Shown: positions 1 through 64,000 of the stretch, in pieces
Layout of the letters: every line of letters starts with the position of its first letter
How positions within the stretch are numbered: position 1 is the stretch's first letter
NCBI RefSeq assembly: GCF_003143515.1
Contig: NZ_CP029343.1
Location: 372,001-436,000, forward strand
Direction: 5' to 3'
Source: Massilia oculi
Lineage (GTDB): Bacteria; Pseudomonadota; Gammaproteobacteria; Burkholderiales; Burkholderiaceae_D
DNA: 64,000 nt
Program-made: the position numbers and the translations under genes
The notes under the pieces: model-generated
Told to the model about the DNA's origin: nothing
The model's input: only the letters and a program-made list of their open reading frames with translations
The model's database searches: none

Positions 1-224
1 CGCAGGGACAGCACGACCAGTTCCTGGGCTGCGCTCAGGGTCGTATGCAGGGTGTGAGCACGATGCGAGCGGTCTTGCACATCGTCCCGCTTGAGCCATT
101 TGGCAGCGGTGGCCCGAGTGATATTGAACACCTTGGCCGCTTGACGGTCGGACAGGCCGGAATCCTTGATCTCCTGACGGATTTTTGGCGTGGTGCGGGC
201 TTGCGGGTGAATGCGTGAACTCAT
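1..224 (-). CDS. IS481-type transposase, N-terminal part (runs off left edge)
   Basis: The ATG is at 224 on the minus strand and the frame stays open to the window edge, giving about 74 residues. The product begins MSSRIHPQARTTPKIRQEI. A helix-turn-helix follows (LSDRQAAKVF, then TRATAAKWLKR) and then the DRSHRAHTLHTTLS segment. This order, a homeodomain-like HTH then a basic D-R-S-x-R-P/A-H-like linker, is characteristic of IS481-family transposases. The DDE integrase core would lie beyond the left edge and cannot be seen. The copy could be complete or partial. Confidence 0.75.
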   Translation of the reverse strand, partial: MSSRIHPQARTTPKIRQEIKDSGLSDRQAAKVFNITRATAAKWLKRDDVQDRSHRAHTLHTTLSAAQELVVLSL

Positions 225-355
225 GCTCGATATGGTGATGTTCTGCGAGGGGCTGACGAACGATGCGGGAAGCCAGCAATTATCTCATCGAGCACGTCCT
301 TTGCACGGAACAAGGCCATGCTGCGTCGGGGAACATGATCACACGAAACTAAACA
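1..355 (-). mobile_element. Right-hand end of an IS481-like insertion sequence (boundary approximate)
   Basis: The transposase reads leftward, so its 5' terminus lies to the right of 224. A candidate terminus is at 355: read on the minus strand the DNA there begins TGTTTAGTTTCGTG, and 5'-TGT is the usual start of IS481-family inverted repeats. The stop codon of the neighbouring primase-like gene (349-351) falls inside this putative terminus. The partner inverted repeat is outside the window, so the boundary is inferred. Confidence 0.4.
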
Positions 356-1053
356 TGTACGCTCTCCTCAAATGGTATCGAACAGAACGCTTCTGTCACA
401 CCATTTGCCCGTGTCACTGGATGATCAGGAGAAATGTCCACGTCGGAACGGCGCACAACATTCGGGTAATTCTTCTTTCCGTTTGTGCTACTTTTATCCG
501 GTACAGATGCAGGATCGTGTCCAAGTTTAATGAGCTGGTCTAGCTGGTCATTCGACAACACGTTGCCAAGCATAATCGGGTCGCTACCCTGTGACCCATA
601 AAACGCGCGACACGCGTCCTTACAAGTCTTGTCCCCACCGAACTTGCGAATCAGCCCTTGATAGGCAGCAGTCATCTGGGTCGGATCGGTAATAGTTCGC
701 TCGGTTTGGAATACAATCCGAAAGCGGTGGTGCGATTCAGTGTGTGATGGAGTCCGATAAACGAAACCTCCGTATTGCTTGACAAAATCGTTGTTCAGGG
801 CGTCAGACATCTTCATGCCACCGTCGATGTCGACCGCTAGTACATCTGAACATATGAAGTTCTCATCCTTACGACTAATTCGGTGTTGTGCACAGAACGG
901 GTGGCCATCGTTCACAATGGAGGCTAATTCCGCCAATGTCACCGATACGTTTTCGCATTTTCGGGTGAGAGTTCCAAATAATTTAAGGTCTCCCTTTTCG
1001 ATTTTATCTCTGATCAGCCAGTTTACGGCAACTTTAAGTAATTTTGTAGACAT
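349..1053 (-). CDS. Primase-polymerase (AEP-like) replication protein, probably C-terminally truncated
   Basis: The ATG is at 1053 and the product is 234 residues. Residues ~70-78 (SDVLAVDIDGG) give a DxD metal-binding motif. Residues ~96-115 (GFVYRTPSH, then SHHRFRIVF) resemble the second conserved block of archaeo-eukaryotic primase-like proteins from plasmids and phages. DKTCKDACRAFYGS at ~141-154 matches the third block (D-x-C-x-D-x-x-R-x-F-Y-G). Such proteins normally have a PriCT or helicase part after this, but here the frame stops about 80 residues later, within a few bases of the candidate IS481 end. Truncation by the IS is inferred. Its likely role was replication initiation or priming for the integrated element. 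Family call from motifs only. Confidence 0.5.
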   Translation of the reverse strand: MSTKLLKVAVNWLIRDKIEKGDLKLFGTLTRKCENVSVTLAELASIVNDGHPFCAQHRISRKDENFICSDVLAVDIDGGMKMSDALNNDFVKQYGGFVYRTPSHTESHHRFRIVFQTERTITDPTQMTAAYQGLIRKFGGDKTCKDACRAFYGSQGSDPIMLGNVLSNDQLDQLIKLGHDPASVPDKSSTNGKKNYPNVVRRSDVDISPDHPVTRANGVTEAFCSIPFEESVHV

Positions 1054-1140
1054 TTTATTTTAGTTTTTTTCGCAAGATTGTTTATTGATCACTATTTTAC
1101 GATTCAATCGGGTCTATCTTATCTAGCACGATTTCTTTGG

Positions 1141-1173
1141 GCTATGCGGATGGACAGCCGCTTTCCGCATAGC
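1141..1173. repeat. Inverted repeat between the two primase-like genes
   Basis: GCTATGCGGA at 1141-1150 is matched by its exact reverse complement TCCGCATAGC at 1164-1173, with a 13-nt loop. It lies in the 175-nt gap between two leftward genes. On the plus strand it is followed by a T-rich stretch, but no leftward U-tract follows. It could be a terminator, an operator or part of an element origin; the sequence does not decide. Confidence 0.5.
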
Positions 1174-1228
1174 TCTTGCCTTTAAATTTTTGTTTGTGTT
1201 TTCAGCCACCTGCGCGAGTCATGGGACT

Positions 1229-1876
1229 TTAGGTCAACGTAAGAAAACCAGTGTCCTTAAGCTCATCGAGCATCGATTCACACATTATCCACCCTGGCGA
1301 TACGCATTCGACACGCAGCCCAGAATCGCCCTTATGGTAGCTTGGGAGCGTGCAAAAATTTCCAATATCATAGCTGTACGGAAAAGATTCCGGGTGTCTA
1401 CCATCTCCATTTGCCCATTTTTGAATCGAAGGCGCGAGTTCCAAAAATTTCCTAACTGAAATCGGCTTGAGTAACGGGAAGACAATACGAAACACTTCCC
1501 GTTCGAACCTCGGGTCCAGCGCCGTGTAACTCGCGTGTTCGAGATCGGCAAACTGAGGAGCCAATTCAGTTATATTAAATCTTTCCGGAAAATCAATCAC
1601 AAGTAACGAAGACTTGTTTGTGCGCTTGCGCGACGTAATTTCAGGCCATGCACAATAGCCGTGCGGAAAAATGTCATCTGTATCAACTCCATTATTAACT
1701 GATAGCAATACCAGGAAGGTGCCCCAGTCAGTATTTATTTTGCGATGGCCCTCATAGCAATCCTCACAAAATAGAGCGTCAATTGGGAGTGAACTGTAGT
1801 ATTTGCTAATGCTCGCGTTAAAGTGATTAGGAGGAATATAAAGGGAGTGGTGAGGCACAGAACGGTTCTTCTTCAT
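1229..1876 (-). CDS. Divergent primase-polymerase-like protein, catalytic motifs degenerate
   Basis: The product from ATG 1876 is 215 residues (a TTG four codons upstream is possible). FEREVFRIVFPLLKPIS at ~124-140 parallels the SHHRFRIVF block of the neighbouring gene. SYDIGNFCTLPSYHKGD at ~168-184 resembles the block in AEP-like primases where the fold ends in a Y-L-P-S-like motif. The acidic block reads LLVIDFPERF, with one Asp where DxD is expected, and the basic block lacks the conserved His. It may therefore be a catalytically dead partner of the gene at 349-1053. Both genes lie on the same strand, 175 nt apart. Assignment rests on motif resemblance only. Confidence 0.35.
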   Translation of the reverse strand: MKKNRSVPHHSLYIPPNHFNASISKYYSSLPIDALFCEDCYEGHRKINTDWGTFLVLLSVNNGVDTDDIFPHGYCAWPEITSRKRTNKSSLLVIDFPERFNITELAPQFADLEHASYTALDPRFEREVFRIVFPLLKPISVRKFLELAPSIQKWANGDGRHPESFPYSYDIGNFCTLPSYHKGDSGLRVECVSPGWIMCESMLDELKDTGFLTLT

Positions 1877-2470
1877 GTTGAATTTCAAATATAAATGTTA
1901 ATTTAAATGTGAAATTCTTTCGGCGCCCAATGCGCAGCTCGGCTCCGAACGAAATAAAGTCGAACGGAATCAAGATGGTCGTGCGGATTGATGGAGGCAG
2001 AACGCCTGCGATAACGGAAAGAGAAAACGGCAAAGGTGCCGTTAGACTGACTCTGACAGATTTGCAGGCGAACCCCAACATCCGATATACCGGATGAAAG
2101 AATTTCAAGCCTGCCCCTTCCATCATGCTAGGTGATGGTGCCGCTCTCTGACGGCCGTGTTACCCACGAGGCGCGGATATTTCCGCAAAATCTGGCAGCG
2201 TAGCTGGGTTGAAGCACTGAACGCTTAGGACAGAATAGCCGAGCCAGTTTACTGACGTCAATAGCTCAGCAAAAAATTCAAGTTTCTTTCAGGAAACATC
2301 GAGCATTCTCTGGCAGATCTGCCGGCCGTCCAGCGCACCTATTGGTCGGAGACAACGGGCGTCTCTGTCAGTAGTACACAGACCCATCGAGTTGTCCCCA
2401 CGGACTAGCAGAAGCCTTCCTTTGACCCGCTCTTACCTCTGCACATAAATAGCTACAGCCAGAACAACTT
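1877..2470. other. Gap without a convincing gene
   Basis: This ~590-nt stretch separates the leftward primase-like genes from the rightward DnaB-like relic. A 62-codon GTG-started frame (1909-2097) has no recognisable content. A small perfect hairpin, GCGGA-TATT-TCCGC, is at 2173-2186. As a divergent intergenic region beside replication genes it is a plausible place for promoters or an origin, but no iterons were found. Confidence 0.4.
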
Positions 2471-3451
2471 TTGCCCTCTGGCGGCGAAACGAGAACACAC
2501 TTGAACAATACATATATCAGTCCGGTGGCTAGCGACCCCAAACCTAACCTGACCCAATCGACTGCACAGGCAGAGACCCCGAATATTTGCACATATGCTA
2601 ACGGATGGCTGTCGAACTGGCTTCCAAAGACAGTATGCCTGAGCGGAGATTCGCTCGACAGCCCGCATCAGAATTTCGAGGCTGCCCAGGACTATGTGAT
2701 CCATGGCACGTCACCGATCGACGAGGGCATGCTCGCCATTACGCTCGCAGAAAAATTTGCACGCGCCGGCGGGCACGTCATCTGGGTCGGAACGACGTCG
2801 GATCTGTATCGCATGTCGGACGAGCTCTTGTTCAAAATTGCCGGGCTCGAACTTCCTACCGAGGGCACAGAGGTTCAATTCGACGTGATCAAGTACCTTG
2901 ACCTGATGGATGCACGCGCCGAAATGATGAACATGTGGATTGATTTCTGCAACGTCGAAGACTGTGGGGACATGGCTGTTGAGCAAGACTTTGTGGCGTC
3001 GATGTCTTCCTTCAAGCCAACATTGATCGTGGTGGCTTCGTCGATCTTCGACGATCAGACACTAGACGCATTTGAGTTCTTGATTCGCAACACGTCCGGT
3101 CTGCAAATGGTGAAGCACTTACGTGAAACGAATCCGATCTGCAATATTTTGTGGCCGTCGTCGGTCGCAAATAGTACGCTGACTACCTTGCCGAATTTGC
3201 ACGATACTCAGTAAGACCTGCTGGACCGGGTCGTCAGCCGCTTAGGTCGGATTTCCGTTCGGCCTGACCTTGCCTTACTCTACTTTGACGACCGTGATCC
3301 CATGGGCGTTCCTGGTCATGCCTTGATGCTGGTACACAAGACGGAGGCGGAAGCTGGGTGGCCAAGTTTGAGTCGTGACCAGGCTCGGCCGCTGGCATGT
3401 CTGTACCACTTGGGGGCTTTCATCCGCCTCGTATCCCAAGTTCAACCGTGA
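2471..3451 (+). pseudogene. DnaB/RecA-fold helicase-like protein lacking a P-loop, interrupted by an in-frame TAA
   Basis: One frame runs from a TTG at 2471 to TGA at 3449-3451, broken only by TAA at 3212-3214. The first part ends at residue 247. Residues ~79-130 (HGTSPIDEGMLAITLAEKF, then HVIWVGTTSDLYRMSDELL) line up with the DnaB region holding Walker A and the following strand, but GxxGxGKT is replaced by GTSPIDEG. LIVVASSIF stands at the Walker B strand. After the stop, RPDLALLYFDDRDP and HALMLVHKTEAEAG resemble the C-terminal DnaB segment. The 3' end overlaps the convergent recombinase by 32 nt. The upstream start is uncertain. It is either a dead helicase or a non-ATPase relative that later acquired a stop. 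Confidence 0.4.
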
Positions 3452-5231
3452 CCTGCGTCGGATCATCAAAATTCGGATGCACGACACGGAAGCCCCCGTT
3501 CTTTGCCTTGATCGTAAAGTAGCGTCCTGTATCCTTCCGGGTGACGTAGCGACCGCGAACGCCTCGCCCTGTACGTTTAGGTTCTGTACGCATGTGTTCG
3601 CTGATGTAGGCCTCGACTCGCGCCGCAGAGAATCCACTCTCCACTAACCCGGCACGCAAAGCCTCGATCTCCTCTGGTGACGTAAGTGTCCCTGCTGGGA
3701 AGACACGAACTATCTCGATCAAATGCCGGATGTGCTCGGAGATCTTTGCCCGGACCATGAACAGTGTATCGCCACTGAGTCCGTCGAGCTTCTCAAGCGT
3801 GGCGCGAACTGTTTCAACTTCATCCGTACGACGCTTCGCTGATAGCTGGACCGTAAGAAGCTCATCCTCAAGCTGCGTCTTCGAGCTGTTCATTATTCCA
3901 ACTTCGTGCTCCAGTTCACGAATGCGCTTAATCACCGCCGCTGGCGCGTCGCCGAGTTCAAGCGCATCCATCAGACGTGCGAGCCGAGTACTCGCTTCAT
4001 TGATGGCGGACTCAACAGATTGGAGTCGTCCGACCAGCGAAAGTTGCCGATCTTGCTCTCCCTCTACAGCGTCCACGTCAAACAATATTTCCTTCAACTG
4101 TATGGTCCGGCAGAACGTCAGGAAACTGCTCTCGAAATCTTTATAGGGCCATTGGACCGCGAAGCATCCTAGCCCACGGCGAGCGCCATCACACACCAAG
4201 ACCTTCTTACCCGGCCTCGTTACATTATTGCCATCTGCGGACCTTGTTCGCTGCGCCGAGCCGCCAGCCAAAATCATCGTACTCCCGCAATAGCCGCACT
4301 TGATTAGCCCACTTAACAAGTTCGGTACCTCTGTTCCTTTCCTTGCCCTTGCGCCACTAAAAAGCCGCTCCTTCCGAAGATTCTGTAGGTAGAAAAATTC
4401 TTCTTTCGTGATCAATGCAGGGTAGTAGTCAGGTACAGGCGCACCATGGGGTGCGAGCTTCCCACTGTTCCAAAGCTGAGGCTGAAACTCGCCGTACAGT
4501 GCTGTATTGGTGATGATTTTGTTAATGTACGACGGATACCAGCCCTTCCCATGCGAAGAAACCGGTGGCAGCGAACGTTCATTCAACCGCTTGGCAATAA
4601 GCGCCTGCCCCATCCCTGACTTGACCATGTCGATGATTTCCATGACCAGCTCGACACGCTCAGGGATGAGTATGAACTCGGTCTTGTTCGGACTAAGTTC
4701 CATCCAAGCTGGACATCGAGCTGTCAATTTTTTCTCATCGATTCGGGCACGCTTGGCTTCCCATGCAGCAGACACGCGACGACTCTTCATCGCCGACTCT
4801 TCGTGAGCGCGCGCCATGATTGTGATCGAGATGATCAAGCTGGAAAAGTTGTTCCCGACCGATTCTGCGCTGTACACCATGTTGTCGGCCAGCGTGACAA
4901 CCGTAACGCCTTGGCGCAAAATCTAGATGAAAATCTCAAGCGCGGCCAGCACTTTGTCACGGGACAAACGGTCAAGCGATTCGACCAACAAGAAGGACCC
5001 ATGGGCAATCCGGCCACGCTTTACTGCTTCGAGAAACCCACCAAGTGCGCCACGATCGATGTTTGAACGATCAAACGCCGAAAGACCCAAGTCGTGAAGG
5101 TGGAGAGATGTGTCAAGCGTCAAGCCGTGCGCCGAAGCGTACCGTTCTGATAGCTCGGTCTGCCTTCGAAGCGAGTCCCCCTTCTGCTGCTCGGAAGTGG
5201 AAAAGCGGATGTAGCTGTAAGCGACGGGCAA
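3420..5231 (-). pseudogene. Large serine recombinase (site-specific integrase) with an in-frame amber stop
   Basis: The minus-strand frame is continuous from ~5231 to 3420 apart from TAG at 4923-4925. The N-terminal part has AYSYIRFSTSEQQKGDSLRRQ-type sequence containing the catalytic Ser (YIRFSTSEQQ), then ESLDRLSRDKVLAALEIFI just before the stop. It resumes with ILRQGVTVVTLADNMVYS, as expected of the resolvase domain. The recombinase domain follows (GKGWYPSYINKIITNTALYG) and a zinc ribbon (LIKCGYCGSTM, then VCDGARRGLGC), then a coiled-coil-rich C-terminus. About 600 residues in total, typical for the family. The start is taken as the TTG at 5231, just before the conserved PVAYSYIRFS; no clear Shine-Dalgarno was seen. 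The att-like repeat lies ~50 bp upstream, the usual position for an integrase. A single nonsense substitution is the simplest explanation. Confidence 0.8.
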
Positions 5232-5281
5232 GGTGGCAATCCAATATTGATGCAGTGCAACAATTATACACCTGATTTTCG

Positions 5282-5304
5282 TGTATTCATAGACCCAATA
5301 TCGA
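5282..5304. repeat. att-like 23-bp direct repeat, left copy
   Basis: The 23 bases starting TGTATTCATAG and ending CCAATATCGA are identical to 8831-8853. The flanking bases on both sides differ between the copies. This copy lies ~50 bp upstream of the recombinase start. It is best read as the right end of the left-hand element fused to the left end of the inner element. Confidence 0.8.
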
Positions 5305-5384
5305 AATGACTTACCAGCAGCAAATGTGAAGAAATCCCACAATGCGGAATACAACCTTCACGTCCCGGACACCGTTGCCAACGG

Positions 5385-6752
5385 TCAACGCTTGAATACC
5401 GATTGCTCGTGATATCGAAGGAACTCGATTTGATCTGAATTAAACGTTCCTACATACTTCACCTCCGGAATCCCCCATTTGGCTAAAATCATTTGATCGA
5501 GTTGCTTTGAGATCAGCAACCTACCATCGGAAGAGAACGAGATAAGTCCCCTGTCGAAGAGATGATCGATGTGGGGAGCAAGCAGTAGCCCGTTACAACC
5601 GTTCAACTTCTCGTCGTCGCTACTATCCTTCCATGGCTTAATGTGGCTAGCGCGTAAGTGAAGCGGATCGGTCACGCCAGTAATTCGACACCCTTTCTCA
5701 TTGAGCCGGACATTCGCTTTGAACACCCCTTGGCCCCGCCGCGCATTCACAAGTTGCGTCTTAGTGGTAGCACCAATGTCTGTTCGCCCCCGAATTGCTT
5801 CCTCTTGCTGATCTGCAGCAATCTCGCTCTCATCAAGCTCACCTTGAAGCGCCTTTAAGGTTAAGGTGAATTCTTTTCCAATCAGTGTCGCCAGAACGTC
5901 CGCCATCGACGCTGGAACAGCTGCCAAATACACCGACTGTAGTCCGTCGCCCGACTCTTGCAGCGGTGAGTATTTGGCAGGGAGATGGGCACGAATCGCT
6001 TCAATATGATCCTTCGGGCGAATCTGCGAATGGAGTTCTTTGAACTCGACAGGAACAAGCCATCCGTCCTTAGCCCAGCTCGCTCCCGCGTCGCCGAAAT
6101 CTGGCTTAGTCGATGTCTCAGCTTTGCCAATTGCCACTCCAATTGCTTTGATGCGTGTATCGCAGAACGAGAAGACGACATCGCCAATGTTGACATCCAT
6201 CATGTTGTCATAAAACTGATTTCGAACGCCATCCGCTCTTGTCTTTGGCGACCATAGAAACCCACCCGGCACCTCGGTCTTGTACGTCTGATTTTGGTTG
6301 ACCCACCAGTAGCGGCGGTTTGTAGATTGAAGCAACGTCCGCAAGCTCTTCGTGGAAACAACGTCAATGCCGCTCACGGCATCACTCCGTACTTCCTGTT
6401 TGGCGTGCACTGAGAGAGGATTACTCGCGTTGAGCTGATATGGCTTGAATGCATAGTTCGACTTATGCAGTAGCATCTCTGCTCTTGAAATCAGGATCTC
6501 ATCAAAATAGGCTCGCCACTTCGTTTCAACGACAAGCGCTTCTACGGTTAGGTCCAGACGGCCATGTTTCCAAAGGTCCGCGAACCCATCTGATGGAGTT
6601 TTTTTGCTCAACAGCTTGCGCGCTGTCGCATAACCGCCGTCGGCACTTAACATACCGAGAAACGCAGTTGCCGGAAATCCAAGGTCTCGCTTTGCCTCAG
6701 CAGCTTTGCTACGTAGGAAATTAGTAAACTCTTGGTCCTCTTGCTTATTCAA
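5385..6752 (-). CDS. EVE-domain HNH endonuclease, probable type IV (modification-dependent) restriction enzyme
   Basis: The start is TTG at 6752, supported by AGAGGAAAG a few bases upstream; 455 residues. The N-terminal ~110 residues (GGYATARKLL, then GRLDLTVEALVVETKWR) are a domain often found in front of restriction HNH nucleases. Residues ~145-290 look like an EVE/PUA-type module (RYWWVNQNQTYKTEVPGGFL, then NIGDVVFSFCDTRIKAIGVA), a fold that binds modified bases in known EVE-HNH enzymes. The C-terminus is an HNH domain of the HNH_2 type: LRASHIKPWKDS, NGCNGLLLAPHIDHLFDRG, with His, Asn and His in place. The gene is separated from the upstream operon by 193 nt and has its own good ribosome site. 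Cutting of phage or plasmid DNA carrying modified cytosine is the expected role; the target is inference. Confidence 0.8.
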   Translation of the reverse strand: MNKQEDQEFTNFLRSKAAEAKRDLGFPATAFLGMLSADGGYATARKLLSKKTPSDGFADLWKHGRLDLTVEALVVETKWRAYFDEILISRAEMLLHKSNYAFKPYQLNASNPLSVHAKQEVRSDAVSGIDVVSTKSLRTLLQSTNRRYWWVNQNQTYKTEVPGGFLWSPKTRADGVRNQFYDNMMDVNIGDVVFSFCDTRIKAIGVAIGKAETSTKPDFGDAGASWAKDGWLVPVEFKELHSQIRPKDHIEAIRAHLPAKYSPLQESGDGLQSVYLAAVPASMADVLATLIGKEFTLTLKALQGELDESEIAADQQEEAIRGRTDIGATTKTQLVNARRGQGVFKANVRLNEKGCRITGVTDPLHLRASHIKPWKDSSDDEKLNGCNGLLLAPHIDHLFDRGLISFSSDGRLLISKQLDQMILAKWGIPEVKYVGTFNSDQIEFLRYHEQSVFKR

Positions 6753-6945
6753 AATTCTTTCCTCTGGCTTTAATTAGCGGTGCGCACCTAAAGACGTCAA
6801 AATCCTTACCAAGTAGGTTATTGTACCTATGTATTCACCCAGCCTCGCCTTCTTAATATGAAACAATATCCGATACCGTCTAGAGTAAAGTTGCCGAAGA
6901 TTTGCTTAATAGCGACAGCAAACAGACATTTCGGCAAACCTATAG

Positions 6946-7407
6946 CTATACCAAGAAACGGGAAAAATTGATTGTTCCACCTTGATGCGTAGGAATTACA
7001 GCCAGAGCCGCAAGATACGCTGCAGTTTGCGAAAACACATCATTTAGATCAAGCAAATGAATATCTGTAGACGACAATTCCGGCTGCCCACGCAAAAGAC
7101 GAGCGAAGCTATCCTGATAGCCGATCCCAGCGATATAGATACATAGCTTTGGCTTAAGACGAAGCAAATCAGAGTGAAGCATCTTTGCCTCATCAACACC
7201 TATTAAATCAGCTGAAAGTTTGCTTTGAAAATGAGCGATTAACACATCTTTGCTATCAGTTATCGCACCGTCAACAGACCCGTCTTTGCCCCGAGGTCCC
7301 GGGATGAACGAGAGATGTGAAGCAAGCCGCTGGCCAATTATTTGCTTTGTAGCATTTGTGCCACCTACGACGCCGTCTACCATATTGTTTATGTGATAGC
7401 TATGCAT
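6946..7407 (-). CDS. Small PD-(D/E)XK (Mrr-like) nuclease-fold protein
   Basis: Start ATG 7407, overlapping the upstream gene by 8 nt, so translation is probably coupled; 153 residues. GQRLASHLSFIPGPRGKDGS followed by VDGAI gives the acidic half, and DVLIAHFQSKLS gives the Q-x-K half of a restriction-endonuclease-like active site of the Mrr type. The segment after it (LLRLKPKLCIYIAGIGYQDS) fits the next strand and helix of that fold. It is the last gene of the ParA-led operon. No separate DNA-binding domain is visible, so specificity may come from its partners. Motif-based call; not matched to a named family. Confidence 0.5.
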   Translation of the reverse strand: MHSYHINNMVDGVVGGTNATKQIIGQRLASHLSFIPGPRGKDGSVDGAITDSKDVLIAHFQSKLSADLIGVDEAKMLHSDLLRLKPKLCIYIAGIGYQDSFARLLRGQPELSSTDIHLLDLNDVFSQTAAYLAALAVIPTHQGGTINFSRFLV

Positions 7408-7852
7408 TTTCGCTGAACTTCTCTAGAAGAAAATGAAAGCCGATATCAATTAACTGCTCCGCTGCGTTCTGTTGACCCACTGCCACAATCGCGAACAAGG
7501 TTTTGCGGGTAGGCTTTACATATAATTGCTCACAGTTCTCCACATCGATATCGAACTTAGACTTGAAAGGACCGAGTCGATGTTTTTTGACAGAATAAAA
7601 TCCGAAACAAATTATTTCATTCCATCCGAAATTTTCTCCGAACATCGCCTGCATCTTCTTCAGCTGTTCAATCTGGCGAAGTTCGACATTGATCGGATAC
7701 CCCTTCTTACGCCCAGCATATTTCTCAACTAGTGACTGCACAGATATATTAAGGTAATAATCGTCCTCATCCAAGGAAGGTCGAGTATCGTTTCGACGCC
7801 TTGGCCCAGGATTTTCAGGCAACTCTACATTAATCAAATTCTTTTGGATCAT
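7400..7852 (-). CDS. Unknown protein, middle gene of the ParA/nuclease operon
   Basis: The ATG at 7852 lies 6 nt after the ParA stop, and the stop codon overlaps the next gene by 8 nt. The 150-residue product is not recognised. It begins with a Pro/Arg/Asp-rich segment (LPENPGPRRRNDTRPSLDED), then has a charged helical middle part (NVELRQIEQLKKMQAMFG) and ends in mixed hydrophobic and charged sequence (LFAIVAVGQQNAAEQLIDIG). No signal peptide, membrane segment or zinc motif is visible. Its fixed place between an ATPase and a nuclease-like protein suggests an adaptor or target-recognition role, which is inference. Confidence 0.7.
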   Translation of the reverse strand: MIQKNLINVELPENPGPRRRNDTRPSLDEDDYYLNISVQSLVEKYAGRKKGYPINVELRQIEQLKKMQAMFGENFGWNEIICFGFYSVKKHRLGPFKSKFDIDVENCEQLYVKPTRKTLFAIVAVGQQNAAEQLIDIGFHFLLEKFSENA

Positions 7853-7858
7853 AACTGT

Positions 7859-8515
7859 CTACCCAAGAGCAATATCGGTATATATTTTACCAATATCGAC
7901 GTTTGTTGGGTAACTCCAGGCGAATTTATAATCAACAAATACTGCGTTACCAAACAATTGTGGATTAATCGGCAAAGCATCGGTGATCTCGACACTACCA
8001 AAAGCTTGACCTAAAGAATCTCTTATACTCTGACCTGATATCCCAATCGGAACTACTTTGACCCGAGCTGTTACCCCAATTGCTGAGAGTCGCTGAATCG
8101 TTTCCAGCACAGTAATCAACTGGGCCAATCCACCAAAGTCATCGTATTTAACAGGTACGAGAATTAGATCAGGCCTCACTTCGCTTATGATGCTGTTTGC
8201 CGTCAATGGATCAGGAGTCGTATCGAACACAAAATGATCAAAGTCCAGCTTCAGTATTTTTGATATACGTTTGCTTAGGTCGAACTTCGTGATCTGTCTT
8301 AGCGGGTGCAACGGAATTATGCCCGAGCCATTATTTAGCATCTCAACTTCATCAGTCGATGGAGGATCCCCAAAGTTGAAAAAGCAATAACTATTTACTT
8401 GTCGGTCTCCGTCAACCAAAAGAACTTTTCCCTGCTGCTGCAATATCCCAGCTACGTGAATGGCAGTCGTTGATTTACCGACACCGCCTTTGAAATGAAT
8501 ACATAAGACTTTCAT
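7859..8515 (-). CDS. ParA/MinD-type ATPase
   Basis: Start ATG 8515, 218 residues. FKGGVGKSTTAIHVAG at residues ~8-23 is a deviant Walker A with the signature lysine. VLLVDGDRQ at ~31-39 is the switch I/A' strand and DHFVFDTTPD at ~113-122 is Walker B. The size fits small ParA (type Ib-like) proteins without an N-terminal DNA-binding domain. It is the first gene of a three-gene operon whose downstream members are not ParB-like, so plasmid-style partition is not the obvious role. Expression probably starts from the AT-rich 8516-8580 region. Confidence 0.85.
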   Translation of the reverse strand: MKVLCIHFKGGVGKSTTAIHVAGILQQQGKVLLVDGDRQVNSYCFFNFGDPPSTDEVEMLNNGSGIIPLHPLRQITKFDLSKRISKILKLDFDHFVFDTTPDPLTANSIISEVRPDLILVPVKYDDFGGLAQLITVLETIQRLSAIGVTARVKVVPIGISGQSIRDSLGQAFGSVEITDALPINPQLFGNAVFVDYKFAWSYPTNVDIGKIYTDIALG

Positions 8516-8830
8516 ATAATTTTTCTATATTCTATATAAATGATTTTTTAAAACCGGAAAGATTCTATCTACAGCCCTAGGCGACACGCAGTTATGTTAG
8601 CAAACAAATGTCGCGTGCACCGCCAGCGTAGCCAAATACTTTTGCATGTCACCAAGCAAAGGTGTTGTTGCCCAATATATCATGTCTGTGGTGCCTCATG
8701 GAAAGACTCAACTTGCGTGCTTCTCATGCCGCTTCAATTTCTTGCTACTGACTAAGGGTCATAGATTGATGTGTACTTGCGTCCGTACCGCTGCCAGAGA
8801 AGTAACGACGATATATGGCAGAGCGGCCGA
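8516..8830. other. Promoter side of the ParA operon and right end of the integrated element
   Basis: About 315 nt without a convincing gene. The part next to the ParA start (8516-8560) is very AT-rich on the coding strand and is the likely promoter region, but no clean -35/-10 pair could be fixed. The remainder reaches the right att-like repeat. A plus-strand frame crossing the repeat (8646-8882) has no recognisable content and spans the element/host junction. Confidence 0.4.
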
Positions 8831-8853
8831 TGTATTCATAGACCCAATATCGA
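8831..8853. repeat. att-like 23-bp direct repeat, right copy, at the comEC junction
   Basis: Identical over 23 bases to 5282-5304. On the minus strand the comEC frame runs GHLVSI into the repeat and meets TGA at 8836-8838. Only the bases around TCGAT can be shared with normal comEC, where S-G-L-H would follow. The crossover therefore probably lies at the 8849-8855 edge of the repeat, and the rest of the 23 bp belongs to the element. Confidence 0.8.
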
Positions 8854-9591
8854 CACCAGGTGACCGATGCCGGTGCGGTTGAAGACGTCCCAGTCGTCCT
8901 GGTCGATGCCGCGCTGGTCGCCGATGACCAGGGCCACGATCACGCCCGCGTATGGCTTGCCTTCGAGGATGGCCAGGATCCGCGTGCGCAGGTAGCCGCG
9001 CGCGCGTTCGATCGCGTAGCCGGCGCCGGGGGTCCAGTCGTCGAGGCGCTCGTTCCGGCTGCCGGCGGGACGCACATAGCCGGTGGCGCGCACCCCCTGC
9101 TCCAGCAGCCAGGCCTCGTAATCGAAGCCGTGCGGATTGGCGTTGCCGTGGGGCCGCTGCAGGCGCACGACCAGGCGCCAGCGTTCGCCGGGATGGATGA
9201 AATCGGGATCGGCAGCGGTGGCGCCGTACCAGGACAGGACGATTTTCGGAGGGACGGTGGCGCCGCGGGTTTCGGTGTGCGCGACGTCGAAGTGGAAGCG
9301 CACGCCGCCATCGAAACGATGCGGCAGGCTGGCGATGGCGCCGGTGACGGTGATGTCGCGGCCTTCGTCCTGATGTGGCAATGCATTGTGCAGGGCCAGG
9401 TGGGCGGTCAAACCTGCCCAGGCGAACCCGAGAAGTGCGCCCGCGCAGATGACGGTCGGCGCGCAGGTTCGCCATCTGCACGCCAGCACCGCGACAAGTG
9501 CGCACGCAAGCAGGTTCGGCGCCGAGGGCAGCGCCGCCTGCAGCTGCATCCAGGCCGCACCGGCTGCAAACGCGAGGATGGCCAGGCGCAT
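8836..9591 (-). pseudogene. comEC: comEC, 5' fragment interrupted by the integrated element
   Basis: Start ATG 9591. The product has an N-terminal membrane segment, then a soluble DUF4131-like/OB part (ITVTGAIASLPHRFDGGVRF, NPHGFDYEAWLLEQGVRATG). It ends TGIGHLVSILGL, where intact ComEC reads GHLVSISGLH and continues into the competence and metallo-beta-lactamase domains. Full-length ComEC is roughly 750-850 residues; only 251 remain. ComEC is the inner-membrane channel for transforming DNA, so natural competence through this gene should be lost. The 3' remainder is not found between 1 and 5282 and is presumably beyond the left edge. Confidence 0.9.
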
Positions 9592-9653
9592 GGCTGAGTG
9601 TCTCGATCCTCGTCGCTGTCGACAGAACGGAAAAACCTGGTGGCCGCAACGAT

Positions 9654-11324
9654 CTAGCTGGCCGAGGCGGAATCGGCCGTGCGTACGAGTTGCCAGGCGC
9701 TGCGTCGACGGATCAACCCGGTGTGGGCGACGCCATTCCGGCGCGGCAGCGCCTGGAATGTCGCGGCTGGCAGCAGGGCGCCAGCCGCGAACCAGCGGGT
9801 GCCGTCCAGCGCCTGGCTGTCTTCACAGCGCCACCAGCCGCTCGCCGGGCACTTCCATCCGGTCTTCGCCACACTCCCGATTGCCATGTCGACATGATCG
9901 AAAGGCGCCGCCCCTGCGGGCATATTGCCCGGCTCGGAAACGCCCAGTGCCTGCTCCAGCCCGGGCGGCTGCGTCTTGCGCTCGCTGTTGCGCTTGTCCA
10001 CCAGTGCCCATAAGGTCGCATTCGCACTCTCGTAGCTGGGCTGCACTCCCCGCAAGCGCTGCCACATGGTTGGCTCAGGGAGCAACAGGGCCTGCGGCAT
10101 GGTCTGGCCCTGCTTCAGGAACTGACGCTGCCCGCCCAGAACGGCAATGCCATTCCCTCCGTCGCCACAGTGCCACCATCCAGTCTGGGGACAGGTCTCC
10201 CCGGCCAGGACGCTGGTTCCCAGCGCTACCGCGGGACGGTCAGGCTTGGTATTCGCCGCCGGGGCAGCCGGTCTTGGCCGGATACTGGTGACGATGCTTT
10301 CCCATAGTTCGAACATGGCCTCTTCGGTCAGCGTCGACTGTACCGGCTTGCCGCCCGATACCGGGTTGACGCCCGACTCCAGTTCGAGCTTCAGGCGCGG
10401 CGCGTGGACATCGTCCTGATTGCCGGCCATCTCCCATTGAAACGAATAGCCGGTCGTGAAATTCGGCTCACGCGCGCGCAACACCAGCTCTTCGCCCGGC
10501 AGGCCGTTGACCGCGCGCTCGTGTTCACGTAGATGGGAAAATGCCAGCCGCATGAACACCGGCGCGCGGTCCACGGCTTTGGCATGGCGTGCCAGGAGGC
10601 CTGGCGCCGGGCCGGTCCCCGACATCGACGACAGGGCGATGTTGACGTCCGGGTGACCAGGGATTCCGGCGAACATCACGACACTCTCGACATTGTCGTG
10701 TTCGTAGGGGTCCTGGAGAATGACATGTCCAAGGCAAAATCCGCTCTCCCTCGGTATTTCGCCGTCGGCAAGTGGCCGGATGCGGCTGAGTATCCTGGTC
10801 AAGCCGTCGATATATCCGGGTGCGACCCACTCGATCTTTCCGGTGACGCTCACCCCGGGAAATCGGAGCATGCTGAGAAATTGGAGGTTTTCGCTGTAAA
10901 AATAGCCGTTATCTCCCAGTATTTTCGTGCGTCGCCGGTTATGCACGAAGGTTTTTCCACGCCCCGTGCCAACAATGAGCTCCTTGCTGGCCTCCATGCT
11001 GGGTTGACCATCCTCGTTGACGGCGCCCGCTATCTCGAGTTCTCGCTTGCGCAAGCGCTCGGCAAACTCCTCCCCGGAGTCGGCATTGGAAGTGGAGATA
11101 TCAAAGCCGCCTACCGCGCCATACCGCATGGTGACCTGTGCATCCGCCGGCAAATCGATCAGGAAGCGGCCCACGCAGCGCGTCTTCATATTCTCGGTCA
11201 TTTTCGCCACCTTCCGCTTGTCGTAGTGCGCCTGCACCGAACTGGCGATCAGCGACATGAGCGCCAGCACGAGCGCTGTCAGCCCACACACCCATCGCAC
11301 TCGCCCGCCGCCGAGCCGCTTCAT
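9654..11324 (-). CDS. Tli4-like T6SS immunity protein with duplicated C-terminal GWWxC repeats
   Basis: Start ATG 11324, in an ATGA overlap with the lipase stop; 556 residues. A hydrophobic N-terminus (residues ~10-32) suggests export to the periplasm, where lipase effectors act. The TRCVGRFLIDLPADAQV segment and SGFCLGHVILQDP are features of Tli4 family proteins, which neutralise Tle4 phospholipases. After a Pro/Ala linker at ~355 the C-terminus holds two copies of a short unit, CPQTGWWHCGD and CPASGWWRCED, each followed by a G-x-R-x-F-x-x-G-x-x-(M/L)-P pattern. These are an addition to the basic family. Confidence 0.8.
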   Translation of the reverse strand: MKRLGGGRVRWVCGLTALVLALMSLIASSVQAHYDKRKVAKMTENMKTRCVGRFLIDLPADAQVTMRYGAVGGFDISTSNADSGEEFAERLRKRELEIAGAVNEDGQPSMEASKELIVGTGRGKTFVHNRRRTKILGDNGYFYSENLQFLSMLRFPGVSVTGKIEWVAPGYIDGLTRILSRIRPLADGEIPRESGFCLGHVILQDPYEHDNVESVVMFAGIPGHPDVNIALSSMSGTGPAPGLLARHAKAVDRAPVFMRLAFSHLREHERAVNGLPGEELVLRAREPNFTTGYSFQWEMAGNQDDVHAPRLKLELESGVNPVSGGKPVQSTLTEEAMFELWESIVTSIRPRPAAPAANTKPDRPAVALGTSVLAGETCPQTGWWHCGDGGNGIAVLGGQRQFLKQGQTMPQALLLPEPTMWQRLRGVQPSYESANATLWALVDKRNSERKTQPPGLEQALGVSEPGNMPAGAAPFDHVDMAIGSVAKTGWKCPASGWWRCEDSQALDGTRWFAAGALLPAATFQALPRRNGVAHTGLIRRRSAWQLVRTADSASAS

Positions 11325-13027
11325 TGGATTTCCTGGACGATCTTGACGATCAGATGGCGTACCAGGAGGCGCATCGCCTCGGGCTCGAGGCTTTGCTGAT
11401 GCCGAAATCCGATCGGCGCGAACGTCTGCCTTACATGCGACGAAGGTCCGGCACCGGATTGGACCGGCACGGTCTCGTCACCATGGGCGTCTTCCGGCCA
11501 AATGAAGAAGCGCAGATGCAGATTCCGCCCTACGCGTACTTCGCGGTCGCCGTTGCGCGTCGCCGAGACGAGCGTCGCGGCGCGAATCAGCGATGGGGAC
11601 AACGCGGTGGGATTGATCGACGGCTCTCGGGCCACCCATCGGACTTGTCCAAACGCCTTCAATTCCTTGTCCGCGCCGTAGAACGCGTAAGTGTGCGGAT
11701 GGTAATAGGGTTTCGGTGGCGCGCTGCCATCACCCCCCGTCATCAGCAGTTTCGTATGTAACTTTTCAGCGGCACCAATTGCATCGGATATGAGGTCGAC
11801 GACAGCCGTGCCAACCTTACTGTAACGCCTGGCCGGATCGGCGAGTTCCGGATCGATCATGCGATACCAGGATTTCATATCGCGATAGAAATCGTAAGGA
11901 TTGCCATCCGGTAGCGATAGCAGATCGCGCACCTCATCACGGCGATTTACCGACCGCATCGACTTGACGACGATCCAGGGCCGGGGATATAGATGGTTCG
12001 GCAACAGTTGCAGGGCGCCCGGGGACACCGCCATCACCGGGGTCGTTTCGGCACTGCTTTCGCCGATGATGTCGGCGATGGCGGAAGCCTTGCGATTATC
12101 GCCAAAGCCGTTCGTGAAGCGGCCGCCTTCGGTGCCGCATGCAATGCGCCGATAGGCGACTGGCGCGCCTAGCGCCGGCATCGTCGCATGGATGATCCCC
12201 GCAATATCCGGTGCGCTCCCGTCCCCGGGGGGACTCAGCCGCGCGCAGGCACGCGCGACCAGGCCTCCCATCGAATGGGTTATCAAGATCACTTTACCGC
12301 ACTGGTGCTTGCGCTCGGCCCAGAATGCCTTGATCGCGTCGATGCGCGTTCGAAGCCGGCGCGCCGAGTCTTCGCATGAATTGAGCCAGTTGTAGCCGAA
12401 TGCATACACCGGGTATTGATAGGCGGCATACTTCTCCAGCTCGGCCTCTGTCACCCGGTCTACCTGCCGCACACCCCACGACGACGCCTCGGTCTGCATG
12501 ACCCTGCGCCAGAAGTGGCGTATCTCGCGCGTCCCGCGCGGCGATACCTGGAATGTCTTGTCCAGGTGTCGCTGCAAGTCGACGAGTAGCGCACCGTAGG
12601 ATCCCGCATGCACTTCTCCCCAGCCCCGCTCACGCAATACCCTCGGATCGAACACGAGCGGTGCGAATGCCAACTCGCCGCCAGGGTCCACTTCGAGGAT
12701 GCTGGCGTCCAGAATGCGCTGGCGTTCGGAAGGACTGCGCGCAGACCATTTTAACGATTCCAGATAGCCGTCGACGTTGCCGCTCGGCGGACGCCAGGCC
12801 GCCTGGCCAGGCTTCAGGATGGCATCGTCACTCGCTTGCATGTCGGGCCTGGCCCGCAGATTGGACCCCATGATTCCAGGCACGAGGATCACCGGAATCA
12901 CCTTGCGCGAGCCAATCGTGACCCTGGCCCTCACCTTGAAGGCCGTCGGCGTCGCGACCGTATGCGCCACCAGGCTTCCATCGCTGTCGACAGTTGGCTG
13001 GGGGATTGGACGGGTCGGCTCCTTCAT
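11321..13027 (-). CDS. Tle4-like phospholipase, T6SS antibacterial effector
   Basis: The start is ATG 13027 (MKEPTRPIPQP), in an ATGA overlap with the vgrG stop; 568 residues. VIPVILVPGIMGSNLR opens an alpha/beta hydrolase fold, and VILITHSMGGLVARA carries the nucleophile in a T-H-S-M-G-G elbow as in Tle4 lipases. DAHGDETVP near residue ~525 looks like the late catalytic-acid/His region. No signal peptide is present, as expected for T6SS cargo. The gene lies directly between vgrG and its immunity gene. Predicted action is cleavage of membrane phospholipids in rival cells. Confidence 0.85.
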   Translation of the reverse strand: MKEPTRPIPQPTVDSDGSLVAHTVATPTAFKVRARVTIGSRKVIPVILVPGIMGSNLRARPDMQASDDAILKPGQAAWRPPSGNVDGYLESLKWSARSPSERQRILDASILEVDPGGELAFAPLVFDPRVLRERGWGEVHAGSYGALLVDLQRHLDKTFQVSPRGTREIRHFWRRVMQTEASSWGVRQVDRVTEAELEKYAAYQYPVYAFGYNWLNSCEDSARRLRTRIDAIKAFWAERKHQCGKVILITHSMGGLVARACARLSPPGDGSAPDIAGIIHATMPALGAPVAYRRIACGTEGGRFTNGFGDNRKASAIADIIGESSAETTPVMAVSPGALQLLPNHLYPRPWIVVKSMRSVNRRDEVRDLLSLPDGNPYDFYRDMKSWYRMIDPELADPARRYSKVGTAVVDLISDAIGAAEKLHTKLLMTGGDGSAPPKPYYHPHTYAFYGADKELKAFGQVRWVAREPSINPTALSPSLIRAATLVSATRNGDREVRVGRNLHLRFFIWPEDAHGDETVPVQSGAGPSSHVRQTFAPIGFRHQQSLEPEAMRLLVRHLIVKIVQEIQ

Positions 13028-15846
13028 GCCCGGCCCACACCGGGATCGTCTGGTTCGTCGTCGGGCAACAGGCGAATTTCGATGTCGCCCATCGCGTAGC
13101 TGCTCAGGATGCTCGTGCGTCCCTCGTCGTCGGTGACGCCCTGGATGCGGGTGCCGTCTTCGTGGCGGGCGACGTAGCGCTTGCCGCGCGCCGGCAGATT
13201 GGTCTGGCGGTCGATCACGACCACCCGCTCGTCCGTTTCGAGTTCGGTCGCCGGCAGGCGCAGGCCGGCCGGCGTGCCGCCGCCCGGAGACAGATGCTCG
13301 ACCGAGGCCGCCCTGACCACGTGCTTGCCGCTGCTCTGGTGCGTGATGGTGCCGCCGTCCCAGTCGGTCTGGGTGCCCTGCGACACCACCTTCACCGACG
13401 GCGCTTCGAGCTCGATGCCGGTGGCGGCGATCAGGCGGATGCGGCTGGACGACTTGATCTCGATGTCGCCGCGGTGGGTCTCCACCACGATGTCGCCACG
13501 GGCGGCGATCAGCTTCATGCCCAGCTCGTAGGCGAACATGCTGAGCGCACGCGAGGCGCGCAAAAAAAGGCTGCGGCCGGCCGCCAGTTCGGCGTCGCCG
13601 GTCGAGACGATGTCGACCTTGGTCTGGGCGCCGAGGGCGATGCTGTCGTCGCTTGCGATCGCCACGCCCGCCGGCGCGTTCACGGCCACCAGCGGCTCGC
13701 CCCCCGTTCCCGAACCGGGCGCGACGTTCGAGCCGTCGTGCCAATGGCGCAGCCGTTCCGCCAGCGCGTCCAGGCGCGGCCTGGCTTCTTCGTTCTCGCC
13801 ATGTTCGCCCGCCAGTCGTCCAAGCGTGTCCAGCACGCCGTGCATCGTTTCCATGATGCCGACCAGGCTGGCGCGCTCCAGCTGGGCGCCGGCATCGTCC
13901 TGCCTGCCGCCCGCGCTGAGCAGAATGCCTTCGCCACCGCGCAGCGCCACCGCCTTGTCGCTGCGCAGTTCGGCGCCTTCACCGCGCGGGCCGGCCTGTC
14001 CGTTCGCGCGCGGTTCGGACAGCCAACCGAGGTTCAGCTCGGAAGCCGCATGCTCGCTGGCCAGTTGCACCGCGATCTGGCCTGGCGTGTCATCGAACAG
14101 CAGCTGGCCGCCGCGCGCGCCCCCGATCTCGCGGCTGCGCATCCCCGACAGATACCGATTGCCCGGCAACTCCCCCGCCCTGCTCAGCGCCGGCGGCTGC
14201 GCGCGCTGGTTGTACAGCTGCGACAGGATCACCGGCCGGTCCGGGTCGCCGCCCATGAAGGCCACCAGCACCTCGGTGCCGACGCGCGGCAGGCCGAGCG
14301 CGCCGGCCTGCTGCCGGCTGCCCGGCCCGGCGCCGGCCCAGTTGGACGCCACCCGCACCCAGGCCGAATCGGCCGGCGTGTCGGAGGCGCCGGCGCCGTG
14401 CGCATGGCGGTGGTCGCTGGTCCGCATGCCGGGAAAGCGGATCTTGACCCGGCCCAGCGCATCGCAATGCACCTCTTCTCCGGGCGGACCGGTGACGATC
14501 GCGCTTTGCAGCTGCGGATGCGGCAGGTCGACCCGGGGATCGAAGCTGGGGACCAGCGCAATGCCGCGCCGGACCGCGTCGAAGCTCACCCGCACGCGCA
14601 CCGCGTCGAGCGATGGCGGATGCTCGGGAAAGGCGGCGTCGTCCATCCAGGCGCCCATCAGGCGCCGTACGCGCGCCGAGACGTCGGACGGCAGGTTGTT
14701 CTCGGCCTCGACGTGCAGCGCGGTGATGGTGAAGTCGCGCTCGGCCGCCGGGTGGGTGTCGATCTCGGGGTGGCCGCTGAGGGTGAACCATTCGCCGGCG
14801 CGCAGGTCGCGTACCCCGCCCTCGCCGTGGAAGCACTTGGTCTCGAATTCGTGGCGGTTCATGCGCACCTGGCCGAGCCGCCAGTGGTCTTCGACGTCGT
14901 TGCCGGCATGCGGCATCTCGACCTGGTAGTCGTCGAGGCTGGCGGCGAGCTGGTTGCCGCTGCGGCCCTGGTCGGCCATGCTGCGCGCGGTGGCGGTCAT
15001 GAACTGGGTGCCGAGCGGGTTGCGGTAGTCCCAGCTGTGGCGCGTGGTGCTGCCCGGCTGCAGGCGGCGCGCGGCGCTCCAGGAGATGATGGTGTCGCGC
15101 TCTTCGCTGCCGCCGCCGCGGTGGTAGCGCACGGTGCCGGCGGCGTTGCGCGGCAGTGAGTTGGCATCGGCGAACAGCACCAGCGTGTGCACCGGCGACG
15201 CGTCGCGCTCGACCTCGAGGCTCCGGGTGCGCGCATGGCCGGGGCGGAAGGTCCAGGCCACGCCGCGCCGGCGCAGCAGGCGGCGCACGAAGGCGGCGTC
15301 GGACTCGTTGTATTGCATCGTCTGTTCGCGCGACGGGAACTGGCGCATGTCGAACAGCGGATCGAGTTCGTATTCGAAGGCGCTGGCCAGCACGCCGTTC
15401 GACTGCCGCCATTCGTCGAACAGCACCTGCACGATCTCGAGCTCGTTCTGGTAGCGGAACACGCGGCTGTTGACGCGCTTTTCCATGATCGCCAGCGCGT
15501 CGCGGATCACCAGCTGGTAGACGCCCAGGCCGCCGTCGTAGTCGCCGGCGCGGGCTTCGGCTACGATGCCGCAGGCGCCGCGCAACTGGCCGCGGTCGGT
15601 GACGAACTGGATCTCGGCCGGCAGGGCGATCAGTTCCTTGAGCGGCAGGCGCGGGGTCGAGGCGACGCAGGTGACGATGTATTCGAGGCCGCCGCAGACC
15701 GATTCGCTGCCGCTGACCCGCTGCGGCAGCAGCACTTCATCGGCGAGGTGGTCGGCGTGACCGAGCCGCAGCCGGATGGCCCGATGGGCCGTCGTCAGCG
15801 ATTTCTCGTGCTGCAGCATGCGCAGGAATTCGCTCGCGCTGTCCAA
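13024..15846 (-). CDS. vgrG: VgrG spike protein of the type VI secretion system with C-terminal extension
   Basis: Start ATG 15846, 940 residues. The gp27-like part includes RVFRYQNELEIVQVLFDEWR and FPSREQTMQYNESDAAFVRR. The gp5-like OB part has DALGRVKIRFPG, WVRVASNWAGAGPGSR and RVGTEVLVAFMGGDPDRPVI. The DUF2345 region follows (DKAVALRGGEGILLSAGGRQ), and RLIAATGIELEAPSVKVVSQ forms the needle repeats. After residue ~855 an extra domain of about 80 residues (VVVIDRQTNLPARGKRYVAR, GVTDDEGRTSIL) may be an adaptor for the Tle4 cargo encoded next. No T6SS structural genes are in the window, so this is an orphan vgrG-effector island. Confidence 0.93.
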   Translation of the reverse strand: MDSASEFLRMLQHEKSLTTAHRAIRLRLGHADHLADEVLLPQRVSGSESVCGGLEYIVTCVASTPRLPLKELIALPAEIQFVTDRGQLRGACGIVAEARAGDYDGGLGVYQLVIRDALAIMEKRVNSRVFRYQNELEIVQVLFDEWRQSNGVLASAFEYELDPLFDMRQFPSREQTMQYNESDAAFVRRLLRRRGVAWTFRPGHARTRSLEVERDASPVHTLVLFADANSLPRNAAGTVRYHRGGGSEERDTIISWSAARRLQPGSTTRHSWDYRNPLGTQFMTATARSMADQGRSGNQLAASLDDYQVEMPHAGNDVEDHWRLGQVRMNRHEFETKCFHGEGGVRDLRAGEWFTLSGHPEIDTHPAAERDFTITALHVEAENNLPSDVSARVRRLMGAWMDDAAFPEHPPSLDAVRVRVSFDAVRRGIALVPSFDPRVDLPHPQLQSAIVTGPPGEEVHCDALGRVKIRFPGMRTSDHRHAHGAGASDTPADSAWVRVASNWAGAGPGSRQQAGALGLPRVGTEVLVAFMGGDPDRPVILSQLYNQRAQPPALSRAGELPGNRYLSGMRSREIGGARGGQLLFDDTPGQIAVQLASEHAASELNLGWLSEPRANGQAGPRGEGAELRSDKAVALRGGEGILLSAGGRQDDAGAQLERASLVGIMETMHGVLDTLGRLAGEHGENEEARPRLDALAERLRHWHDGSNVAPGSGTGGEPLVAVNAPAGVAIASDDSIALGAQTKVDIVSTGDAELAAGRSLFLRASRALSMFAYELGMKLIAARGDIVVETHRGDIEIKSSSRIRLIAATGIELEAPSVKVVSQGTQTDWDGGTITHQSSGKHVVRAASVEHLSPGGGTPAGLRLPATELETDERVVVIDRQTNLPARGKRYVARHEDGTRIQGVTDDEGRTSILSSYAMGDIEIRLLPDDEPDDPGVGRA

Positions 15847-15974
15847 GTGTCTCTCCCGTCCGGTGTTTACTCATGAGGAAGCACATCTTGTCACAGCGGG
15901 TCAATACGGGATTTGGGGCGTGTCAGCAACTGTCGAGTGAGATCGATTGAACTTCCCAAAGGACTGATGGTCGT

Positions 15975-16781
15975 CTACATGGCGCCACACAGCCCGGAAA
16001 GACGGGGAATCGCGGCGAGCGAAGCACGATATGCCGCAATACGCACCTCGTCGACGCTGATGCCGCGCAGTTCGGCCAGGGTGGCGCCGATGGCGGGGAG
16101 CTGTTCGGGACTGTTGCGTCCCGGATGAATCCAGCTCGGCGCGATGTCGGGCGAGTCGGTTTCGAGAACGATGGATTCCAGAGGCAGCTCGGCCGCCAGG
16201 CGCCGGATCTGCAGCGCACGCGTGAAAGTCATATTGCCGCCGAATCCCAGGTGGAATCCAAGCTCGATGAAATTCTGCGCCTGCTGAAAACTGCCGTTGA
16301 ATGCATGGGCGATCCCCCCTGGCGGGCGAATCTGGCGCAGGTGCTTGAGCACCTGGTCTTGCGAGCGCCGCACGTGGGTCAAGACCGGCAGGCCGAAGTC
16401 GCGCGCGATGCGCAGCTGTTCTCGGAAGAACCGCTCCTGCTTGTCGCGCATGGCGGGCGTGGTCAGCTCCGGGATGAAGAAATCCAGGCCGATCTCGCCG
16501 ATGCCCACGAAGCGCGGGTCGCTCATCGCCTGCTCCACCCGGGTGCGCATGCAGGCCAGGTCGTCGTCCTGCGCCTGCGGCACGCAGATCGGGTGTATGC
16601 CGAGCGCATAGCAGGCGTTCGGGCTGCCGTGGGCCAGGTCGGCCACGGCGTCGAAATTACCCCGCTCGACCGCCACGATCACGATCATTGACACGCCGCC
16701 CTCCTGCGCCTTGCGCGCCACGCCCGCGCCGTCGCCGCCGTACTCGCGCGCATCCAGGTGGACGTGGGTATCGATCCACAT
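15975..16781 (-). CDS. TatD family metal-dependent hydrolase/deoxyribonuclease
   Basis: Start ATG 16781, 268 residues, 3 nt after lolD. WIDTHVHLDAREY gives the first metal-binding HxH, FVGIGEIGLDFF the conserved Glu strand, LPVLTHVRRS the next His, GIAHAFNGS the following His and LETDSPDIAP the last Asp. All metal ligands of TatD enzymes are present. It sits in the usual lolD-tatD-comEC order. The exact substrate is unknown; TatD relatives act as 3'-5' exonucleases. Confidence 0.9.
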   Translation of the reverse strand: MWIDTHVHLDAREYGGDGAGVARKAQEGGVSMIVIVAVERGNFDAVADLAHGSPNACYALGIHPICVPQAQDDDLACMRTRVEQAMSDPRFVGIGEIGLDFFIPELTTPAMRDKQERFFREQLRIARDFGLPVLTHVRRSQDQVLKHLRQIRPPGGIAHAFNGSFQQAQNFIELGFHLGFGGNMTFTRALQIRRLAAELPLESIVLETDSPDIAPSWIHPGRNSPEQLPAIGATLAELRGISVDEVRIAAYRASLAAIPRLSGLCGAM

Positions 16782-16784
16782 CGC

Positions 16785-17486
16785 TCAGCCTTCCGCCGGC
16801 TGCAGGCCGTGCTCGGTCATGCGCAGCACGCGGTCGCAGCGGCGCGCCAGCTCCATGTCGTGAGTGACGATCACGAAGGCGGTGCCGAGGGTGCGCGACA
16901 GTTCCAGCATCAGGTCGAAGATGATCTGCGCCGTGGTGTGATCGAGGTTGCCGGTCGGTTCGTCGGCCAGCACGCATGCGGGCTGGGTGACCAGCGCGCG
17001 CGCCAGCGCCACCCGCTGGCGCTCGCCGCCCGACAGTTCGCCCGGACGGTGCACCACGCGCCTGCCGAGGCCCACGCGTTCCAGGATCGCCTGCGCGCGC
17101 TCCATGGCGACCGGGCGCTGTTCGCGCCGGATCAGGAGCGGCATCATGACGTTGTCGAGCGCCGTGAATTCGGGCAGCAGGTGGTGGAACTGGTAGACGA
17201 AGCCCAGCGCCGTATTGCGCAGTTCGCCGCGGCGCGCCTCGGACAGGTTGGCGAAATCCTCGCCGTGCAGGGTCACCGAGCCGCTGCTCGGCGTATCCAG
17301 GCCGCCCAGGAGGTGCAGCAGGGTCGATTTGCCGGAACCGGAGGCGCCGACGATGGCCACCCGCTCGCCGCGGTGGACGGCGAAATCGATGCCGTCGATC
17401 ACGCGCACATTGGCGTCGCCCTGTTTGAAGGTTTTGCCGAGGCCGCGGCAGGCGAGCACCGGGGCGCCGTTGAATGCATCACTCAT
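16785..17486 (-). CDS. lolD: Lipoprotein-releasing ABC transporter ATP-binding protein LolD
   Basis: Start ATG 17486, overlapping the permease gene by 8 nt; 233 residues. Walker A is GASGSGKST, the Q-loop lies in [13 protein letters not shown] (a Lol-type sequence), the signature is LSGGERQR, Walker B is [13 protein letters not shown] and the H-loop is VIVTHD. It powers transfer of outer-membrane lipoproteins from the inner membrane to LolA, working with the permease(s) encoded just upstream. Confidence 0.95.
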
Positions 17487-18744
17487 AGCGCAGCGCCTCC
17501 GCCGGTTTCACACGCGATGCGGCCCAGCTTGGATAGACGGTGGCGGCAAACGCCAGCAGCACCGAGATGACGCCGATGATCGCGACGTCGGGCCCATGCA
17601 GGTCGGACGGCACGGTACTGATCAAATATATATCTTTGGACAAGAACTCCACTCCCAGCAAACCTTCGATGAACGGAACGATGACATCGATGTTCAGGCT
17701 CACCGCCACCCCCATGCCGACGCCGGCCAGCGTCCCGAGCACGCCGATCACCCCGCCCTGCACCATGAAGATTTTCATGATCGACTGCGGCGACGATCCG
17801 AGCGTGCGCAGGATCGCGATATCGGCCTGCTTCTCGGTCACCGTCATCACCAGGCTCGATACCAGGTTGAAGGCGGCCACCGCGATGATCAGGGTGAGGA
17901 TAATGAACATCATCTTTTTTTCGGTCTGTACGGCAGCGTACCAGTTGGCGTTGAGCTTGGGCCAGTCGCGCACGGTCAGGTCCCCCGTCATCTGGCCCTT
18001 GAGCTGTTCGGCCACTTCGGGCGCCTCGCGCATATTGGCGATGCGCAGGCGCAGGCCGGACGGCGCCGGCAGCCGCTCCAGGCGCTGGGCGTCTTCCACG
18101 TGGATGAAGGACAGCGCCGCATCGAAGTCGAAGTGGCCGGCCTCGAAGATGCCGGCGACGGTGAAGCTGCGGGTGCGCGGCACCATGCCGGCCGGCGTCA
18201 CCTGGCCCTGGGCCAGCACCATCGTGACCTTGTCGCCCAGGCCGACGCCGAGCGCGCGCGCCAGGGCATAGCCCAGCACGATATTGAAGCTGCCGGGCTT
18301 CAAGGCGTCGAAACTGCCGGCGCGCACCTGGCGCGCCACGGTCGAGACATTGTCTTCTTCGCCCGGCAGCACGCCGCGCACGATCGACGGACGCATCACG
18401 CCGTCGCGCACCAGCAGGCCCTGGGTCTCGACGAAAGGCGCCGCGCCCAGCACGTTCGGATTGCGCAGCGCCTCCTTCGCCGACGCGCGCCAGTCGGGCA
18501 TGCTGCCGGAATCGTCGAACACCTCGATATGGGCCAGCACCGACAGCATGCGGTCGGTGACCTGCTTTTGAAAGCCGTTCATCACCGACAGCACGATGAT
18601 CAGGGCCGCGACGCCGAGGGCGATGCCGGCCACCGAGATCAGCGAAATGAAGGAGATGAAGCTGCTGCGCCCGCTGCGCTTGCCGGCCCGCGTGTAGCGC
18701 AGGCCGACCTGCCACTCATATGGCAGTTTGTGGATGATGCTCAT
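17479..18744 (-). CDS. LolC/LolE family lipoprotein-releasing permease, second tandem copy
   Basis: Start ATG 18744 ([20 protein letters not shown]), 421 residues. One N-terminal membrane helix is followed by a large periplasmic domain (~50-270), then three C-terminal helices within a FtsX-type domain ending in [16 protein letters not shown]. It is closely similar along its whole length to the gene at 18793-20076 and lies 48 nt downstream of it. With LolD it would form the lipoprotein extractor. The sequence does not settle whether the pair works as LolC plus LolE or is a recent redundant duplication. Confidence 0.93.
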
Positions 18745-18792
18745 GCGTTCCTGAATCGAAAAAGTGAACCGGAGTATGCCATCGCGCCGCTT

Positions 18793-20076
18793 TCATTCAT
18801 ACCGCAGCGCCTCGGCCGGCTTGACGCGCGACGCCGCCCAGCTCGGGTAGATCGTGGCCAGGAAGGACAGCAGCACGGCCACGCCGCCGATCCAGCCGAC
18901 GTCGCGCCATAGCAGTTCGGACGGCATCTCGCTGATCAGGTACACCTCTTGCGACAGGAAGTGCACGCCGAGCAGGCGCTCGATGCCAGGGACGATCACG
19001 TCGACGTTCAGCGCCACCAGCACGCCAAGGGCCACGCCGAGCAGGCCGCCCAGCATGCCGACCAGCGTGCCCTGCACGATGAAGATCTTCATGATGCCGC
19101 GCGGCGAAGCGCCCAGGGTGCGCAGGATGGCGATGTCGGCCTGCTTGTCCTTGACCGTCATGACGAGCGTGGAGACCAGGTTGAACGCTGCCACCGCCAC
19201 GATCATGGTCAGGATGATGAACATCATGTTCTTCTGCGACTGCACGGCGGCGAACCACACGGTGTTAACCTTGGTCCAGTCGCGCATGATCAGGTCGCCC
19301 GCCATCGACTGCTGCAGCTCGTAGGCCACGCGCGGCGCCTGCTGCAGGTCGGCCAGGCGCAGGCGCAGGCCGAGCGGCGCCGTGGCCCCGGTCGCGGTCT
19401 CGGCATCACGGATGTTCACCAGCGCCAGCGTGGAATCGAACTCGAAGTGGCCGGCCTCGAAAATGCCCGAGACGGTGAGCGCGCGCGAGCGTGGCAAGAG
19501 ATTTTCGCCGGGCGAGGCGGCGCCACCCAGGATGCCGCTGCTGGCCACCAGCAGCGACACGCGGTCGCCAACTTCCACCCCGAGCGACCTGGCCAGCGCG
19601 CGGCCCAGAATGACGTTAAAGGAACCGGCGCGCAGCGAATCGAGGCTGCCTTCCTTCATCTGTCTTGCGACGTCGGAGACCTTCGCTTCTTCGCTCGGCT
19701 CGACGCCGCGCAGCAGGGCCGGCTTCATGACGCCATCGACCAGCAGCATCGATTGCGCATCGAGGAAAGGCGCGGCGGCGCGCACCTCGGGATGGCGCAG
19801 CGCTTGCGCGCTTGTCGCGCGCCAGTCCGGCAGCGCGCCGCGCGCATCGAAGACCTCGACGTGGGCCAGCATCGACAACATGCGGTTGGTGACTTCCTTC
19901 TGGAAGCCGTTCATCACCGACAGCACCACGATCAGGGCGGCCACGCCGAGGGCGATGCCGGCCACCGAGGCCATCGAGATGAACGAAATAAAACTGTTGC
20001 GGCCGCTGCGCTTGCCGGCGCGGGTATAGCGCAGGCCGATCTGCCATTCGTACGGAAGTTTATGGGTGATGCTCAT
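18793..20076 (-). CDS. LolC/LolE family lipoprotein-releasing permease, first tandem copy
   Basis: The start is ATG 20076 ([20 protein letters not shown]), chosen because it matches the start of the downstream paralogue; 427 residues. The layout is the same: a helix near residues 25-50, a periplasmic domain, a [15 protein letters not shown] coupling segment, and C-terminal helices ending [16 protein letters not shown]. The most visible length difference from its sister is an insertion near residues 185-195 (SSGILGGAASPGENL). First gene of the leftward lol-tatD operon. Confidence 0.93.
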   Translation of the reverse strand: MSITHKLPYEWQIGLRYTRAGKRSGRNSFISFISMASVAGIALGVAALIVVLSVMNGFQKEVTNRMLSMLAHVEVFDARGALPDWRATSAQALRHPEVRAAAPFLDAQSMLLVDGVMKPALLRGVEPSEEAKVSDVARQMKEGSLDSLRAGSFNVILGRALARSLGVEVGDRVSLLVASSGILGGAASPGENLLPRSRALTVSGIFEAGHFEFDSTLALVNIRDAETATGATAPLGLRLRLADLQQAPRVAYELQQSMAGDLIMRDWTKVNTVWFAAVQSQKNMMFIILTMIVAVAAFNLVSTLVMTVKDKQADIAILRTLGASPRGIMKIFIVQGTLVGMLGGLLGVALGVLVALNVDVIVPGIERLLGVHFLSQEVYLISEMPSELLWRDVGWIGGVAVLLSFLATIYPSWAASRVKPAEALRYE

Positions 20077-20235
20077 ACAATCCTGTCGGTTCTTGTTCTT
20101 TTGGCTTCGCCAACCCGGCAGTTTGCCAGACAAACCACTTTTGTGGCGCGGATTAGCAAAAAACCATGGGCAAACGCCACCAGGCAAGCCGAGATCGAAT
20201 CCGCCGACCGGCCGATTTTGGCCTAGAATAGCGGG

Positions 20236-21261
20236 ATGGCTCATATTACGCTTGTCCTGCCGTTCGCCCTCCCGCTTCCCGAATTCGCCCCCGACCTGGT
20301 CCGCGCCCTGCAGGCGCCGGCCCTGGCCGCGCTGCTGTCGCGCACGTCGAGCGACCGGCGAGCGCCCAACACCGACATTGCCCACGCCCTGCCGCATGAA
20401 ACCTGGCTGGCGCGCGCACTCGGCCTGATTCCGGACGAGCGCGGTGGCGACACCCCGTTCGCCGTCGCCGCCATGCGCGGCTTCGGGATGGAACCCGGCG
20501 CCGGGCGCTGGCATATCGTCACGCCGGCCCACATCCAGATCGCGCGCAGCCACCTGATGATGGCCGATACGCGCCAGGTGAGCCTGGACGACGCCGATGG
20601 CCGCTCGCTGTTCGAGACCGCCAGGAGCCTGTGCGAGGAGATCGGCCACGAACTGCGCTATGGCGACGCCCACACCTGGTTCCTGCGCGCCGACGACTGG
20701 ACCGGTTTCGAGACCGCCACCCCGGACACGGTCGCCAATATGGACCTGACCGACTTCATGCCCAAGGGCGCCGGGGCGCAAGCCTACCGGCGCCTGCAGA
20801 ACGAGGTGCAGATGGCCTGGCACGCGCATCCCGTGAACGCGGCGCGCGAGGCAAGGCGGCTGCCGGTGGTGAACGCCTTTTGGGTGTGGGGTGCAAGCGC
20901 GCAGGCACAGCCGCCCGCAACGACGATGACCAGCTACGCCGTCCCCGGCTGGCTGGCCGCCCTGGGCCGGCAGCGCCTGACCTCGCTCGAGCGCCTGGAC
21001 GACGTCCTGGCGCAGGGCGGCCTGCTGGTTGCCGGCAACCTGGGCGAGGCCGCGCTGGCCGCCGACTGGAACGGCTGGCTGCAGGGCATGCAGCACCTCG
21101 AAGACACGCTGTTCGCGCCGCTTCTTGCTGCCCTGAAGGATGGCCGCGTGCGCGAACTGCGCCTGGTCCTGAGCAGCCGCGAGGCCCTTGCCGACTACAC
21201 GACCACCGCGATGGCGCAGCGCAAATTCTGGCGCCGCCCGACATTGGATGCACTGACTTGA
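20236..21261 (+). CDS. Phosphoglycerate-mutase-like conserved protein preceding recJ
   Basis: Start ATG 20236, 341 residues. It is the protein often found immediately before recJ in Burkholderiales and labelled as a regulator or cofactor-independent phosphomutase-like protein. The recognisable parts are AGRWHIVTPAHIQIARSHLM, DAHTWFLRADDW and LPVVNAFWVWG. The metal-binding residues of true phosphoglycerate mutases are not obvious, so enzymatic function is doubtful. The stop TGA overlaps the recJ start (TTGA). Divergent from the lol operon. Confidence 0.7.
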   Translation: MAHITLVLPFALPLPEFAPDLVRALQAPALAALLSRTSSDRRAPNTDIAHALPHETWLARALGLIPDERGGDTPFAVAAMRGFGMEPGAGRWHIVTPAHIQIARSHLMMADTRQVSLDDADGRSLFETARSLCEEIGHELRYGDAHTWFLRADDWTGFETATPDTVANMDLTDFMPKGAGAQAYRRLQNEVQMAWHAHPVNAAREARRLPVVNAFWVWGASAQAQPPATTMTSYAVPGWLAALGRQRLTSLERLDDVLAQGGLLVAGNLGEAALAADWNGWLQGMQHLEDTLFAPLLAALKDGRVRELRLVLSSREALADYTTTAMAQRKFWRRPTLDALT

Positions 21262-22961
21262 CCCAGAAGACCCGTATCTCCACCCGCCCCTGCCCGTTCC
21301 GCATCTCGGAACTGCTGCGCCAGGATGGCGTCCACCCTGTGCTGGCGCGCATCTATGCCGCGCGCGGCCTGGAGCACGTGCGCGAACTCTCGAGCGAGCT
21401 GGCGGCGCTGTCGCCACCCTCGGGCCTGAAGCACATCGACACCGCCGCCGTGTTCCTGGCCGACGCGATCCAGTCCGGCAAGCGCATGACGATCGTCGCC
21501 GACTACGACTGCGACGGCGCCACCGCCTGCGCGGTCGCCCTGCGCGGCCTGCGCGCGATGGGGGCCGAGGTCGACTACTTCGTACCCAACCGCGTCGTGC
21601 ACGGCTATGGCCTCACGCCCGGCATCGTCGAGATCACGGCGCGCGAAAAGAACCCCGACATCATCGTCACGGTCGACAACGGCATTGCCAGCATCGACGG
21701 CGTGCTCGAGGCCAACCGGCTGGGCATCGAGGTCGTCGTCACCGATCACCACCTGCCGGGCGACACCCTGCCGCCGGCGCGCGTGATCGTCAATCCGAAC
21801 CAGCCCGAATGCGGCTTCCCGAGCAAAAACCTGGCCGGTGTCGGCGTGGTGTTCTATGTGCTGCTGGCCCTGCGCGCCGAGATGCGCCGGCGCGGCGTGT
21901 TCACCGATCAGAACCAGCCGAAACTCCAGGAGCTGCTGGACCTGGTAGCGCTGGGCACCGTGGCCGACGTGGTCAAGCTGGATGCCAACAACCGCATCCT
22001 GGTCGCCCAGGGCCTCAAGCGCATGCGCGCCGGTCGCATGCATCCGGGCGTGGCCGCCCTGTTCCGCGTGGCCGGCCGCGAAGCGCGCTGCGCCTCGCCG
22101 TTCGACCTGGGCTTTGCCGTCGGGCCGCGCCTGAACGCCGCCGGCCGGCTGGAGGACATGGCGCTCGGCATCGAGTGCCTAACCACCGACGACGAGGGCC
22201 GCGCCTGGGCCATCGCCCAGCAGCTCAACGAGATCAACCTCAAACGGCGCGAGATCGAGGCCGAGATGCAGGACACCGCCCTGCTGCACCTCGACAGCTT
22301 CGAGCCGACCAGCGCCAGCACCATCGCCGTGTTCGACGAAGGCTGGCACCAGGGCGTGATCGGCATCGTCGCCTCGCGCCTGAAGGAGAAATTCTACCGG
22401 CCGACGATCACCTTCGCCCCGGCCGGCGACGGCTGGATCAAGGGCTCGGGCCGCTCGATCCCGGGCTTTCACCTGCGCGACGCGCTGGATCTGGTGTCCA
22501 AGCGCGTGCCTGGCCTGATCGACAAGTTCGGCGGCCACGCGATGGCGGCCGGCCTGTCGATCCGCCACGACGCCTTCGAGCATTTTTGCCAGGCCTTCGA
22601 GGCGGTCGGCCAGGCATGGCTGACCGAGGCCCAGCTCGAGCGCATCGTCGAGACCGACGGCCCACTGGAGGATGAGTTCTACTCGACCCAGTTCATCGAA
22701 CTGATGGATGGCCAGGTCTGGGGCCAGGGCTTCGCGCCGCCGGTGTTCTGCGACGAGTTCCGCGTGATCAGCCAGCGCGTCCTGAAGGAGCGCCACCTGA
22801 AACTGCTGCTGGAGAAGAACGGCCGCCGCTACGATGCGATCTGGTTCGGGCATCCCGACAGCCTGCCCGAGCGCGCGCGGGTGGCGTTCAGGCTCGATGC
22901 GAATGAATTCAATGGGGTCACCAAGGTACAGCTGCTGGTGGAGCACGCGGAAGCGGCTTGA
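21258..22961 (+). CDS. recJ: Single-stranded-DNA-specific exonuclease RecJ
   Basis: The start is taken as the TTG at 21258 that overlaps the previous stop (TTGA), giving 567 residues, the normal RecJ length. The DHH phosphoesterase motifs are present: MTIVADYDCDGATACAVAL, DIIVTVDNGIASIDG, VVVTDHHLPGDTLPPA, LDLVALGTVADVV. DHHA1 motifs are IGIVASRLKEKFYRPTITFA and FGGHAMAAGLSI. RecJ is a 5'-3' exonuclease in recombination and mismatch repair. Confidence 0.95.
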   Translation: MTQKTRISTRPCPFRISELLRQDGVHPVLARIYAARGLEHVRELSSELAALSPPSGLKHIDTAAVFLADAIQSGKRMTIVADYDCDGATACAVALRGLRAMGAEVDYFVPNRVVHGYGLTPGIVEITAREKNPDIIVTVDNGIASIDGVLEANRLGIEVVVTDHHLPGDTLPPARVIVNPNQPECGFPSKNLAGVGVVFYVLLALRAEMRRRGVFTDQNQPKLQELLDLVALGTVADVVKLDANNRILVAQGLKRMRAGRMHPGVAALFRVAGREARCASPFDLGFAVGPRLNAAGRLEDMALGIECLTTDDEGRAWAIAQQLNEINLKRREIEAEMQDTALLHLDSFEPTSASTIAVFDEGWHQGVIGIVASRLKEKFYRPTITFAPAGDGWIKGSGRSIPGFHLRDALDLVSKRVPGLIDKFGGHAMAAGLSIRHDAFEHFCQAFEAVGQAWLTEAQLERIVETDGPLEDEFYSTQFIELMDGQVWGQGFAPPVFCDEFRVISQRVLKERHLKLLLEKNGRRYDAIWFGHPDSLPERARVAFRLDANEFNGVTKVQLLVEHAEAA

Positions 22962-23128
22962 GGCACGCGCCAGCCGCGGCGCATGTTCCAGCGCCCAGCC
23001 ATGGTCTCGGGGCGACGGCGCGGGTTCTGCCAGTCTTGCGCCGATTGACGTCCTGGCTGCCGCATCCCGCTCATCAATCAATAGCCTGTCAAAGCGCGCA
23101 ACACCCCAGAAATAGATCTGGACATTAA

Positions 23129-23140
23129 ATCTACCTAGAT
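23129..23140. promoter_or_regulatory. Short inverted repeat before the PadR gene, possible autoregulatory operator
   Basis: ATCTA at 23129-23133 and TAGAT at 23136-23140 form a perfect 5-bp inverted repeat with a CC spacer, 12 bp before the PadR start. A further AGAT follows, and another TAGATCT lies upstream near 23114. PadR-type regulators usually repress themselves at such sites. Placement supports the idea; the motif itself is short. Confidence 0.3.
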
Positions 23141-23152
23141 AGATAATTTCGC

Positions 23153-23464
23153 ATGACCCGCACTCGCACTCTATCTCCTCCCGCCAGGATGGTCCTTGCC
23201 GTCCTGCTCCACGCCGATCGGACATGGTCCCACGGCTACGAACTGGCCCGGCTTGCCGACGTCAAGTCGGGTACGTTGTATCCGCTTCTCATTCGCCTGG
23301 AAGCACAGGGTTATCTTGAAGCCGAGTGGCAGCAGCCATCCGAAGGGGGCCGGCCGCCGCGGCATGCGTATCGGCTGACAGCCAGCGGCGTGCAGCTCGC
23401 GCGCGCCAATCCTCCCGCCGACACGCAAACACCGGCCATGCGGATCGGGAAGGCAGCCGTATGA
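23153..23464 (+). CDS. PadR family transcriptional regulator
   Basis: Start ATG 23153, 103 residues. WSHGYELARLADVKSGTLYP contains the winged-helix recognition region, followed by RLEAQGYLEAEWQQPSEGG and RHAYRLTASGVQ, the standard PadR N-terminal domain. No long C-terminal dimerisation domain is present, so it belongs to the short PadR class. It overlaps the downstream membrane protein gene by 4 nt, suggesting that it controls that gene. Confidence 0.9.
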   Translation: MTRTRTLSPPARMVLAVLLHADRTWSHGYELARLADVKSGTLYPLLIRLEAQGYLEAEWQQPSEGGRPPRHAYRLTASGVQLARANPPADTQTPAMRIGKAAV

Positions 23465-24645
23465 GGGCGAGTCTGCGACGAAGCGTCGCCGATGTCACGT
23501 GCCGTGTCTTGCAAGCGGCGCTGCCGTCCCCGTTGCAGCCATGGGGTCTGGCGGTTCGCTGCGAGACGGCCGACATCGCCGACGACACCGAGGCGCTACG
23601 GTATGCGCTCGAAAGCTTTTACGGGCTGATGCCGCGTGCGCTCGCATGGTATCTGCTCCGTCCCTTCGCGTCGCTGACCGGCGATGGCGCCCCCTTCCAC
23701 GGAGACTCGATCATGATGAACCTCTACCACGCCACGATACGTCGCCCACGGGTTGCGGGCGTCGCCTGCGCCATCGGCGCAGTCACGCTGGGCCTCGTCC
23801 ATATGGCGCTTGCCGGCGCGCCGACGCGCTATCTCGGCATCAATGCCTGTGCCCTGCTCCTCGGCCTGGCGCTGTTGGCGCTGCTCGGACGCACCTCGGC
23901 CGGGGGCCGGCGCCTGACAAGTGCTGCGATCCTGATGATGGCGGGCGCCTTGTTGTCCACCGCGCTGCTTGGCCACAGCGTCGAAGGTGCGGCCCGCTGG
24001 GTGAGGCTGGGCGGGTTCTCGGTACAACCCAGCCTGATCCTGTTGCCAGCGATGCTGGTCGCATTCGCGCGATGCCGTAGCGCGATTGCGACAACGGGCA
24101 TGATCGCTGCCGCCGTTGCGCTGGCGATCCAGCCAGACCGGGCCATGGCCGGCATGCTGGCCGTGGGGCTGGCCGTGCTTGCCATCGGGCGCCGCGACAG
24201 GTTCGTCGTTACGGCGCTCGGCGCAAGCATCGCCGGCTTCGCCATCACTCTTGCACGCTCCGATACGCTGATGGCCGTTCCCTTCGTCGACGGGATTCTC
24301 CACTCGTCGTTCCAGGTCCACCCGCTTGCCGGTGCGGCGGTAGTGGGCGGCTCGATCCTGCTCCTGGTCCCGGCAGTGATCGGCTGGCACCGCGATCCGT
24401 CGAACCGCGCGAGCCATGCCGTCTTCGGCGCGCTCTGGCTTGCCGCGATCGTGGCTGCCGCCCTTGGAAACTACCCGACGCCGATCGTCGGTTACGGCAG
24501 TAGCGCCATCATCGGTTATGCACTTGCCCTGCTGGCGCTCCCGACACTGCTGCCGGCGCATGGCGAAGCAAGTTCTCAGGTAGATGGTGATGCCGATACG
24601 GCGGCCCCAGACCGGCATCTATTCGAGCACTTGCTCCCCACCTGA
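23461..24645 (+). CDS. Polytopic membrane protein with a SEDS (FtsW/RodA)-like signature
   Basis: ATG 23461 overlaps the PadR stop (ATGA); 394 residues. The first ~90 residues look cytoplasmic, followed by about ten hydrophobic segments. LGHSVEGAARWVRLGGFSVQPSLILLP breaks into GAARWVRLGG and FSVQPS, which match the G-x-x-R-W-x-x-L-G-x-x-x-x-Q-P-S signature of FtsW/RodA/SpoVE proteins. The Glu that usually follows Q-P-S is replaced by Leu. Repeats of G-Y-G-S-S-A near the C-terminus also fit SEDS proteins. It is more divergent than a housekeeping FtsW, so glycosyltransferase activity is uncertain. Confidence 0.55.
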   Translation: MRASLRRSVADVTCRVLQAALPSPLQPWGLAVRCETADIADDTEALRYALESFYGLMPRALAWYLLRPFASLTGDGAPFHGDSIMMNLYHATIRRPRVAGVACAIGAVTLGLVHMALAGAPTRYLGINACALLLGLALLALLGRTSAGGRRLTSAAILMMAGALLSTALLGHSVEGAARWVRLGGFSVQPSLILLPAMLVAFARCRSAIATTGMIAAAVALAIQPDRAMAGMLAVGLAVLAIGRRDRFVVTALGASIAGFAITLARSDTLMAVPFVDGILHSSFQVHPLAGAAVVGGSILLLVPAVIGWHRDPSNRASHAVFGALWLAAIVAAALGNYPTPIVGYGSSAIIGYALALLALPTLLPAHGEASSQVDGDADTAAPDRHLFEHLLPT

Positions 24646-24819
24646 CGCCGCATACCGGCTCTCTCGCTTTTCCGGCAGTGCCGCTGAGGAAGCTGGCGTC
24701 GTTTTCCTCAGCGCCTTCATGGTGAAATACGTGTGTCCCATGACCCAACCGCCGTTGACGCCGATAGCGAAGGCAAGGACGCTGGCCAATATCAGTGCGG
24801 CGACAATCGTTTTTTCCAT
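24619..24819 (-). CDS. Small single-pass membrane protein, unknown
   Basis: Start ATG 24819 with AGGA 4 nt upstream; 66 residues. One hydrophobic stretch (IVAALILASVLAFAIGVNGGW) spans residues ~4-26 and the rest is polar. The 3' end overlaps the convergent membrane protein gene by 27 nt. Not recognised. Confidence 0.45.
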   Translation of the reverse strand: MEKTIVAALILASVLAFAIGVNGGWVMGHTYFTMKALRKTTPASSAALPEKRESRYAASGGEQVLE

Positions 24820-24864
24820 GTTCCTGGATGGATGAAGTCGTGTGCGTTGAAGGTGCCGCTCGTG

Positions 24865-25632
24865 CTACCGCGATGCATTCGAACGCAGCCGATACCAGGC
24901 AATCCCGACCAGCTCATACCATGCATACCATGACCGTCGCATCCCTTCGGCGCTCGGCAGCCATGCACCCAGCCCGCGCGCCTGCTCGCCGAAGAACATG
25001 GTCGGCGCATCCGTCACCTGGAGCCCGCTGCGCTGGAACACGGTGCGGGCGCGCTCCATGTGCATCGCATCGGTCACCAGCAGCACCCGCTCGACCTTGT
25101 CGAGGCGCAGCAGCGCCGCGCTGAAGGCGGCATTCTCGGCCGTATTGCGCGAACGCCCCTCCACCCAGCGTACCGGCACGCCGAAATCCTCGCGCAGCGC
25201 GACGGCCATCGCATCGGCGAGGCTCGCGCCGCCTGGGCGTGGCGATCCGCCGCTGACCAGGATCGGCAGCCCGGTGCGCCGGTGCAGGTGCGCCGCGTAA
25301 CGCAGGCGCGCCAGCGCGATATGGTCGGGGATGTCGCGCTCGCCGTATTCCGGCGCCGCCCGCAGGCGGCCAGCCGCCAGCACCACGATCGCCTGCGCGC
25401 CGGCGTTTGCCGGATCGCGCAGCGGGATCGCCATGGCTTCCAACGGCCTGACCAGGAAGCCCGCGCCGGCATTGCTGGACAAGAAGACCAGCAGCGCCAG
25501 CGCCGTGCCGGCGACGATGCTGCCGGCGCGCCGCCAGCGGCGGCGCAGCAGCAGGCCGATCGCGGTCAGGAGAAGCAGGCTGGCGGGAGGAAGAATCAGG
25601 TTGCGCGCAAGCGCGCTGAGCAGTTCTGTCAC
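24865..25632 (-). CDS. DUF218/YdcF-like (ElyC/SanA family) membrane-anchored protein
   Basis: The start is taken as GTG 25632, giving ~255 residues; an ATG further upstream adds an unsupported leader. Two hydrophobic segments (LLLLTAIGLLL and SIVAGTALALLVFLSS) precede the DUF218 domain: AIVVLAAGRLRAAPEYGERD, LPILVSGGSPRPGGASLADA, VEGRSRNTAENAAFSAALL, VLLVTDAMHMERARTVFQRSG. E. coli relatives act in envelope homeostasis, ElyC in peptidoglycan and SanA in barrier function. Divergent from the metallophosphoesterase gene. Confidence 0.8.
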   Translation of the reverse strand: MTELLSALARNLILPPASLLLLTAIGLLLRRRWRRAGSIVAGTALALLVFLSSNAGAGFLVRPLEAMAIPLRDPANAGAQAIVVLAAGRLRAAPEYGERDIPDHIALARLRYAAHLHRRTGLPILVSGGSPRPGGASLADAMAVALREDFGVPVRWVEGRSRNTAENAAFSAALLRLDKVERVLLVTDAMHMERARTVFQRSGLQVTDAPTMFFGEQARGLGAWLPSAEGMRRSWYAWYELVGIAWYRLRSNASR

Positions 25633-25772
25633 TGGGCGATGGGTGATGGACGGGGACCTTGCAGTATAAACCCTGGACCTCAGGATAGTTCCTGGCGACA
25701 TGCAGAATGCATTCCAGCTAAGCTTGCCCGGTTCCGGACTATCCTCGCCGGCCTGAACCGGTGTAAGTACGC

Positions 25773-26879
25773 ATGTTCTCACTCATCCTCAACGGCATCG
25801 GCACGCTGATGCATTTCTACGTGGCGCATCGCCTGCATGCGCTGGCGCCGATACGCACGCGCGTCAAGGCACGCTGGTGGTGGCTCGGCGCCGTGCTGGT
25901 CTGGGCCATCTACCTGCTCGGCGTGCGCCTGGGCGACGCCGCCCTCGACTGGCGCTGGTGGCCGGGCCAGTTCGCCATGACCTGGCTCGGCATCCTGTTC
26001 GTCATGACCCAGTACCTGCTGCTGGCCGACCTGGCGACCGGCTTCGGATTGTGGCTGCGCAAGTGGGCGCCAAAGATTCTTGCAACCGGCGCCATCGCCG
26101 GCGTGTCGGTCAGCGCCTTCGCCATCTTCCAGGCGGTGCGGGCGCCTGCGATCGTGGAATACGATCTCCCGCTGGCCGGCCTGCCCCCAGCGCTGGATGG
26201 CATGACGCTGGTCGCGATCAGCGACACCCACCTGGGCGCCCAGCGCCGCGCCGCCTGGCTCGGCAAGCGGGTCGACCAGATCAATGACCTGGAACCGGCC
26301 GCGGTCGTGATGCTGGGCGACCAGGTCGAGGACGAGCCGATCAACGACGACCAGCTGGCGCCGGTGCTGCGCCGCCTGCGCGCGCCGCTGGGCGTGTGGG
26401 CGGTGACGGGCAACCACGAATACTATGGCGACGCCGGCGGCACGATCGCCGAATTCTCAGCCGGCGGCGTGAAATGGCTGCGCGACGAGCGGGTCGAGAT
26501 CGCGCCCGGCCTGCACCTGGCCGGGCTGGACGACATCGGCCGCGCCATGCGCGGCGGAGGCGACATCTACGCCGGCTTGGGCCGCACGATCCCGAACCGC
26601 GCACAAGGCGCCACGATCCTGCTGGCGCACATCCCGGCGCCCGGCCTGGTCGAGCGCGCGGCGCGCGAAGGCGTGAGCCTGATGCTGTCCGGGCATACCC
26701 ACGGCGGCCAGATCTGGCCCTTCAGCTACCTGGTCAAGCGCGAGTTCCCGCACCTGGTCGGGGTGCACCGCGAAGGCGATATGCAGCTGGTGATCAGCCG
26801 CGGCGCCGGCGGCTGGGGGCCGCGCATGCGGCTGTGGCAGCCGGGCGAGATCCTCAAATTGACGCTGCGCACGCCGTGA
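25773..26879 (+). CDS. Membrane-anchored metallophosphoesterase (YaeI-like)
   Basis: Start ATG 25773, 368 residues. Four hydrophobic segments lie in the first ~130 residues. The calcineurin-like domain has all metal motifs: LVAISDTHLG (D-x-H), VVMLGDQVEDE (GDxxD-like), WAVTGNHEYY (GNHE) and LSGHTHGGQIW (GHTH). Close relatives cleave lipid or UDP-sugar pyrophosphates at the inner membrane. The substrate is not evident. Confidence 0.88.
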   Translation: MFSLILNGIGTLMHFYVAHRLHALAPIRTRVKARWWWLGAVLVWAIYLLGVRLGDAALDWRWWPGQFAMTWLGILFVMTQYLLLADLATGFGLWLRKWAPKILATGAIAGVSVSAFAIFQAVRAPAIVEYDLPLAGLPPALDGMTLVAISDTHLGAQRRAAWLGKRVDQINDLEPAAVVMLGDQVEDEPINDDQLAPVLRRLRAPLGVWAVTGNHEYYGDAGGTIAEFSAGGVKWLRDERVEIAPGLHLAGLDDIGRAMRGGGDIYAGLGRTIPNRAQGATILLAHIPAPGLVERAAREGVSLMLSGHTHGGQIWPFSYLVKREFPHLVGVHREGDMQLVISRGAGGWGPRMRLWQPGEILKLTLRTP

Positions 26880-26936
26880 CGCCACGAGTATTTCGACGCT
26901 ACGACTTTCAACGCGTGGACGGCATGGCCGTGCTCC

Positions 26937-28028
26937 CTACCTGTCCTCGGGCTGCGCTTTGTAGGTCTCCCCGATCTTCATCACGAAGAATGCGTCGTCG
27001 GCCACGCCCTGCGCCTTGCGTGCGGTGGCCAGGTCGATCGGCGCCTGGTCCAGCCGCTCCTGCCCCATCGGATACGTTCCCCAGTGCATGCCGACACTGC
27101 GCCTGACGCGCAGCTCGCGGTGGATGCGCACCGCTTCGTCCGGACTGACGTGGGAGTTGCGGTACCAGACCGGCTGGTAGGCGCCGATGCCGATCGCCGC
27201 CAGGTCGAAGCCGTCGAAACGCGCCGCGATGTCCTGGATGTCCTTCGAGTAACCCAGGTCGCCCGAGAAGAAGAAGGCATGCCCCGGCCGCGTCACCGCG
27301 AAGCCGCCCCACAGCGTCTCGTTGCGATCCCACGGCGAGCGCGCCGACCAGTGGTGCACCGGCAGCAGGTGCAGTTCGAGCCCCTGGTAGACGGTCTTGT
27401 CCCACCAGTCCAGCTTGACGATGCGCGAGCGGTCGCCGCCGGTGACGTTCTTCTCCAACCAGAGGTCCACGCCCAGCGGCGCCACCAGCAACGGCGGGCC
27501 GCCGGCCTGGCGGTACAGCCGGCGCAGCGAGTCGCGCGACAGGTGGTCGTAGTGCGAGTGGCTGATCAGGACGACGTCGATGCGCGGCAGGTCGGCGATC
27601 GCCACGCCCGGCGGCTGCTGACGTTTCGGACCGGCGAAGGACAGCGGCGAGGCGCGTTCGTCGAACACCGGATCGAACAGCAGGTTCACGCCCGTCCCGG
27701 TCTGGAACAGGAAGGTCGCATGGCCGATCCAGGTCAGCGCCGGCGTGTCGCGGTTGGCGTGGATGAAGGCGAGATCGGGCGCCACGGTCGGGATCGGCGC
27801 GCTCGGGGCGCGCACGGCTTCGTCCTCGGTCCAGTTCCTGATGCGCGCCGCCCAGCCCTCGAAGAAGCCGAGTTTCGGCCGCTGGTAGGCGGGATTGTTC
27901 GGATAGTTGTTGGCGAAGCCTTGGGGCCGGTGGTGCGGCTTGGTGGAGTCGAAATAGGGATGTTGATTCGCACATCCGGACCCGAGCAAGACAAGGATCA
28001 GGATGAGTAATGCGGGTAAAGTACGCAT
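26937..28028 (-). CDS. Metallo-beta-lactamase-fold lipoprotein (NAPE-PLD/UlaG-like)
   Basis: The start is ATG 28028 (MRTLPALLILILVLLGSGC), because a signal peptide with the lipobox LGSGC follows directly; 363 residues. TWIGHATFLFQ, VVLISHSHYDHLS (HxHxDH), LLPVHHWSAR, FFFSGDLGYSKD and MHWGTYPMG give the metal ligands of the NAPE-hydrolysing phospholipase D-like family. Lipidation places it on the outer or inner membrane facing the periplasm. The role may be phospholipid turnover; substrate unknown. Confidence 0.85.
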   Translation of the reverse strand: MRTLPALLILILVLLGSGCANQHPYFDSTKPHHRPQGFANNYPNNPAYQRPKLGFFEGWAARIRNWTEDEAVRAPSAPIPTVAPDLAFIHANRDTPALTWIGHATFLFQTGTGVNLLFDPVFDERASPLSFAGPKRQQPPGVAIADLPRIDVVLISHSHYDHLSRDSLRRLYRQAGGPPLLVAPLGVDLWLEKNVTGGDRSRIVKLDWWDKTVYQGLELHLLPVHHWSARSPWDRNETLWGGFAVTRPGHAFFFSGDLGYSKDIQDIAARFDGFDLAAIGIGAYQPVWYRNSHVSPDEAVRIHRELRVRRSVGMHWGTYPMGQERLDQAPIDLATARKAQGVADDAFFVMKIGETYKAQPEDR

Positions 28029-28366
28029 GCAGCAAAGCCCAGACTGTCGAAAACGCAAGTATAGGCTGAGTTGCGGGCAGCGTTGCAGGCTTGTCATCGA
28101 GAAATTGCCGACAGCTTGGCAAGCTTGCCATGTTCTGCCTGGCCTGGCGGCCCAGGCGGGTGTCCTGACGCGGTGTTCGGCATCGATTTCGGCCGCTGAA
28201 CGCCCCTGCCTGATGTGTTTTCCGCCGCTTTCCGGTACGATAGCGCCTTTGCTGGCCGGCCATTTTGCGTCGGCAATCCCGCAGCGACATCCTCGCTTCC
28301 CGGGACTTTCGATGCTCGAACCCGCCGGTGCAGGTCGCAAAGCCGGGTTCCCTCTACTGGAAGCGA
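28029..28366. other. Divergent intergenic region, no gene seen
   Basis: About 340 nt between the leftward lipoprotein gene and the rightward sialidase-like operon. It should hold both promoters. No strong sigma-70 pair, terminator or repeat was found by reading. Confidence 0.4.
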
Positions 28367-29530
28367 ATGGAGAATCCCCAGATCCCTCGGCCGCGCCCCC
28401 GCAACCTCGCCTTGCTCGGCTGCGTGCTCCTCGTGCTGCTCATGCTCGGCGCAGAGGCCCTGCGCTGGAGCCGCAGCGCCCATGCCGCCGCCCAGCCGAG
28501 CCTGGCCGGCGCCGTGCGCGGCGGCCCGGTCTCGCTCACCGAACTGTCGAGCACCCATATTCCGGCGCCGCACGGCATGCCGTCGGCCCACGCCAGCTCG
28601 ATGACGCCGCTGCCGGGCAACCGCATGCTGGCCTTCTGGTGGGCCGGCAGCCGCGAGAGCGGCCCCGACGTCAAGGTGTACGCCTCGACCTGGGCCAATG
28701 GCGCCTGGAGCGCGCCGTGGATGGTCGCCAGCCGTGAATCGCTCGGCGCCGAACTCGGCTTCGGCGTGCGCCGCATCGGCAATCCGGTCGCATGGACCGA
28801 CCGCGACGGCAAGATCCACCTGTACGTCGTCGCCACCGGCCTGGGCGGTTGGGCGGCCTCGCGCATCGCCCACATCGTGTCAAGCGACCAGGGCGCCAGC
28901 TTCCGCGTACGCCGCGTGCTGCCGACCTCGCCGCTATTCAATACCAGCGCGCTCGTGCGCACCTCGCCGCTGGCGCTGAGCGACGGCGGCTGGTGGCTGC
29001 CCGTCTATTTTGAAATCGGCAACAAATACCCGATGCTGATGGCGTTCGACGCCCAGGGCAACCCGACCTCGCTGGCGCGCATCGGGAGAAGCACCTCGAC
29101 CCTGCAACCGGCGATCGTGGCGGTGTCGAAGACCGAGGTGCGCGCCCTGCTGCGCGACGACAGCGACGCGCGCCGCATGCAGCATGCCGCCAGCCTTGAT
29201 GGTGGCGCCAGCTGGCAGGATCTGCCGGCGCTCGACCTGCCCAACCACAATACCTCGATGGCGGCCATCCGCCTGTCCAGCGGCCAGTTCCTGATGCTGT
29301 ACAACCACGCCGCCGACGACGCATCGGCGAGGAGCGTGCTGCGCCTGTCGATCTCCGACGACATGCGCACCTGGCGCACGGTGGCCGACATCGCCAAGGG
29401 CCAGGCCGGCGACGAATTCTCGTATCCGACCCTGCAGCAGGTCGGCGATGAACTGCACGTGACGTACACCTGGCAGCGCCAGGCGATCGCCCACCACCGC
29501 TATCGCATCAACGCCGGAGGAACCATTTGA
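28367..29530 (+). CDS. Sialidase-like (BNR-repeat) beta-propeller protein with N-terminal membrane anchor
   Basis: The start is ATG 28367 (MENPQIPRPRPRNLAL); 387 residues. A hydrophobic segment (LALLGCVLLVLLMLG) anchors or exports the protein. The rest resembles the glycosyl hydrolase 93/exo-alpha-sialidase-like fold: SSDQGASFRVRR and SLDGGASWQDLP are Asp-box-type repeats, and HASSMTPLPGNRMLAFWWAG and FSYPTLQQVGDELHVTYTWQ match the first and last blades of this family. TGATG links it to the next gene. The likely role is hydrolysis or binding of an exopolysaccharide or glycan. Confidence 0.8.
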   Translation: MENPQIPRPRPRNLALLGCVLLVLLMLGAEALRWSRSAHAAAQPSLAGAVRGGPVSLTELSSTHIPAPHGMPSAHASSMTPLPGNRMLAFWWAGSRESGPDVKVYASTWANGAWSAPWMVASRESLGAELGFGVRRIGNPVAWTDRDGKIHLYVVATGLGGWAASRIAHIVSSDQGASFRVRRVLPTSPLFNTSALVRTSPLALSDGGWWLPVYFEIGNKYPMLMAFDAQGNPTSLARIGRSTSTLQPAIVAVSKTEVRALLRDDSDARRMQHAASLDGGASWQDLPALDLPNHNTSMAAIRLSSGQFLMLYNHAADDASARSVLRLSISDDMRTWRTVADIAKGQAGDEFSYPTLQQVGDELHVTYTWQRQAIAHHRYRINAGGTI

Positions 29531-30237
29531 TGAACCTGCCGGATCTCTCGACGCAAATGCTGTACGGCCGCCTGGGCTGGGCGATCGTCCTCGCCACCCT
29601 GGTGTGCGCGCTGTGGCGCCGGTCGGCGCCGATGTCGCGCATGGCGCTGGCTTCGGTGATGGCGCTCTCGCTCGCCGCGATGGCCCTGCCGGGCGAACTC
29701 TCTCCGGCCTGGTGGCTCGGCCTGGCTTTCCAGTACCCGAGCGGACTGCTGGTCGGCTGCTGCCTGCTGCGCCTGGCCGAGCGCTGGAACGGGTTCCGCC
29801 GCAGCCAGGTCATGCCGCAGGCGCTGGCCGGCGTGCTGGTCGTCAGCGGCGCCCTGCTGTATCTCGACGCCGTCGGTTTCCTCGCGCGCGGCTTCTACTA
29901 TGCCGGCTTCGGCCTGGCCGCCGCGCCGCTGCTCGGCATCGCCGCCGCCATCGTCTGCGTGCTGGCCATCCTGCGTGGCCATGCGCGCGGGCCGGCGGCC
30001 AGCCTGCTCGGCGCGCTCGCCCTCTTCGCCCTGCTGCGCCTGCCGACCGGCAACCTGTGGGATGCCCTGATCGACCCGCTGCTGTGGGCGTGGGCCGTGG
30101 CCGCCCTGCTGGCCGCCGCGCTGCGCCGCACCGGACGCCGCGCTTCCGACCGCCGGCAGGAAGCTGAACCCGATCCGGTCCCAATGCCGGCCCTGCAGCC
30201 GCTGGCGACCGAACATTTTTCGTCTTTGAAGGAGTAA
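29530..30237 (+). CDS. Unknown polytopic membrane protein in the sialidase-like operon
   Basis: ATG 29530 shares one base with the upstream stop (TGATG); 235 residues. About seven hydrophobic segments run from residue ~15 to ~200, ending in a polar tail (RRASDRRQEAEPDPVPMP). Not recognised. Translational coupling suggests that it works with the sialidase-like protein. Confidence 0.75.
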   Translation: MNLPDLSTQMLYGRLGWAIVLATLVCALWRRSAPMSRMALASVMALSLAAMALPGELSPAWWLGLAFQYPSGLLVGCCLLRLAERWNGFRRSQVMPQALAGVLVVSGALLYLDAVGFLARGFYYAGFGLAAAPLLGIAAAIVCVLAILRGHARGPAASLLGALALFALLRLPTGNLWDALIDPLLWAWAVAALLAAALRRTGRRASDRRQEAEPDPVPMPALQPLATEHFSSLKE

Positions 30238-30241
30238 TTTA

Positions 30242-31063
30242 GTGGTAGATAACAAATGGTACAAGCATCCGGTGATCGTCTCGGCCACCATCATCAATGC
30301 GTTCTGCCTGCTGCTGGCCCTGATCTGGGCAAACAATCCGCATGAACTGTCGCGCCTGCTGGTGGAAGACGGCATCGTCGAATGGATGCAGTTCCTGGCA
30401 TTTTCCCTGACGTCCGGCCTGCTCGGCTACGTCGCGATCGACCGTTACAGGACCGAGGGTTTCAATCTCGGCGTGCTGGTGCTGGCAGGCCTGACCGGCC
30501 TGGTCGCCCTGGCCGCGCTGGAAGAAATCAGCTGGTTCCAGCGCATCCTGAACATCCAGTCGCCGGAATGGTTCCTGCAAAATAACCGCCAGGCCGAGAC
30601 CAATCTGCACAACCTGGGCTTCGGCGAAGAGAGCCTGCACAAGGCGGTGCTGCTGAAGCTCATCGTCATCAGCGGCCTGATCCATAACCTGTTCCTGCCG
30701 CTGCTGGCGCGCAAGCGTCCGGCGATCCGCGACTTCGTCGAGCGCTTCGGCCTGTACCTGCCGCCGCTGGCCGCTTCGGTGCCTTACCTGGTCCTGGTGA
30801 TCCTGTCGCACCTGCTGGTCGACCATCCACGCAAGGGCGAGCTGGGCGAGACCTTCGGCGCGGTGCACTATATGGCCACGGTGTTCGGCGCCTACTTCGT
30901 CGGCGTCGCCTATCACAAGAAGCCGCTGTTCGAAGGCATCAACGCACGCCGCGTGTCGGTGCTGTTCACGCTGCTGATGTTCTATCTCTTGATGACCGGC
31001 TGGATGCTCAGCGCCGGCGCCGGCGCCGATGCGGCGCTGCTCAGCGGTATTGGCAAGGACTGA
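30242..31063 (+). CDS. Unknown polytopic membrane protein, last gene of the sialidase-like operon
   Basis: The start is GTG 30242 with AAGGAG 8 nt upstream; 273 residues. Hydrophobic segments are at ~12-30, ~47-65, ~75-95, ~140-158, ~175-195, ~210-228 and ~240-260. The conserved-looking polar patch LAALEEISWFQRILNI holds a Glu pair inside a membrane region. Not recognised. A run of ten C follows the stop (31070-31079). Confidence 0.75.
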   Translation: MVDNKWYKHPVIVSATIINAFCLLLALIWANNPHELSRLLVEDGIVEWMQFLAFSLTSGLLGYVAIDRYRTEGFNLGVLVLAGLTGLVALAALEEISWFQRILNIQSPEWFLQNNRQAETNLHNLGFGEESLHKAVLLKLIVISGLIHNLFLPLLARKRPAIRDFVERFGLYLPPLAASVPYLVLVILSHLLVDHPRKGELGETFGAVHYMATVFGAYFVGVAYHKKPLFEGINARRVSVLFTLLMFYLLMTGWMLSAGAGADAALLSGIGKD

Positions 31064-31158
31064 GACCCTCCCCCCCCCCGGCATGCGCCCGCGTGCCGAT
31101 GCATTTCCCGGGTCGGCCGCTGCGCCATCGCGCCGACCCGCATGGTTCCGGCGATCGG

Positions 31159-32052
31159 TCAGCCGCCGCCCTGGCGATATTCGCTGAACACCTCTCCCAT
31201 GAAATCCACCACCGCGCGGATGCGCGCGCTCGTGCGCAGGCCGCTGTGCATCGACAGCCAGATATCCTGGTCCAGTTCGGAAATATGGGGAATCGCGGCG
31301 ACCAGCTTTTCCTGGTCGGCGGCCAGGAAGGTCGCCAGCACCCCAAGGCCGGCGCCATGCGCCACGCCATCCAGGATTCCGAGTCCATAACTGCAGCGCA
31401 TCCACGGCGCCGCAGCGCCGGGCAGAGCGCGCAGCCAGCGGTCCGACTGGAATTCCGCGCGCGGCTCGTCGAAACCGACGAATGGCAGGCTGGCCCAATC
31501 GCGCCGCGCCAGCGCGTCCGCATGGCGCGCCGCCACTTCCTGGCTGCAGTAAAGGCCGAAGGACAAGGTGCCGAGCCGGCGTGTCACCAGGTCGAGCTGT
31601 TCCGGGCGGAAAGGCCGGATTGCGATGTCCGCTTCGCGCTGGGCCAGGCTGTACGGGCGGTGCGAAGTCACGATTTCGACCTCGACGTTGGGAAAGCGCT
31701 CGTGGAAGCGCGCGAAGCGGGTCGTGAGGAAGTACGACAGCCACTCATCGGTATTGATGCGCACGATGCCTGCGGCCGCATGCGCATCTTGCCGGTCGCC
31801 GCTACGCTCGATGTCGAGCGCGATCTCGCCCATCTGGCCGGCCCGGGCGACGATGTCGGCGCCGAACGCCGTCGGCACGCAGCCGCCCTGGAAACGCTCG
31901 ACCACTTTTTGCCCCAGCACTTGTTCGAGGTCATCGAGCCGGCGCGACAGCGTCGCCGGGCTCAGCCCAGCCTTGCGCGCCGCGCTGCGCAGGGCGCCTT
32001 CCTGCACGATCAGCAGCAGCAGGCGCAAGTCATCCCAATCGATATGTTTCAT
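31159..32052 (-). CDS. LysR family transcriptional regulator (likely controls the divergent PACE gene)
   Basis: The start is ATG 32052 (MKHIDWDDLRLLLLIVQEGA), 297 residues. The HTH is ALRSAARKAGLSPATLSRRLDDLEQ split across residues ~19-43, followed by a LysR substrate-binding domain (DEWLSYFLTTRFARFHERFP, ADIAIRPFRPEQ). It is divergently transcribed from the PACE efflux gene with a 92-nt spacer, as in the AceR/AceI pair. Confidence 0.9.
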   Translation of the reverse strand: MKHIDWDDLRLLLLIVQEGALRSAARKAGLSPATLSRRLDDLEQVLGQKVVERFQGGCVPTAFGADIVARAGQMGEIALDIERSGDRQDAHAAAGIVRINTDEWLSYFLTTRFARFHERFPNVEVEIVTSHRPYSLAQREADIAIRPFRPEQLDLVTRRLGTLSFGLYCSQEVAARHADALARRDWASLPFVGFDEPRAEFQSDRWLRALPGAAAPWMRCSYGLGILDGVAHGAGLGVLATFLAADQEKLVAAIPHISELDQDIWLSMHSGLRTSARIRAVVDFMGEVFSEYRQGGG

Positions 32053-32144
32053 ATTTGAAGCATGATGCCTCGATTTTTCCTCTGTGCATATATTTATCGT
32101 GTGTGCCATGATGCGGCCCCACCCAAGCACAGAGGTTGCCTGAT

Positions 32145-32576
32145 ATGCGCACTTTCCGCGATCGCGTTCGACACGCGCTCCTGTTCGAGGCCGTCGCCCT
32201 CGCCATCTTCATTCCGGGATCGGCCGCCCTGTTCGACCAGCCGGCGGATCACATGGGCGTGATCGGCGTCGCCTCCGCCACCATCGCCACCGTCTGGAAC
32301 TTCGTTTTCAACATGGGATTCGACCGGGCCATGCTGCGCCTGCGCGGCAGCGTCGACAAGACGATGGCGATCCGGGTCGCGCATACATTCCTGTTCGAGG
32401 CGGGACTGGTCGCAATGCTGATTCCGCTGATTGCCTGGTACCTGGGCATCGGGCTGTGGGCGGCATTGCTGATGGACCTTGCCATCGTCACCTTTTACCT
32501 GGTGTATGGCTTCCTGTTCAACCTGGCGTACGACCGTGTGTTTCCCATTCCGGCCACGGCGCCGCACGGCGCCTGA
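32145..32576 (+). CDS. PACE family antimicrobial compound efflux protein
   Basis: The start is ATG 32145; 143 residues. It consists of two repeats of a bacterial transmembrane pair domain: RDRVRHALLFEAVALAIFIP, NFVFNMGFDRAMLR, then RVAHTFLFEAGLVAMLIPLI, FLFNLAYDRVFP. The paired Glu/Asn/Asp positions and the R-x-x-H-x-x-x-F-E signature match AceI-type transporters, which export chlorhexidine and other biguanides or short-chain diamines. Regulated by the divergent LysR gene by analogy. Confidence 0.92.
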   Translation: MRTFRDRVRHALLFEAVALAIFIPGSAALFDQPADHMGVIGVASATIATVWNFVFNMGFDRAMLRLRGSVDKTMAIRVAHTFLFEAGLVAMLIPLIAWYLGIGLWAALLMDLAIVTFYLVYGFLFNLAYDRVFPIPATAPHGA

Positions 32577-32583
32577 TGCCGTG

Positions 32584-33036
32584 TCATGGCGGCTGGCTCC
32601 TGCAGTCGCACCCGCTGTCGAACACGACCGCCCAGCGCCCCGGCGCTTCGAGCCGCCATACCGAATTGAAGGTGCCGATCCGGCGCCCGGCCGTGTCGCG
32701 GATCGGGCCGGTGCTGTAGGCCAGCGTACCGGACTCGACCACCTCGACCCGCTCCGGTTCCCAGGAGAACGGCGGCTGCCGGCCGTCGTAATAGCGGCGC
32801 CAGGCGTGCAGTACCGCTTCCTTGCCGCGCTGGGCGTCGTTGTCCGCCATGAACACCGCCTCTTGCGACAGGTAGTGGCCGAAGCCTTCGAAATCGCGCG
32901 CCGCCATGGTGGCGGCAAAAGCCCGCTCGTGCGCCATTACCTGACTGCGCAAGTCGTCATGCGACACCCGCGCGCGGCCGGCGGCGATCACGGCCACCAG
33001 GCAAATAATGATCAAGGAGAGCGAACTGAGGCGCAT
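32584..33036 (-). CDS. Exported SnoaL/DUF4440-like protein
   Basis: The start is ATG 33036 (MRLSSLSLIIICLVAVIAAG), chosen because it opens a signal peptide; 150 residues. The mature part has the NTF2-like fold signature: MAARDFEGFGHYLSQEAVFM, GKEAVLHAWRRYYDG, SGTLAYSTGPIRD and GTFNSVWRLEAPGRWAVVFD. Such proteins bind small ligands or act on polyketide-like substrates. No function can be assigned here. Confidence 0.75.
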   Translation of the reverse strand: MRLSSLSLIIICLVAVIAAGRARVSHDDLRSQVMAHERAFAATMAARDFEGFGHYLSQEAVFMADNDAQRGKEAVLHAWRRYYDGRQPPFSWEPERVEVVESGTLAYSTGPIRDTAGRRIGTFNSVWRLEAPGRWAVVFDSGCDCRSQPP

Positions 33037-33128
33037 GGAGTCCGATGAAACTTTGCTGTTTGGCAATCGAGCGATTCTGTCATGCTCGGGTGCGCTTGAC
33101 AACCGCCTCTTGCACGCCATCCTGAAAC

Positions 33129-33144
33129 GGAGTATAAATACTCC
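33129..33144. promoter_or_regulatory. Palindrome overlapping the toxin-antitoxin promoter, likely antitoxin operator
   Basis: GGAGTAT-AA-ATACTCC is a perfect inverted repeat with 7-bp arms at 33129-33144. It contains a TATAAAT -10-like core and lies 16 bp before the antitoxin start, next to its GGAGGA ribosome site. Xre-type antitoxins typically repress their own operon at such sites. Confidence 0.55.
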
Positions 33145-33159
33145 ACGATCGGAGGAATC

Positions 33160-33597
33160 ATGAGTTTAGCCTACGCTTATCCCAAGAGCCGCTTCGAGCC
33201 GGCGACCCTGGTCGACCTCAATTCCCGGGCCGAGCGCGAACGGTTGTCGCAGTCGGCGCTGAAGGGTTTCTTCCGCCTGGCCGCGGCCTGGAACCTGCGC
33301 GACGACGATGCGCGCGAACTGCTTGGCGGCCTGTCGTCCTCGGCGTTCTACGACTGGAAGAAGAACCCCGACCGGCTGCTCGAAGTCGACCGCATCACCC
33401 GCATCTCCTACCTGCTCGGCATCTACAAGAGCCTGCACATCCTGTATGGCGACAAGCTGGCCGACGAATGGGTCCAGCTGCCCAATACCAACCCCATTTT
33501 CGCCGGCCGCACGCCGCTCGCCTTCATGCTCGGCGGCGGCCTGCTCGCGATGCAGAGCGTGCGCCGCCTGCTCGACGCCCGCCGCGGCGGCCTGTGA
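33160..33597 (+). CDS. Xre/MbcA/ParS-type antitoxin (DUF2384)
   Basis: ATG 33160 after GGAGGA; 145 residues. The first half is an Xre-like helix-turn-helix region (LSQSALKGFFRLAAAWNLRD, LGGLSSSAFYDWKKNP). The C-terminal half is the DUF2384 toxin-binding domain: RISYLLGIYKSLHILYGD, WVQLPNTNPIFAGRTPLAFM, and a final SVRRLLDARR. The motif of paired residues around N-P-x-F-x-G-x-x-P is typical. The toxin gene starts 3 nt downstream. Confidence 0.92.
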   Translation: MSLAYAYPKSRFEPATLVDLNSRAERERLSQSALKGFFRLAAAWNLRDDDARELLGGLSSSAFYDWKKNPDRLLEVDRITRISYLLGIYKSLHILYGDKLADEWVQLPNTNPIFAGRTPLAFMLGGGLLAMQSVRRLLDARRGGL

Positions 33598-33600
33598 TCG

Positions 33601-34287
33601 ATGGGCAAGCTGCGTCCGCGCCTGACCCCGCTGCGCCAGAACGATACCTGCCGCCTGATCCCCTCGCGCTTCGCCGACATGGAAGACTCGGTGCTGGCGC
33701 CGCTGGCCGAGAGCGACGACGTGCTGCGCGACCTGTTCGACCTCGACAACGCCACCAACGACCGCCTGCGTGGCGAGTCCGGCCTGTTGCCGGGCATCGG
33801 CGTGGACGAATTGGTGTTCGGCGTGCCGAACTTCCGCATCATCAATGCCGCCTTCACCTATGCGCGGCCCGAGGGCAGCCGCTTCAACGACGGCGAACGC
33901 GGGGCCTGGTACTGCGGCTTCGATGCCGAGACCTCGCTGGCCGAGGTGATCTTCCACAAGACGGTGGAATACGCCGAGATCGACCGTTTCGACGACAGCG
34001 TCACCTACCAGTGCCTGCTGGCCGATTTCAGCGCCAGCTTCCATGACGTGCGCGCCATCGCCGCCTACGAGGACTGTCTCGACCCGGGCAGCTACGTCGC
34101 TTCGCAGGCGCTGGCGAACGAGTTGCTCGAGGGCGGGTCGATGGGGGTCATCTATCCCAGCGTGCGCCATCCGGGCGGCACCTGCCTGGCCTGCTTCCGG
34201 CCTGCACTGGTCGGCAATGTGCGCAAGGCGCAGACCTATCGGTTAACATGGGCGGGTTCGCCGCATCCTGCGGTCGAGATTCCTTGA
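33601..34287 (+). CDS. RES-domain toxin (NAD+-consuming or ADP-ribosylating)
   Basis: ATG 33601, 228 residues. RPEGSRFNDGERGAWYCGFD gives the R-x-x-x-x-R-F-N block, ETSLAEVIFHKT the Glu block and GVIYPSVRHPGGTCLACFRP the Ser-containing block, which together name the RES fold. Characterised relatives (MbcT, Res) degrade NAD+, and ParT ADP-ribosylates a metabolic enzyme. With the upstream antitoxin this is a type II Xre-RES module. Confidence 0.93.
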   Translation: MGKLRPRLTPLRQNDTCRLIPSRFADMEDSVLAPLAESDDVLRDLFDLDNATNDRLRGESGLLPGIGVDELVFGVPNFRIINAAFTYARPEGSRFNDGERGAWYCGFDAETSLAEVIFHKTVEYAEIDRFDDSVTYQCLLADFSASFHDVRAIAAYEDCLDPGSYVASQALANELLEGGSMGVIYPSVRHPGGTCLACFRPALVGNVRKAQTYRLTWAGSPHPAVEIP

Positions 34288-34298
34288 ACAGATTCACG

Positions 34299-34619
34299 AT
34301 GAAAACCAGACCCGAGAAAGACACCGAACTGCACGACAAGATCAACCGCGAGACCGGCCGCATCAAATGGAGCGAGCTGCAGCGCCACTTCGCCAGCGGC
34401 TCGGTGATCTGGGTCAGCGAAGCGCTGGACCTGATCGACGTCGCCCTGCGCGTGGCCCACGACGATCGCGAGAGCGTGGCGCGCTGGATGAACGAGGGCA
34501 GCGTGGCCAAGGTCAGCGATGCGCAGGCGCAGGGCTGGCTCGAGGCGGATGAGGTCTTGTGGGCGTCGGTGGTGAGCCCGTTCGTGCTGGTGCAGGCCGA
34601 GAAGAAGCAGCTGCACTAG
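34299..34619 (+). CDS. DUF2288 family protein
   Basis: The start is ATG 34299 (MKTRPEKDTELHDKINRETG), 106 residues. KINRETGRIKWSELQRHFAS, DLIDVALRVAHDD and GWLEADEVLWASVVSPFVLV cover the DUF2288 domain found widely in proteobacteria. No signal or membrane segment. Function unknown. It follows the RES toxin by 11 nt but is probably not part of the toxin-antitoxin unit. Confidence 0.8.
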   Translation: MKTRPEKDTELHDKINRETGRIKWSELQRHFASGSVIWVSEALDLIDVALRVAHDDRESVARWMNEGSVAKVSDAQAQGWLEADEVLWASVVSPFVLVQAEKKQLH

Positions 34620-34646
34620 GAACCCATCCCGCCAGGTTCCAGGAAA

Positions 34647-34670
34647 AACGCCGGCACGAGCGCCGGCGTT
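34647..34670. terminator. Bidirectional terminator between convergent genes
   Basis: AACGCCGGC (34647-34655) pairs with GCCGGCGTT (34662-34670) around a 6-nt loop. It lies between the DUF2288 stop and the cpdB stop. A-rich DNA on its left supplies a U-tract for the leftward cpdB transcript. Confidence 0.7.
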
Positions 34671-34680
34671 GTCCATTCAC

Positions 34681-36693
34681 TTACTTCGACAGGTCCACCG
34701 CATACAGCGCGGTGCCCTTGCCACTGCCATCGTCGGCCTTCACCTGGCTGACGTTGTCGATCCCCGCCTCCCGGGCCAGCGCGACCAGGTCCGGCGCCGA
34801 ATGGAACACCACCGGTCCGGCCGTCTTGACCTGCGCGAAGCGCCAGCTGCGGGCCGCGCCCTGCGTCTTGCGGCTCAATTCCTTTGCGTCGCGGATGTAG
34901 TCGATCAGGATGTCGCGGTTATTGTCGGGCGAAGCCAGCACCACATTGCTGCCATCCAGGCCCGGGAAGCCGCCGCCGCCGCTGGCGCGGTAGTTATTGG
35001 TCGCCACCAGGAATTCCTGCCTGGCCTCGACCGGCTTGCCCTGGTACGACAGCTTGCGGATACGGTCGCCCGGCGCCCGCGTCACGTCGATCTCATAGCT
35101 GACGTCGGGCGAGGTGATGGTATCGAAATTGAAGCTCGGGAAGCGGCTGTTGACCAGCTCCTGCGCCTCGGTCCTGGCAGGATCGATGGTGTTGAAGCGC
35201 CCCGCCGCCGTTTCCAGCCACGCCTTCAGGCCGGCGCCGTCGACCTTCACCGCATACAGCGAATTCGGGAACAGGTACAGGTCGGCCGCGTTGTTCAATG
35301 CCAGGTCGCCGGCCGGCACGTCGGTGTAATCGGCCACGGTAGGAAAGCCGGCCTTGAATGGCGCCGTCACCGACAACACCGGCAGTTTGGCGTACTGCGG
35401 CAGGTTGGCATGGACATACTTGCGGACATAGTCGGCCTGGGCGCGGTTGACCACTTCCAGCGCTGAAGGATCGCCGACGTCGGAGAAATAGGTCGTCATG
35501 CGGAAGCTTGACCTGCCGACCGGGGTCTTGACGTAGGCCATGGTCGCCTCGTGCTCGGCGCGCACCAGCGCCGTGACTTCGGCGTCCGGCTCGACGAAGG
35601 TCTTCGGCCCGGTCTGGGTCGAACGCGCCTCGACCACGGTCTTGTCCTTCTCGACCTTCCAGCGCTTGCCGTCGGAGGTCAGGTGAAGCTGGACCACGCC
35701 CAGATGCTTGCCCCACTGGCTCGGCATCACGGCCGGCACGCCGTGCACCAGGCCGCGCGCCTTGTCCACGCCCGGCAGGTTGAACTGGGGCACGCTGCTG
35801 TCCTTGTTCGGGAACAGCTGGTGAGAATGACCCATCAACACCACGTCGACACCCGGCACCCTGGCCAGGTGCCAGTTGGTGTGTTCCATCTTCGGCGAAT
35901 AGGCGGCGTCGTCGAGGCCCGAATGGCCCAGCACCACCACCAGTTCGGCGCCCTTCTTGCGCATCTCGGGGATGTAGCGCTCGGCGCTGGCCTTGACGTC
36001 GACCGGCTTGACTCGGCCCTCGAGCCAGCGCTTGTCCCAGGCCATGATCTCGGGCGGCGTGAAGCCGATGATGCCCACCTTGACCGTGCTCTCGACCCGC
36101 TTGCCGTCCTTGCCGGTGGCGACGATCTTCTTGTCGATGATCTTGTAGGGCGCGAACAGCGGCCCGTTCGTCTGCAGGCTGTGGATATTGGCCAGCACGA
36201 TAGGGAAGTTCGGGCCGGCGCAGGGCTTGGCCTGCGGCGCGACGTCCTTGACCTTGAAGCTGCTGCCGGTGATCTGGTTCAGGAATGGCAGGCCGTAGTT
36301 GAACTCGTGGTTGCCCACCGTGCCGCCCTCGTAGCCGAGCGCGTTCATGATTTTATAGATGCCCAGCACCTGGTCGCAGCGCGGCGGCTTGACCAGCGCC
36401 TGGTAATCGGCGAAAGCCGTGCCCTGGATCGTGTCGCCATTGTCGAGCAACAGCGTGTTGGCGAATTCCTTGCGCGCCTGCCGGATCAGCGTGGCGGTGC
36501 GGTCGAAGCCGATCGAGGCGTCCGGCGCCAGCTTGTAGTAGTCGTAGCCGACCACGTTCGCGTGCAGGTCGGACGTCTCGAGCACGGCCAGCACGGCGCT
36601 CGAACCGCTCGGGGCCGGGGCGGCGTGGACGGGAAGGATGAGCAGCAGCGGCGCGAAGGCCATGCCAATTTGGTAACGCAAAATGCGGTTCAT
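34681..36693 (-). CDS. cpdB: Periplasmic 2',3'-cyclic-nucleotide 2'-phosphodiesterase/3'-nucleotidase
   Basis: Start ATG 36693, 670 residues, with a signal peptide (GMAFAPLLLILPVHA). The metallophosphatase part has LETSDLHANVVGYDYYK, LLDNGDTIQGTAFAD, EGGTVGNHEFNYGLP, VVVLGHSGLDD and VVLMGHSHQLFPN. The C-terminal 5'-nucleotidase domain has YLFPNSLYAVKVDGAGLKAW and ATNNYRASGGGGFPG. The early YDYY motif is characteristic of CpdB-type enzymes, which salvage nucleosides from cyclic and 3'-nucleotides in the periplasm. Confidence 0.93.
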   Translation of the reverse strand: MNRILRYQIGMAFAPLLLILPVHAAPAPSGSSAVLAVLETSDLHANVVGYDYYKLAPDASIGFDRTATLIRQARKEFANTLLLDNGDTIQGTAFADYQALVKPPRCDQVLGIYKIMNALGYEGGTVGNHEFNYGLPFLNQITGSSFKVKDVAPQAKPCAGPNFPIVLANIHSLQTNGPLFAPYKIIDKKIVATGKDGKRVESTVKVGIIGFTPPEIMAWDKRWLEGRVKPVDVKASAERYIPEMRKKGAELVVVLGHSGLDDAAYSPKMEHTNWHLARVPGVDVVLMGHSHQLFPNKDSSVPQFNLPGVDKARGLVHGVPAVMPSQWGKHLGVVQLHLTSDGKRWKVEKDKTVVEARSTQTGPKTFVEPDAEVTALVRAEHEATMAYVKTPVGRSSFRMTTYFSDVGDPSALEVVNRAQADYVRKYVHANLPQYAKLPVLSVTAPFKAGFPTVADYTDVPAGDLALNNAADLYLFPNSLYAVKVDGAGLKAWLETAAGRFNTIDPARTEAQELVNSRFPSFNFDTITSPDVSYEIDVTRAPGDRIRKLSYQGKPVEARQEFLVATNNYRASGGGGFPGLDGSNVVLASPDNNRDILIDYIRDAKELSRKTQGAARSWRFAQVKTAGPVVFHSAPDLVALAREAGIDNVSQVKADDGSGKGTALYAVDLSK

Positions 36694-36828
36694 GGGGAAT
36701 CCGGGAAACTAGACGGGGCCGATGATACGGCAGCGGCGACCAGCGTGGCAATCCATACGGCTTCGTCGGCGCAGTCGTCAGGTATAATCCCCGGTTCGAT
36801 TCAACCAACCAATGAGACTGCCGAGACC

Positions 36829-37933
36829 ATGGAAGCCGAACGCATCAACGCCATTTCCGCCCTGCTGAACGACCTGACGGGTCGTGAGGCCGAACTTCGG
36901 AGGTATCTTTGACTTCGATAAGAAGTCGGAGAAACTAGAACAGGTCAACCAGGAGATGGAAGATCCATCGATCTGGAACGACCCGAAGAAAGCCCAGGAA
37001 ATGGGCAAAGAGAAGAAGGCGCTGGAAGGCGTCGTCCTCGTGCTCGAGAAAGCCAAGGCCGACCTGGCCGACGCCAGGGACCTGTTCGACATGGCGCGCG
37101 AGGAAGGCGACGACGACACCATCGAAGCGGTGTCCGGCGACCTCGATGAAGTACAGAAGGTCATCGAGGCGATGGAGTTCCGCCGCATGTTCAGCAATCC
37201 GATGGACCACGCGAACTGCTTCATCGACATCCAGGCCGGCGCCGGCGGCACCGAAGCCCAAGACTGGGCCTCGATGCTGCTGCGTCAATACCTGCGCTAC
37301 TGCGAACGCAAGGGCTTCAAGGCCGAGATCCTGGAACAGTCCGAGGGCGAGGTCGCGGGCATCAAGACCGCCACCATCAAGGTCGACGGCGAGTACGCCT
37401 ATGGCCACCTGCGCACCGAGACCGGCGTGCACCGCCTGGTGCGCAAGTCGCCGTTCGACTCGGCCAACGGCCGCCATACCTCGTTCACCTCGCTGTTCGT
37501 GTATCCCGAAGTGGACGACTCGATCGAGATCGAGATCAACCCGGCCGACGTGCGCATCGACACCTACCGCGCATCGGGCGCCGGCGGTCAGCACATCAAC
37601 AAGACCGATTCTGCGGTGCGCCTGACGCACGGCCCATCGGGTATCGTGGTCCAGTGCCAGAATGACCGTTCGCAGCACCGCAACAAGGCCGAGGCCTGGG
37701 ACATGCTGCGTGCGAAGCTGTACGAGCTCGAACTGCGTAACCGCATGAGCGAGCAGCAGAAACTGGAAGACTCCAAGACCGACGTCGGCTGGGGCCACCA
37801 GATCCGCTCCTACGTGCTCGACCAGTCGCGCATCAAGGACTTGCGTACTGGCTTCGAAACGGGCAATACCAAGAACGTGCTCGACGGCGATCTGGACGAT
37901 TTCATCTCCGCATCCCTCAAGCAGAACGTTTAA
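36829..37933 (+). CDS. prfB: Peptide chain release factor 2, with programmed +1 frameshift
   Basis: ATG 36829 opens a 27-codon first frame that ends at TGA 36910-36912. A +1 shift at that point continues to 37933, giving 367 residues, the normal RF2 length. [12 protein letters not shown] holds the SPF stop-recognition motif and [14 protein letters not shown] the GGQ motif for peptidyl-tRNA hydrolysis. RF2 reads UAA and UGA; its own UGA regulates its synthesis. Directly upstream of the HAD gene and lysS, a common prfB-lysS neighbourhood. Confidence 0.97.
36901..36913 (+). promoter_or_regulatory. RF2 autoregulatory frameshift site
   Basis: The sequence AGG TAT CTT TGA C at 36901-36913 has the Shine-Dalgarno-like AGG three bases before the slippery CTT and a TGA followed by C. 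This is the conserved RF2 recoding site. When RF2 is scarce the ribosome slips +1 at CTT. Confidence 0.95.
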
Positions 37934-37948
37934 CAAGGTAGAGCCCCG

Positions 37949-38613
37949 ATGACCACACCCGCCCGCGCGCTGATCTTCGACATGGATGGCACCATCGTCG
38001 ACAATATGGACTTCCACACCAGGGCGTGGATCACCTTCTTCGCGCGGCGCGGGAAAGTCATCGAGCCCGATGCTTTTTTTCGCGACACGGCCGGCCGCCA
38101 GGGCAAGGAAATCCTGCGCCACTACATCGGCGAGGACCTCGCCGACGACGAGCTGGCGACGCTGAACCACGAGAAGGAAGCGCTGTACCGCGAACTGTAC
38201 GGTCCGCACCGCGCCACCCTCCCCGGCTTCGACGCCTTCATCCAGGCTGCCGGCGCCCGGGCTGGAAGCTGGCGGTGGCCACCTCGGCCTCGCCGGGCAG
38301 CGCGCGCTTCATTCTCGACGAGATGGACTTGCGTCCCCGCTTCGACGCGGTGGTGGTCGGCACGGTCGACGTCCCGCGCGGCAAGCCGCATCCGGACGTC
38401 TTCCTGAAGGCCGCCGACCGCTGCGAGACGATGCCGGCCCAGTGCATCGTATTCGAGGACGCGCCGTTGGGCGTGGAAGCGGCGCGCCGCGCCGGCATGC
38501 GCGCGGTGGTGCTCACCACCACCCTGCCGGCCGAAGCGTTCGCCGAATTCGACAACGTCATCGCCATCGTCAACGATTTCACGCAGCTGGACGTTGAAAC
38601 CCTGCTGGCCTGA
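37949..38613 (+). pseudogene. HAD family phosphatase (phosphoglucomutase-like), apparent one-base deletion
   Basis: The ATG frame (37949) encodes ALIFDMDGTIVDNMDFH (nucleophile Asp), and continues to FDAFIQAAGARAG. The rest of the enzyme (GWKLAVATSASPGSARFILD, GKPHPDVFLKAADR, VFEDAPLGVEAARRAGM) is in another frame to 38613. The change fits loss of one base in the CCCGGG run at ~38256-38262. Restoring one base would give about 222 continuous residues with all HAD motifs. Sequencing error is as likely as real decay. The substrate is probably a small sugar phosphate. Confidence 0.8.
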
Positions 38614-38639
38614 ATCAACCAAGACTAGAACACCATAAT

Positions 38640-40178
38640 ATGAACACCGAAAACCAAGAACAGGCCCCGCTGCCGGCGGCCGACGAGAACAAGATCATGG
38701 CCGAGCGCCGCGCCAAGCTGGGGGCGATCCGCGAAAAAGGCGTCGCCTTCCCGAACGACTTCGTCCCGCAGCACAAGGCGGCCGACCTGGTCGACACCTA
38801 TGGTGGCAAGACCCGCGAGGAGCTGGAAGCCGAACCGGTCGCGGTCAGGCTGGCCGGCCGCATGATGCTGCGCCGCGAAGCGGGCAAGAAAGCCGCCTTC
38901 GCCACCCTGCAGGACAGCTCCGGCCCGGCCGCATCGGGCCGTATCCAGGTCTATATCGCGCTCGACAACGCCGGCGAAGAAGCCATGGAAGCGCTACGCA
39001 GCTACGACCTGGGCGACATCCTGGGCGTCGAAGGCACGCTGTTCAAGACGAAGACCGACGAACTCACCGTCAAGGTGAGCGCGCTGCGCCTGATCACCAA
39101 GGCGATCCGCCCGCTGCCGGACAAGTTCCACGGCCTGGCCGACCAGGAGACCAAGTACCGCCAGCGCTACGTCGACCTGATCATGAACGAAGAGACGCGC
39201 CGCACCTTCAAGGCGCGTACCGCCGCGATGTCGTCGATGCGCCGCTTCATGGAAAAGAACGGCTTCATGGAAGTCGAGACCCCGATGCTGCACCCGATTC
39301 CGGGCGGCGCCGCGGCCAAGCCCTTCATCACCCACCACAATGCGCTGGACATGGAAATGTACCTGCGCATCGCGCCGGAACTGTACCTGAAGCGCCTGGT
39401 CGTGGGCGGCTTCGACCGCGTGTTCGAGATCAACCGCAACTTCCGCAACGAAGGCGTGTCGGTCCGTCACAACCCGGAATTCACGATGATGGAATTCTAT
39501 GCGGCCTACACCGACTACAAGTGGATCATGGACTTCACCGAGCAGGTGATCCGCCAGGCCGCGATCGACGCCCAGGGCAGCGCCGTGCTGAGCTACGGCG
39601 GCCGCGAGCTGGACCTGTCGAAGCCGTTCCAGCGCCTGACCATCGTCGAGGCGATCGACAAGTACGCGCCGGGCTACACGCCGGAGCAGCTGAACGACGC
39701 CGAATTCATCAAGCTTGAATTGAAAACGAAATTCGGCGTCAAGCCGTTCGCCACCGCCGGCCTGGGCGCGCTGCAGTTGGCGCTGTTCGAAGAGACCGCC
39801 GAAGCGCTGCTGTGGGAGCCGACTTTCATCGTCGACTATCCGGCCGAAGTCTCGCCGCTGGCGCGCGCGTCGGACACCCGTGAAGGCGTGACCGAGCGTT
39901 TCGAGCTGTTCATGGTCGGCCGCGAGATCGCCAACGGCTTCTCGGAGCTGAACGATCCCGAAGACCAGGCTGCGCGCTTCCTGGCCCAGGTGGCCGCCAA
40001 GGACGCAGGCGACGACGAGGCGATGTTCTACGACGCCGACTACATCCGCGCGCTCGAATACGGCATGCCGCCGGCCGGCGGCTGCGGCATCGGCATCGAC
40101 CGCCTGATGATGCTGATCACCGATTCGCCGAATATCCGCGACGTGCTGCTGTTCCCGCACTTGCGCAAGGAAGACTGA
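38640..40178 (+). CDS. lysS: Lysyl-tRNA synthetase, class II
   Basis: Start ATG 38640, 512 residues. The N-terminal OB anticodon-binding domain ([20 protein letters not shown]) precedes the class II core. Motif 2 is [20 protein letters not shown], preceded by [20 protein letters not shown], and motif 3 is [20 protein letters not shown]. Essential for charging tRNA-Lys. Confidence 0.97.
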
Positions 40179-40185
40179 TGTAACG

Positions 40186-40209
40186 AAGCCGCCGAAAGGC
40201 GGCTTTTTT
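40186..40209 (+). terminator. Rho-independent terminator after lysS
   Basis: AAGCCGCC-GAAA-GGCGGCTT (40186-40205) followed by TTTT. It ends the prfB-lysS transcript; the next gene is convergent. Confidence 0.9.
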
Positions 40210-40265
40210 GCTTGAAGCGACGGGTTGGATGGACGGCAAGCAGTCCATCCAGCGCTATCGCGATG

Positions 40266-41672
40266 TCATTGCACGATCGTATAGCACGGCGTATAGGCCT
40301 TGCCCGGCAATTTCATGCGGCTCTGCTCCACGAACGAGGCCAGCAGCGCATCCATCGGCCCCATGATCTCGGCCTCTCCCTGGATCTCGTACTTGCCGTA
40401 CTGCTCGATCGCGCGGATTCCCTCTTCCTTCACATTGCCCGCCACCACGCCCGAGAAGGCGCGGCGCAGGTTCGCCGCCAGCAGGTGCGTCGGAATGCCG
40501 CGGTGCAGGTCGAGGTTGCGCATGTTCTCGTGGGTCGGCCTGAACGGCTTCTGGAACTCGTGGTCGATCTTGAGCCGCCAATTGTAGTAATAGGCGTCGC
40601 TGTTCGCCTTGCGGAAGGCGCGCACCTCTTGCACGCCGGCCTGCATCGCGCGCGCCACCGCGTCGGGGTCGTCGATGATGATCTGGTAGCGCCGCTGCGC
40701 CTCTCCCCCCAGAGTCACGCCGATGAACTGGTCGATCTGGGTGAAGTAGTCGCGCGCGGAGGCCGGCCCCGTGAATACCAGCGGGAACGGGATCTCGGCA
40801 TTGTCCGGATGGAGCAGGATGCCGAGGATGTAGAGGATTTCCTCGGCGGTGCCGGCGCCGCCCGGGAATACGACGATGCCGTGGCCGGTGCGGACAAACG
40901 CCTCCAGGCGTTTCTCGATGTCCGGCATGATCACCAGGTCGTTGACGATCGGGTTCGGCGATTCGGCCGCGATGATGCCCGGCTCCGAGATGCCCAGGTA
41001 ACGCCCGTTGCCCAGGCGCTGCTTCGAGTGGCCGATGGTGGCGCCTTTCATCGGGCCTTTCATGGCGCCCGGTCCGCAGCCGGTGCAGATATCCATCTCG
41101 CGCAGGCCCAGCGCATAGCCGACCTTCTTGGTGTAGTTGTATTCGATACGGCTGATCGAGTGGCCGCCCCAGCACACCACCAGGTTGGGATTGCGCTGCG
41201 GCTGCAGCACGTTGGCGTTGCGCAGGATGTGGAAGACGGCGTCGGTGATGCCCTCGCTGCGGGTCAGGTCGAATTTGGGGTTGTCGGTGACGTCGAAATT
41301 GACGAACACGATGTCGCGCAGCACCGAGAACAGGTGCTCGTGGATGCCGCGGATCATCTTGCCGTCGACGAAGGCATTGCCCGGTGCGTTGCGGATGTCG
41401 AGCTTGATGCCGCGCTCGCGCTGCAGGATGCTGATCTCGAACGTGGCGTAGCGCTCCAGCAGCTCCTTGCCGTCGTCGATGTCGCTGCCGGTGTTCAGTA
41501 CCGCCAGCGCGCACTTGCGGAACACGTCGTACAGGCCGGCCTGGCCGGTTTCGAGCAGCTTGGCCACTTCGGCCTTCGACAGGACTTCCAGCCGTCCTTG
41601 GGGCGAAATCAGGGTATCGACCAGTTGCAGGCTTTCAGGTGAAACGAGTGTATCGACTACTTCATGGGTCAT
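40266..41672 (-). CDS. ppnN: Nucleotide 5'-monophosphate nucleosidase PpnN (LOG/YgdH family)
   Basis: The start is ATG 41672 (MTHEVVDTLVSPESLQLVD) with AAGGAAAA upstream; 468 residues. LVVCWGGHSISRIEYNYTKK, CTGCGPGAMKGPMKGATIGH and FPGGAGTAEEILYILGI (the PGGxGT-x-x-E motif) mark the LOG domain. The long N- and C-terminal flanks match PpnN, which splits purine and pyrimidine monophosphates into base and ribose 5-phosphate and in E. coli responds to (p)ppGpp. Confidence 0.93.
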   Translation of the reverse strand: MTHEVVDTLVSPESLQLVDTLISPQGRLEVLSKAEVAKLLETGQAGLYDVFRKCALAVLNTGSDIDDGKELLERYATFEISILQRERGIKLDIRNAPGNAFVDGKMIRGIHEHLFSVLRDIVFVNFDVTDNPKFDLTRSEGITDAVFHILRNANVLQPQRNPNLVVCWGGHSISRIEYNYTKKVGYALGLREMDICTGCGPGAMKGPMKGATIGHSKQRLGNGRYLGISEPGIIAAESPNPIVNDLVIMPDIEKRLEAFVRTGHGIVVFPGGAGTAEEILYILGILLHPDNAEIPFPLVFTGPASARDYFTQIDQFIGVTLGGEAQRRYQIIIDDPDAVARAMQAGVQEVRAFRKANSDAYYYNWRLKIDHEFQKPFRPTHENMRNLDLHRGIPTHLLAANLRRAFSGVVAGNVKEEGIRAIEQYGKYEIQGEAEIMGPMDALLASFVEQSRMKLPGKAYTPCYTIVQ

Positions 41673-41938
41673 GGTCGGGTTTTCCTTTTCTCTTCTTGGA
41701 AACATTACAGCCTTAGCAGCAATATACGCCAAACGGGCACAGTTTGTGGGCGCCGCGCGCCCCAAAACCGTGAGCTGCGCACGGTGCAGTGCACCATCTT
41801 CGATGCGTGAGAACGCATCTGCAAAAAACTTTCTTGTGATGAAGGATATGCACTAGAATGCCTGCCTATTGGAATGTTCGGCCTTCGAATCGATCCATAT
41901 AACTATTACTCAGTCATTACATTTTCGGGAGGAACCGC

Positions 41939-43441
41939 ATGAGCGGTGCAGCTACTACACCCGCCAGCCGACCTCTTCCAGAATTCAAGCAGATCATGGG
42001 CCACCCAGCACCGCTGTGGATGCTGTTCATGACCGAGTTCTGGGAGCGCTTCGCTTTCTATGGCATTCGTTGGGCACTCGTCCTTTACATCGTCGCCCAG
42101 TTCTACGGCGGCGACGCGGCCGGCCAGGCCGACGCCAACCTCACCTACGGTTCCTACCTCGCGCTGGTGTATGCCGGCGCCGTCTTCGGCGGCTATGTCG
42201 CCGACCGCATCATCGGCTACCAGCGTTCGATCCTCGTCGGCGCGATCTTCATGGCGGCCGGCCTGTTCATGATTTCGATCCCGAACCATGACGTCTTCAA
42301 GCTGGGCCTGGCGACCATCATCGTCGGCAACGGCCTGTTCAAACCGAATATCTCGACCATGGTCGGCCAGCTGTATGCGCTGAACGATACCCGCCGCGAT
42401 TCCGGCTTCACCATCTTCTACATGGGCATCAACGTCGGCGCCTTCTTCGCGCCGATCCTGACCCAGATCCTGGCCGAGAAGGTGTTCGGCACCCAGGCCA
42501 TGCCGTCGTACAAGATCGTGTTCCTGGCCTCGGGCATCGGCATGCTGATCTCGCTGGTCTGGTTCTACATCGGCCGCAAGTCCCTGAAGGGCATCGGCGC
42601 GCCGATCGGCGACCTGGCCAATCCGAAGCGCCTGATCTTCACGGTCGTCGGCGCGCTGGTCGTCATCCCGGTCATGTACCTGCTGCTGCAGGCCGGCGCC
42701 AACAGTCTGCAGATCCTGCTGACCATCCTGTTCGTCGGCCTGGCCGCGATGCTGGTCATCGAAGGCATCCGCGAAGGCAAGGTTGCGCGCGACAAGACCT
42801 GGGCCATGATGATCATCTTCTTCTTCAACATCCTGTTCTGGTGCTTCTTCGAGCAGGCCGGCAGCTCGTTCACCTTCCTGGCCGATAATATCGTCGACCG
42901 CGACTTCGGTGGCTGGATCTTCCCGGTCGCCTGGTTCCAGTCGGTGAACTCGATCGCCATCATCGTGTTCGCGCCGATCATCGCCGCGGTCTGGGTGATG
43001 CTGGGCAAGCGCAACGCGAACCCGTCGATCCCGCGCAAGTTCGGTCTTGGCCTCGTGTTCAACGCGCTGGCCTTCGGCCTGCTGATGTACGCGCTGTCGC
43101 AGCTGATCAACGACAACGGCAAGATCCCGTTCTGGACCCTGTTCGCGGTCTACGTGATCCAGTCGATCGGTGAGCTGTGCCTGTCGCCGATCGGCCTGTC
43201 GATGGTGACCAAGCTGGCCCCGACCCGCCTGGTGGGCCTGGGCATGGGCGGCTGGTTCCTGTCGACCGGCATCGGCAACAACCTGTCGGGCATCTTCGCC
43301 TCGCACGTCTCGGGCGAGTCGGGCATGTCGGTCGCCTCGGCACTGGGCGGCTACAGCTTCGGCTTCTGGTCGCTGCTGGGCGGCGGCGTGCTGCTGCTGC
43401 TGGCGCCTGTGATCCAGAAACTGATGCACGGCGTGAAGTAA
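41939..43441 (+). CDS. Proton-dependent oligopeptide transporter, POT/PTR family
   Basis: Start ATG 41939, 500 residues, about 14 hydrophobic segments. EFWERFAFYGIRWALVLYIV has the ExxERFxxYG proton-coupling motif. The second signature is seen in RDSGFTIFYMGINVGAFFAP, and FWCFFEQAGSSFTFLAD and IQSIGELCLSPIGLSMVTKL contain the later conserved Glu residues. It takes up di- and tripeptides driven by the proton gradient. Divergent from ppnN; the spacer (41673-41938) holds both promoters. Confidence 0.95.
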   Translation: MSGAATTPASRPLPEFKQIMGHPAPLWMLFMTEFWERFAFYGIRWALVLYIVAQFYGGDAAGQADANLTYGSYLALVYAGAVFGGYVADRIIGYQRSILVGAIFMAAGLFMISIPNHDVFKLGLATIIVGNGLFKPNISTMVGQLYALNDTRRDSGFTIFYMGINVGAFFAPILTQILAEKVFGTQAMPSYKIVFLASGIGMLISLVWFYIGRKSLKGIGAPIGDLANPKRLIFTVVGALVVIPVMYLLLQAGANSLQILLTILFVGLAAMLVIEGIREGKVARDKTWAMMIIFFFNILFWCFFEQAGSSFTFLADNIVDRDFGGWIFPVAWFQSVNSIAIIVFAPIIAAVWVMLGKRNANPSIPRKFGLGLVFNALAFGLLMYALSQLINDNGKIPFWTLFAVYVIQSIGELCLSPIGLSMVTKLAPTRLVGLGMGGWFLSTGIGNNLSGIFASHVSGESGMSVASALGGYSFGFWSLLGGGVLLLLAPVIQKLMHGVK

Positions 43442-43459
43442 GCGCGCTATGCTTCATTG

Positions 43460-43487
43460 AAAACGGCGGCCCGCGGGCCGCCGTTTT
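43460..43487. terminator. Terminator between the POT gene and the convergent LysR gene
   Basis: AAAACGGCGGCCC at 43460-43472 pairs with GGGCCGCCGTTTT at 43475-43487, leaving a minimal loop. The A/T ends give a U-tract in both directions, fitting convergent genes. Confidence 0.9.
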
Positions 43488-43508
43488 GCATTCCAGCCGA
43501 CAGATCCC

Positions 43509-44414
43509 TTACCGGTAATCGAGATGCGCGCTCATGGCCGCCATCTCGGCCACCATCCATTCGCGGAAGCGCCGCACCTTGAGCATGTGTTCCTTGTGCG
43601 GGTTGGCGAGAAAACGGTAGCCGTTCGCGAACGGCACGCTGCGGCAGGAAATCAGGCGCAAGGCGCCGGAAGCGATGTCCTGGAAGGCGATCCCGTAGGG
43701 CACCAGGGCCACGCCCTGCCCCGCCACCGCCGCCTGCACCAGCACGCCCCAATGGCTGTAGGCGCGCGAAAAATCGTACTCGCCCTTGAGCGCGCGGTTC
43801 TCGTTGAGCAGCTGCAGCCAGGCCTCGGGCGAATGCACGATCAGCAAGCGGTACGCCGTCAGGTCATGCAAGGTCAACGCCGCCTGGCCGGGCTCCAGCA
43901 AATCCGGGCTGTAGGCCGGCATCAGCCGCTCGCGAAACAGCACCGTCGGATCCCCGTCCGTGACCGGACCATAGCGGATCGCGACGTCGGTGCTGTCGGC
44001 CTGCAGGTCGACCGGCGCGTCGTTCGAGTCGAGCCGGATGTCGAGCTCCGGATACAGTTTCGTAAAACGGTGCATGCGCGGCACCAGCCACTTGATCGCG
44101 AACGAATGGGTGGTGGCGATGCGCAGCACCGCCTCTTCGTCGCCGCTCTGCAAGGCCGTGACCTTGGCGCGCAACTCGCCCAGCATGCGGGCGGTGGCGA
44201 TCGCCAGCTCCTGGCCTTTTTCCGTCAAGGCGATGTGGCGCGGATGCCGCACGAACAGCGCGAAACCGACGTTCTCTTCCAGCTGCTTGACCTGGAGGCT
44301 GACCGCGGCCGGGGTCTTGTGCAGCTCGTGCGCGGCCAGCTTGAAACTGCCCCAGCGCGCTGCACACTCGAAATCGATCAGGCCGGACAGGCTGCGCAGC
44401 GCTTTCACACCCAC
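43509..44414 (-). CDS. LysR family transcriptional regulator (GcvA-like)
   Basis: The start is GTG 44414; another GTG two codons on is also possible. About 301 residues. The HTH region is GSFKLAAHELHKTPAAVSLQ, then the effector domain (VLRIATTHSFAIKWLVPRMH, DVAIRYGPV, AAVAGQGVALVPYGIA) is of the GcvA type. It is divergent from the epimerase-like gene by 99 nt and may control it. Confidence 0.9.
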   Translation of the reverse strand: MGVKALRSLSGLIDFECAARWGSFKLAAHELHKTPAAVSLQVKQLEENVGFALFVRHPRHIALTEKGQELAIATARMLGELRAKVTALQSGDEEAVLRIATTHSFAIKWLVPRMHRFTKLYPELDIRLDSNDAPVDLQADSTDVAIRYGPVTDGDPTVLFRERLMPAYSPDLLEPGQAALTLHDLTAYRLLIVHSPEAWLQLLNENRALKGEYDFSRAYSHWGVLVQAAVAGQGVALVPYGIAFQDIASGALRLISCRSVPFANGYRFLANPHKEHMLKVRRFREWMVAEMAAMSAHLDYR

Positions 44415-44513
44415 CTCATGGCTAAGTTTTTCTTATTCATTGTCGTGACTTTTTCTCGTTTGATGAATTGTACTGCTCCGAGGAAAATAGTAGTGATCAC
44501 ACAAGGAAACACC

Positions 44514-45425
44514 ATGCCCAAGAATATTCTCGTGATCGGTGGAACCCGTTTTTTCGGCAAGCTGCTGGTGCAGCGCCTGGTCCGGGCCGGCCACCACGTC
44601 ACCATCGCCACCCGCGGCTACGCACCCGATCCTTTCGGTGAACGCATCACCCGAGTGCGCGTCGACCGCCGCAACGAGCACGCCATGCGCGTCGCCTTCG
44701 CCGGCGTCAAGTTCGACATCGTCTACGACCAGATGTGCCATTCGCCGCTGGACGCCGCCATCTCGAGCCGCGTCTTCGGCGGTCAGGTCGGCCGCTACGT
44801 CATGACCTCGACCATCGACGTCTACCGCGCACTGGAACCGCAGTCGCAGGCCTTCGACGAAGAATCGCTGCACGTCGACGCCCAGCCGATCGATACCGCC
44901 TATCCATGGCACGATCCGGCGCACGCGGTCGACAGCCATGTCGCCGGCAAGGTGCAGGCCGAAGCCTATCTGTACCGCGCCGGCAGCATGCCGGTGGTCA
45001 CCGTGCGCCTGGGCCACGTGCTGGGCGGCCCGGACGATTTCACCGGCCGCCTGGCCCACCACGTCGACCTGGTGCGCCAGGGCGCCGTCCTGCAGTACAC
45101 GAACGCGAAGGCGCGCACCTCCTTCCTCGAGGCGCGCGAGGCGGCCGACTTCCTGGTCTGGGCGGGAGCCCAGCAGTTTACCGGACCGGTGAACGCCGCG
45201 GCCGACGGCGCGCTGTCGGCCTATCAATTGCATGGCCGCGTCGCCGAGGCGCTGGGCGTCGCGGCGCGCACGCGCAAGGTCGCCGCAGGCAGTCCATCGC
45301 CGTTCGACCTGCTCACGCCGCTGATGCTCGACACCGGCCGCGCAACGGAGCTCGGCTACCGCTTCAGCCATACCGGCGACTGGATCGACAGCGCGATCCG
45401 CCAGCACGATCTGGCTCACGTCTGA
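44514..45425 (+). CDS. NAD-dependent epimerase/reductase-like protein (extended SDR)
   Basis: The start is ATG 44514 (MPKNILVIGGTRFFGKLLVQ) after AAGGAAA; 303 residues. VIGGTRFFGKLL is the Rossmann nucleotide-binding turn, and YVMTSTIDVYRALEP holds the Ser-x-x-x-Y region. The catalytic YxxxK is not clean: the region around HVAGKVQAEAYLY keeps Gly-Lys but not Tyr. It resembles isoflavone-reductase or CsaC-type atypical SDRs more than sugar epimerases. Substrate unknown. Confidence 0.75.
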   Translation: MPKNILVIGGTRFFGKLLVQRLVRAGHHVTIATRGYAPDPFGERITRVRVDRRNEHAMRVAFAGVKFDIVYDQMCHSPLDAAISSRVFGGQVGRYVMTSTIDVYRALEPQSQAFDEESLHVDAQPIDTAYPWHDPAHAVDSHVAGKVQAEAYLYRAGSMPVVTVRLGHVLGGPDDFTGRLAHHVDLVRQGAVLQYTNAKARTSFLEAREAADFLVWAGAQQFTGPVNAAADGALSAYQLHGRVAEALGVAARTRKVAAGSPSPFDLLTPLMLDTGRATELGYRFSHTGDWIDSAIRQHDLAHV

Positions 45426-45440
45426 ACCACATCCCGTCAA

Positions 45441-45475
45441 ACGACAACGCCGGCTCGAAGCCGGCGTTGTCGTTT
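45441..45475. terminator. Strong terminator between convergent epimerase and OPT genes
   Basis: ACGACAACGCCGGC (45441-45454) pairs exactly with GCCGGCGTTGTCGT (45460-45473) around TCGAA, followed by TT. It lies between the two convergent stop codons. Confidence 0.85.
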
Positions 45476-45479
45476 GCGC

Positions 45480-47750
45480 TCAGGCCTGTTTCGCCTTCTC
45501 GCGCGCCACCCACCACAGCAGCAGCACGATCGCGCCATACGGAATCATGCTCAGCCAGTTCGCGCCCGCTCCTTCGAAGAACGGGTTCGAGGCCTGGGCC
45601 CAGGCGCCGATCGCGGCGTCGAAGTCGGTGAAGACGCCGGCCGTGATGGCGATGATGATGCCCGCCAGCGCGCCGCCGGCGATATAGCCCGAGGCCAGCA
45701 GCACGCCCGCGCTGCGGTCGCCCGCCGCCTGGCGCTCTTCTTCGTTCAGGTGCGCATTCTGCGGCAGCTTGTTGTTGCGGCGATCGGCCAGCCAGCGCAC
45801 TGTGCCGCCGATCGCGATCGGCAGGGTCGCCACCAGAGGCAGGTAGACGCCGACCGAGAAGGCCAGCGAGGCGATGCCCGCCATCTCCAGCACGATCGCG
45901 ATCATCACGCCGAACAGCACTAGCGTCCATGGCAGTTCCTGGTCCAGGATGCCCTTGATGATGTAGGACATCAGCACCGCCTTCGGCGCATCGTATTTCT
46001 TGACCTCGGTGCCGTCCGGACGCGTGCTGTGGTGGCCGTTGATGCCCGGATCGACCAGGTATGCCACCTCGCCCGCGGCGTCGACGAAGTATTTGCCGGC
46101 CGGGCCGCCCACCGTGTCCGTCTTGTGCCAGACCTTGTAGGTGTTGGGGTCGTCCTTGGCTTGTGGCCCCTGCAGCTGCGCGGTGTCGGTCAATGTCGTG
46201 GGGTCGACCGTGAGGCCAGGCGCCACCTGCGCCGCCGGCACGTAGACGGTGCCGGCTTCGTTCAGCTTGAGCAGGATCGGTCCCAGGATCAGGGCCGAGG
46301 CGAAGGCGCCGCACAGGATCGCATACTGCTGCATGCGCGGCGTCGAGCCGACCAGGTAGCCGGTCTTGAGGTCTTGCGAGGTGGTGCCGGCATTGCTTGC
46401 GGCGATGCAGACGATGGCGCCGACCGACAGCGCGGTCACATAATACTGGCCGCCGGTCCAGCCCATCACCAGGAAGATCAGGCAGGTGAACAGCAGGGTC
46501 GCCACCGCCATGCCCGAAATCGGGTTCGACGACGAGCCGATCTCGCCGGTCAGGCGCGAGGACACGGTGGCGAACAGGAAGCCGAACACCAGGATCAGCA
46601 CCGCACCGAGCACGTTCATGTGCAGCGGCGTGGCCAGCGAGATGATGGCGATGATGGCCAGGCAGCCGATCACGACCCACTTCATCGGGATGTCGCGGTC
46701 GGTGCGCAGGGACACGTCGCCTTTCGACCCCTGCCTCACGCCGGCCAGCCCGCCGCGCAGGCCGTTCCAGATCGTCGGCAGCGAGCGCGCCAGCGAGATC
46801 AGGCCGCCCGCCGCCACCGCGCCGGCGCCGATGTACAGGATGTAGGAGGCGCGGATGTCGTCGCCCGTCATGTCGCGGATCGGAATCGTGGCTGGCGACA
46901 GCGGCACGGTCGCCAGCTCGCCGAAGAACTTGATCATCGGGACCAGCAGCAGCGAGGCCAGCACCCCGCCGGCCGCCATCGTGTAGGCGATGCGCGGGCC
47001 GATGATGTAGCCGACGCCCACCAGTTCGGGCGAGATCTCGGCGCCGATGCTGCCGGTCTTGAGCGGCGCGCCGAACTCGAAGTTGATGGTGTCGCGCCAG
47101 CCCTTGAACGACACGCCCAGCGTTTTATAGAGGATGCCGATGCCGAAGCCGCCGAAGATCAGCATCGCGCGCCTCTTCGCCGTCTTCATGGCTTCGCTGC
47201 CTTCCGCGCTGGCAGCGTCGCGCACCTCGCCCGCCGCTTCGCGCGAGACGTCGGTGGCGGCCGCCTTGAGCACCTCGGCGCAGGCCGTGCCTTCCGGGTA
47301 TTTCAGCTCGCGGTGCTGGTCGACGATCAGCGTGCGGCGCAGCGGGATCATCATCAGGATGCCGAGCAGGCCGCCCAGCACGCCGACCAGCATCACGCGC
47401 GAGATCTCGAGGTCGAAACCGAGGATCATGATGGCCGGCATGGTCACGCCCAGGCCGAAGGCCAGCGATTCGCCGGCCGAGCCGGCCGTTTGCGCCACGC
47501 TGTTCTCGAGGATCGTCGATTCGCGCGCGCCGAGCTTCTTCGCCATGCCGAACAAGGTGATCGCGATCACCGCCACCGGGATCGAGGCGCTGACGGTCAG
47601 GCCCACCTTCAACACCAGGTAGAGCGAGGACGCGCCGAAGATCATGCCCAGGATGACGCCCATGATCAGGGCGCGCGGGGTCATCTCCGGCAGCTGGGCG
47701 GTGGCGGGGATGTAGGGCTTGAAGCCCGCCGGTTTCGAGTCGAATGGCAT
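45480..47750 (-). CDS. Oligopeptide transporter, OPT family
   Basis: The start is ATG 47750 with AAGGAA upstream; 756 residues. TPRALIMGVILGMIFGASSL is the conserved N-terminal helix, with QTAGSAGESLAFGLGVTMPA, YPEGTACAEVLKAAATD and SNAGTTSQDLKTGYLVG the family signatures. About 15 membrane segments; a periplasmic or cytoplasmic insert of ~90 residues is near 500-590. OPT proteins carry oligopeptides or metal-siderophore complexes. Its closeness to a POT transporter is notable but the genes are not in one operon. Confidence 0.92.
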   Translation of the reverse strand: MPFDSKPAGFKPYIPATAQLPEMTPRALIMGVILGMIFGASSLYLVLKVGLTVSASIPVAVIAITLFGMAKKLGARESTILENSVAQTAGSAGESLAFGLGVTMPAIMILGFDLEISRVMLVGVLGGLLGILMMIPLRRTLIVDQHRELKYPEGTACAEVLKAAATDVSREAAGEVRDAASAEGSEAMKTAKRRAMLIFGGFGIGILYKTLGVSFKGWRDTINFEFGAPLKTGSIGAEISPELVGVGYIIGPRIAYTMAAGGVLASLLLVPMIKFFGELATVPLSPATIPIRDMTGDDIRASYILYIGAGAVAAGGLISLARSLPTIWNGLRGGLAGVRQGSKGDVSLRTDRDIPMKWVVIGCLAIIAIISLATPLHMNVLGAVLILVFGFLFATVSSRLTGEIGSSSNPISGMAVATLLFTCLIFLVMGWTGGQYYVTALSVGAIVCIAASNAGTTSQDLKTGYLVGSTPRMQQYAILCGAFASALILGPILLKLNEAGTVYVPAAQVAPGLTVDPTTLTDTAQLQGPQAKDDPNTYKVWHKTDTVGGPAGKYFVDAAGEVAYLVDPGINGHHSTRPDGTEVKKYDAPKAVLMSYIIKGILDQELPWTLVLFGVMIAIVLEMAGIASLAFSVGVYLPLVATLPIAIGGTVRWLADRRNNKLPQNAHLNEEERQAAGDRSAGVLLASGYIAGGALAGIIIAITAGVFTDFDAAIGAWAQASNPFFEGAGANWLSMIPYGAIVLLLWWVAREKAKQA

Positions 47751-47904
47751 GGAATTCCTTCGTTGCGGATGCGGCCCGCCATGCCGGCGGCGGACCCAAA
47801 GCGAGAATATCGCACATGCACGAACGGAAAGAAAGCGCAGATTGAAAGCGATTATAATCGCCCGCTCATGGCCGTAAATATGGCGTAATAGCGAGAGTCA
47901 GGCA

Positions 47905-50358
47905 GTGAGCGACACCGACAAGAAGTCCGGAAACCCAATCCGCATGAAGCATGTGAATGCATTCATCCTGCTCGTGCTGGCGGCCCTGCTGCTCGCCGGC
48001 GCCGGCGCCGTCGTCTACGTGATGACGGCGATCCTTCCGAAGGTGCCGCCGATCGACGCCGTGACCGACTACCGCCCCAAGATCCCGCTGCGCATCTACA
48101 CGGCCGACAATGTGCTGATCGGCCAGTTCGGCGTCGAGCACCGCGACTTCGTGCCGATCGCGAAGATCCCCTTGACGATGAAAACCGCCGTGCTCGCGAT
48201 CGAGGACACGCGTTTCTATGAACACGGTGGCATCGACTTCATCCGCGCGCTGGGCGCGGCGCGCGCCAACCTGCGCGGCGGCTTCCGGCAAGGCGCATCG
48301 ACCATCACGATGCAGGTGGCGCGCAACTTCTTCCTCACCAACGAAAAAACCCTCGCGCGCAAGTTCACCGAGATCGCGCTGGCCTACAAGATCGAGGACT
48401 CGCTCACCAAGGACCAGATCCTCGAGCTGTACATGAACCAGATCTACCTGGGCCAGCGCTCCTATGGCTTTTCGAGCGCGGCGCGCAGCTACTTCGGCAA
48501 GACGCTCGACCAGCTCACGCTGGCCGAGACCGCGATGCTGGCCGGCCTGCCCCAGAACCCGGCGCGCACCAATCCGGTGTCCAACCCCAAGCGCGCGCAG
48601 GCCCGCCAGCACGCCATCCTCAAGCGCCTGCTGGAACTGGGCGAAATCAACGAAACGCAATACCGCCAGGCGCTGGCGGAACCGCTGCGCGTCAAGCGCG
48701 ACGCCGGCCAATCCTTCGCTACCCGCGCCGAATACGTGGCCGAGCTGGCGCGTCAGGCCGTCTACCAGCAGTTCGGCGAGGAAGCGTATACGCGCGGCAT
48801 CACCGTCACCACCACCATCCTGGCGGCCGAGCAGAACGCCGCCTACGACTCGGTGCGGCGCAACGTGCTGGCCTATGACCAGCGCCATGGCTATCGCGGG
48901 CCGGAAGCGCGCGTCGAGCTGCCGCTGGATGCCGAGGAACGCGAGGAAGCGATCGTGGACGCGCTGCAGAAGCGCCCGAGCAGCGACGGCCTGCTGCCGG
49001 CCGTGGTGCTCAAGGCCAGCAGCGAAGAGGTGCTGGTCGACACGCTGTCCGGCGACGACGTCACCATCCGCGGCGCCGGACTCAAGTTCGCCGCCAATGC
49101 CTTGTCCCCCAAGGCGCGCGAGAACGTCAGGATCACCCCGGGCGCCATCATCCGCATCAGCAAGCGCACTGACAAGGATGGCGACTGGGCCATCACCCAG
49201 GTGCCGCAGGTGGCCGCGGCCTTCGTCGCGATCGACGCCGACACCGGCGCCTACCACGCGCTGGTGGGCGGCTTCGACTACAACCTGCAGAAGTTCAACC
49301 ACGTGACCCAGGCCTGGCGCCAGCCGGGATCGAGCATCAAGCCCTTCGTGTATTCGGCTGCGCTGGAAAAAGGCTATTCGCCGACCACCCGCATCCTGGA
49401 CGCGCCGATCGAGCTGCCCGGCGCCACGCTCGAGACGCCCTGGACGCCGCAGAACGACGACGGCGTGTTCGACGGCGAAGTCACGCTGCGCCAGGCGCTG
49501 GTGAAGTCGAAGAACGTGCCGACGGTGCGCGTGCTGCGCGCGGTGTCGGTCGACTTCGCCCACCAGTACCTGGAGCACTTCGGCTTCGACCTGGCGCGCC
49601 ATCCGAAGAACTACACGATGGCCCTCGGCACCGGCGCCGTCACGCCGCTGCAGCTGGCCGGCGGCTATGCGGTGTTCGCCAACGGCGGCTACCGCGTCAA
49701 GCCCTACCTGATCGCGCGCATCCAGGACGGCAACGGCGCCGTCATCCTCGAGGCCGCGCCGCCACAAGCGAAGAACGAAGCCAACCGCGCGGTCACCGCG
49801 CGCAACGCCTTCGTGGTCGACAGCATGCTGCGCGACGTGGCCCGCTTCGGCACCGCCGCCGGCGCCACCAAACAGCTGGGACGGCAAGACCTGGCCGGCA
49901 AGACCGGCACCACCAACGACGCCGTCGACGGCTGGTTCGCCGGCTACGCCGGCAATGTGGTGGCGGTGTCGTGGATGGGCTACGACGAACCGCGTTCGCT
50001 GGGCGGCCGCGAATTCGGCTCGACGCTCGCCATGCCGATCTGGATCGACTACATGCGGGCGGCGCTGGCCAAGGCGCCGCCGGTGGAGCGCACGCCGCCC
50101 GAGGACGTGGTGCACGACGGCGAGGACTGGATCTATCCGGAATTCATCGATGCGGGCGAAACCCGCACGATCGACATCGAGCAGGCGCCCGTGGAACAGC
50201 CGCCGGACCTGCCGCCCGGCAGCCAGGAAGTGCCGCCCGACGCCTCGCCGTTCGACGAACGTCCGGCCATCGAGGCATTGCCGCCGATCGCGCCACCACC
50301 TGCGCCGCCACCGGCTGCGCCGCCGCCCGACCCGCCCGCCCAAAACAGCTTGTGGTAA
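47905..50358 (+). CDS. mrcA: Penicillin-binding protein 1A, class A
   Basis: The start is taken as GTG 47905 (preceded by AGGC); ATG 47944 is an alternative. 817 residues. A membrane helix at ~18-42 is followed by the GT51 transglycosylase: AIEDTRFYEHGGIDFIRAL, GASTITMQVARNFFL, KILELYMNQIYLGQ-like. The transpeptidase has QPGSSIKPFVYSAAL (SxxK), VKSKNVPTVR (SxN) and LAGKTGTTNDAVDGWFAGY (KTG). The last ~45 residues are Pro-rich. It polymerises and crosslinks peptidoglycan. Divergent from the OPT gene. Confidence 0.95.
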   Translation: MSDTDKKSGNPIRMKHVNAFILLVLAALLLAGAGAVVYVMTAILPKVPPIDAVTDYRPKIPLRIYTADNVLIGQFGVEHRDFVPIAKIPLTMKTAVLAIEDTRFYEHGGIDFIRALGAARANLRGGFRQGASTITMQVARNFFLTNEKTLARKFTEIALAYKIEDSLTKDQILELYMNQIYLGQRSYGFSSAARSYFGKTLDQLTLAETAMLAGLPQNPARTNPVSNPKRAQARQHAILKRLLELGEINETQYRQALAEPLRVKRDAGQSFATRAEYVAELARQAVYQQFGEEAYTRGITVTTTILAAEQNAAYDSVRRNVLAYDQRHGYRGPEARVELPLDAEEREEAIVDALQKRPSSDGLLPAVVLKASSEEVLVDTLSGDDVTIRGAGLKFAANALSPKARENVRITPGAIIRISKRTDKDGDWAITQVPQVAAAFVAIDADTGAYHALVGGFDYNLQKFNHVTQAWRQPGSSIKPFVYSAALEKGYSPTTRILDAPIELPGATLETPWTPQNDDGVFDGEVTLRQALVKSKNVPTVRVLRAVSVDFAHQYLEHFGFDLARHPKNYTMALGTGAVTPLQLAGGYAVFANGGYRVKPYLIARIQDGNGAVILEAAPPQAKNEANRAVTARNAFVVDSMLRDVARFGTAAGATKQLGRQDLAGKTGTTNDAVDGWFAGYAGNVVAVSWMGYDEPRSLGGREFGSTLAMPIWIDYMRAALAKAPPVERTPPEDVVHDGEDWIYPEFIDAGETRTIDIEQAPVEQPPDLPPGSQEVPPDASPFDERPAIEALPPIAPPPAPPPAAPPPDPPAQNSLW

Positions 50359-50362
50359 TCTT

Positions 50363-50394
50363 CCAGGTTCCCGGCATGGCAGCCGGGAACCTGG
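50363..50394 (+). terminator. Hairpin after mrcA, possible terminator
   Basis: CCAGGTTCCCGGC (50363-50375) and GCCGGGAACCTGG (50382-50394) form a perfect 13-bp stem with a 6-nt loop just after the stop. No T-run follows, so it is terminator-like rather than a canonical intrinsic terminator. Confidence 0.55.
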
Positions 50395-50508
50395 CGCACA
50401 GTCGCAGAGTCAGTACAGGGGCGGCTTATTTATCGCCCCATCCATCACGCATGCAGCACCGCACGCAGCATCCTGGCCACGCATCACCTTGCTTAAAGGA
50501 GAAGAATC

Positions 50509-50868
50509 ATGGCGTATGTTGACGGTTTTGTCCTGCCCCTCCCTGAATCGAAGATCGACGAGTACCGCGCCCAGGCCAAACTGGCCGGCCAGGTCTGGCG
50601 CGAACACGGTGCGCTCGAATACCGCGAATGGATCGCGGACGACGTCAAGCCGGGCGAACACACCTCGTTCCCGCAGAGCGTCAAGCTGGAAGACGGCGAG
50701 ACCGTCATCCTGGCATGGGCGGTATACGAGTCGCGCGCCCAGCGCGACGCCACGCTCGAGAAAGTGATGAAAGACCCGCGCCTGACCGACATGATGAAGC
50801 CGGGCGGCGTGCCCTTCGACGGCAAGCGCATGTTCTTCGGCGGATTCGAGAACCTGGTCGATCTGTAG
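50509..50868 (+). CDS. DUF1428 family protein (YbaA-like)
   Basis: ATG 50509 after AAAGGAGAAGAATC; 119 residues. YVDGFVLPLPESKIDEYRAQ, EHGALEYREWIADDVKPGE and PFDGKRMFFGGFENLVDL cover the whole DUF1428 domain, a dimeric alpha/beta-barrel-like fold of unknown role. Stands alone before the photoactive-yellow-protein-like operon. Confidence 0.9.
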   Translation: MAYVDGFVLPLPESKIDEYRAQAKLAGQVWREHGALEYREWIADDVKPGEHTSFPQSVKLEDGETVILAWAVYESRAQRDATLEKVMKDPRLTDMMKPGGVPFDGKRMFFGGFENLVDL

Positions 50869-50929
50869 CGGCCAGGCGTGTCGGAACGATACGCATATCG
50901 AGAAATGTGACGCCGAAGGGCGTGCACGG

Positions 50930-50958
50930 TTGACACTGCACCGTTTCACATGCAACAT
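50930..50958 (+). promoter_or_regulatory. Possible sigma-70 promoter for the PYP-like operon
   Basis: TTGACA at 50930-50935 is a perfect -35, with CAACAT at 50953-50958 as a weak -10 at 17-bp spacing. If used, the transcript starts near 50965. That excludes an ATG at 50950 and favours translation from 51001. Confidence 0.4.
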
Positions 50959-51000
50959 CTGTTTCTCACATTCAATAGCCGCGTAGCGGCATCCGACACC

Positions 51001-51393
51001 ATGACCGCAACGCCCCTGACCTTCGACGCGCCCGACCTGGCTGCGCGCCTGGACCAATGCACGCCGGAACAGCTCGACGCGCTCGAGTTCGGCGTCATCG
51101 GCTTCGGCGCCGACAACAACGTCACGCTGTACAACGCCTTCGAATCCCGGGCCGCCGGCCTGTCGCCCCAGCGAGTGCTGGGCCAGCCCCTGTTCACGAC
51201 CGTCGCCCCCTGCATGAACAATTTCATGGTGGCCCAGCGTTTCGAAGACGCCAAGGAAGAGAACATCGTGCTGGACGACACCATCGACTACGTGCTGACC
51301 CTGCGCATGCGCCCGGTCAAGGTGGCGCTGCGCCTGCTGTCGACCCCGGGTGGCGCCGCGCGCTACGTGCTGGTCCAGCGCCAGCCGCGGTAG
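51001..51393 (+). CDS. Photoactive yellow protein (PYP) homologue, PAS-type blue-light sensor
   Basis: The start at ATG 51001 gives 130 residues, close to the 125 of PYP, and places the conserved positions at a constant +2 offset. LEFGVIGFGADNNVTLYNA matches the first PAS strands. Tyr44 (PYP Tyr42), Glu48 (Glu46) and the chromophore cysteine Cys71 (Cys69, in VAPC) are all kept; the Thr50 position is Ala. The C-terminal strands (TLRMRPVKVALRLLST, YVLVQR) also align. In PYP the cysteine carries p-coumaric acid. No tyrosine ammonia-lyase or coumaryl-CoA ligase gene is in the window, so chromophore supply is unknown. It opens a three-gene operon with two PAS proteins. Confidence 0.85.
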   Translation: MTATPLTFDAPDLAARLDQCTPEQLDALEFGVIGFGADNNVTLYNAFESRAAGLSPQRVLGQPLFTTVAPCMNNFMVAQRFEDAKEENIVLDDTIDYVLTLRMRPVKVALRLLSTPGGAARYVLVQRQPR

Positions 51394-51400
51394 GCCCCCG

Positions 51401-52219
51401 ATGAGCCGGGAGTCACACGATATCGGCGCCGAGCACGAGGCGCTGATCCAGTTCCTGTACCTGGCGCCGGTGGGCCTGGTGCAGACCAACGTCCAGGGCG
51501 ACGTCACCATGATGAATCCGGTGGCGGCCCAGCTCCTGATGCCGCTGTCGCGCGACGGCGGCCTGGACAACCTGTTCACGGCCCTGGCCCGGGTGGCGCC
51601 CGAATTACGCGAGCGAACCGACCGGCACGACGAACCCTACGGCAAGATCTGCGACGGCCTGCACGTCTACCTGGAAGCCGGCGCGGGCGCCAGGCGCGCG
51701 CCGCAGATCCTGGCGCTTACCCTGCTCAAGCTCGATCCCGAACGCATCATGGCGGTGATCGACGACATCACCGAACAGGTGCGGCGCGAGCGCCGGCTGC
51801 GCCAGAACGACGCCTGGCTCAACGCCATCCTCACCGGTGTCCAGGATTACGCCCTGGTGAGCCTCGACCTGCAGGGCCGGCTCTGCGACTGGAACGCGAG
51901 CGTCATGCGCGTCACCGGTTTCGGGCCCGAAGCCGTCGGCCGGCCGTTCACGATCTTCTATCCGCCTGACGCGGTGGCGCTCGAGTACCGCCAGGACCGG
52001 CTGCGCGAGGCCGACGCCAGCGGCTGGTCGCTCGACGAGGGCCGCCGCCAGCGCGCCGACGGCAGCGTGTTCTGGGGCAGCACGCTGGTCGCGCCGCTGC
52101 CGGAGCGCGAACCGCTGCCCGGCGACCTCGAGGGCGCCGCCTACTGCCTGATCCTGCGCGATCTCGGCAAACCACAGGACATGGCTGCCCGCCATCAGGA
52201 GAACGCCCATGCAGCATGA
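51401..52219 (+). CDS. Double-PAS signalling protein without output domain
   Basis: ATG 51401, 7 nt after the PYP-like stop; 272 residues. PAS-A (~10-130) has FLYLAPVGLVQTNVQGDV and NPVAAQLLMPLSRDGGLDNL. PAS-B (~150-265) is a classical S-box: ILTGVQDYALVSLDLQGRL, DWNASVMRVTGFGPEAVGR, RQRADGSVFWGSTLVAPL. No kinase, GGDEF, EAL or HTH domain follows. Its first PAS domain is clearly paralogous to that of the next protein. It overlaps that gene by 11 nt. A relay between the PYP-like sensor and the EAL protein is plausible inference. Confidence 0.85.
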   Translation: MSRESHDIGAEHEALIQFLYLAPVGLVQTNVQGDVTMMNPVAAQLLMPLSRDGGLDNLFTALARVAPELRERTDRHDEPYGKICDGLHVYLEAGAGARRAPQILALTLLKLDPERIMAVIDDITEQVRRERRLRQNDAWLNAILTGVQDYALVSLDLQGRLCDWNASVMRVTGFGPEAVGRPFTIFYPPDAVALEYRQDRLREADASGWSLDEGRRQRADGSVFWGSTLVAPLPEREPLPGDLEGAAYCLILRDLGKPQDMAARHQENAHAA

Positions 52220-53981
52220 ACCGGTCGACGCGTACGAAACGCTGGTGCAGTTCCTGTACCGGGCCCCGATCGGCCTGGCCCAGACCACGCTCGACGGCAC
52301 GGTCGAGATGCTCAATCCGATGGCCTCGAACCTCCTGATGCCGCTCGCCACCGACGCCGGCCTGGATAACCTGTTCGGCGTGCTGGCGCCGGTCGCGCCC
52401 CAGCTGCCGGCCATGGTGGAAGCCTTCATCGAACCTTCCGGCATGATCTGCGAAGGCCTGCGCCTGCCGGTCGGCGTGCACCATCCCGCCAGCGGCTCGC
52501 TGCAGGTGCTGTCGCTCAACCTCACGAAGCTCGACCCCGAGCGCCTGATGGCGACCGTGGCCGACGCCACTTTCGAGGTCCAGCGCGAGCAAGAGATGCT
52601 GTCGCGGCGCCTGCGCAACGCCGCCCGCACCGACAGCCTGACCCGCATGCCCAACCGCGCGGCGGTGCGCGAAGAGCTTCAGCGCCTGCTCGCGCGGCCG
52701 CAGGACGGGAACGGCTTCGCCGTGCTCACCCTGAACTGCGACCGCTTCCGCCAGCTCAACGACAGCCTGGGCCAGGCCGGCGGCGACCAGCTGCTGATGC
52801 ACATGGCCGACCGCCTGCGCGGCGCATTGCGCCCGCCCACGAACCTGATCGAACCGGTCACGCGCAGCGGCCAGCTGGCGGCGCGCGTCGGCGCCGACGA
52901 ATTCGTCGTGGTGCTGGACGGCCTGCGCACACGGCATGACGCCGAACGGGTCGCACTGCGCCTGCTGGAAGCCCTCGCCCACCCGTATGTGATCGGCGGC
53001 CACGAGATCGTGTGCAGCGCCAGCCTGGGGCTGGCTTGGGGCCCCGACGCGGTGGCGCACGATGAGCACGATGAGCACGATGCCGACAGCCTGCTGCGCG
53101 ACGCCGGCATCGCCATGGTCGAGGCCAAGCGCGCCGGCGGCAACCGCCACGCGGTGTTCGAGGCCAGCATGCGCGAGCGTGCGGCGCGCCGCGCCGACAT
53201 CGAAGCCGACCTGCGCCAGGCCCTGGCCGAGGAACAGCTGTTCGTGGTCTACCAGCCGGTGGTGCGCCTGCTGCCGGACGGTGGCGTCGATCGCGCGGCC
53301 GGGGTCGAGGCGCTGGTGCGCTGGCGCCATCCGCAACGCGGCATCGTGCCGCCGATCGAATTCATCCAGGTGGCCGAAGAGTGCGGCCTGATCGGCGCTT
53401 TGGGCGACTTCGTGCTGGCGCGCGCCTGCAGCGACTTCATGGACTGGCAGGCGCGTCTTGGCGACGCGGCGCCGCGCCTGATGGCGGTCAACCTGTCGCG
53501 CGCGCAGCTCGGCCAGGCCGGCTGGATCGCCAGCGTCGCCGCCGTGCTGCGCGCGACCGGCATGCCGCCCGCCTGCCTGCAGCTCGAAGTCACCGAAAGC
53601 CTCGCGGCCCAGGACCAGGACACGCAGGTCCGCCTGCACGAGCTGAAGGCGCTCGGCGTCAAACTGGCGCTGGACGACTTCGGCACCGGCTACTCGTCGC
53701 TGTCGAGCCTGCACCTACTGCCGGTGGACACGGTCAAGATCGACCGCTCTTTCGTGTGCCAGGCCGATACCAGCTTCCACCACCGGGTGCTGATCGAGGC
53801 GACCGTGAAGGTGGCGCAGAGCCTGGGCATGACGACGGTGGCCGAAGGCATCGAGACCCGCTCGCAGCTCGACGTGGTGCGGGAGCAGCGCTGCGACAAG
53901 GTGCAGGGATATTATTTCAGCCGGCCACTGCCGGCGTCGGAACTGCTCGACTGGCTGGCCCTGGAAACAGCTACGGCCTGA
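52209..53981 (+). CDS. PAS-GGDEF-EAL protein, probable c-di-GMP phosphodiesterase
   Basis: ATG 52209, 590 residues. PAS at ~8-120 (FLYRAPIGLAQTTLDGTV). The GGDEF domain (~140-300) has its signature as RVGADEFVVVL, so the second glycine is Ala and cyclase activity is doubtful. The EAL domain (~325-585) is complete: GVEALVRWRHP, EVTESLAAQ, ALDDFGTGYSSLSSL, KIDRSF and AEGIETRSQL. Degradation of c-di-GMP is predicted, perhaps with GTP sensing by the GADEF domain. Last gene of the PYP-like operon. Confidence 0.9.
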   Translation: MQHEPVDAYETLVQFLYRAPIGLAQTTLDGTVEMLNPMASNLLMPLATDAGLDNLFGVLAPVAPQLPAMVEAFIEPSGMICEGLRLPVGVHHPASGSLQVLSLNLTKLDPERLMATVADATFEVQREQEMLSRRLRNAARTDSLTRMPNRAAVREELQRLLARPQDGNGFAVLTLNCDRFRQLNDSLGQAGGDQLLMHMADRLRGALRPPTNLIEPVTRSGQLAARVGADEFVVVLDGLRTRHDAERVALRLLEALAHPYVIGGHEIVCSASLGLAWGPDAVAHDEHDEHDADSLLRDAGIAMVEAKRAGGNRHAVFEASMRERAARRADIEADLRQALAEEQLFVVYQPVVRLLPDGGVDRAAGVEALVRWRHPQRGIVPPIEFIQVAEECGLIGALGDFVLARACSDFMDWQARLGDAAPRLMAVNLSRAQLGQAGWIASVAAVLRATGMPPACLQLEVTESLAAQDQDTQVRLHELKALGVKLALDDFGTGYSSLSSLHLLPVDTVKIDRSFVCQADTSFHHRVLIEATVKVAQSLGMTTVAEGIETRSQLDVVREQRCDKVQGYYFSRPLPASELLDWLALETATA

Positions 53982-54000
53982 CGCCTGGCTAAGGTGGATT

Positions 54001-54029
54001 CCTACAGGGGTATCCGATGTGTTCCTATT
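54001..54029 (+). promoter_or_regulatory. Bipartite upstream motif of the first small lipoprotein gene
   Basis: CCTACA at 54001-54006 and TTCCTATT at 54022-54029 are separated by 15 bp and end 57 bp before the start codon. The same motif, spacing and distance occur before the paralogue (54392-54420). Probably a promoter for an alternative sigma factor or a shared regulator site. Confidence 0.5.
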
Positions 54030-54086
54030 CTCGCTGATCGAAGACGTTGCGAGAATACAAACATGCAAATACCCAAGGAGAACACC

Positions 54087-54350
54087 ATGAAACGCACCAT
54101 TCAAAGCGCAGTTCTCGCCGGCATGATGGCTTTCGGCCTGGCTGCCTGCAACACCACCGACACCACGACCGATTCAATGCGCGGCAGCACAGGCACCGGC
54201 GCAACCACCGGCAGCGGAGTGCAAACCCCGAGCACCACCGGGGGTGAAAACAGCTGGAATTCGGGCGCCAACGGCGCCAGCGGCGTCAATGCCGCTTCCG
54301 GCACCACCAGCAACAACCAGCAAACCACCGACATGCCGGTCAGCCGCTGA
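54087..54350 (+). CDS. Small Thr/Gly/Ser-rich lipoprotein, first copy
   Basis: ATG 54087 after AAGGAGAACACC; 87 residues. The signal peptide MKRTIQSAVLAGMMAFGLAAC ends in a lipobox (LAAC), followed by NTTDTTTD and a low-complexity tail. Paralogous to 54478-54744. Function unknown; likely a surface or periplasmic stress lipoprotein. Confidence 0.85.
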   Translation: MKRTIQSAVLAGMMAFGLAACNTTDTTTDSMRGSTGTGATTGSGVQTPSTTGGENSWNSGANGASGVNAASGTTSNNQQTTDMPVSR

Positions 54351-54391
54351 GCCGAGGCGCCTGGATCGGGCCCACAATGCGTGAGCCTGAT

Positions 54392-54420
54392 CCTACAAGT
54401 ATTGACGTTGTCTTCCTATT
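54392..54420 (+). promoter_or_regulatory. Bipartite upstream motif of the second small lipoprotein gene
   Basis: CCTACA at 54392-54397, then 15 bp, then TTCCTATT at 54413-54420. The motif ends 57 bp before the start codon, exactly as for the first copy. The 15-bp spacers differ in sequence, which points to selection on the two boxes. Confidence 0.5.
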
Positions 54421-54477
54421 TCATGCGTATGGCTGACCTCGCATGATGAGCAACCTCACCAATCAAGGAGAAGCACG

Positions 54478-54744
54478 ATGAAGACGATCCAGACCGTACT
54501 GCTGGGCGGCGTGATGGCGTTTGCCCTGGCCGCCTGCAACACCACCGACACCACCGGCACCACCAGCGGCTCGTCCTCGATGGGCACGACCCAGGCCGGC
54601 TCGACCGGCAACCCGACCGTCGACGCCCAGATGGGCATTAGCCCGAACGACGTGCAGAACACCGGCCCGGCCAACGCCACCGGCAATGCCTCCACCCCAA
54701 CCAATACCGGTCACACCACCACCGGCTCGAACAACGGCCAGTAA
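54478..54744 (+). CDS. Small Thr/Gly/Ser-rich lipoprotein, second copy
   Basis: ATG 54478 after AAGGAGAAGCACG; 88 residues. The signal peptide MKTIQTVLLGGVMAFALAAC ends in the lipobox LAAC, followed by NTTDTTGTTSGSSS. The tail differs from the first copy (PTVDAQMGISPNDVQN). The two share the leader, the start of the mature part, the ribosome site and the upstream motif. Confidence 0.85.
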   Translation: MKTIQTVLLGGVMAFALAACNTTDTTGTTSGSSSMGTTQAGSTGNPTVDAQMGISPNDVQNTGPANATGNASTPTNTGHTTTGSNNGQ

Positions 54745-54761
54745 CAGGTGACCCGGCGAAA

Positions 54762-54792
54762 GGCCCGGCGCCGCGCAAGCGGCGGCCGGGCC
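54762..54792 (+). terminator. GC-rich hairpin after the lipoprotein pair
   Basis: GGCCCGGC (54762-54769) pairs with GCCGGGCC (54785-54792), with an inner GCCGC-GCAA-GCGGC stem. It is followed by GTTT. Likely ends the lipoprotein transcript. Confidence 0.65.
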
Positions 54793-54854
54793 GTTTCCGT
54801 TCACGGCCGACGTTCGCGATAGAATGGACGCATGCCCTCTTCCCCCAACGTCGC

Positions 54855-55844
54855 ATGCCCATGAAACGCTGGCTTGCCCGCCTGTTCGGCACGCGCGAAG
54901 CGGGCCTGCCAAGCGCCGTCTCTTCCGACGTCGGTGGCGATCGCCCCGGCGCTTGCGCCGATGAGGCGACCCTGGCCGACCTCGACCTCGACCTCGCCTT
55001 CTTCCACTGGCTGGCCGGACCGCACGTGACAGGGCGGCCCGCCCCCGACGGTCCCGTACTCGACGAGCTGGCGCGCCTGGCGCGCGATCCGCACGACGCT
55101 GCGGCGCTGGTGCCGCGGGTGCCTGCCGTGATTCCGCAACTGCTGCGCAGCCTGCGCGTGGACGACACCGGCGCCGGCGCGCTGGCGCGCCAGGTGGCTC
55201 AGGACCCGGTGCTGGTCGCCGAGGTGATCCGCGAGGTGAACAGCCCCTGTTTCCAGCCCGCGTCCCCGATCCGTAATCTCGAAGGAGCGGTGCTCCTGCT
55301 TGGCCAGAACGGCCTGCGCATGCTGCTGGCCCGGGTCGCCTTCCGTCCGATCATCAGCCAGCAGGCCGGCCCGCTGGCGCGGCTGGTCGCGCCGCCGCTG
55401 TGGCGCCAGTCCGAGTTGTGCGCCCAGGCGGCCGGCTTGCTGGCGCCGCGCAGCAAAGCCGATCCCTTCGAGGCCTATCTGGCGGGCCTGCTGCACAACA
55501 TCGGGCTGGTGGTGGCCTTTCGCGTGATCGAGCAGCTGCTGGCGCCGGGCGCCCTGCCCGACGGCGACGCCTTCGGTACGCGCATGGTGGCGGCGGCGCG
55601 CCTGATCTCGGCCCGCATCGCCGACGCATGGGAACTGCCGCCCGCGATCGGCCACGCGATCGCGCACCTGGGCGACGCCGGCGCCCTGCCGACCCTGCTG
55701 CGGGACGCCGACCGGCTGGCCAAGCTGCAGATGCTGGCCGGGAGCGGCCAGCCCCTTTTCGTGCGCGCCGTGCTGGCGCTGCCGCCGGAAGCCCGGCAAA
55801 TCTACGATCGCCTTCTCGAACAATCCGACCGCCAGGACGCCTGA
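54855..55844 (+). CDS. HDOD-domain protein
   Basis: ATG 54855 (or 54861); 329 residues. The HDOD domain covers ~75-290: LVPRVPAVIPQLLRSLRVDD, IREVNSPCFQPASPIRNLEG, GLLHNIGLVVAFRVIEQLL. The catalytic His-Asp of true HD phosphohydrolases is not conserved (HN in LLHNIG), as usual for HDOD proteins. Such proteins act in signalling, often with c-di-GMP enzymes. The stop is followed directly by the 5'-nucleotidase ATG. Confidence 0.85.
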   Translation: MPMKRWLARLFGTREAGLPSAVSSDVGGDRPGACADEATLADLDLDLAFFHWLAGPHVTGRPAPDGPVLDELARLARDPHDAAALVPRVPAVIPQLLRSLRVDDTGAGALARQVAQDPVLVAEVIREVNSPCFQPASPIRNLEGAVLLLGQNGLRMLLARVAFRPIISQQAGPLARLVAPPLWRQSELCAQAAGLLAPRSKADPFEAYLAGLLHNIGLVVAFRVIEQLLAPGALPDGDAFGTRMVAAARLISARIADAWELPPAIGHAIAHLGDAGALPTLLRDADRLAKLQMLAGSGQPLFVRAVLALPPEARQIYDRLLEQSDRQDA

Positions 55845-56855
55845 ATGCCGTTTCCCATCGAAGAAAAACTCGTGATCGGCGTCGCCTCCAGCGCGCTGTT
55901 CGATCTGTCCGAATCGCACCAGGTCTACCTCGAACATGGGCCCGACGAATACCGCGCCTACCAGGAGCGCCAGCGCGACGTCGTGCTCGCGCGCGGCGTG
56001 GCCTTTCCCTTCATTCGGCGCTTCCTCAGCATCAACAGATGCTTCCCGCAGCAGGCGCCGGTCGAGGTCGTGCTGTTCTCGCGCAACTCGCCCGAGACCG
56101 GGCTGCGCGTGATGCGCTCGATCGCCCACTACGGTCTCGATATCTCGCGCGCCGTGTTCATGACCGGCAAATCGCCCTATCCCTACCTGCCGGCCTTCAA
56201 CGCCGCGCTGTTCCTGAGCGCGAACGAGGAAGACGTCAAGAGCGCGATCGACGTCGATTATCCGGCCGGCCTGGTGCTGCCTTCGCGCAGCGCCGAGGTT
56301 GGGGACGAACGTGCAGACGACATCGAGCTGCGGGTGGCCTTCGACTTCGACGGAGTGCTGGCCGACGACGAATCCGAGACGGTCTACAAGCGCGCCGGCC
56401 TGGGCGAGTTCCACGCCCACGAGACGCTGCACATGGCGCGCCCACATCAACCGGGCCCGCTGGCCGGGATGTTCCGCAAGCTGGCCATGCTGCAGCAGCT
56501 CGAGAAGGACGCCGAGCGCGACGACCCTGCCTACCGCCGCATCGTGCGCATCGCCATCATCACGGCGCGCAGCGCGCCCGCGCACGAGCGCGTCGTCACC
56601 ACGCTGGGCAGCTGGGGCGTCTCGGCCGACGAGACCTTCTTTCTGGGCGGGATGGACAAGAGCCGTGTGCTGTCGGTGTTCAAGCCGCACATCTTCTTCG
56701 ACGACCAGCTCGACCATCTCACCTCCGGCCCGGGCGGCACGATCCCGATGGTGCACGTGCCGTTCGGGGTCGCGAACCGGCGCGTGGCCGATGCAGCGTC
56801 CGGCGCGCCTACAGGCGTGGCAATGCCATCAGGCGATCCAGCTCCGGCTGCATAG
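55845..56855 (+). CDS. 5'-nucleotidase (PF06189-type, cytosolic)
   Basis: ATG 55845 follows the HDOD stop with no gap; 336 residues. EEKLVIGVASSALFDLSESH is the family start; VVLFSRNSPETGLRVMRSI, MTGKSPYPYLPAFNAALFLS, VAFDFDGVLADDESE (HAD nucleophile Asp) and DETFFLGGMDKSRVLSVFKP complete it. It dephosphorylates nucleoside 5'-monophosphates. The 3' end overlaps the convergent SGNH gene by 47 nt. Confidence 0.9.
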   Translation: MPFPIEEKLVIGVASSALFDLSESHQVYLEHGPDEYRAYQERQRDVVLARGVAFPFIRRFLSINRCFPQQAPVEVVLFSRNSPETGLRVMRSIAHYGLDISRAVFMTGKSPYPYLPAFNAALFLSANEEDVKSAIDVDYPAGLVLPSRSAEVGDERADDIELRVAFDFDGVLADDESETVYKRAGLGEFHAHETLHMARPHQPGPLAGMFRKLAMLQQLEKDAERDDPAYRRIVRIAIITARSAPAHERVVTTLGSWGVSADETFFLGGMDKSRVLSVFKPHIFFDDQLDHLTSGPGGTIPMVHVPFGVANRRVADAASGAPTGVAMPSGDPAPAA

Positions 56856-58128
56856 CCCTGGCCCAGATGGCATAGCCGGCTGCATTCGGGTGCAGCGCGT
56901 CCGGCATCACGTTTGGCGGCAAGCTGCCGTCAGCGTCCAGGAAAGCCTTGTTCACGTCCAGGAAGAACACGCGGCGCCCGTCGGCCAGCGCAGGCAGGCG
57001 CGCGTTGACCTGGTCATTGAGGCGACGCAGTGGACCGTCGGCGCCCGCATCGCGCGGGAAGATCGCCAGCAGCAGGATGCGCGTGCGCGGCAGGCGCTGC
57101 TTGAGTTCCTCGAGATTGCGTTCGATGCCGGCCGCCGTGATGGCCGGAAAGTCGCGCCGATGCCCGGTGTTGTTGGTGCCGATCAGGAGCACCGCCACCT
57201 TCGGGTCGATGCCGTCCACCTCGCCGTGCCGCAGGCGCCACAGCACGTTCTCGGTGCGGTCGCCGCCGAAGCCCAGCGCCAGCGCATCGTGGCGCGCATA
57301 ATGCTTCTGCCACACCTGCGCGCCTTCCTTTTCCCAGCCCTGGGTGATCGAATCGCCGATGAAGACCAGTTGCGGGCTGCGGCCCTCAAGGACCATGCGC
57401 CTGGCCTCGTCCAGCTTCTGCTGGTGGCGCGGCAGCCACCATGAGGTGGACCACGCTTCGTTGAGCGTGGAAGGCGTGACGGCCACCGTGCGCCAGTCGG
57501 GACATGGCGTATTGGGCACGCCCTCCTGCGCGAACGCCACGTTGGCGACGGCGACCTGGCCGCTGCCGGTGCCTTCGAGCAGGAAAGGCCGCGTCACGGC
57601 GCCAAAATCGTCGCCGTCGCGGGCGAAGCACGACATCGACAGCACGATGCGCTGCCAGCCCTTGCCCTGGGCGGCGCGTCCCGGCAGCACGTAGGAGACG
57701 TGGCGCTCGCAATCGTCGCCGCAGCCGACCCGGAACAGGATCCCGCCCTTGTCGAGCGCATCGACCTTGAGGTCGAAGGCCAGGGTACCGGCCGCCAGGT
57801 AGGGGCGCAGGTCGAACGACGGGCCGGCAAGGCGCACGCCGCTTTTCCAGATGCTATTCCAGCGCAGGGTCAGGGCCCCGCGGCCGCCCGGCCCTTCGCT
57901 GCGCGCCAGTTCGATCGCGCTGCCGGGGAATTTGTCCCGGATGCCCGCATCGGCGTCGACGCGTTCGCCCAGCAGGACGTGCTCGGTATCGGGAGCGACC
58001 GCCGATACCGTCACGCCCTGGCGCGGCGCGCCGTCGAACAAGACCAGGTCGGCGGGTGGCGCCGCATGCGCAAGGGCGGGCAGCATGGATGCGATCGATA
58101 GGGATAAGGCGGCCAGTCCTGCACGCAT
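56809..58128 (-). CDS. Exported SGNH/GDSL hydrolase with N-terminal carbohydrate-binding-like domain
   Basis: ATG 58128 after AGGAG; 439 residues. Signal peptide MRAGLAALSLSIASMLPALA. A beta-rich domain (~30-205) resembles galactose-binding or CBM11-like modules (SGVRLAGPSFDLRPYLAAG, GWQRIVLSMSCF). The hydrolase part has VFIGDSITQGW (block I Ser), LGFGGDRTENVLWRL (block II Gly), VLLIGTNNTGH (block III Asn) and MPDALHPNAAGY (block V Asp/His). It resembles PAF-acetylhydrolase-like esterases that deacetylate glycans. Confidence 0.88.
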   Translation of the reverse strand: MRAGLAALSLSIASMLPALAHAAPPADLVLFDGAPRQGVTVSAVAPDTEHVLLGERVDADAGIRDKFPGSAIELARSEGPGGRGALTLRWNSIWKSGVRLAGPSFDLRPYLAAGTLAFDLKVDALDKGGILFRVGCGDDCERHVSYVLPGRAAQGKGWQRIVLSMSCFARDGDDFGAVTRPFLLEGTGSGQVAVANVAFAQEGVPNTPCPDWRTVAVTPSTLNEAWSTSWWLPRHQQKLDEARRMVLEGRSPQLVFIGDSITQGWEKEGAQVWQKHYARHDALALGFGGDRTENVLWRLRHGEVDGIDPKVAVLLIGTNNTGHRRDFPAITAAGIERNLEELKQRLPRTRILLLAIFPRDAGADGPLRRLNDQVNARLPALADGRRVFFLDVNKAFLDADGSLPPNVMPDALHPNAAGYAIWARAMQPELDRLMALPRL

Positions 58129-58203
58129 GGATGTCTCCTGTCTTTATTTTGTGGAAACAGGATCATGCGCGAGTTCAGGCCGGACCACAACCGTTCTTCC
58201 TCT

Positions 58204-58878
58204 TCAGCTCCGGCAGATCCAACCTCGGAACACCCCACCGACATAGAACACGTCGATATCGCTGAAGCCGGCCTCGCGCAACAATGCCTCGTCTTCGTGC
58301 GGGGACAGCACCGGCAGGCTGGCCTCGATGCCCTCGCGCCGCTGGCGCGCCATCTCCGGCGCTACCCCACCCGCCACCGCGAAGGCCTCGTCGCGCGCCA
58401 TCCAGCGCGCGCGCTCCCCGGGTCCGGCCGCGACGCTCATGTGCATGACGACGAAGGGGCTGCCGGGCTTGAGGCGCGCATGGATCGCGCCCAGCGCATG
58501 GCGGCGCTCGGCCGGCGGCATGAAGTGCATCGTCAGCAGACAGGCCGCCGCGTCGAACGGACCTGGCGGCGCCACATCGACATAGCCCTGGTGCAGGCGC
58601 ACCCGGTCGCCGTGCGCCGCGACCAGTTGCCGCGCCAGGTCGAGCATCGCGGCCGATGGGTCGACGCCGTCGAAGGTCCATCCCGGCTGGCCGTCCGCGA
58701 ACGCCTTCAGTTCCAGGCCGCCGCCGGCGCCCAGCACCAGCACCCGCGCGTCAAGGGGTGCGTGCTCGGCCAGCAGTACCCGCGCCATGCGCTGCATGTC
58801 GGCGAAGCCGGGGACGAACCTTGGCGGGCCGTCGTGGTAGCGCGCCACCATGGCAGGATCGTGAAAATGAGACATCAT
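58204..58878 (-). CDS. SAM-dependent class I methyltransferase
   Basis: ATG 58878 (or 58875); 224 residues. VLVLGAGGGLELKAFADGQP is the SAM-binding motif I, FDGVDPSAAMLDLARQL motif II, FDAAACLLTMHFM motif IV. The C-terminal part (LLREAGFSDIDVFYVGGVF) fits small-molecule methyltransferases. Substrate unknown. Divergent from mfd. Confidence 0.85.
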   Translation of the reverse strand: MMSHFHDPAMVARYHDGPPRFVPGFADMQRMARVLLAEHAPLDARVLVLGAGGGLELKAFADGQPGWTFDGVDPSAAMLDLARQLVAAHGDRVRLHQGYVDVAPPGPFDAAACLLTMHFMPPAERRHALGAIHARLKPGSPFVVMHMSVAAGPGERARWMARDEAFAVAGGVAPEMARQRREGIEASLPVLSPHEDEALLREAGFSDIDVFYVGGVFRGWICRS

Positions 58879-59007
58879 AGCCCTCGTCGAGATTTTTCGT
58901 AACTTATCATATTACGTGAACGGAGTCGGTGCAAGTGTCAGGGCGGGCTGGTGCGCCTTCGTCTATAATTGACGCCTACTTTTGACGCGAACGTAACAGC
59001 ACGCTGC

Positions 59008-62000
59008 ATGCCTTTCGACCTCAAGAAACACCTCCCCAAACCAGGCCAGCGTTTCGTGCTGCCGCTGGCGCACGGCTCGTCCGACGCCTATGCCCTCGCC
59101 ACCGCCGCGCTGGCCCTGAAGGCCAACGGCCAGATGCTCACCGTCGTCGTCGCCAACGCGAGCGACGGCCAGCGCCTGCTCGACGAGATCCCCTGGTTTG
59201 CGGACGGCAAGCTGTCCTGCCACCTGCTGCCTGACTGGGAAACGCTGCCCTACGACGCGTTCTCGCCGCACCAGGATCTGGTGTCGGAACGCCTGGCAAC
59301 CCTGCACGAGATCCGCAACGGCCAATGCGACGTGCTGGTGGTGCCGGCCACCACGGCGCTCGTGCGCCTGGCCCCGCCATCGTTCCTGGCCGCCTACACC
59401 TTCTTCTTCCGCCAGGGCGAGCGCCTGGACGAAGCAAAGCTCAAGGCCCAGCTGACGCTGGCCGGCTATACCCACGTCTCGCAGGTGATGTCGCCGGGCG
59501 AGTACTCGGTGCGCGGCGGCCTGATCGACCTGTTCCCGATGGGCTCCGTGCTGCCCTACCGTCTCGACCTGTTCGGCGACGACATCGAATCGATCCGCAC
59601 TTTCGACGCCGACACCCAGCGCTCGCTCTATCCGGTCAAGGAAGTGCGCCTGTTGCCGGGCCGCGAGTTCCCGATGGACGACGCGGCCCGCACCGCCTTT
59701 CGCGGCCGCTGGCGCGAGCGTTTCGAGGGCGATCCGACCCGCTCGCCGATCTACCGCGACATCGGCAACGGCATCGCCTCGGCCGGCATCGAATACTACC
59801 TGCCGCTGTTCTTCGACGAGACGGCCAACCTGTTCGACTACCTGCCGCTTGAAGCGCCGGTAGCCCTCGTGGGCGACATCGATGCGGCGATCCAGCGCTT
59901 CTGGCTCGACACCGAGTCGCGCTACCGCTTCCTCAAGAGCGACCGAGAACGGCCGATCCTGGAACCGCATGAGCTGTTCCTCGGCGCCGAGCAGTTCTTC
60001 ACCTGCATCAAGCCGCACGGCCGCTGGAATATCGCGCGCGATCCTGCTGCGCCGGCCTCGGAGCTGTCGGCGCCGATCCCCGACATCGCCGTCAACCGCC
60101 GGCTGGACGACCCGCTGACCAATCTGCGCGCCTACCTGCAGCGCAGCGATACGCGCGTGATGATCTGCGCCGATTCGGCCGGCCGCCGCGAGACCCTGCA
60201 GCAGTACTTCGGCGAATACAAGCTGGACCTGGCGCCGGTGGAAGGCTTCGAGGGCTTCCGCCAGAGCGACGCCCGCCTGGCGCTGGGCGTGGCCCCGCTA
60301 CAGGCCGGTTTCGAACTGCTCGATGCCGAATCCGGCCACCTGGTGTTCATCACCGAGACCGAGCTGTATGCGGGTTCGGGCCGGCGCGCCGGCAAGAAGA
60401 AGCAGGAAGCGACGAGCCAGGTCGAGTCGATGGTGCGCGACCTGTCGGAGCTCAAGATCGGCGATCCGGTGGTCCACATCAACCACGGCATCGGCCGCTA
60501 CATGGGCCTGACCAGCATGGACCTGGGCGAAGGCGAGACCGAGTTCCTGCACCTGGAATACGCCAAGGACACCAAGCTGTATGTGCCGGTGTCGCAGCTG
60601 CACGTGATCTCTCGCTATTCCGGCGCCTCGCCCGAGGACGCGCCGCTGCACTCGCTCGGCTCGGGCCAGTGGGAAAAAGCCAAGCGCAAGGCCGCCGAGC
60701 AGGTGCGCGACACCGCCGCCGAGCTCCTGAACCTGTACGCGCGGCGCGCCGCGCGCCAGGGCCATTCGTTCGAATATTTGAACATCGACTACGAGAACTT
60801 CGCCCAGAGCTTCGGCTTCGACGAGACGCCGGACCAGGCCGAAGCCATCCATAACGTGATCAAGGACATGACCTCGGGCCGGCCGATGGACCGCCTGGTG
60901 TGCGGCGACGTCGGCTTCGGCAAGACCGAGGTCGCGCTGCGCGCCGCCTTCATCGCCGTCATGGGCGGCAAGCAGGTCGCGATCCTGGCCCCGACCACCC
61001 TGCTGGCCGAGCAGCACGCCCAGACCTTCGCCGACCGCTTCGCCGACTGGCCGGTCAAGATCGCCGAGCTGTCGCGCTTCCGCACCGGCAAGGAGATCAA
61101 CAATGCGATCAAGGGCATGGCCGACGGCACGCTCGACATCGTGATCGGCACCCACAAGCTGCTGTCTCCCGACGTCAAGTTCACGCGCCTCGGACTGGTG
61201 ATCATCGACGAAGAACACCGCTTCGGCGTGCGCCAGAAAGAGGCCCTGAAGGCCCTGCGCGCCGAGGTCGACGTGCTGACCCTGACCGCGACCCCGATCC
61301 CGCGCACGCTGGGCATGGCGCTGGAAGGCTTGCGCGATTTCTCGATCATCGCCACCGCCCCGCAGAAGCGCCTGGCGATCAAGACGTTTGTCCGCAGCGA
61401 AGACGGCTCGATCATCCGCGAGGCCTGCCTGCGCGAACTGAAACGCGGCGGCCAGATCTACTTCCTGCACAATGAAGTGGACACCATCGAGAACCGCCGC
61501 GCGATGCTGCAGGAGTTGTTGCCCGAGGCGCGCATCGGCGTGGCCCACGGCCAGATGCACGAGCGCGACCTCGAGAAGGTGATGCGCGACTTCGTGGCCC
61601 AGCGCTTCAACATCCTGCTGTGCACGACCATCATCGAGACCGGCATCGACGTCCCGACCGCGAACACGATCATCATGCACCGCGCCGACAAGTTCGGCCT
61701 GGCCCAGCTGCACCAGCTGCGCGGCCGCGTCGGCCGTTCGCACCACCAGGCCTATGCCTACCTCCTGGTGAACGACCTGTCGAACCTGACCAAGCAGTCG
61801 CAGCGCCGCCTGGACGCAATCCAGCAGATGGAAGAACTGGGCAGCGGCTTCTATCTCGCCATGCACGACCTGGAAATCCGCGGCGCCGGCGAGGTGCTGG
61901 GCGAGAACCAGTCCGGCGAGATGCTCGAAGTGGGCTTCCAGCTGTATTCCGACATGCTCAACGAGGCGGTGCGCGCGCTCAAGGCCGGCAAGGAGCCCGA

Positions 62001-62454
62001 CCTGGCGGCGCCGCTGTCGTCGACCACCGAGATCAACCTGCACGTGCCGGCCCTGCTGCCCGCCGACTACTGCGGCGACGTGCACGAGCGCCTGTCGATC
62101 TACAAGCGCCTGGCCAACTGCGAGAGCCAGGACTGCATCGATTCGATGCAGGAGGAGCTGATCGACCGCTTCGGCAAGATGCCGGATGCGGTCAAAGCGC
62201 TGGTCGAGACGCAACGCCTGCGCATCGCGGCCAGGCGCGTGGGCATCGTCAAGATCGACGCCCATGGCGAGGCGGCCAGCCTGCAGTTCATGGAAAAGCC
62301 GCCGATCGACCCGATCAGGATCATCACGCTGATCCAGAAGAACCGCCAGGTCAAGCTGGCCGGCCAGGACAAGCTGCGCATCACGGCCAGCATGCCCGAC
62401 CTGGCGGCGCGCGTGAACCAGATCAAACAGACCATCAAACAACTGCTCGCCTGA
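59008..62454 (+). CDS. mfd: Transcription-repair coupling factor Mfd
   Basis: The start is ATG 59008; 1148 residues, the normal size. UvrB-homology part at ~1-350, RNA polymerase interaction domain around GDPVVHINHGIGRYMGLTSM. The RecG-like translocase has CGDVGFGKTEVALRAAFIAV (Walker A), VIIDEEHRFG (DEEH box), LTATPIPRTLGMALEGL, TTIIETGIDVPTANTIIM and HQLRGRVGRS. The TRCF C-terminal domain closes it. Mfd removes stalled polymerase and recruits UvrA. Confidence 0.97.
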   Translation: MPFDLKKHLPKPGQRFVLPLAHGSSDAYALATAALALKANGQMLTVVVANASDGQRLLDEIPWFADGKLSCHLLPDWETLPYDAFSPHQDLVSERLATLHEIRNGQCDVLVVPATTALVRLAPPSFLAAYTFFFRQGERLDEAKLKAQLTLAGYTHVSQVMSPGEYSVRGGLIDLFPMGSVLPYRLDLFGDDIESIRTFDADTQRSLYPVKEVRLLPGREFPMDDAARTAFRGRWRERFEGDPTRSPIYRDIGNGIASAGIEYYLPLFFDETANLFDYLPLEAPVALVGDIDAAIQRFWLDTESRYRFLKSDRERPILEPHELFLGAEQFFTCIKPHGRWNIARDPAAPASELSAPIPDIAVNRRLDDPLTNLRAYLQRSDTRVMICADSAGRRETLQQYFGEYKLDLAPVEGFEGFRQSDARLALGVAPLQAGFELLDAESGHLVFITETELYAGSGRRAGKKKQEATSQVESMVRDLSELKIGDPVVHINHGIGRYMGLTSMDLGEGETEFLHLEYAKDTKLYVPVSQLHVISRYSGASPEDAPLHSLGSGQWEKAKRKAAEQVRDTAAELLNLYARRAARQGHSFEYLNIDYENFAQSFGFDETPDQAEAIHNVIKDMTSGRPMDRLVCGDVGFGKTEVALRAAFIAVMGGKQVAILAPTTLLAEQHAQTFADRFADWPVKIAELSRFRTGKEINNAIKGMADGTLDIVIGTHKLLSPDVKFTRLGLVIIDEEHRFGVRQKEALKALRAEVDVLTLTATPIPRTLGMALEGLRDFSIIATAPQKRLAIKTFVRSEDGSIIREACLRELKRGGQIYFLHNEVDTIENRRAMLQELLPEARIGVAHGQMHERDLEKVMRDFVAQRFNILLCTTIIETGIDVPTANTIIMHRADKFGLAQLHQLRGRVGRSHHQAYAYLLVNDLSNLTKQSQRRLDAIQQMEELGSGFYLAMHDLEIRGAGEVLGENQSGEMLEVGFQLYSDMLNEAVRALKAGKEPDLAAPLSSTTEINLHVPALLPADYCGDVHERLSIYKRLANCESQDCIDSMQEELIDRFGKMPDAVKALVETQRLRIAARRVGIVKIDAHGEAASLQFMEKPPIDPIRIITLIQKNRQVKLAGQDKLRITASMPDLAARVNQIKQTIKQLLA

Positions 62455-62468
62455 CGAGAACGACATTC

Positions 62469-63316
62469 ATGACCACGAACCTGGTGCTGCAAGGACCGCA
62501 GGCTGATCAAGCAACCCTCGAACGCCTGGCGCATCTGGCCAGGCCGCAACGACTGACCGCGCTCGGCGCCCGCTGCTTGCGCGCCGACGGCGTCGAATAC
62601 AGCGCCGCGCTCAAGCAGGAGATCGACGCCGCCGCCTTCGCGGCCGGCGTCGACGCCACCTTCATCGCGGCCGGGCGTACGCTGTCCGACTTCAGGCTGG
62701 TGGCGATGGACATGGATTCCACCCTGATCACCATCGAGTGCATCGACGAGATCGCCGACATGCAGGGCCTCAAGCCGCAGGTGGCGGCGATCACCGAAGC
62801 GGCGATGCGCGGCGAGCTCGATTTTTCCGAGAGCCTGACGCGGCGCGTGGCCCTGCTGGAAGGACTGGATGCATCCGCCCTGCAGCGCGTCTATGACGAG
62901 CGCCTGCGCATCTCGATGGGCGGCGAAGCGATGCTGCAGGCGGTACAGGCGGCCGGCCTCAAGACCCTGCTGGTGTCGGGCGGCTTCACTTTCTTTACCG
63001 ACCGCCTCAAGCCGCGCCTGGGCCTGGACCACACCCACGCCAACGTGCTGGAAGTCATCGACGGCAAGCTGAGCGGCCGCGTCCTGGCAGCATCGTCGAC
63101 GCCGAGGAAAAGAAGCGCACCGTGCAACGCGTATGCGCGCAACTCGGCATCGATCCCGCGCAGGCCATCGTCATGGGCGACGGCGCCAACGACCTGAAAA
63201 TGATGGGCATCGCCGGCCTGTCGGTGGCCTTCCGCGCCAAGCCGGTGGTGCGCGAACAGGCCGATGTCGCCCTCAATTTCTCGGGCCTGGATGGCTTGCT
63301 GACGATTCTCGCCTGA
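62469..63316 (+). pseudogene. serB: Phosphoserine phosphatase SerB, apparent one-base deletion
   Basis: ATG 62469, 14 nt after mfd. VAMDMDSTLITIECIDEIAD carries the nucleophile, TLLVSGGFTFFTDRLKPRLG the next HAD motif. After KLSGRVL (~63083) the frame breaks, and QRVCAQLGIDPAQAIVMGDG, ANDLKMMGIAGLSVAFRAKP continue in another frame to TGA 63316. Adding one base in the CTGGC at ~63084-63088 would give about 282 continuous residues. SerB makes serine from phosphoserine and is normally needed, so a sequencing or assembly error is likely. Confidence 0.88.
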
Positions 63317-63500
63317 CGTTTCCGCCTTGCTGTTCCTGGGCATCTGCTGATTTTTAGCTGGCAACCCTTCCCATCAGAAATCCGCACGACGCAGCGCAAA
63401 CAATGTAAGCGACCGAACCCGCGTCGCATGCGCTCTGCGCTATCGTTGACTGGCGCTCGCACCGCGACCGCCAGTTCTCGACCTTTCTCAGGAGCCCGCC

Positions 63501-64000
63501 ATGTCCTTTCCGGATTCCAGTGCCTCCGACTCGCCCGTCATTCCCTCCTCGTCGCCCTCCAGGACGACCATGGCGTCGACCGCGGCGTTGACCAGACCCG
63601 ACGACGCCTCCTGCTCGGCGCACCGGTCCTGGCGGGCGCGCTGGCCGCGCCGGCGGCCGACGTACTGGCCCAGGCCGGCCTGCCCGAGCGCTGGAGCGCC
63701 GGCTGGGGCTGCGCGCCGGCCGGCCCGCCGCCGCCCGCCTCGCTGCAGACTTTCACCAACCAGACCTTGCGCCTGATCGTGCGCACCAGCCTCGGCGGCA
63801 ACCGCGTGCGCATCCGGCTGTCGAACGAGATGGGCGATACCGAGTTGCGGCTGACGGCCGCCCATGTCGGCCTGCGCGCCGGCGGCGCCGTCGTCACGGC
63901 CGGCACCAGCCGCCAGCTCACCTTCGGCGGGCGCCCCGGCGTCACGATTCCGGCCGGTGCGCCGGCGGTATCCGATCCGGTCTCGCTGCCGGTGGCGCCG
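63501..64000 (+). CDS. SGNH/GDSL hydrolase, N-terminal part, probable frame error, runs off right edge
   Basis: The ATG at 63501 opens a frame of unlikely composition. The coherent protein is in the frame at 63602 and onward: RRRLLLGAPVLAGALAAPAA (twin-arginine-like signal), LPERWSAGWGCAPAG, TFTNQTLRLIVRTSLGGNRV, RIRLSNEMGDTELRLTAAHV. These match the N-terminal domain of secreted SGNH hydrolases of the GDSL-2 type. No start codon exists in that frame nearby, so one base is probably missing between ~63520 and 63600. The catalytic blocks lie beyond the window. Confidence 0.65.

Follow-up and report, generated by a model that had tools for sequence, protein, structure and literature searches.

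SCC and pseudo-SCC composite islands involve a serine recombinase, and elements with and without a recombinase are stacked at one chromosomal site; this site lies in rlmH, and the repeat is kept at every border. In integrons, small integrase-less blocks with one recombination site each lie in a fixed orientation beside an integrase gene, the enzyme being a tyrosine integron integrase and the sites folded attC sites. In the accretion of CIMEs and ICEs or IMEs, likewise, an element lacking a recombinase adjoins one that carries it; the two occupy a single attachment site and have att sequences in common, and the composite could move together, according to the accessible text of PMC5704250. Furthermore, large serine recombinases (LSRs) are enriched in DNA competence genes, and 12.4% of site-specific LSRs target a magnesium chelatase gene, which we read as comM (Durrant 2022, PMC10083194), while insertion of mobile genetic elements blocks transformation (Croucher 2016, PMC4774983). 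Those LSR elements invade competence genes as the ones described here do; the accessible portions of both reports mention no recombinase-less modules at an att junction and no comEC site common to several element types.

In the window (the whole stretch of 64,000 nucleotides analysed here, C1:372001-436000 of genome G000), comEC is interrupted by an LSR element and a small recombinase-less block. The initial annotation had proposed that an integrase-bearing element and an integrase-less passenger are stacked at one comEC site, and this is supported, as the arrangement recurs elsewhere with other genes. The stacking is like that of SCC islands, but one border half, which we call X, is not conserved, unlike in SCC. 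Integron cassettes offer an analogy only, the comEC modules being associated instead with an LSR and a 21-bp arm. Compared with CIMEs, the comEC modules hold one to four genes, have no recognised transfer genes and lie inside comEC. Like CIMEs, they are without a recombinase; whereas a CIME keeps attL and attR (PMC5704250, as far as its accessible text goes), each comEC module has one recognisable arm, with no clear att end at X. We thus regard the modules as akin to accretion or CIME-type stacking, departing from it in the single trait of two kept att ends. The covered literature on LSR cassettes, half-sites, accretion and integrase-less passengers, which leaves out most subscription journals, contained no description of such modules.

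The attachment site in comEC and its resident element

The two repeats reported by the initial annotation as identical with differing flanks (the half-sites of Table 1) match at 23 of 23 positions, and their identity begins exactly at the core, with 0 bases shared before it and 23 from TC on. In comEC orientation, each consists of the core dinucleotide TC (GA on the plus strand) and a 21-bp arm. The exact 23-bp sequence has just two copies in the whole genome (5,844,653 bases, 5.84 Mb, one contig), and about 1e-5 such pairs would be expected by chance in 18.9 kb. As had been stated, the right copy sits at the comEC break, where the 5' part of the gene ends; from the left copy, whose other flank is not comEC, it is about 50 bp to the start of the recombinase match.

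The 5' part of comEC has intact counterparts in the congeners G327 (94%) and G268 (92%). The 3' part was matched to the left of the window, at C1:361179-361937, and starts at the same core TC, preceded by the opposite arm (P). The insertion thus spans C1:361932-380853 (18.9 kb). The inner repeat divides it into a 15.4-kb LSR element on the left and a 3,549-bp block that reaches to the outer repeat. When joined at the 2-bp core, the comEC flanks match the intact genes at 97 (G327) and 92 (G268) of 101 positions; the repeat is therefore derived from attP and is not comEC sequence. The two checks suggested by the initial annotation, namely comparison with relatives having intact comEC and extension to the left, recovered the empty site from uninterrupted congeners and, 18.9 kb to the left, the 3' part with the outer att arm. 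The observations named there as speaking against tandem integration, a comEC 3' part at an unrelated junction or a repeat native to comEC, were not made.

The right and left arms of the insertion mirror each other, 19 of 23 positions being symmetric, in the same way that LSR attP sites are pseudo-palindromic (PMC3783163, accessible text). Long inverted attP arms, a short core and a target gene split without loss, as expected of LSR insertion, are all found at this locus. Each repeat is the core plus one 21-bp arm of an LSR attP site, and comEC is the attB of one LSR subgroup. This attB is present with at most 3 mismatches in 41 of 62 genomes of the genus (the host genome counted, among the 21 without it). 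A second left arm (P) was absent from C1:352001-386000, where a search allowing up to 8 mismatches of 25 gave just the three known sites. A third half-site considered between the HNH and ParA genes (around 6829) was rejected, its score of 19 being equalled in 543 of 5000 intergenic shuffles and in 28 of 3198 windows.

Table 1. Features of the window at the comEC insertion (positions of the window)
Feature	Position	Strand	Remarks
Probable N-terminal part of an inserted rve-type transposase	3..224	-	Continues at L005:19142-19999; rve_3 and rve in the L005 part; continuity from ORF lists
DNA primase/replication-like protein	349..1053	-	PHROGs 25531 and 2135 (DNA primase)
Large serine recombinase	3420..5231	-	Resolvase, Recombinase, Zn_ribbon_recom; two frames scanned apart; in-frame TAG at 4920-4922
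Inner half-site P'A + core	5282..5304	.	LSR end of the resident element; flank is X (block end), not comEC
Putative passenger module, recombinase-less, 3,549 bp, four genes	5305..8853	-	No ORF ≥85 aa interrupted at left end X
HNH endonuclease, 455 aa, restriction-like	5385..6752	-	HNH_2 8.7e-12; PADLOC HNH and REase_II models
Protein of 153 aa, function unassigned	6946..7407	-	No Pfam, PADLOC, PHROGs or NCBIfam match
Protein of 150 aa, function unassigned	7400..7852	-	Two proteins found, one own
ParA-family ATPase	7859..8515	-	Pfam AAA_31 9e-15
Outer half-site P'2 + core	8831..8853	.	Joins 3.5-kb block to comEC 5'; best 20/23 identity to other genomes' arms
comEC 5' part, broken at ...GHLVS	8852..9591	-	DUF4131 PF13567 8.6e-39; start of Competence domain PF03772 1.4e-4, just under cut-off

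The serine recombinase placed beside the left repeat by the initial annotation is present, with its resolvase, recombinase and zinc-ribbon domains, but its frame is interrupted: a single in-frame TAG (amber) splits the gene into ORFs 3420-4919 and 4923-5354, and the domains are spread across both. The recombinase of the window is thus not intact; five relatives have open LSR frames. The LSR searches found one LSR locus in this genome. Elsewhere in the resident element, a gene for an rve-type transposase sits between origin-binding-type helicase and primase-like genes (L005:17076-20000 and window 1-1053) and probably splits the replication region. Additionally, L005:10094-15284 encodes an Nmad2 protein, two DNA methyltransferases and a PLD-like protein (under the Pfam cut-off), which possibly represent a restriction-modification set.

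Recombinase-less blocks in four genomes

The ParA of the window's block has 33 relatives, itself included, at E≤0.001 in a database of 5.8 billion proteins; there were none in 391 other genomes of the family at E≤1e-25, none in phages or IMG/VR, and one distant match in plasmids. The sole non-self relative of the 150-aa protein is encoded on a contig of 2,414 bp, and the contig of the best non-self ParA homologue is equally 2,414 bp long; the 150-aa protein is a probable partner of ParA. Neither the window HNH nor the cargo proteins of the G782 and G308 blocks described below had a match in IMG/VR.

Blocks of this kind were found in three further genomes. In Duganella aquatilis (L067; G784:C33), a comEC 5' fragment with TC and arm is followed by a 1.4-kb block, then X, TC and a second arm, and then the LSR. 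The block holds a single TIR-domain gene (PF10137, 1.4e-17), the two half-sites differ (19/22), and comEC 3' has the same core at its start, with the opposite arm next to it; within the stretches read, the main portion of comEC 5' was not found. The order is the same in G782, where comEC 5', TC and arm precede a 2.1-kb block with one gene of 565 aa, followed by X, TC, a second arm and a decayed LSR. In the congener G308, a 1.6-kb block with two genes lies in comEC, with one arm at comEC 5' and X-TC at comEC 3'; by reading, this comEC continues in frame if the core is counted once, and no LSR match was seen in the 19.9 kb read around the module of this one genome. G782 also has a second, open comEC (817 aa) besides the truncated one (L176:12250-14703 and 18820-19641), and 913 bp of the 5' regions of the two copies are 91% identical, as if the second copy had been gained.

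A search for the right-arm (P') motif in 70 genomes, which included G000, G784, G308 and G183 as positive controls, yielded 5 exact matches, each of them a half-site of a comEC insertion. At one mismatch there were 24, two of which are the inner copy of the window and the G782 site, found in this way; with the reversed control pattern, 7 matches were obtained. The regions upstream of 64 LSR loci, the window included, were also scanned for 22-nt repeats (5 of 69 loci were dropped, as their flanks were too short). The window (22/22) and Duganella (19/22) scored at half-sites, L077 reached 19/22 at an apparent coding repeat, and the other 61 loci had at most 18, so that two stacked loci exist among the LSR loci scanned. 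Locus L099, seemingly stacked in comM, was rejected for lack of a visible arm at its LSR. The comEC 5' part was matched in 376 of 392 family genomes, and modules were counted among the matches listed; there are consequently at least four.

The four modules share their architecture. Their borders fall at the same core in the window, Duganella, G782 and G308, and each has an outer arm that agrees with one from another genome at 20 of 23 positions, the range among all nine P' arms being 17-21. Each module has 1-4 ORFs of at least 85 aa, with a coding fraction of 0.79-0.86, and no ORF of this size is cut at X in any of the four, the longest open stretch there being 51 aa; by arithmetic, about 0.001 would be expected for this outcome if X were random, given a coding density of about 83%. 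The cargo is unrelated: HNH, ParA and two orphan proteins in the window, a TIR effector in Duganella, and proteins without family matches in G782 and G308. Module cargo is nuclease- or TIR-type, that is, defence-like, in two of the four cases, and no recombinase family matched the ORFs of the four modules. These results suggest that small gene blocks repeatedly use one comEC insertion site.

The far ends X agree with P arms at 7-11 of 23 positions (959-4428 of 5000 shuffles were equally good) and with B arms at 8-12 of 23 (lowest, 171 of 5000 shuffles, in G782). Thus, the claim of one common half-site at the end of each element is borne out on the comEC 5' side and does not extend to the left end of the block, where X resembles neither arm type clearly.

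Origin of the stacked blocks

Since both borders of the modules lie at the LSR core, an LSR probably cut at both. The explanation that we favour, although we consider it about as apt to be wrong as right, is that the modules would be passengers inserted at comEC by an LSR acting in trans and stacking beside the resident. The module would travel as a small circle with one good attachment arm and the core (X-core-P'), and the LSR of a resident or visiting element would insert it at comEC. The resident reads comEC 3'-core-P ... LSR-P'A, and the module, P'2-cargo-X, would then have been placed before comEC 5', where it could stay when the LSR element leaves. On this account, both the completeness of the gene sets and the state of G308 find a simple explanation, and mobilisation in trans is plausible. 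On the other side, X is unlike the P arm and not clearly a B arm, and because it resembles neither clearly, an X-core-P' circle is not a proper attP. Serine integrases are reported to recombine attP with attB only, other pairings needing a directionality factor (PMC3783163, in its accessible part), and the one-armed module sites do not fit this rule. Furthermore, the window LSR has a stop codon, and among the modules known, at least four, one is without an LSR nearby.

The main rival to insertion of passengers is truncation of older residents, which we find rather unlikely. A later LSR element would have entered X as a pseudo-attB within an older comEC element, whose distal part was then lost between similar left arms; the module would be the stump of that element, and in G308 the later element would since have been excised. 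For the insertion, such a history needs just the permitted attP x attB reaction (PMC3783163) and resembles the published CIME and accretion route (PMC5704250), as both are given in the accessible texts. It is also consistent with the one left arm found when the window locus was scanned, and with the weakly B-like X of the window (11/23, 430 of 5000 shuffles) and of G782 (12/23, 171 of 5000). Members of the wider LSR group lie in comM in both orientations, and one can thus conceive of an older element whose LSR was remote from comEC 5'. On the other side, the unstacked G002, G183 and G593 have the LSR at comEC 5', so four LSR-less stumps are unexpected. ORFs of at least 85 aa are uncut at X in four of four modules, and G308 would require three successive events. 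The presence of two P' arms and one P arm could alternatively mean plain tandem integration, as proposed by the initial annotation, of two complete elements, the second of which was later stripped of recombinase and left arm by an ordinary deletion; tandem integration is described as frequent among integrative mobilizable elements (PMC5704250, accessible text). We consider this improbable, as random deletion is not expected to end right at the core in all four genomes with a module, and the LSR searches of the host genome, with their one locus, recognised no LSR remnant next to P'2. Finally, direct repeats around a 3.5-kb segment look like a transposon with a 23-bp target duplication, or might stem from a slipped repeat or chance, but the repeat coincides with an attP arm and core, the Duganella half-sites differ and enclose unrelated cargo, and no transposase family matched the ORFs of the window's block; an origin of this kind is hardly credible.

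If the modules are indeed passengers, they may form part of a gene-cassette system run by LSRs, in which one-armed, integrase-less circles would insert at the attB of a competence gene, stack beside LSR elements, persist without them and swap unrelated genes. We advance this broader reading tentatively, and lean somewhat against it.

Competence genes as a target

Unstacked relatives have the LSR directly at comEC 5' in G002, G183 and G593, although in G593 the core and arm could not be placed, and three further comEC fragments at an LSR were recognised by eye (L078, L088 and L090). In G002, the comEC 5' piece comprises about 20 codons, and the rest lies 36 kb away behind another insertion. A comM, comF or comEC match ending at most 400 bp upstream was present at 20 of the 68 LSR loci with a placeable N-terminus (18 comM, 1 comF and 1 comEC; L036/L068 and, judging from record length, L108/L125 are the same DNA twice); the remaining 48 had no such match at 400 bp, some having been recognised by eye. 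Relatives of the LSR were found in 18 of 294 family genomes at E≤1e-20, and at E≤1e-60 in 9 of 399 order genomes and 2 of 369 class genomes, the host genome being counted in each. Invasion of competence genes by LSRs is already published, and the counts obtained here agree with the accessible text of PMC10083194 and PMC4774983.

Other insertions were seen in or near comEC. A Tn7-like set (TnsA, TnsB-like, TniB/TnsC and TniQ) adjoins a short comEC fragment upstream of the Duganella LSR site (L143:3053-8803, G784:C33). G002 (L147/L036) and G164 (L145/L146) have insertions of 36-40 kb at almost the same comEC point, and both left ends start TGGTGACCGACATTTAA. In G057 (L150) and G770 (L152), comEC is broken further downstream, at codons VPAQR, and the 20 kb read in either genome contained no LSR match. 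An 899-aa protein encoded by the G183 comEC element (L055:2602 to L037:2301) has weak matches to DNA polymerases (PHROGs 11768 and 1907) and none in Pfam; we take its KxxxNxxYG and TDG stretches to be a family-B-like polymerase motif.

If single-arm modules are mobile, LSRs would support a cassette-like exchange of genes, and this would bear on how serine integrases choose their sites. comEC offers a natural test case, in which passengers, LSR elements and apparently Tn7-like transposons settle close together. As comEC is needed for DNA uptake, this clustering fits the published idea that mobile elements gain by switching off transformation.
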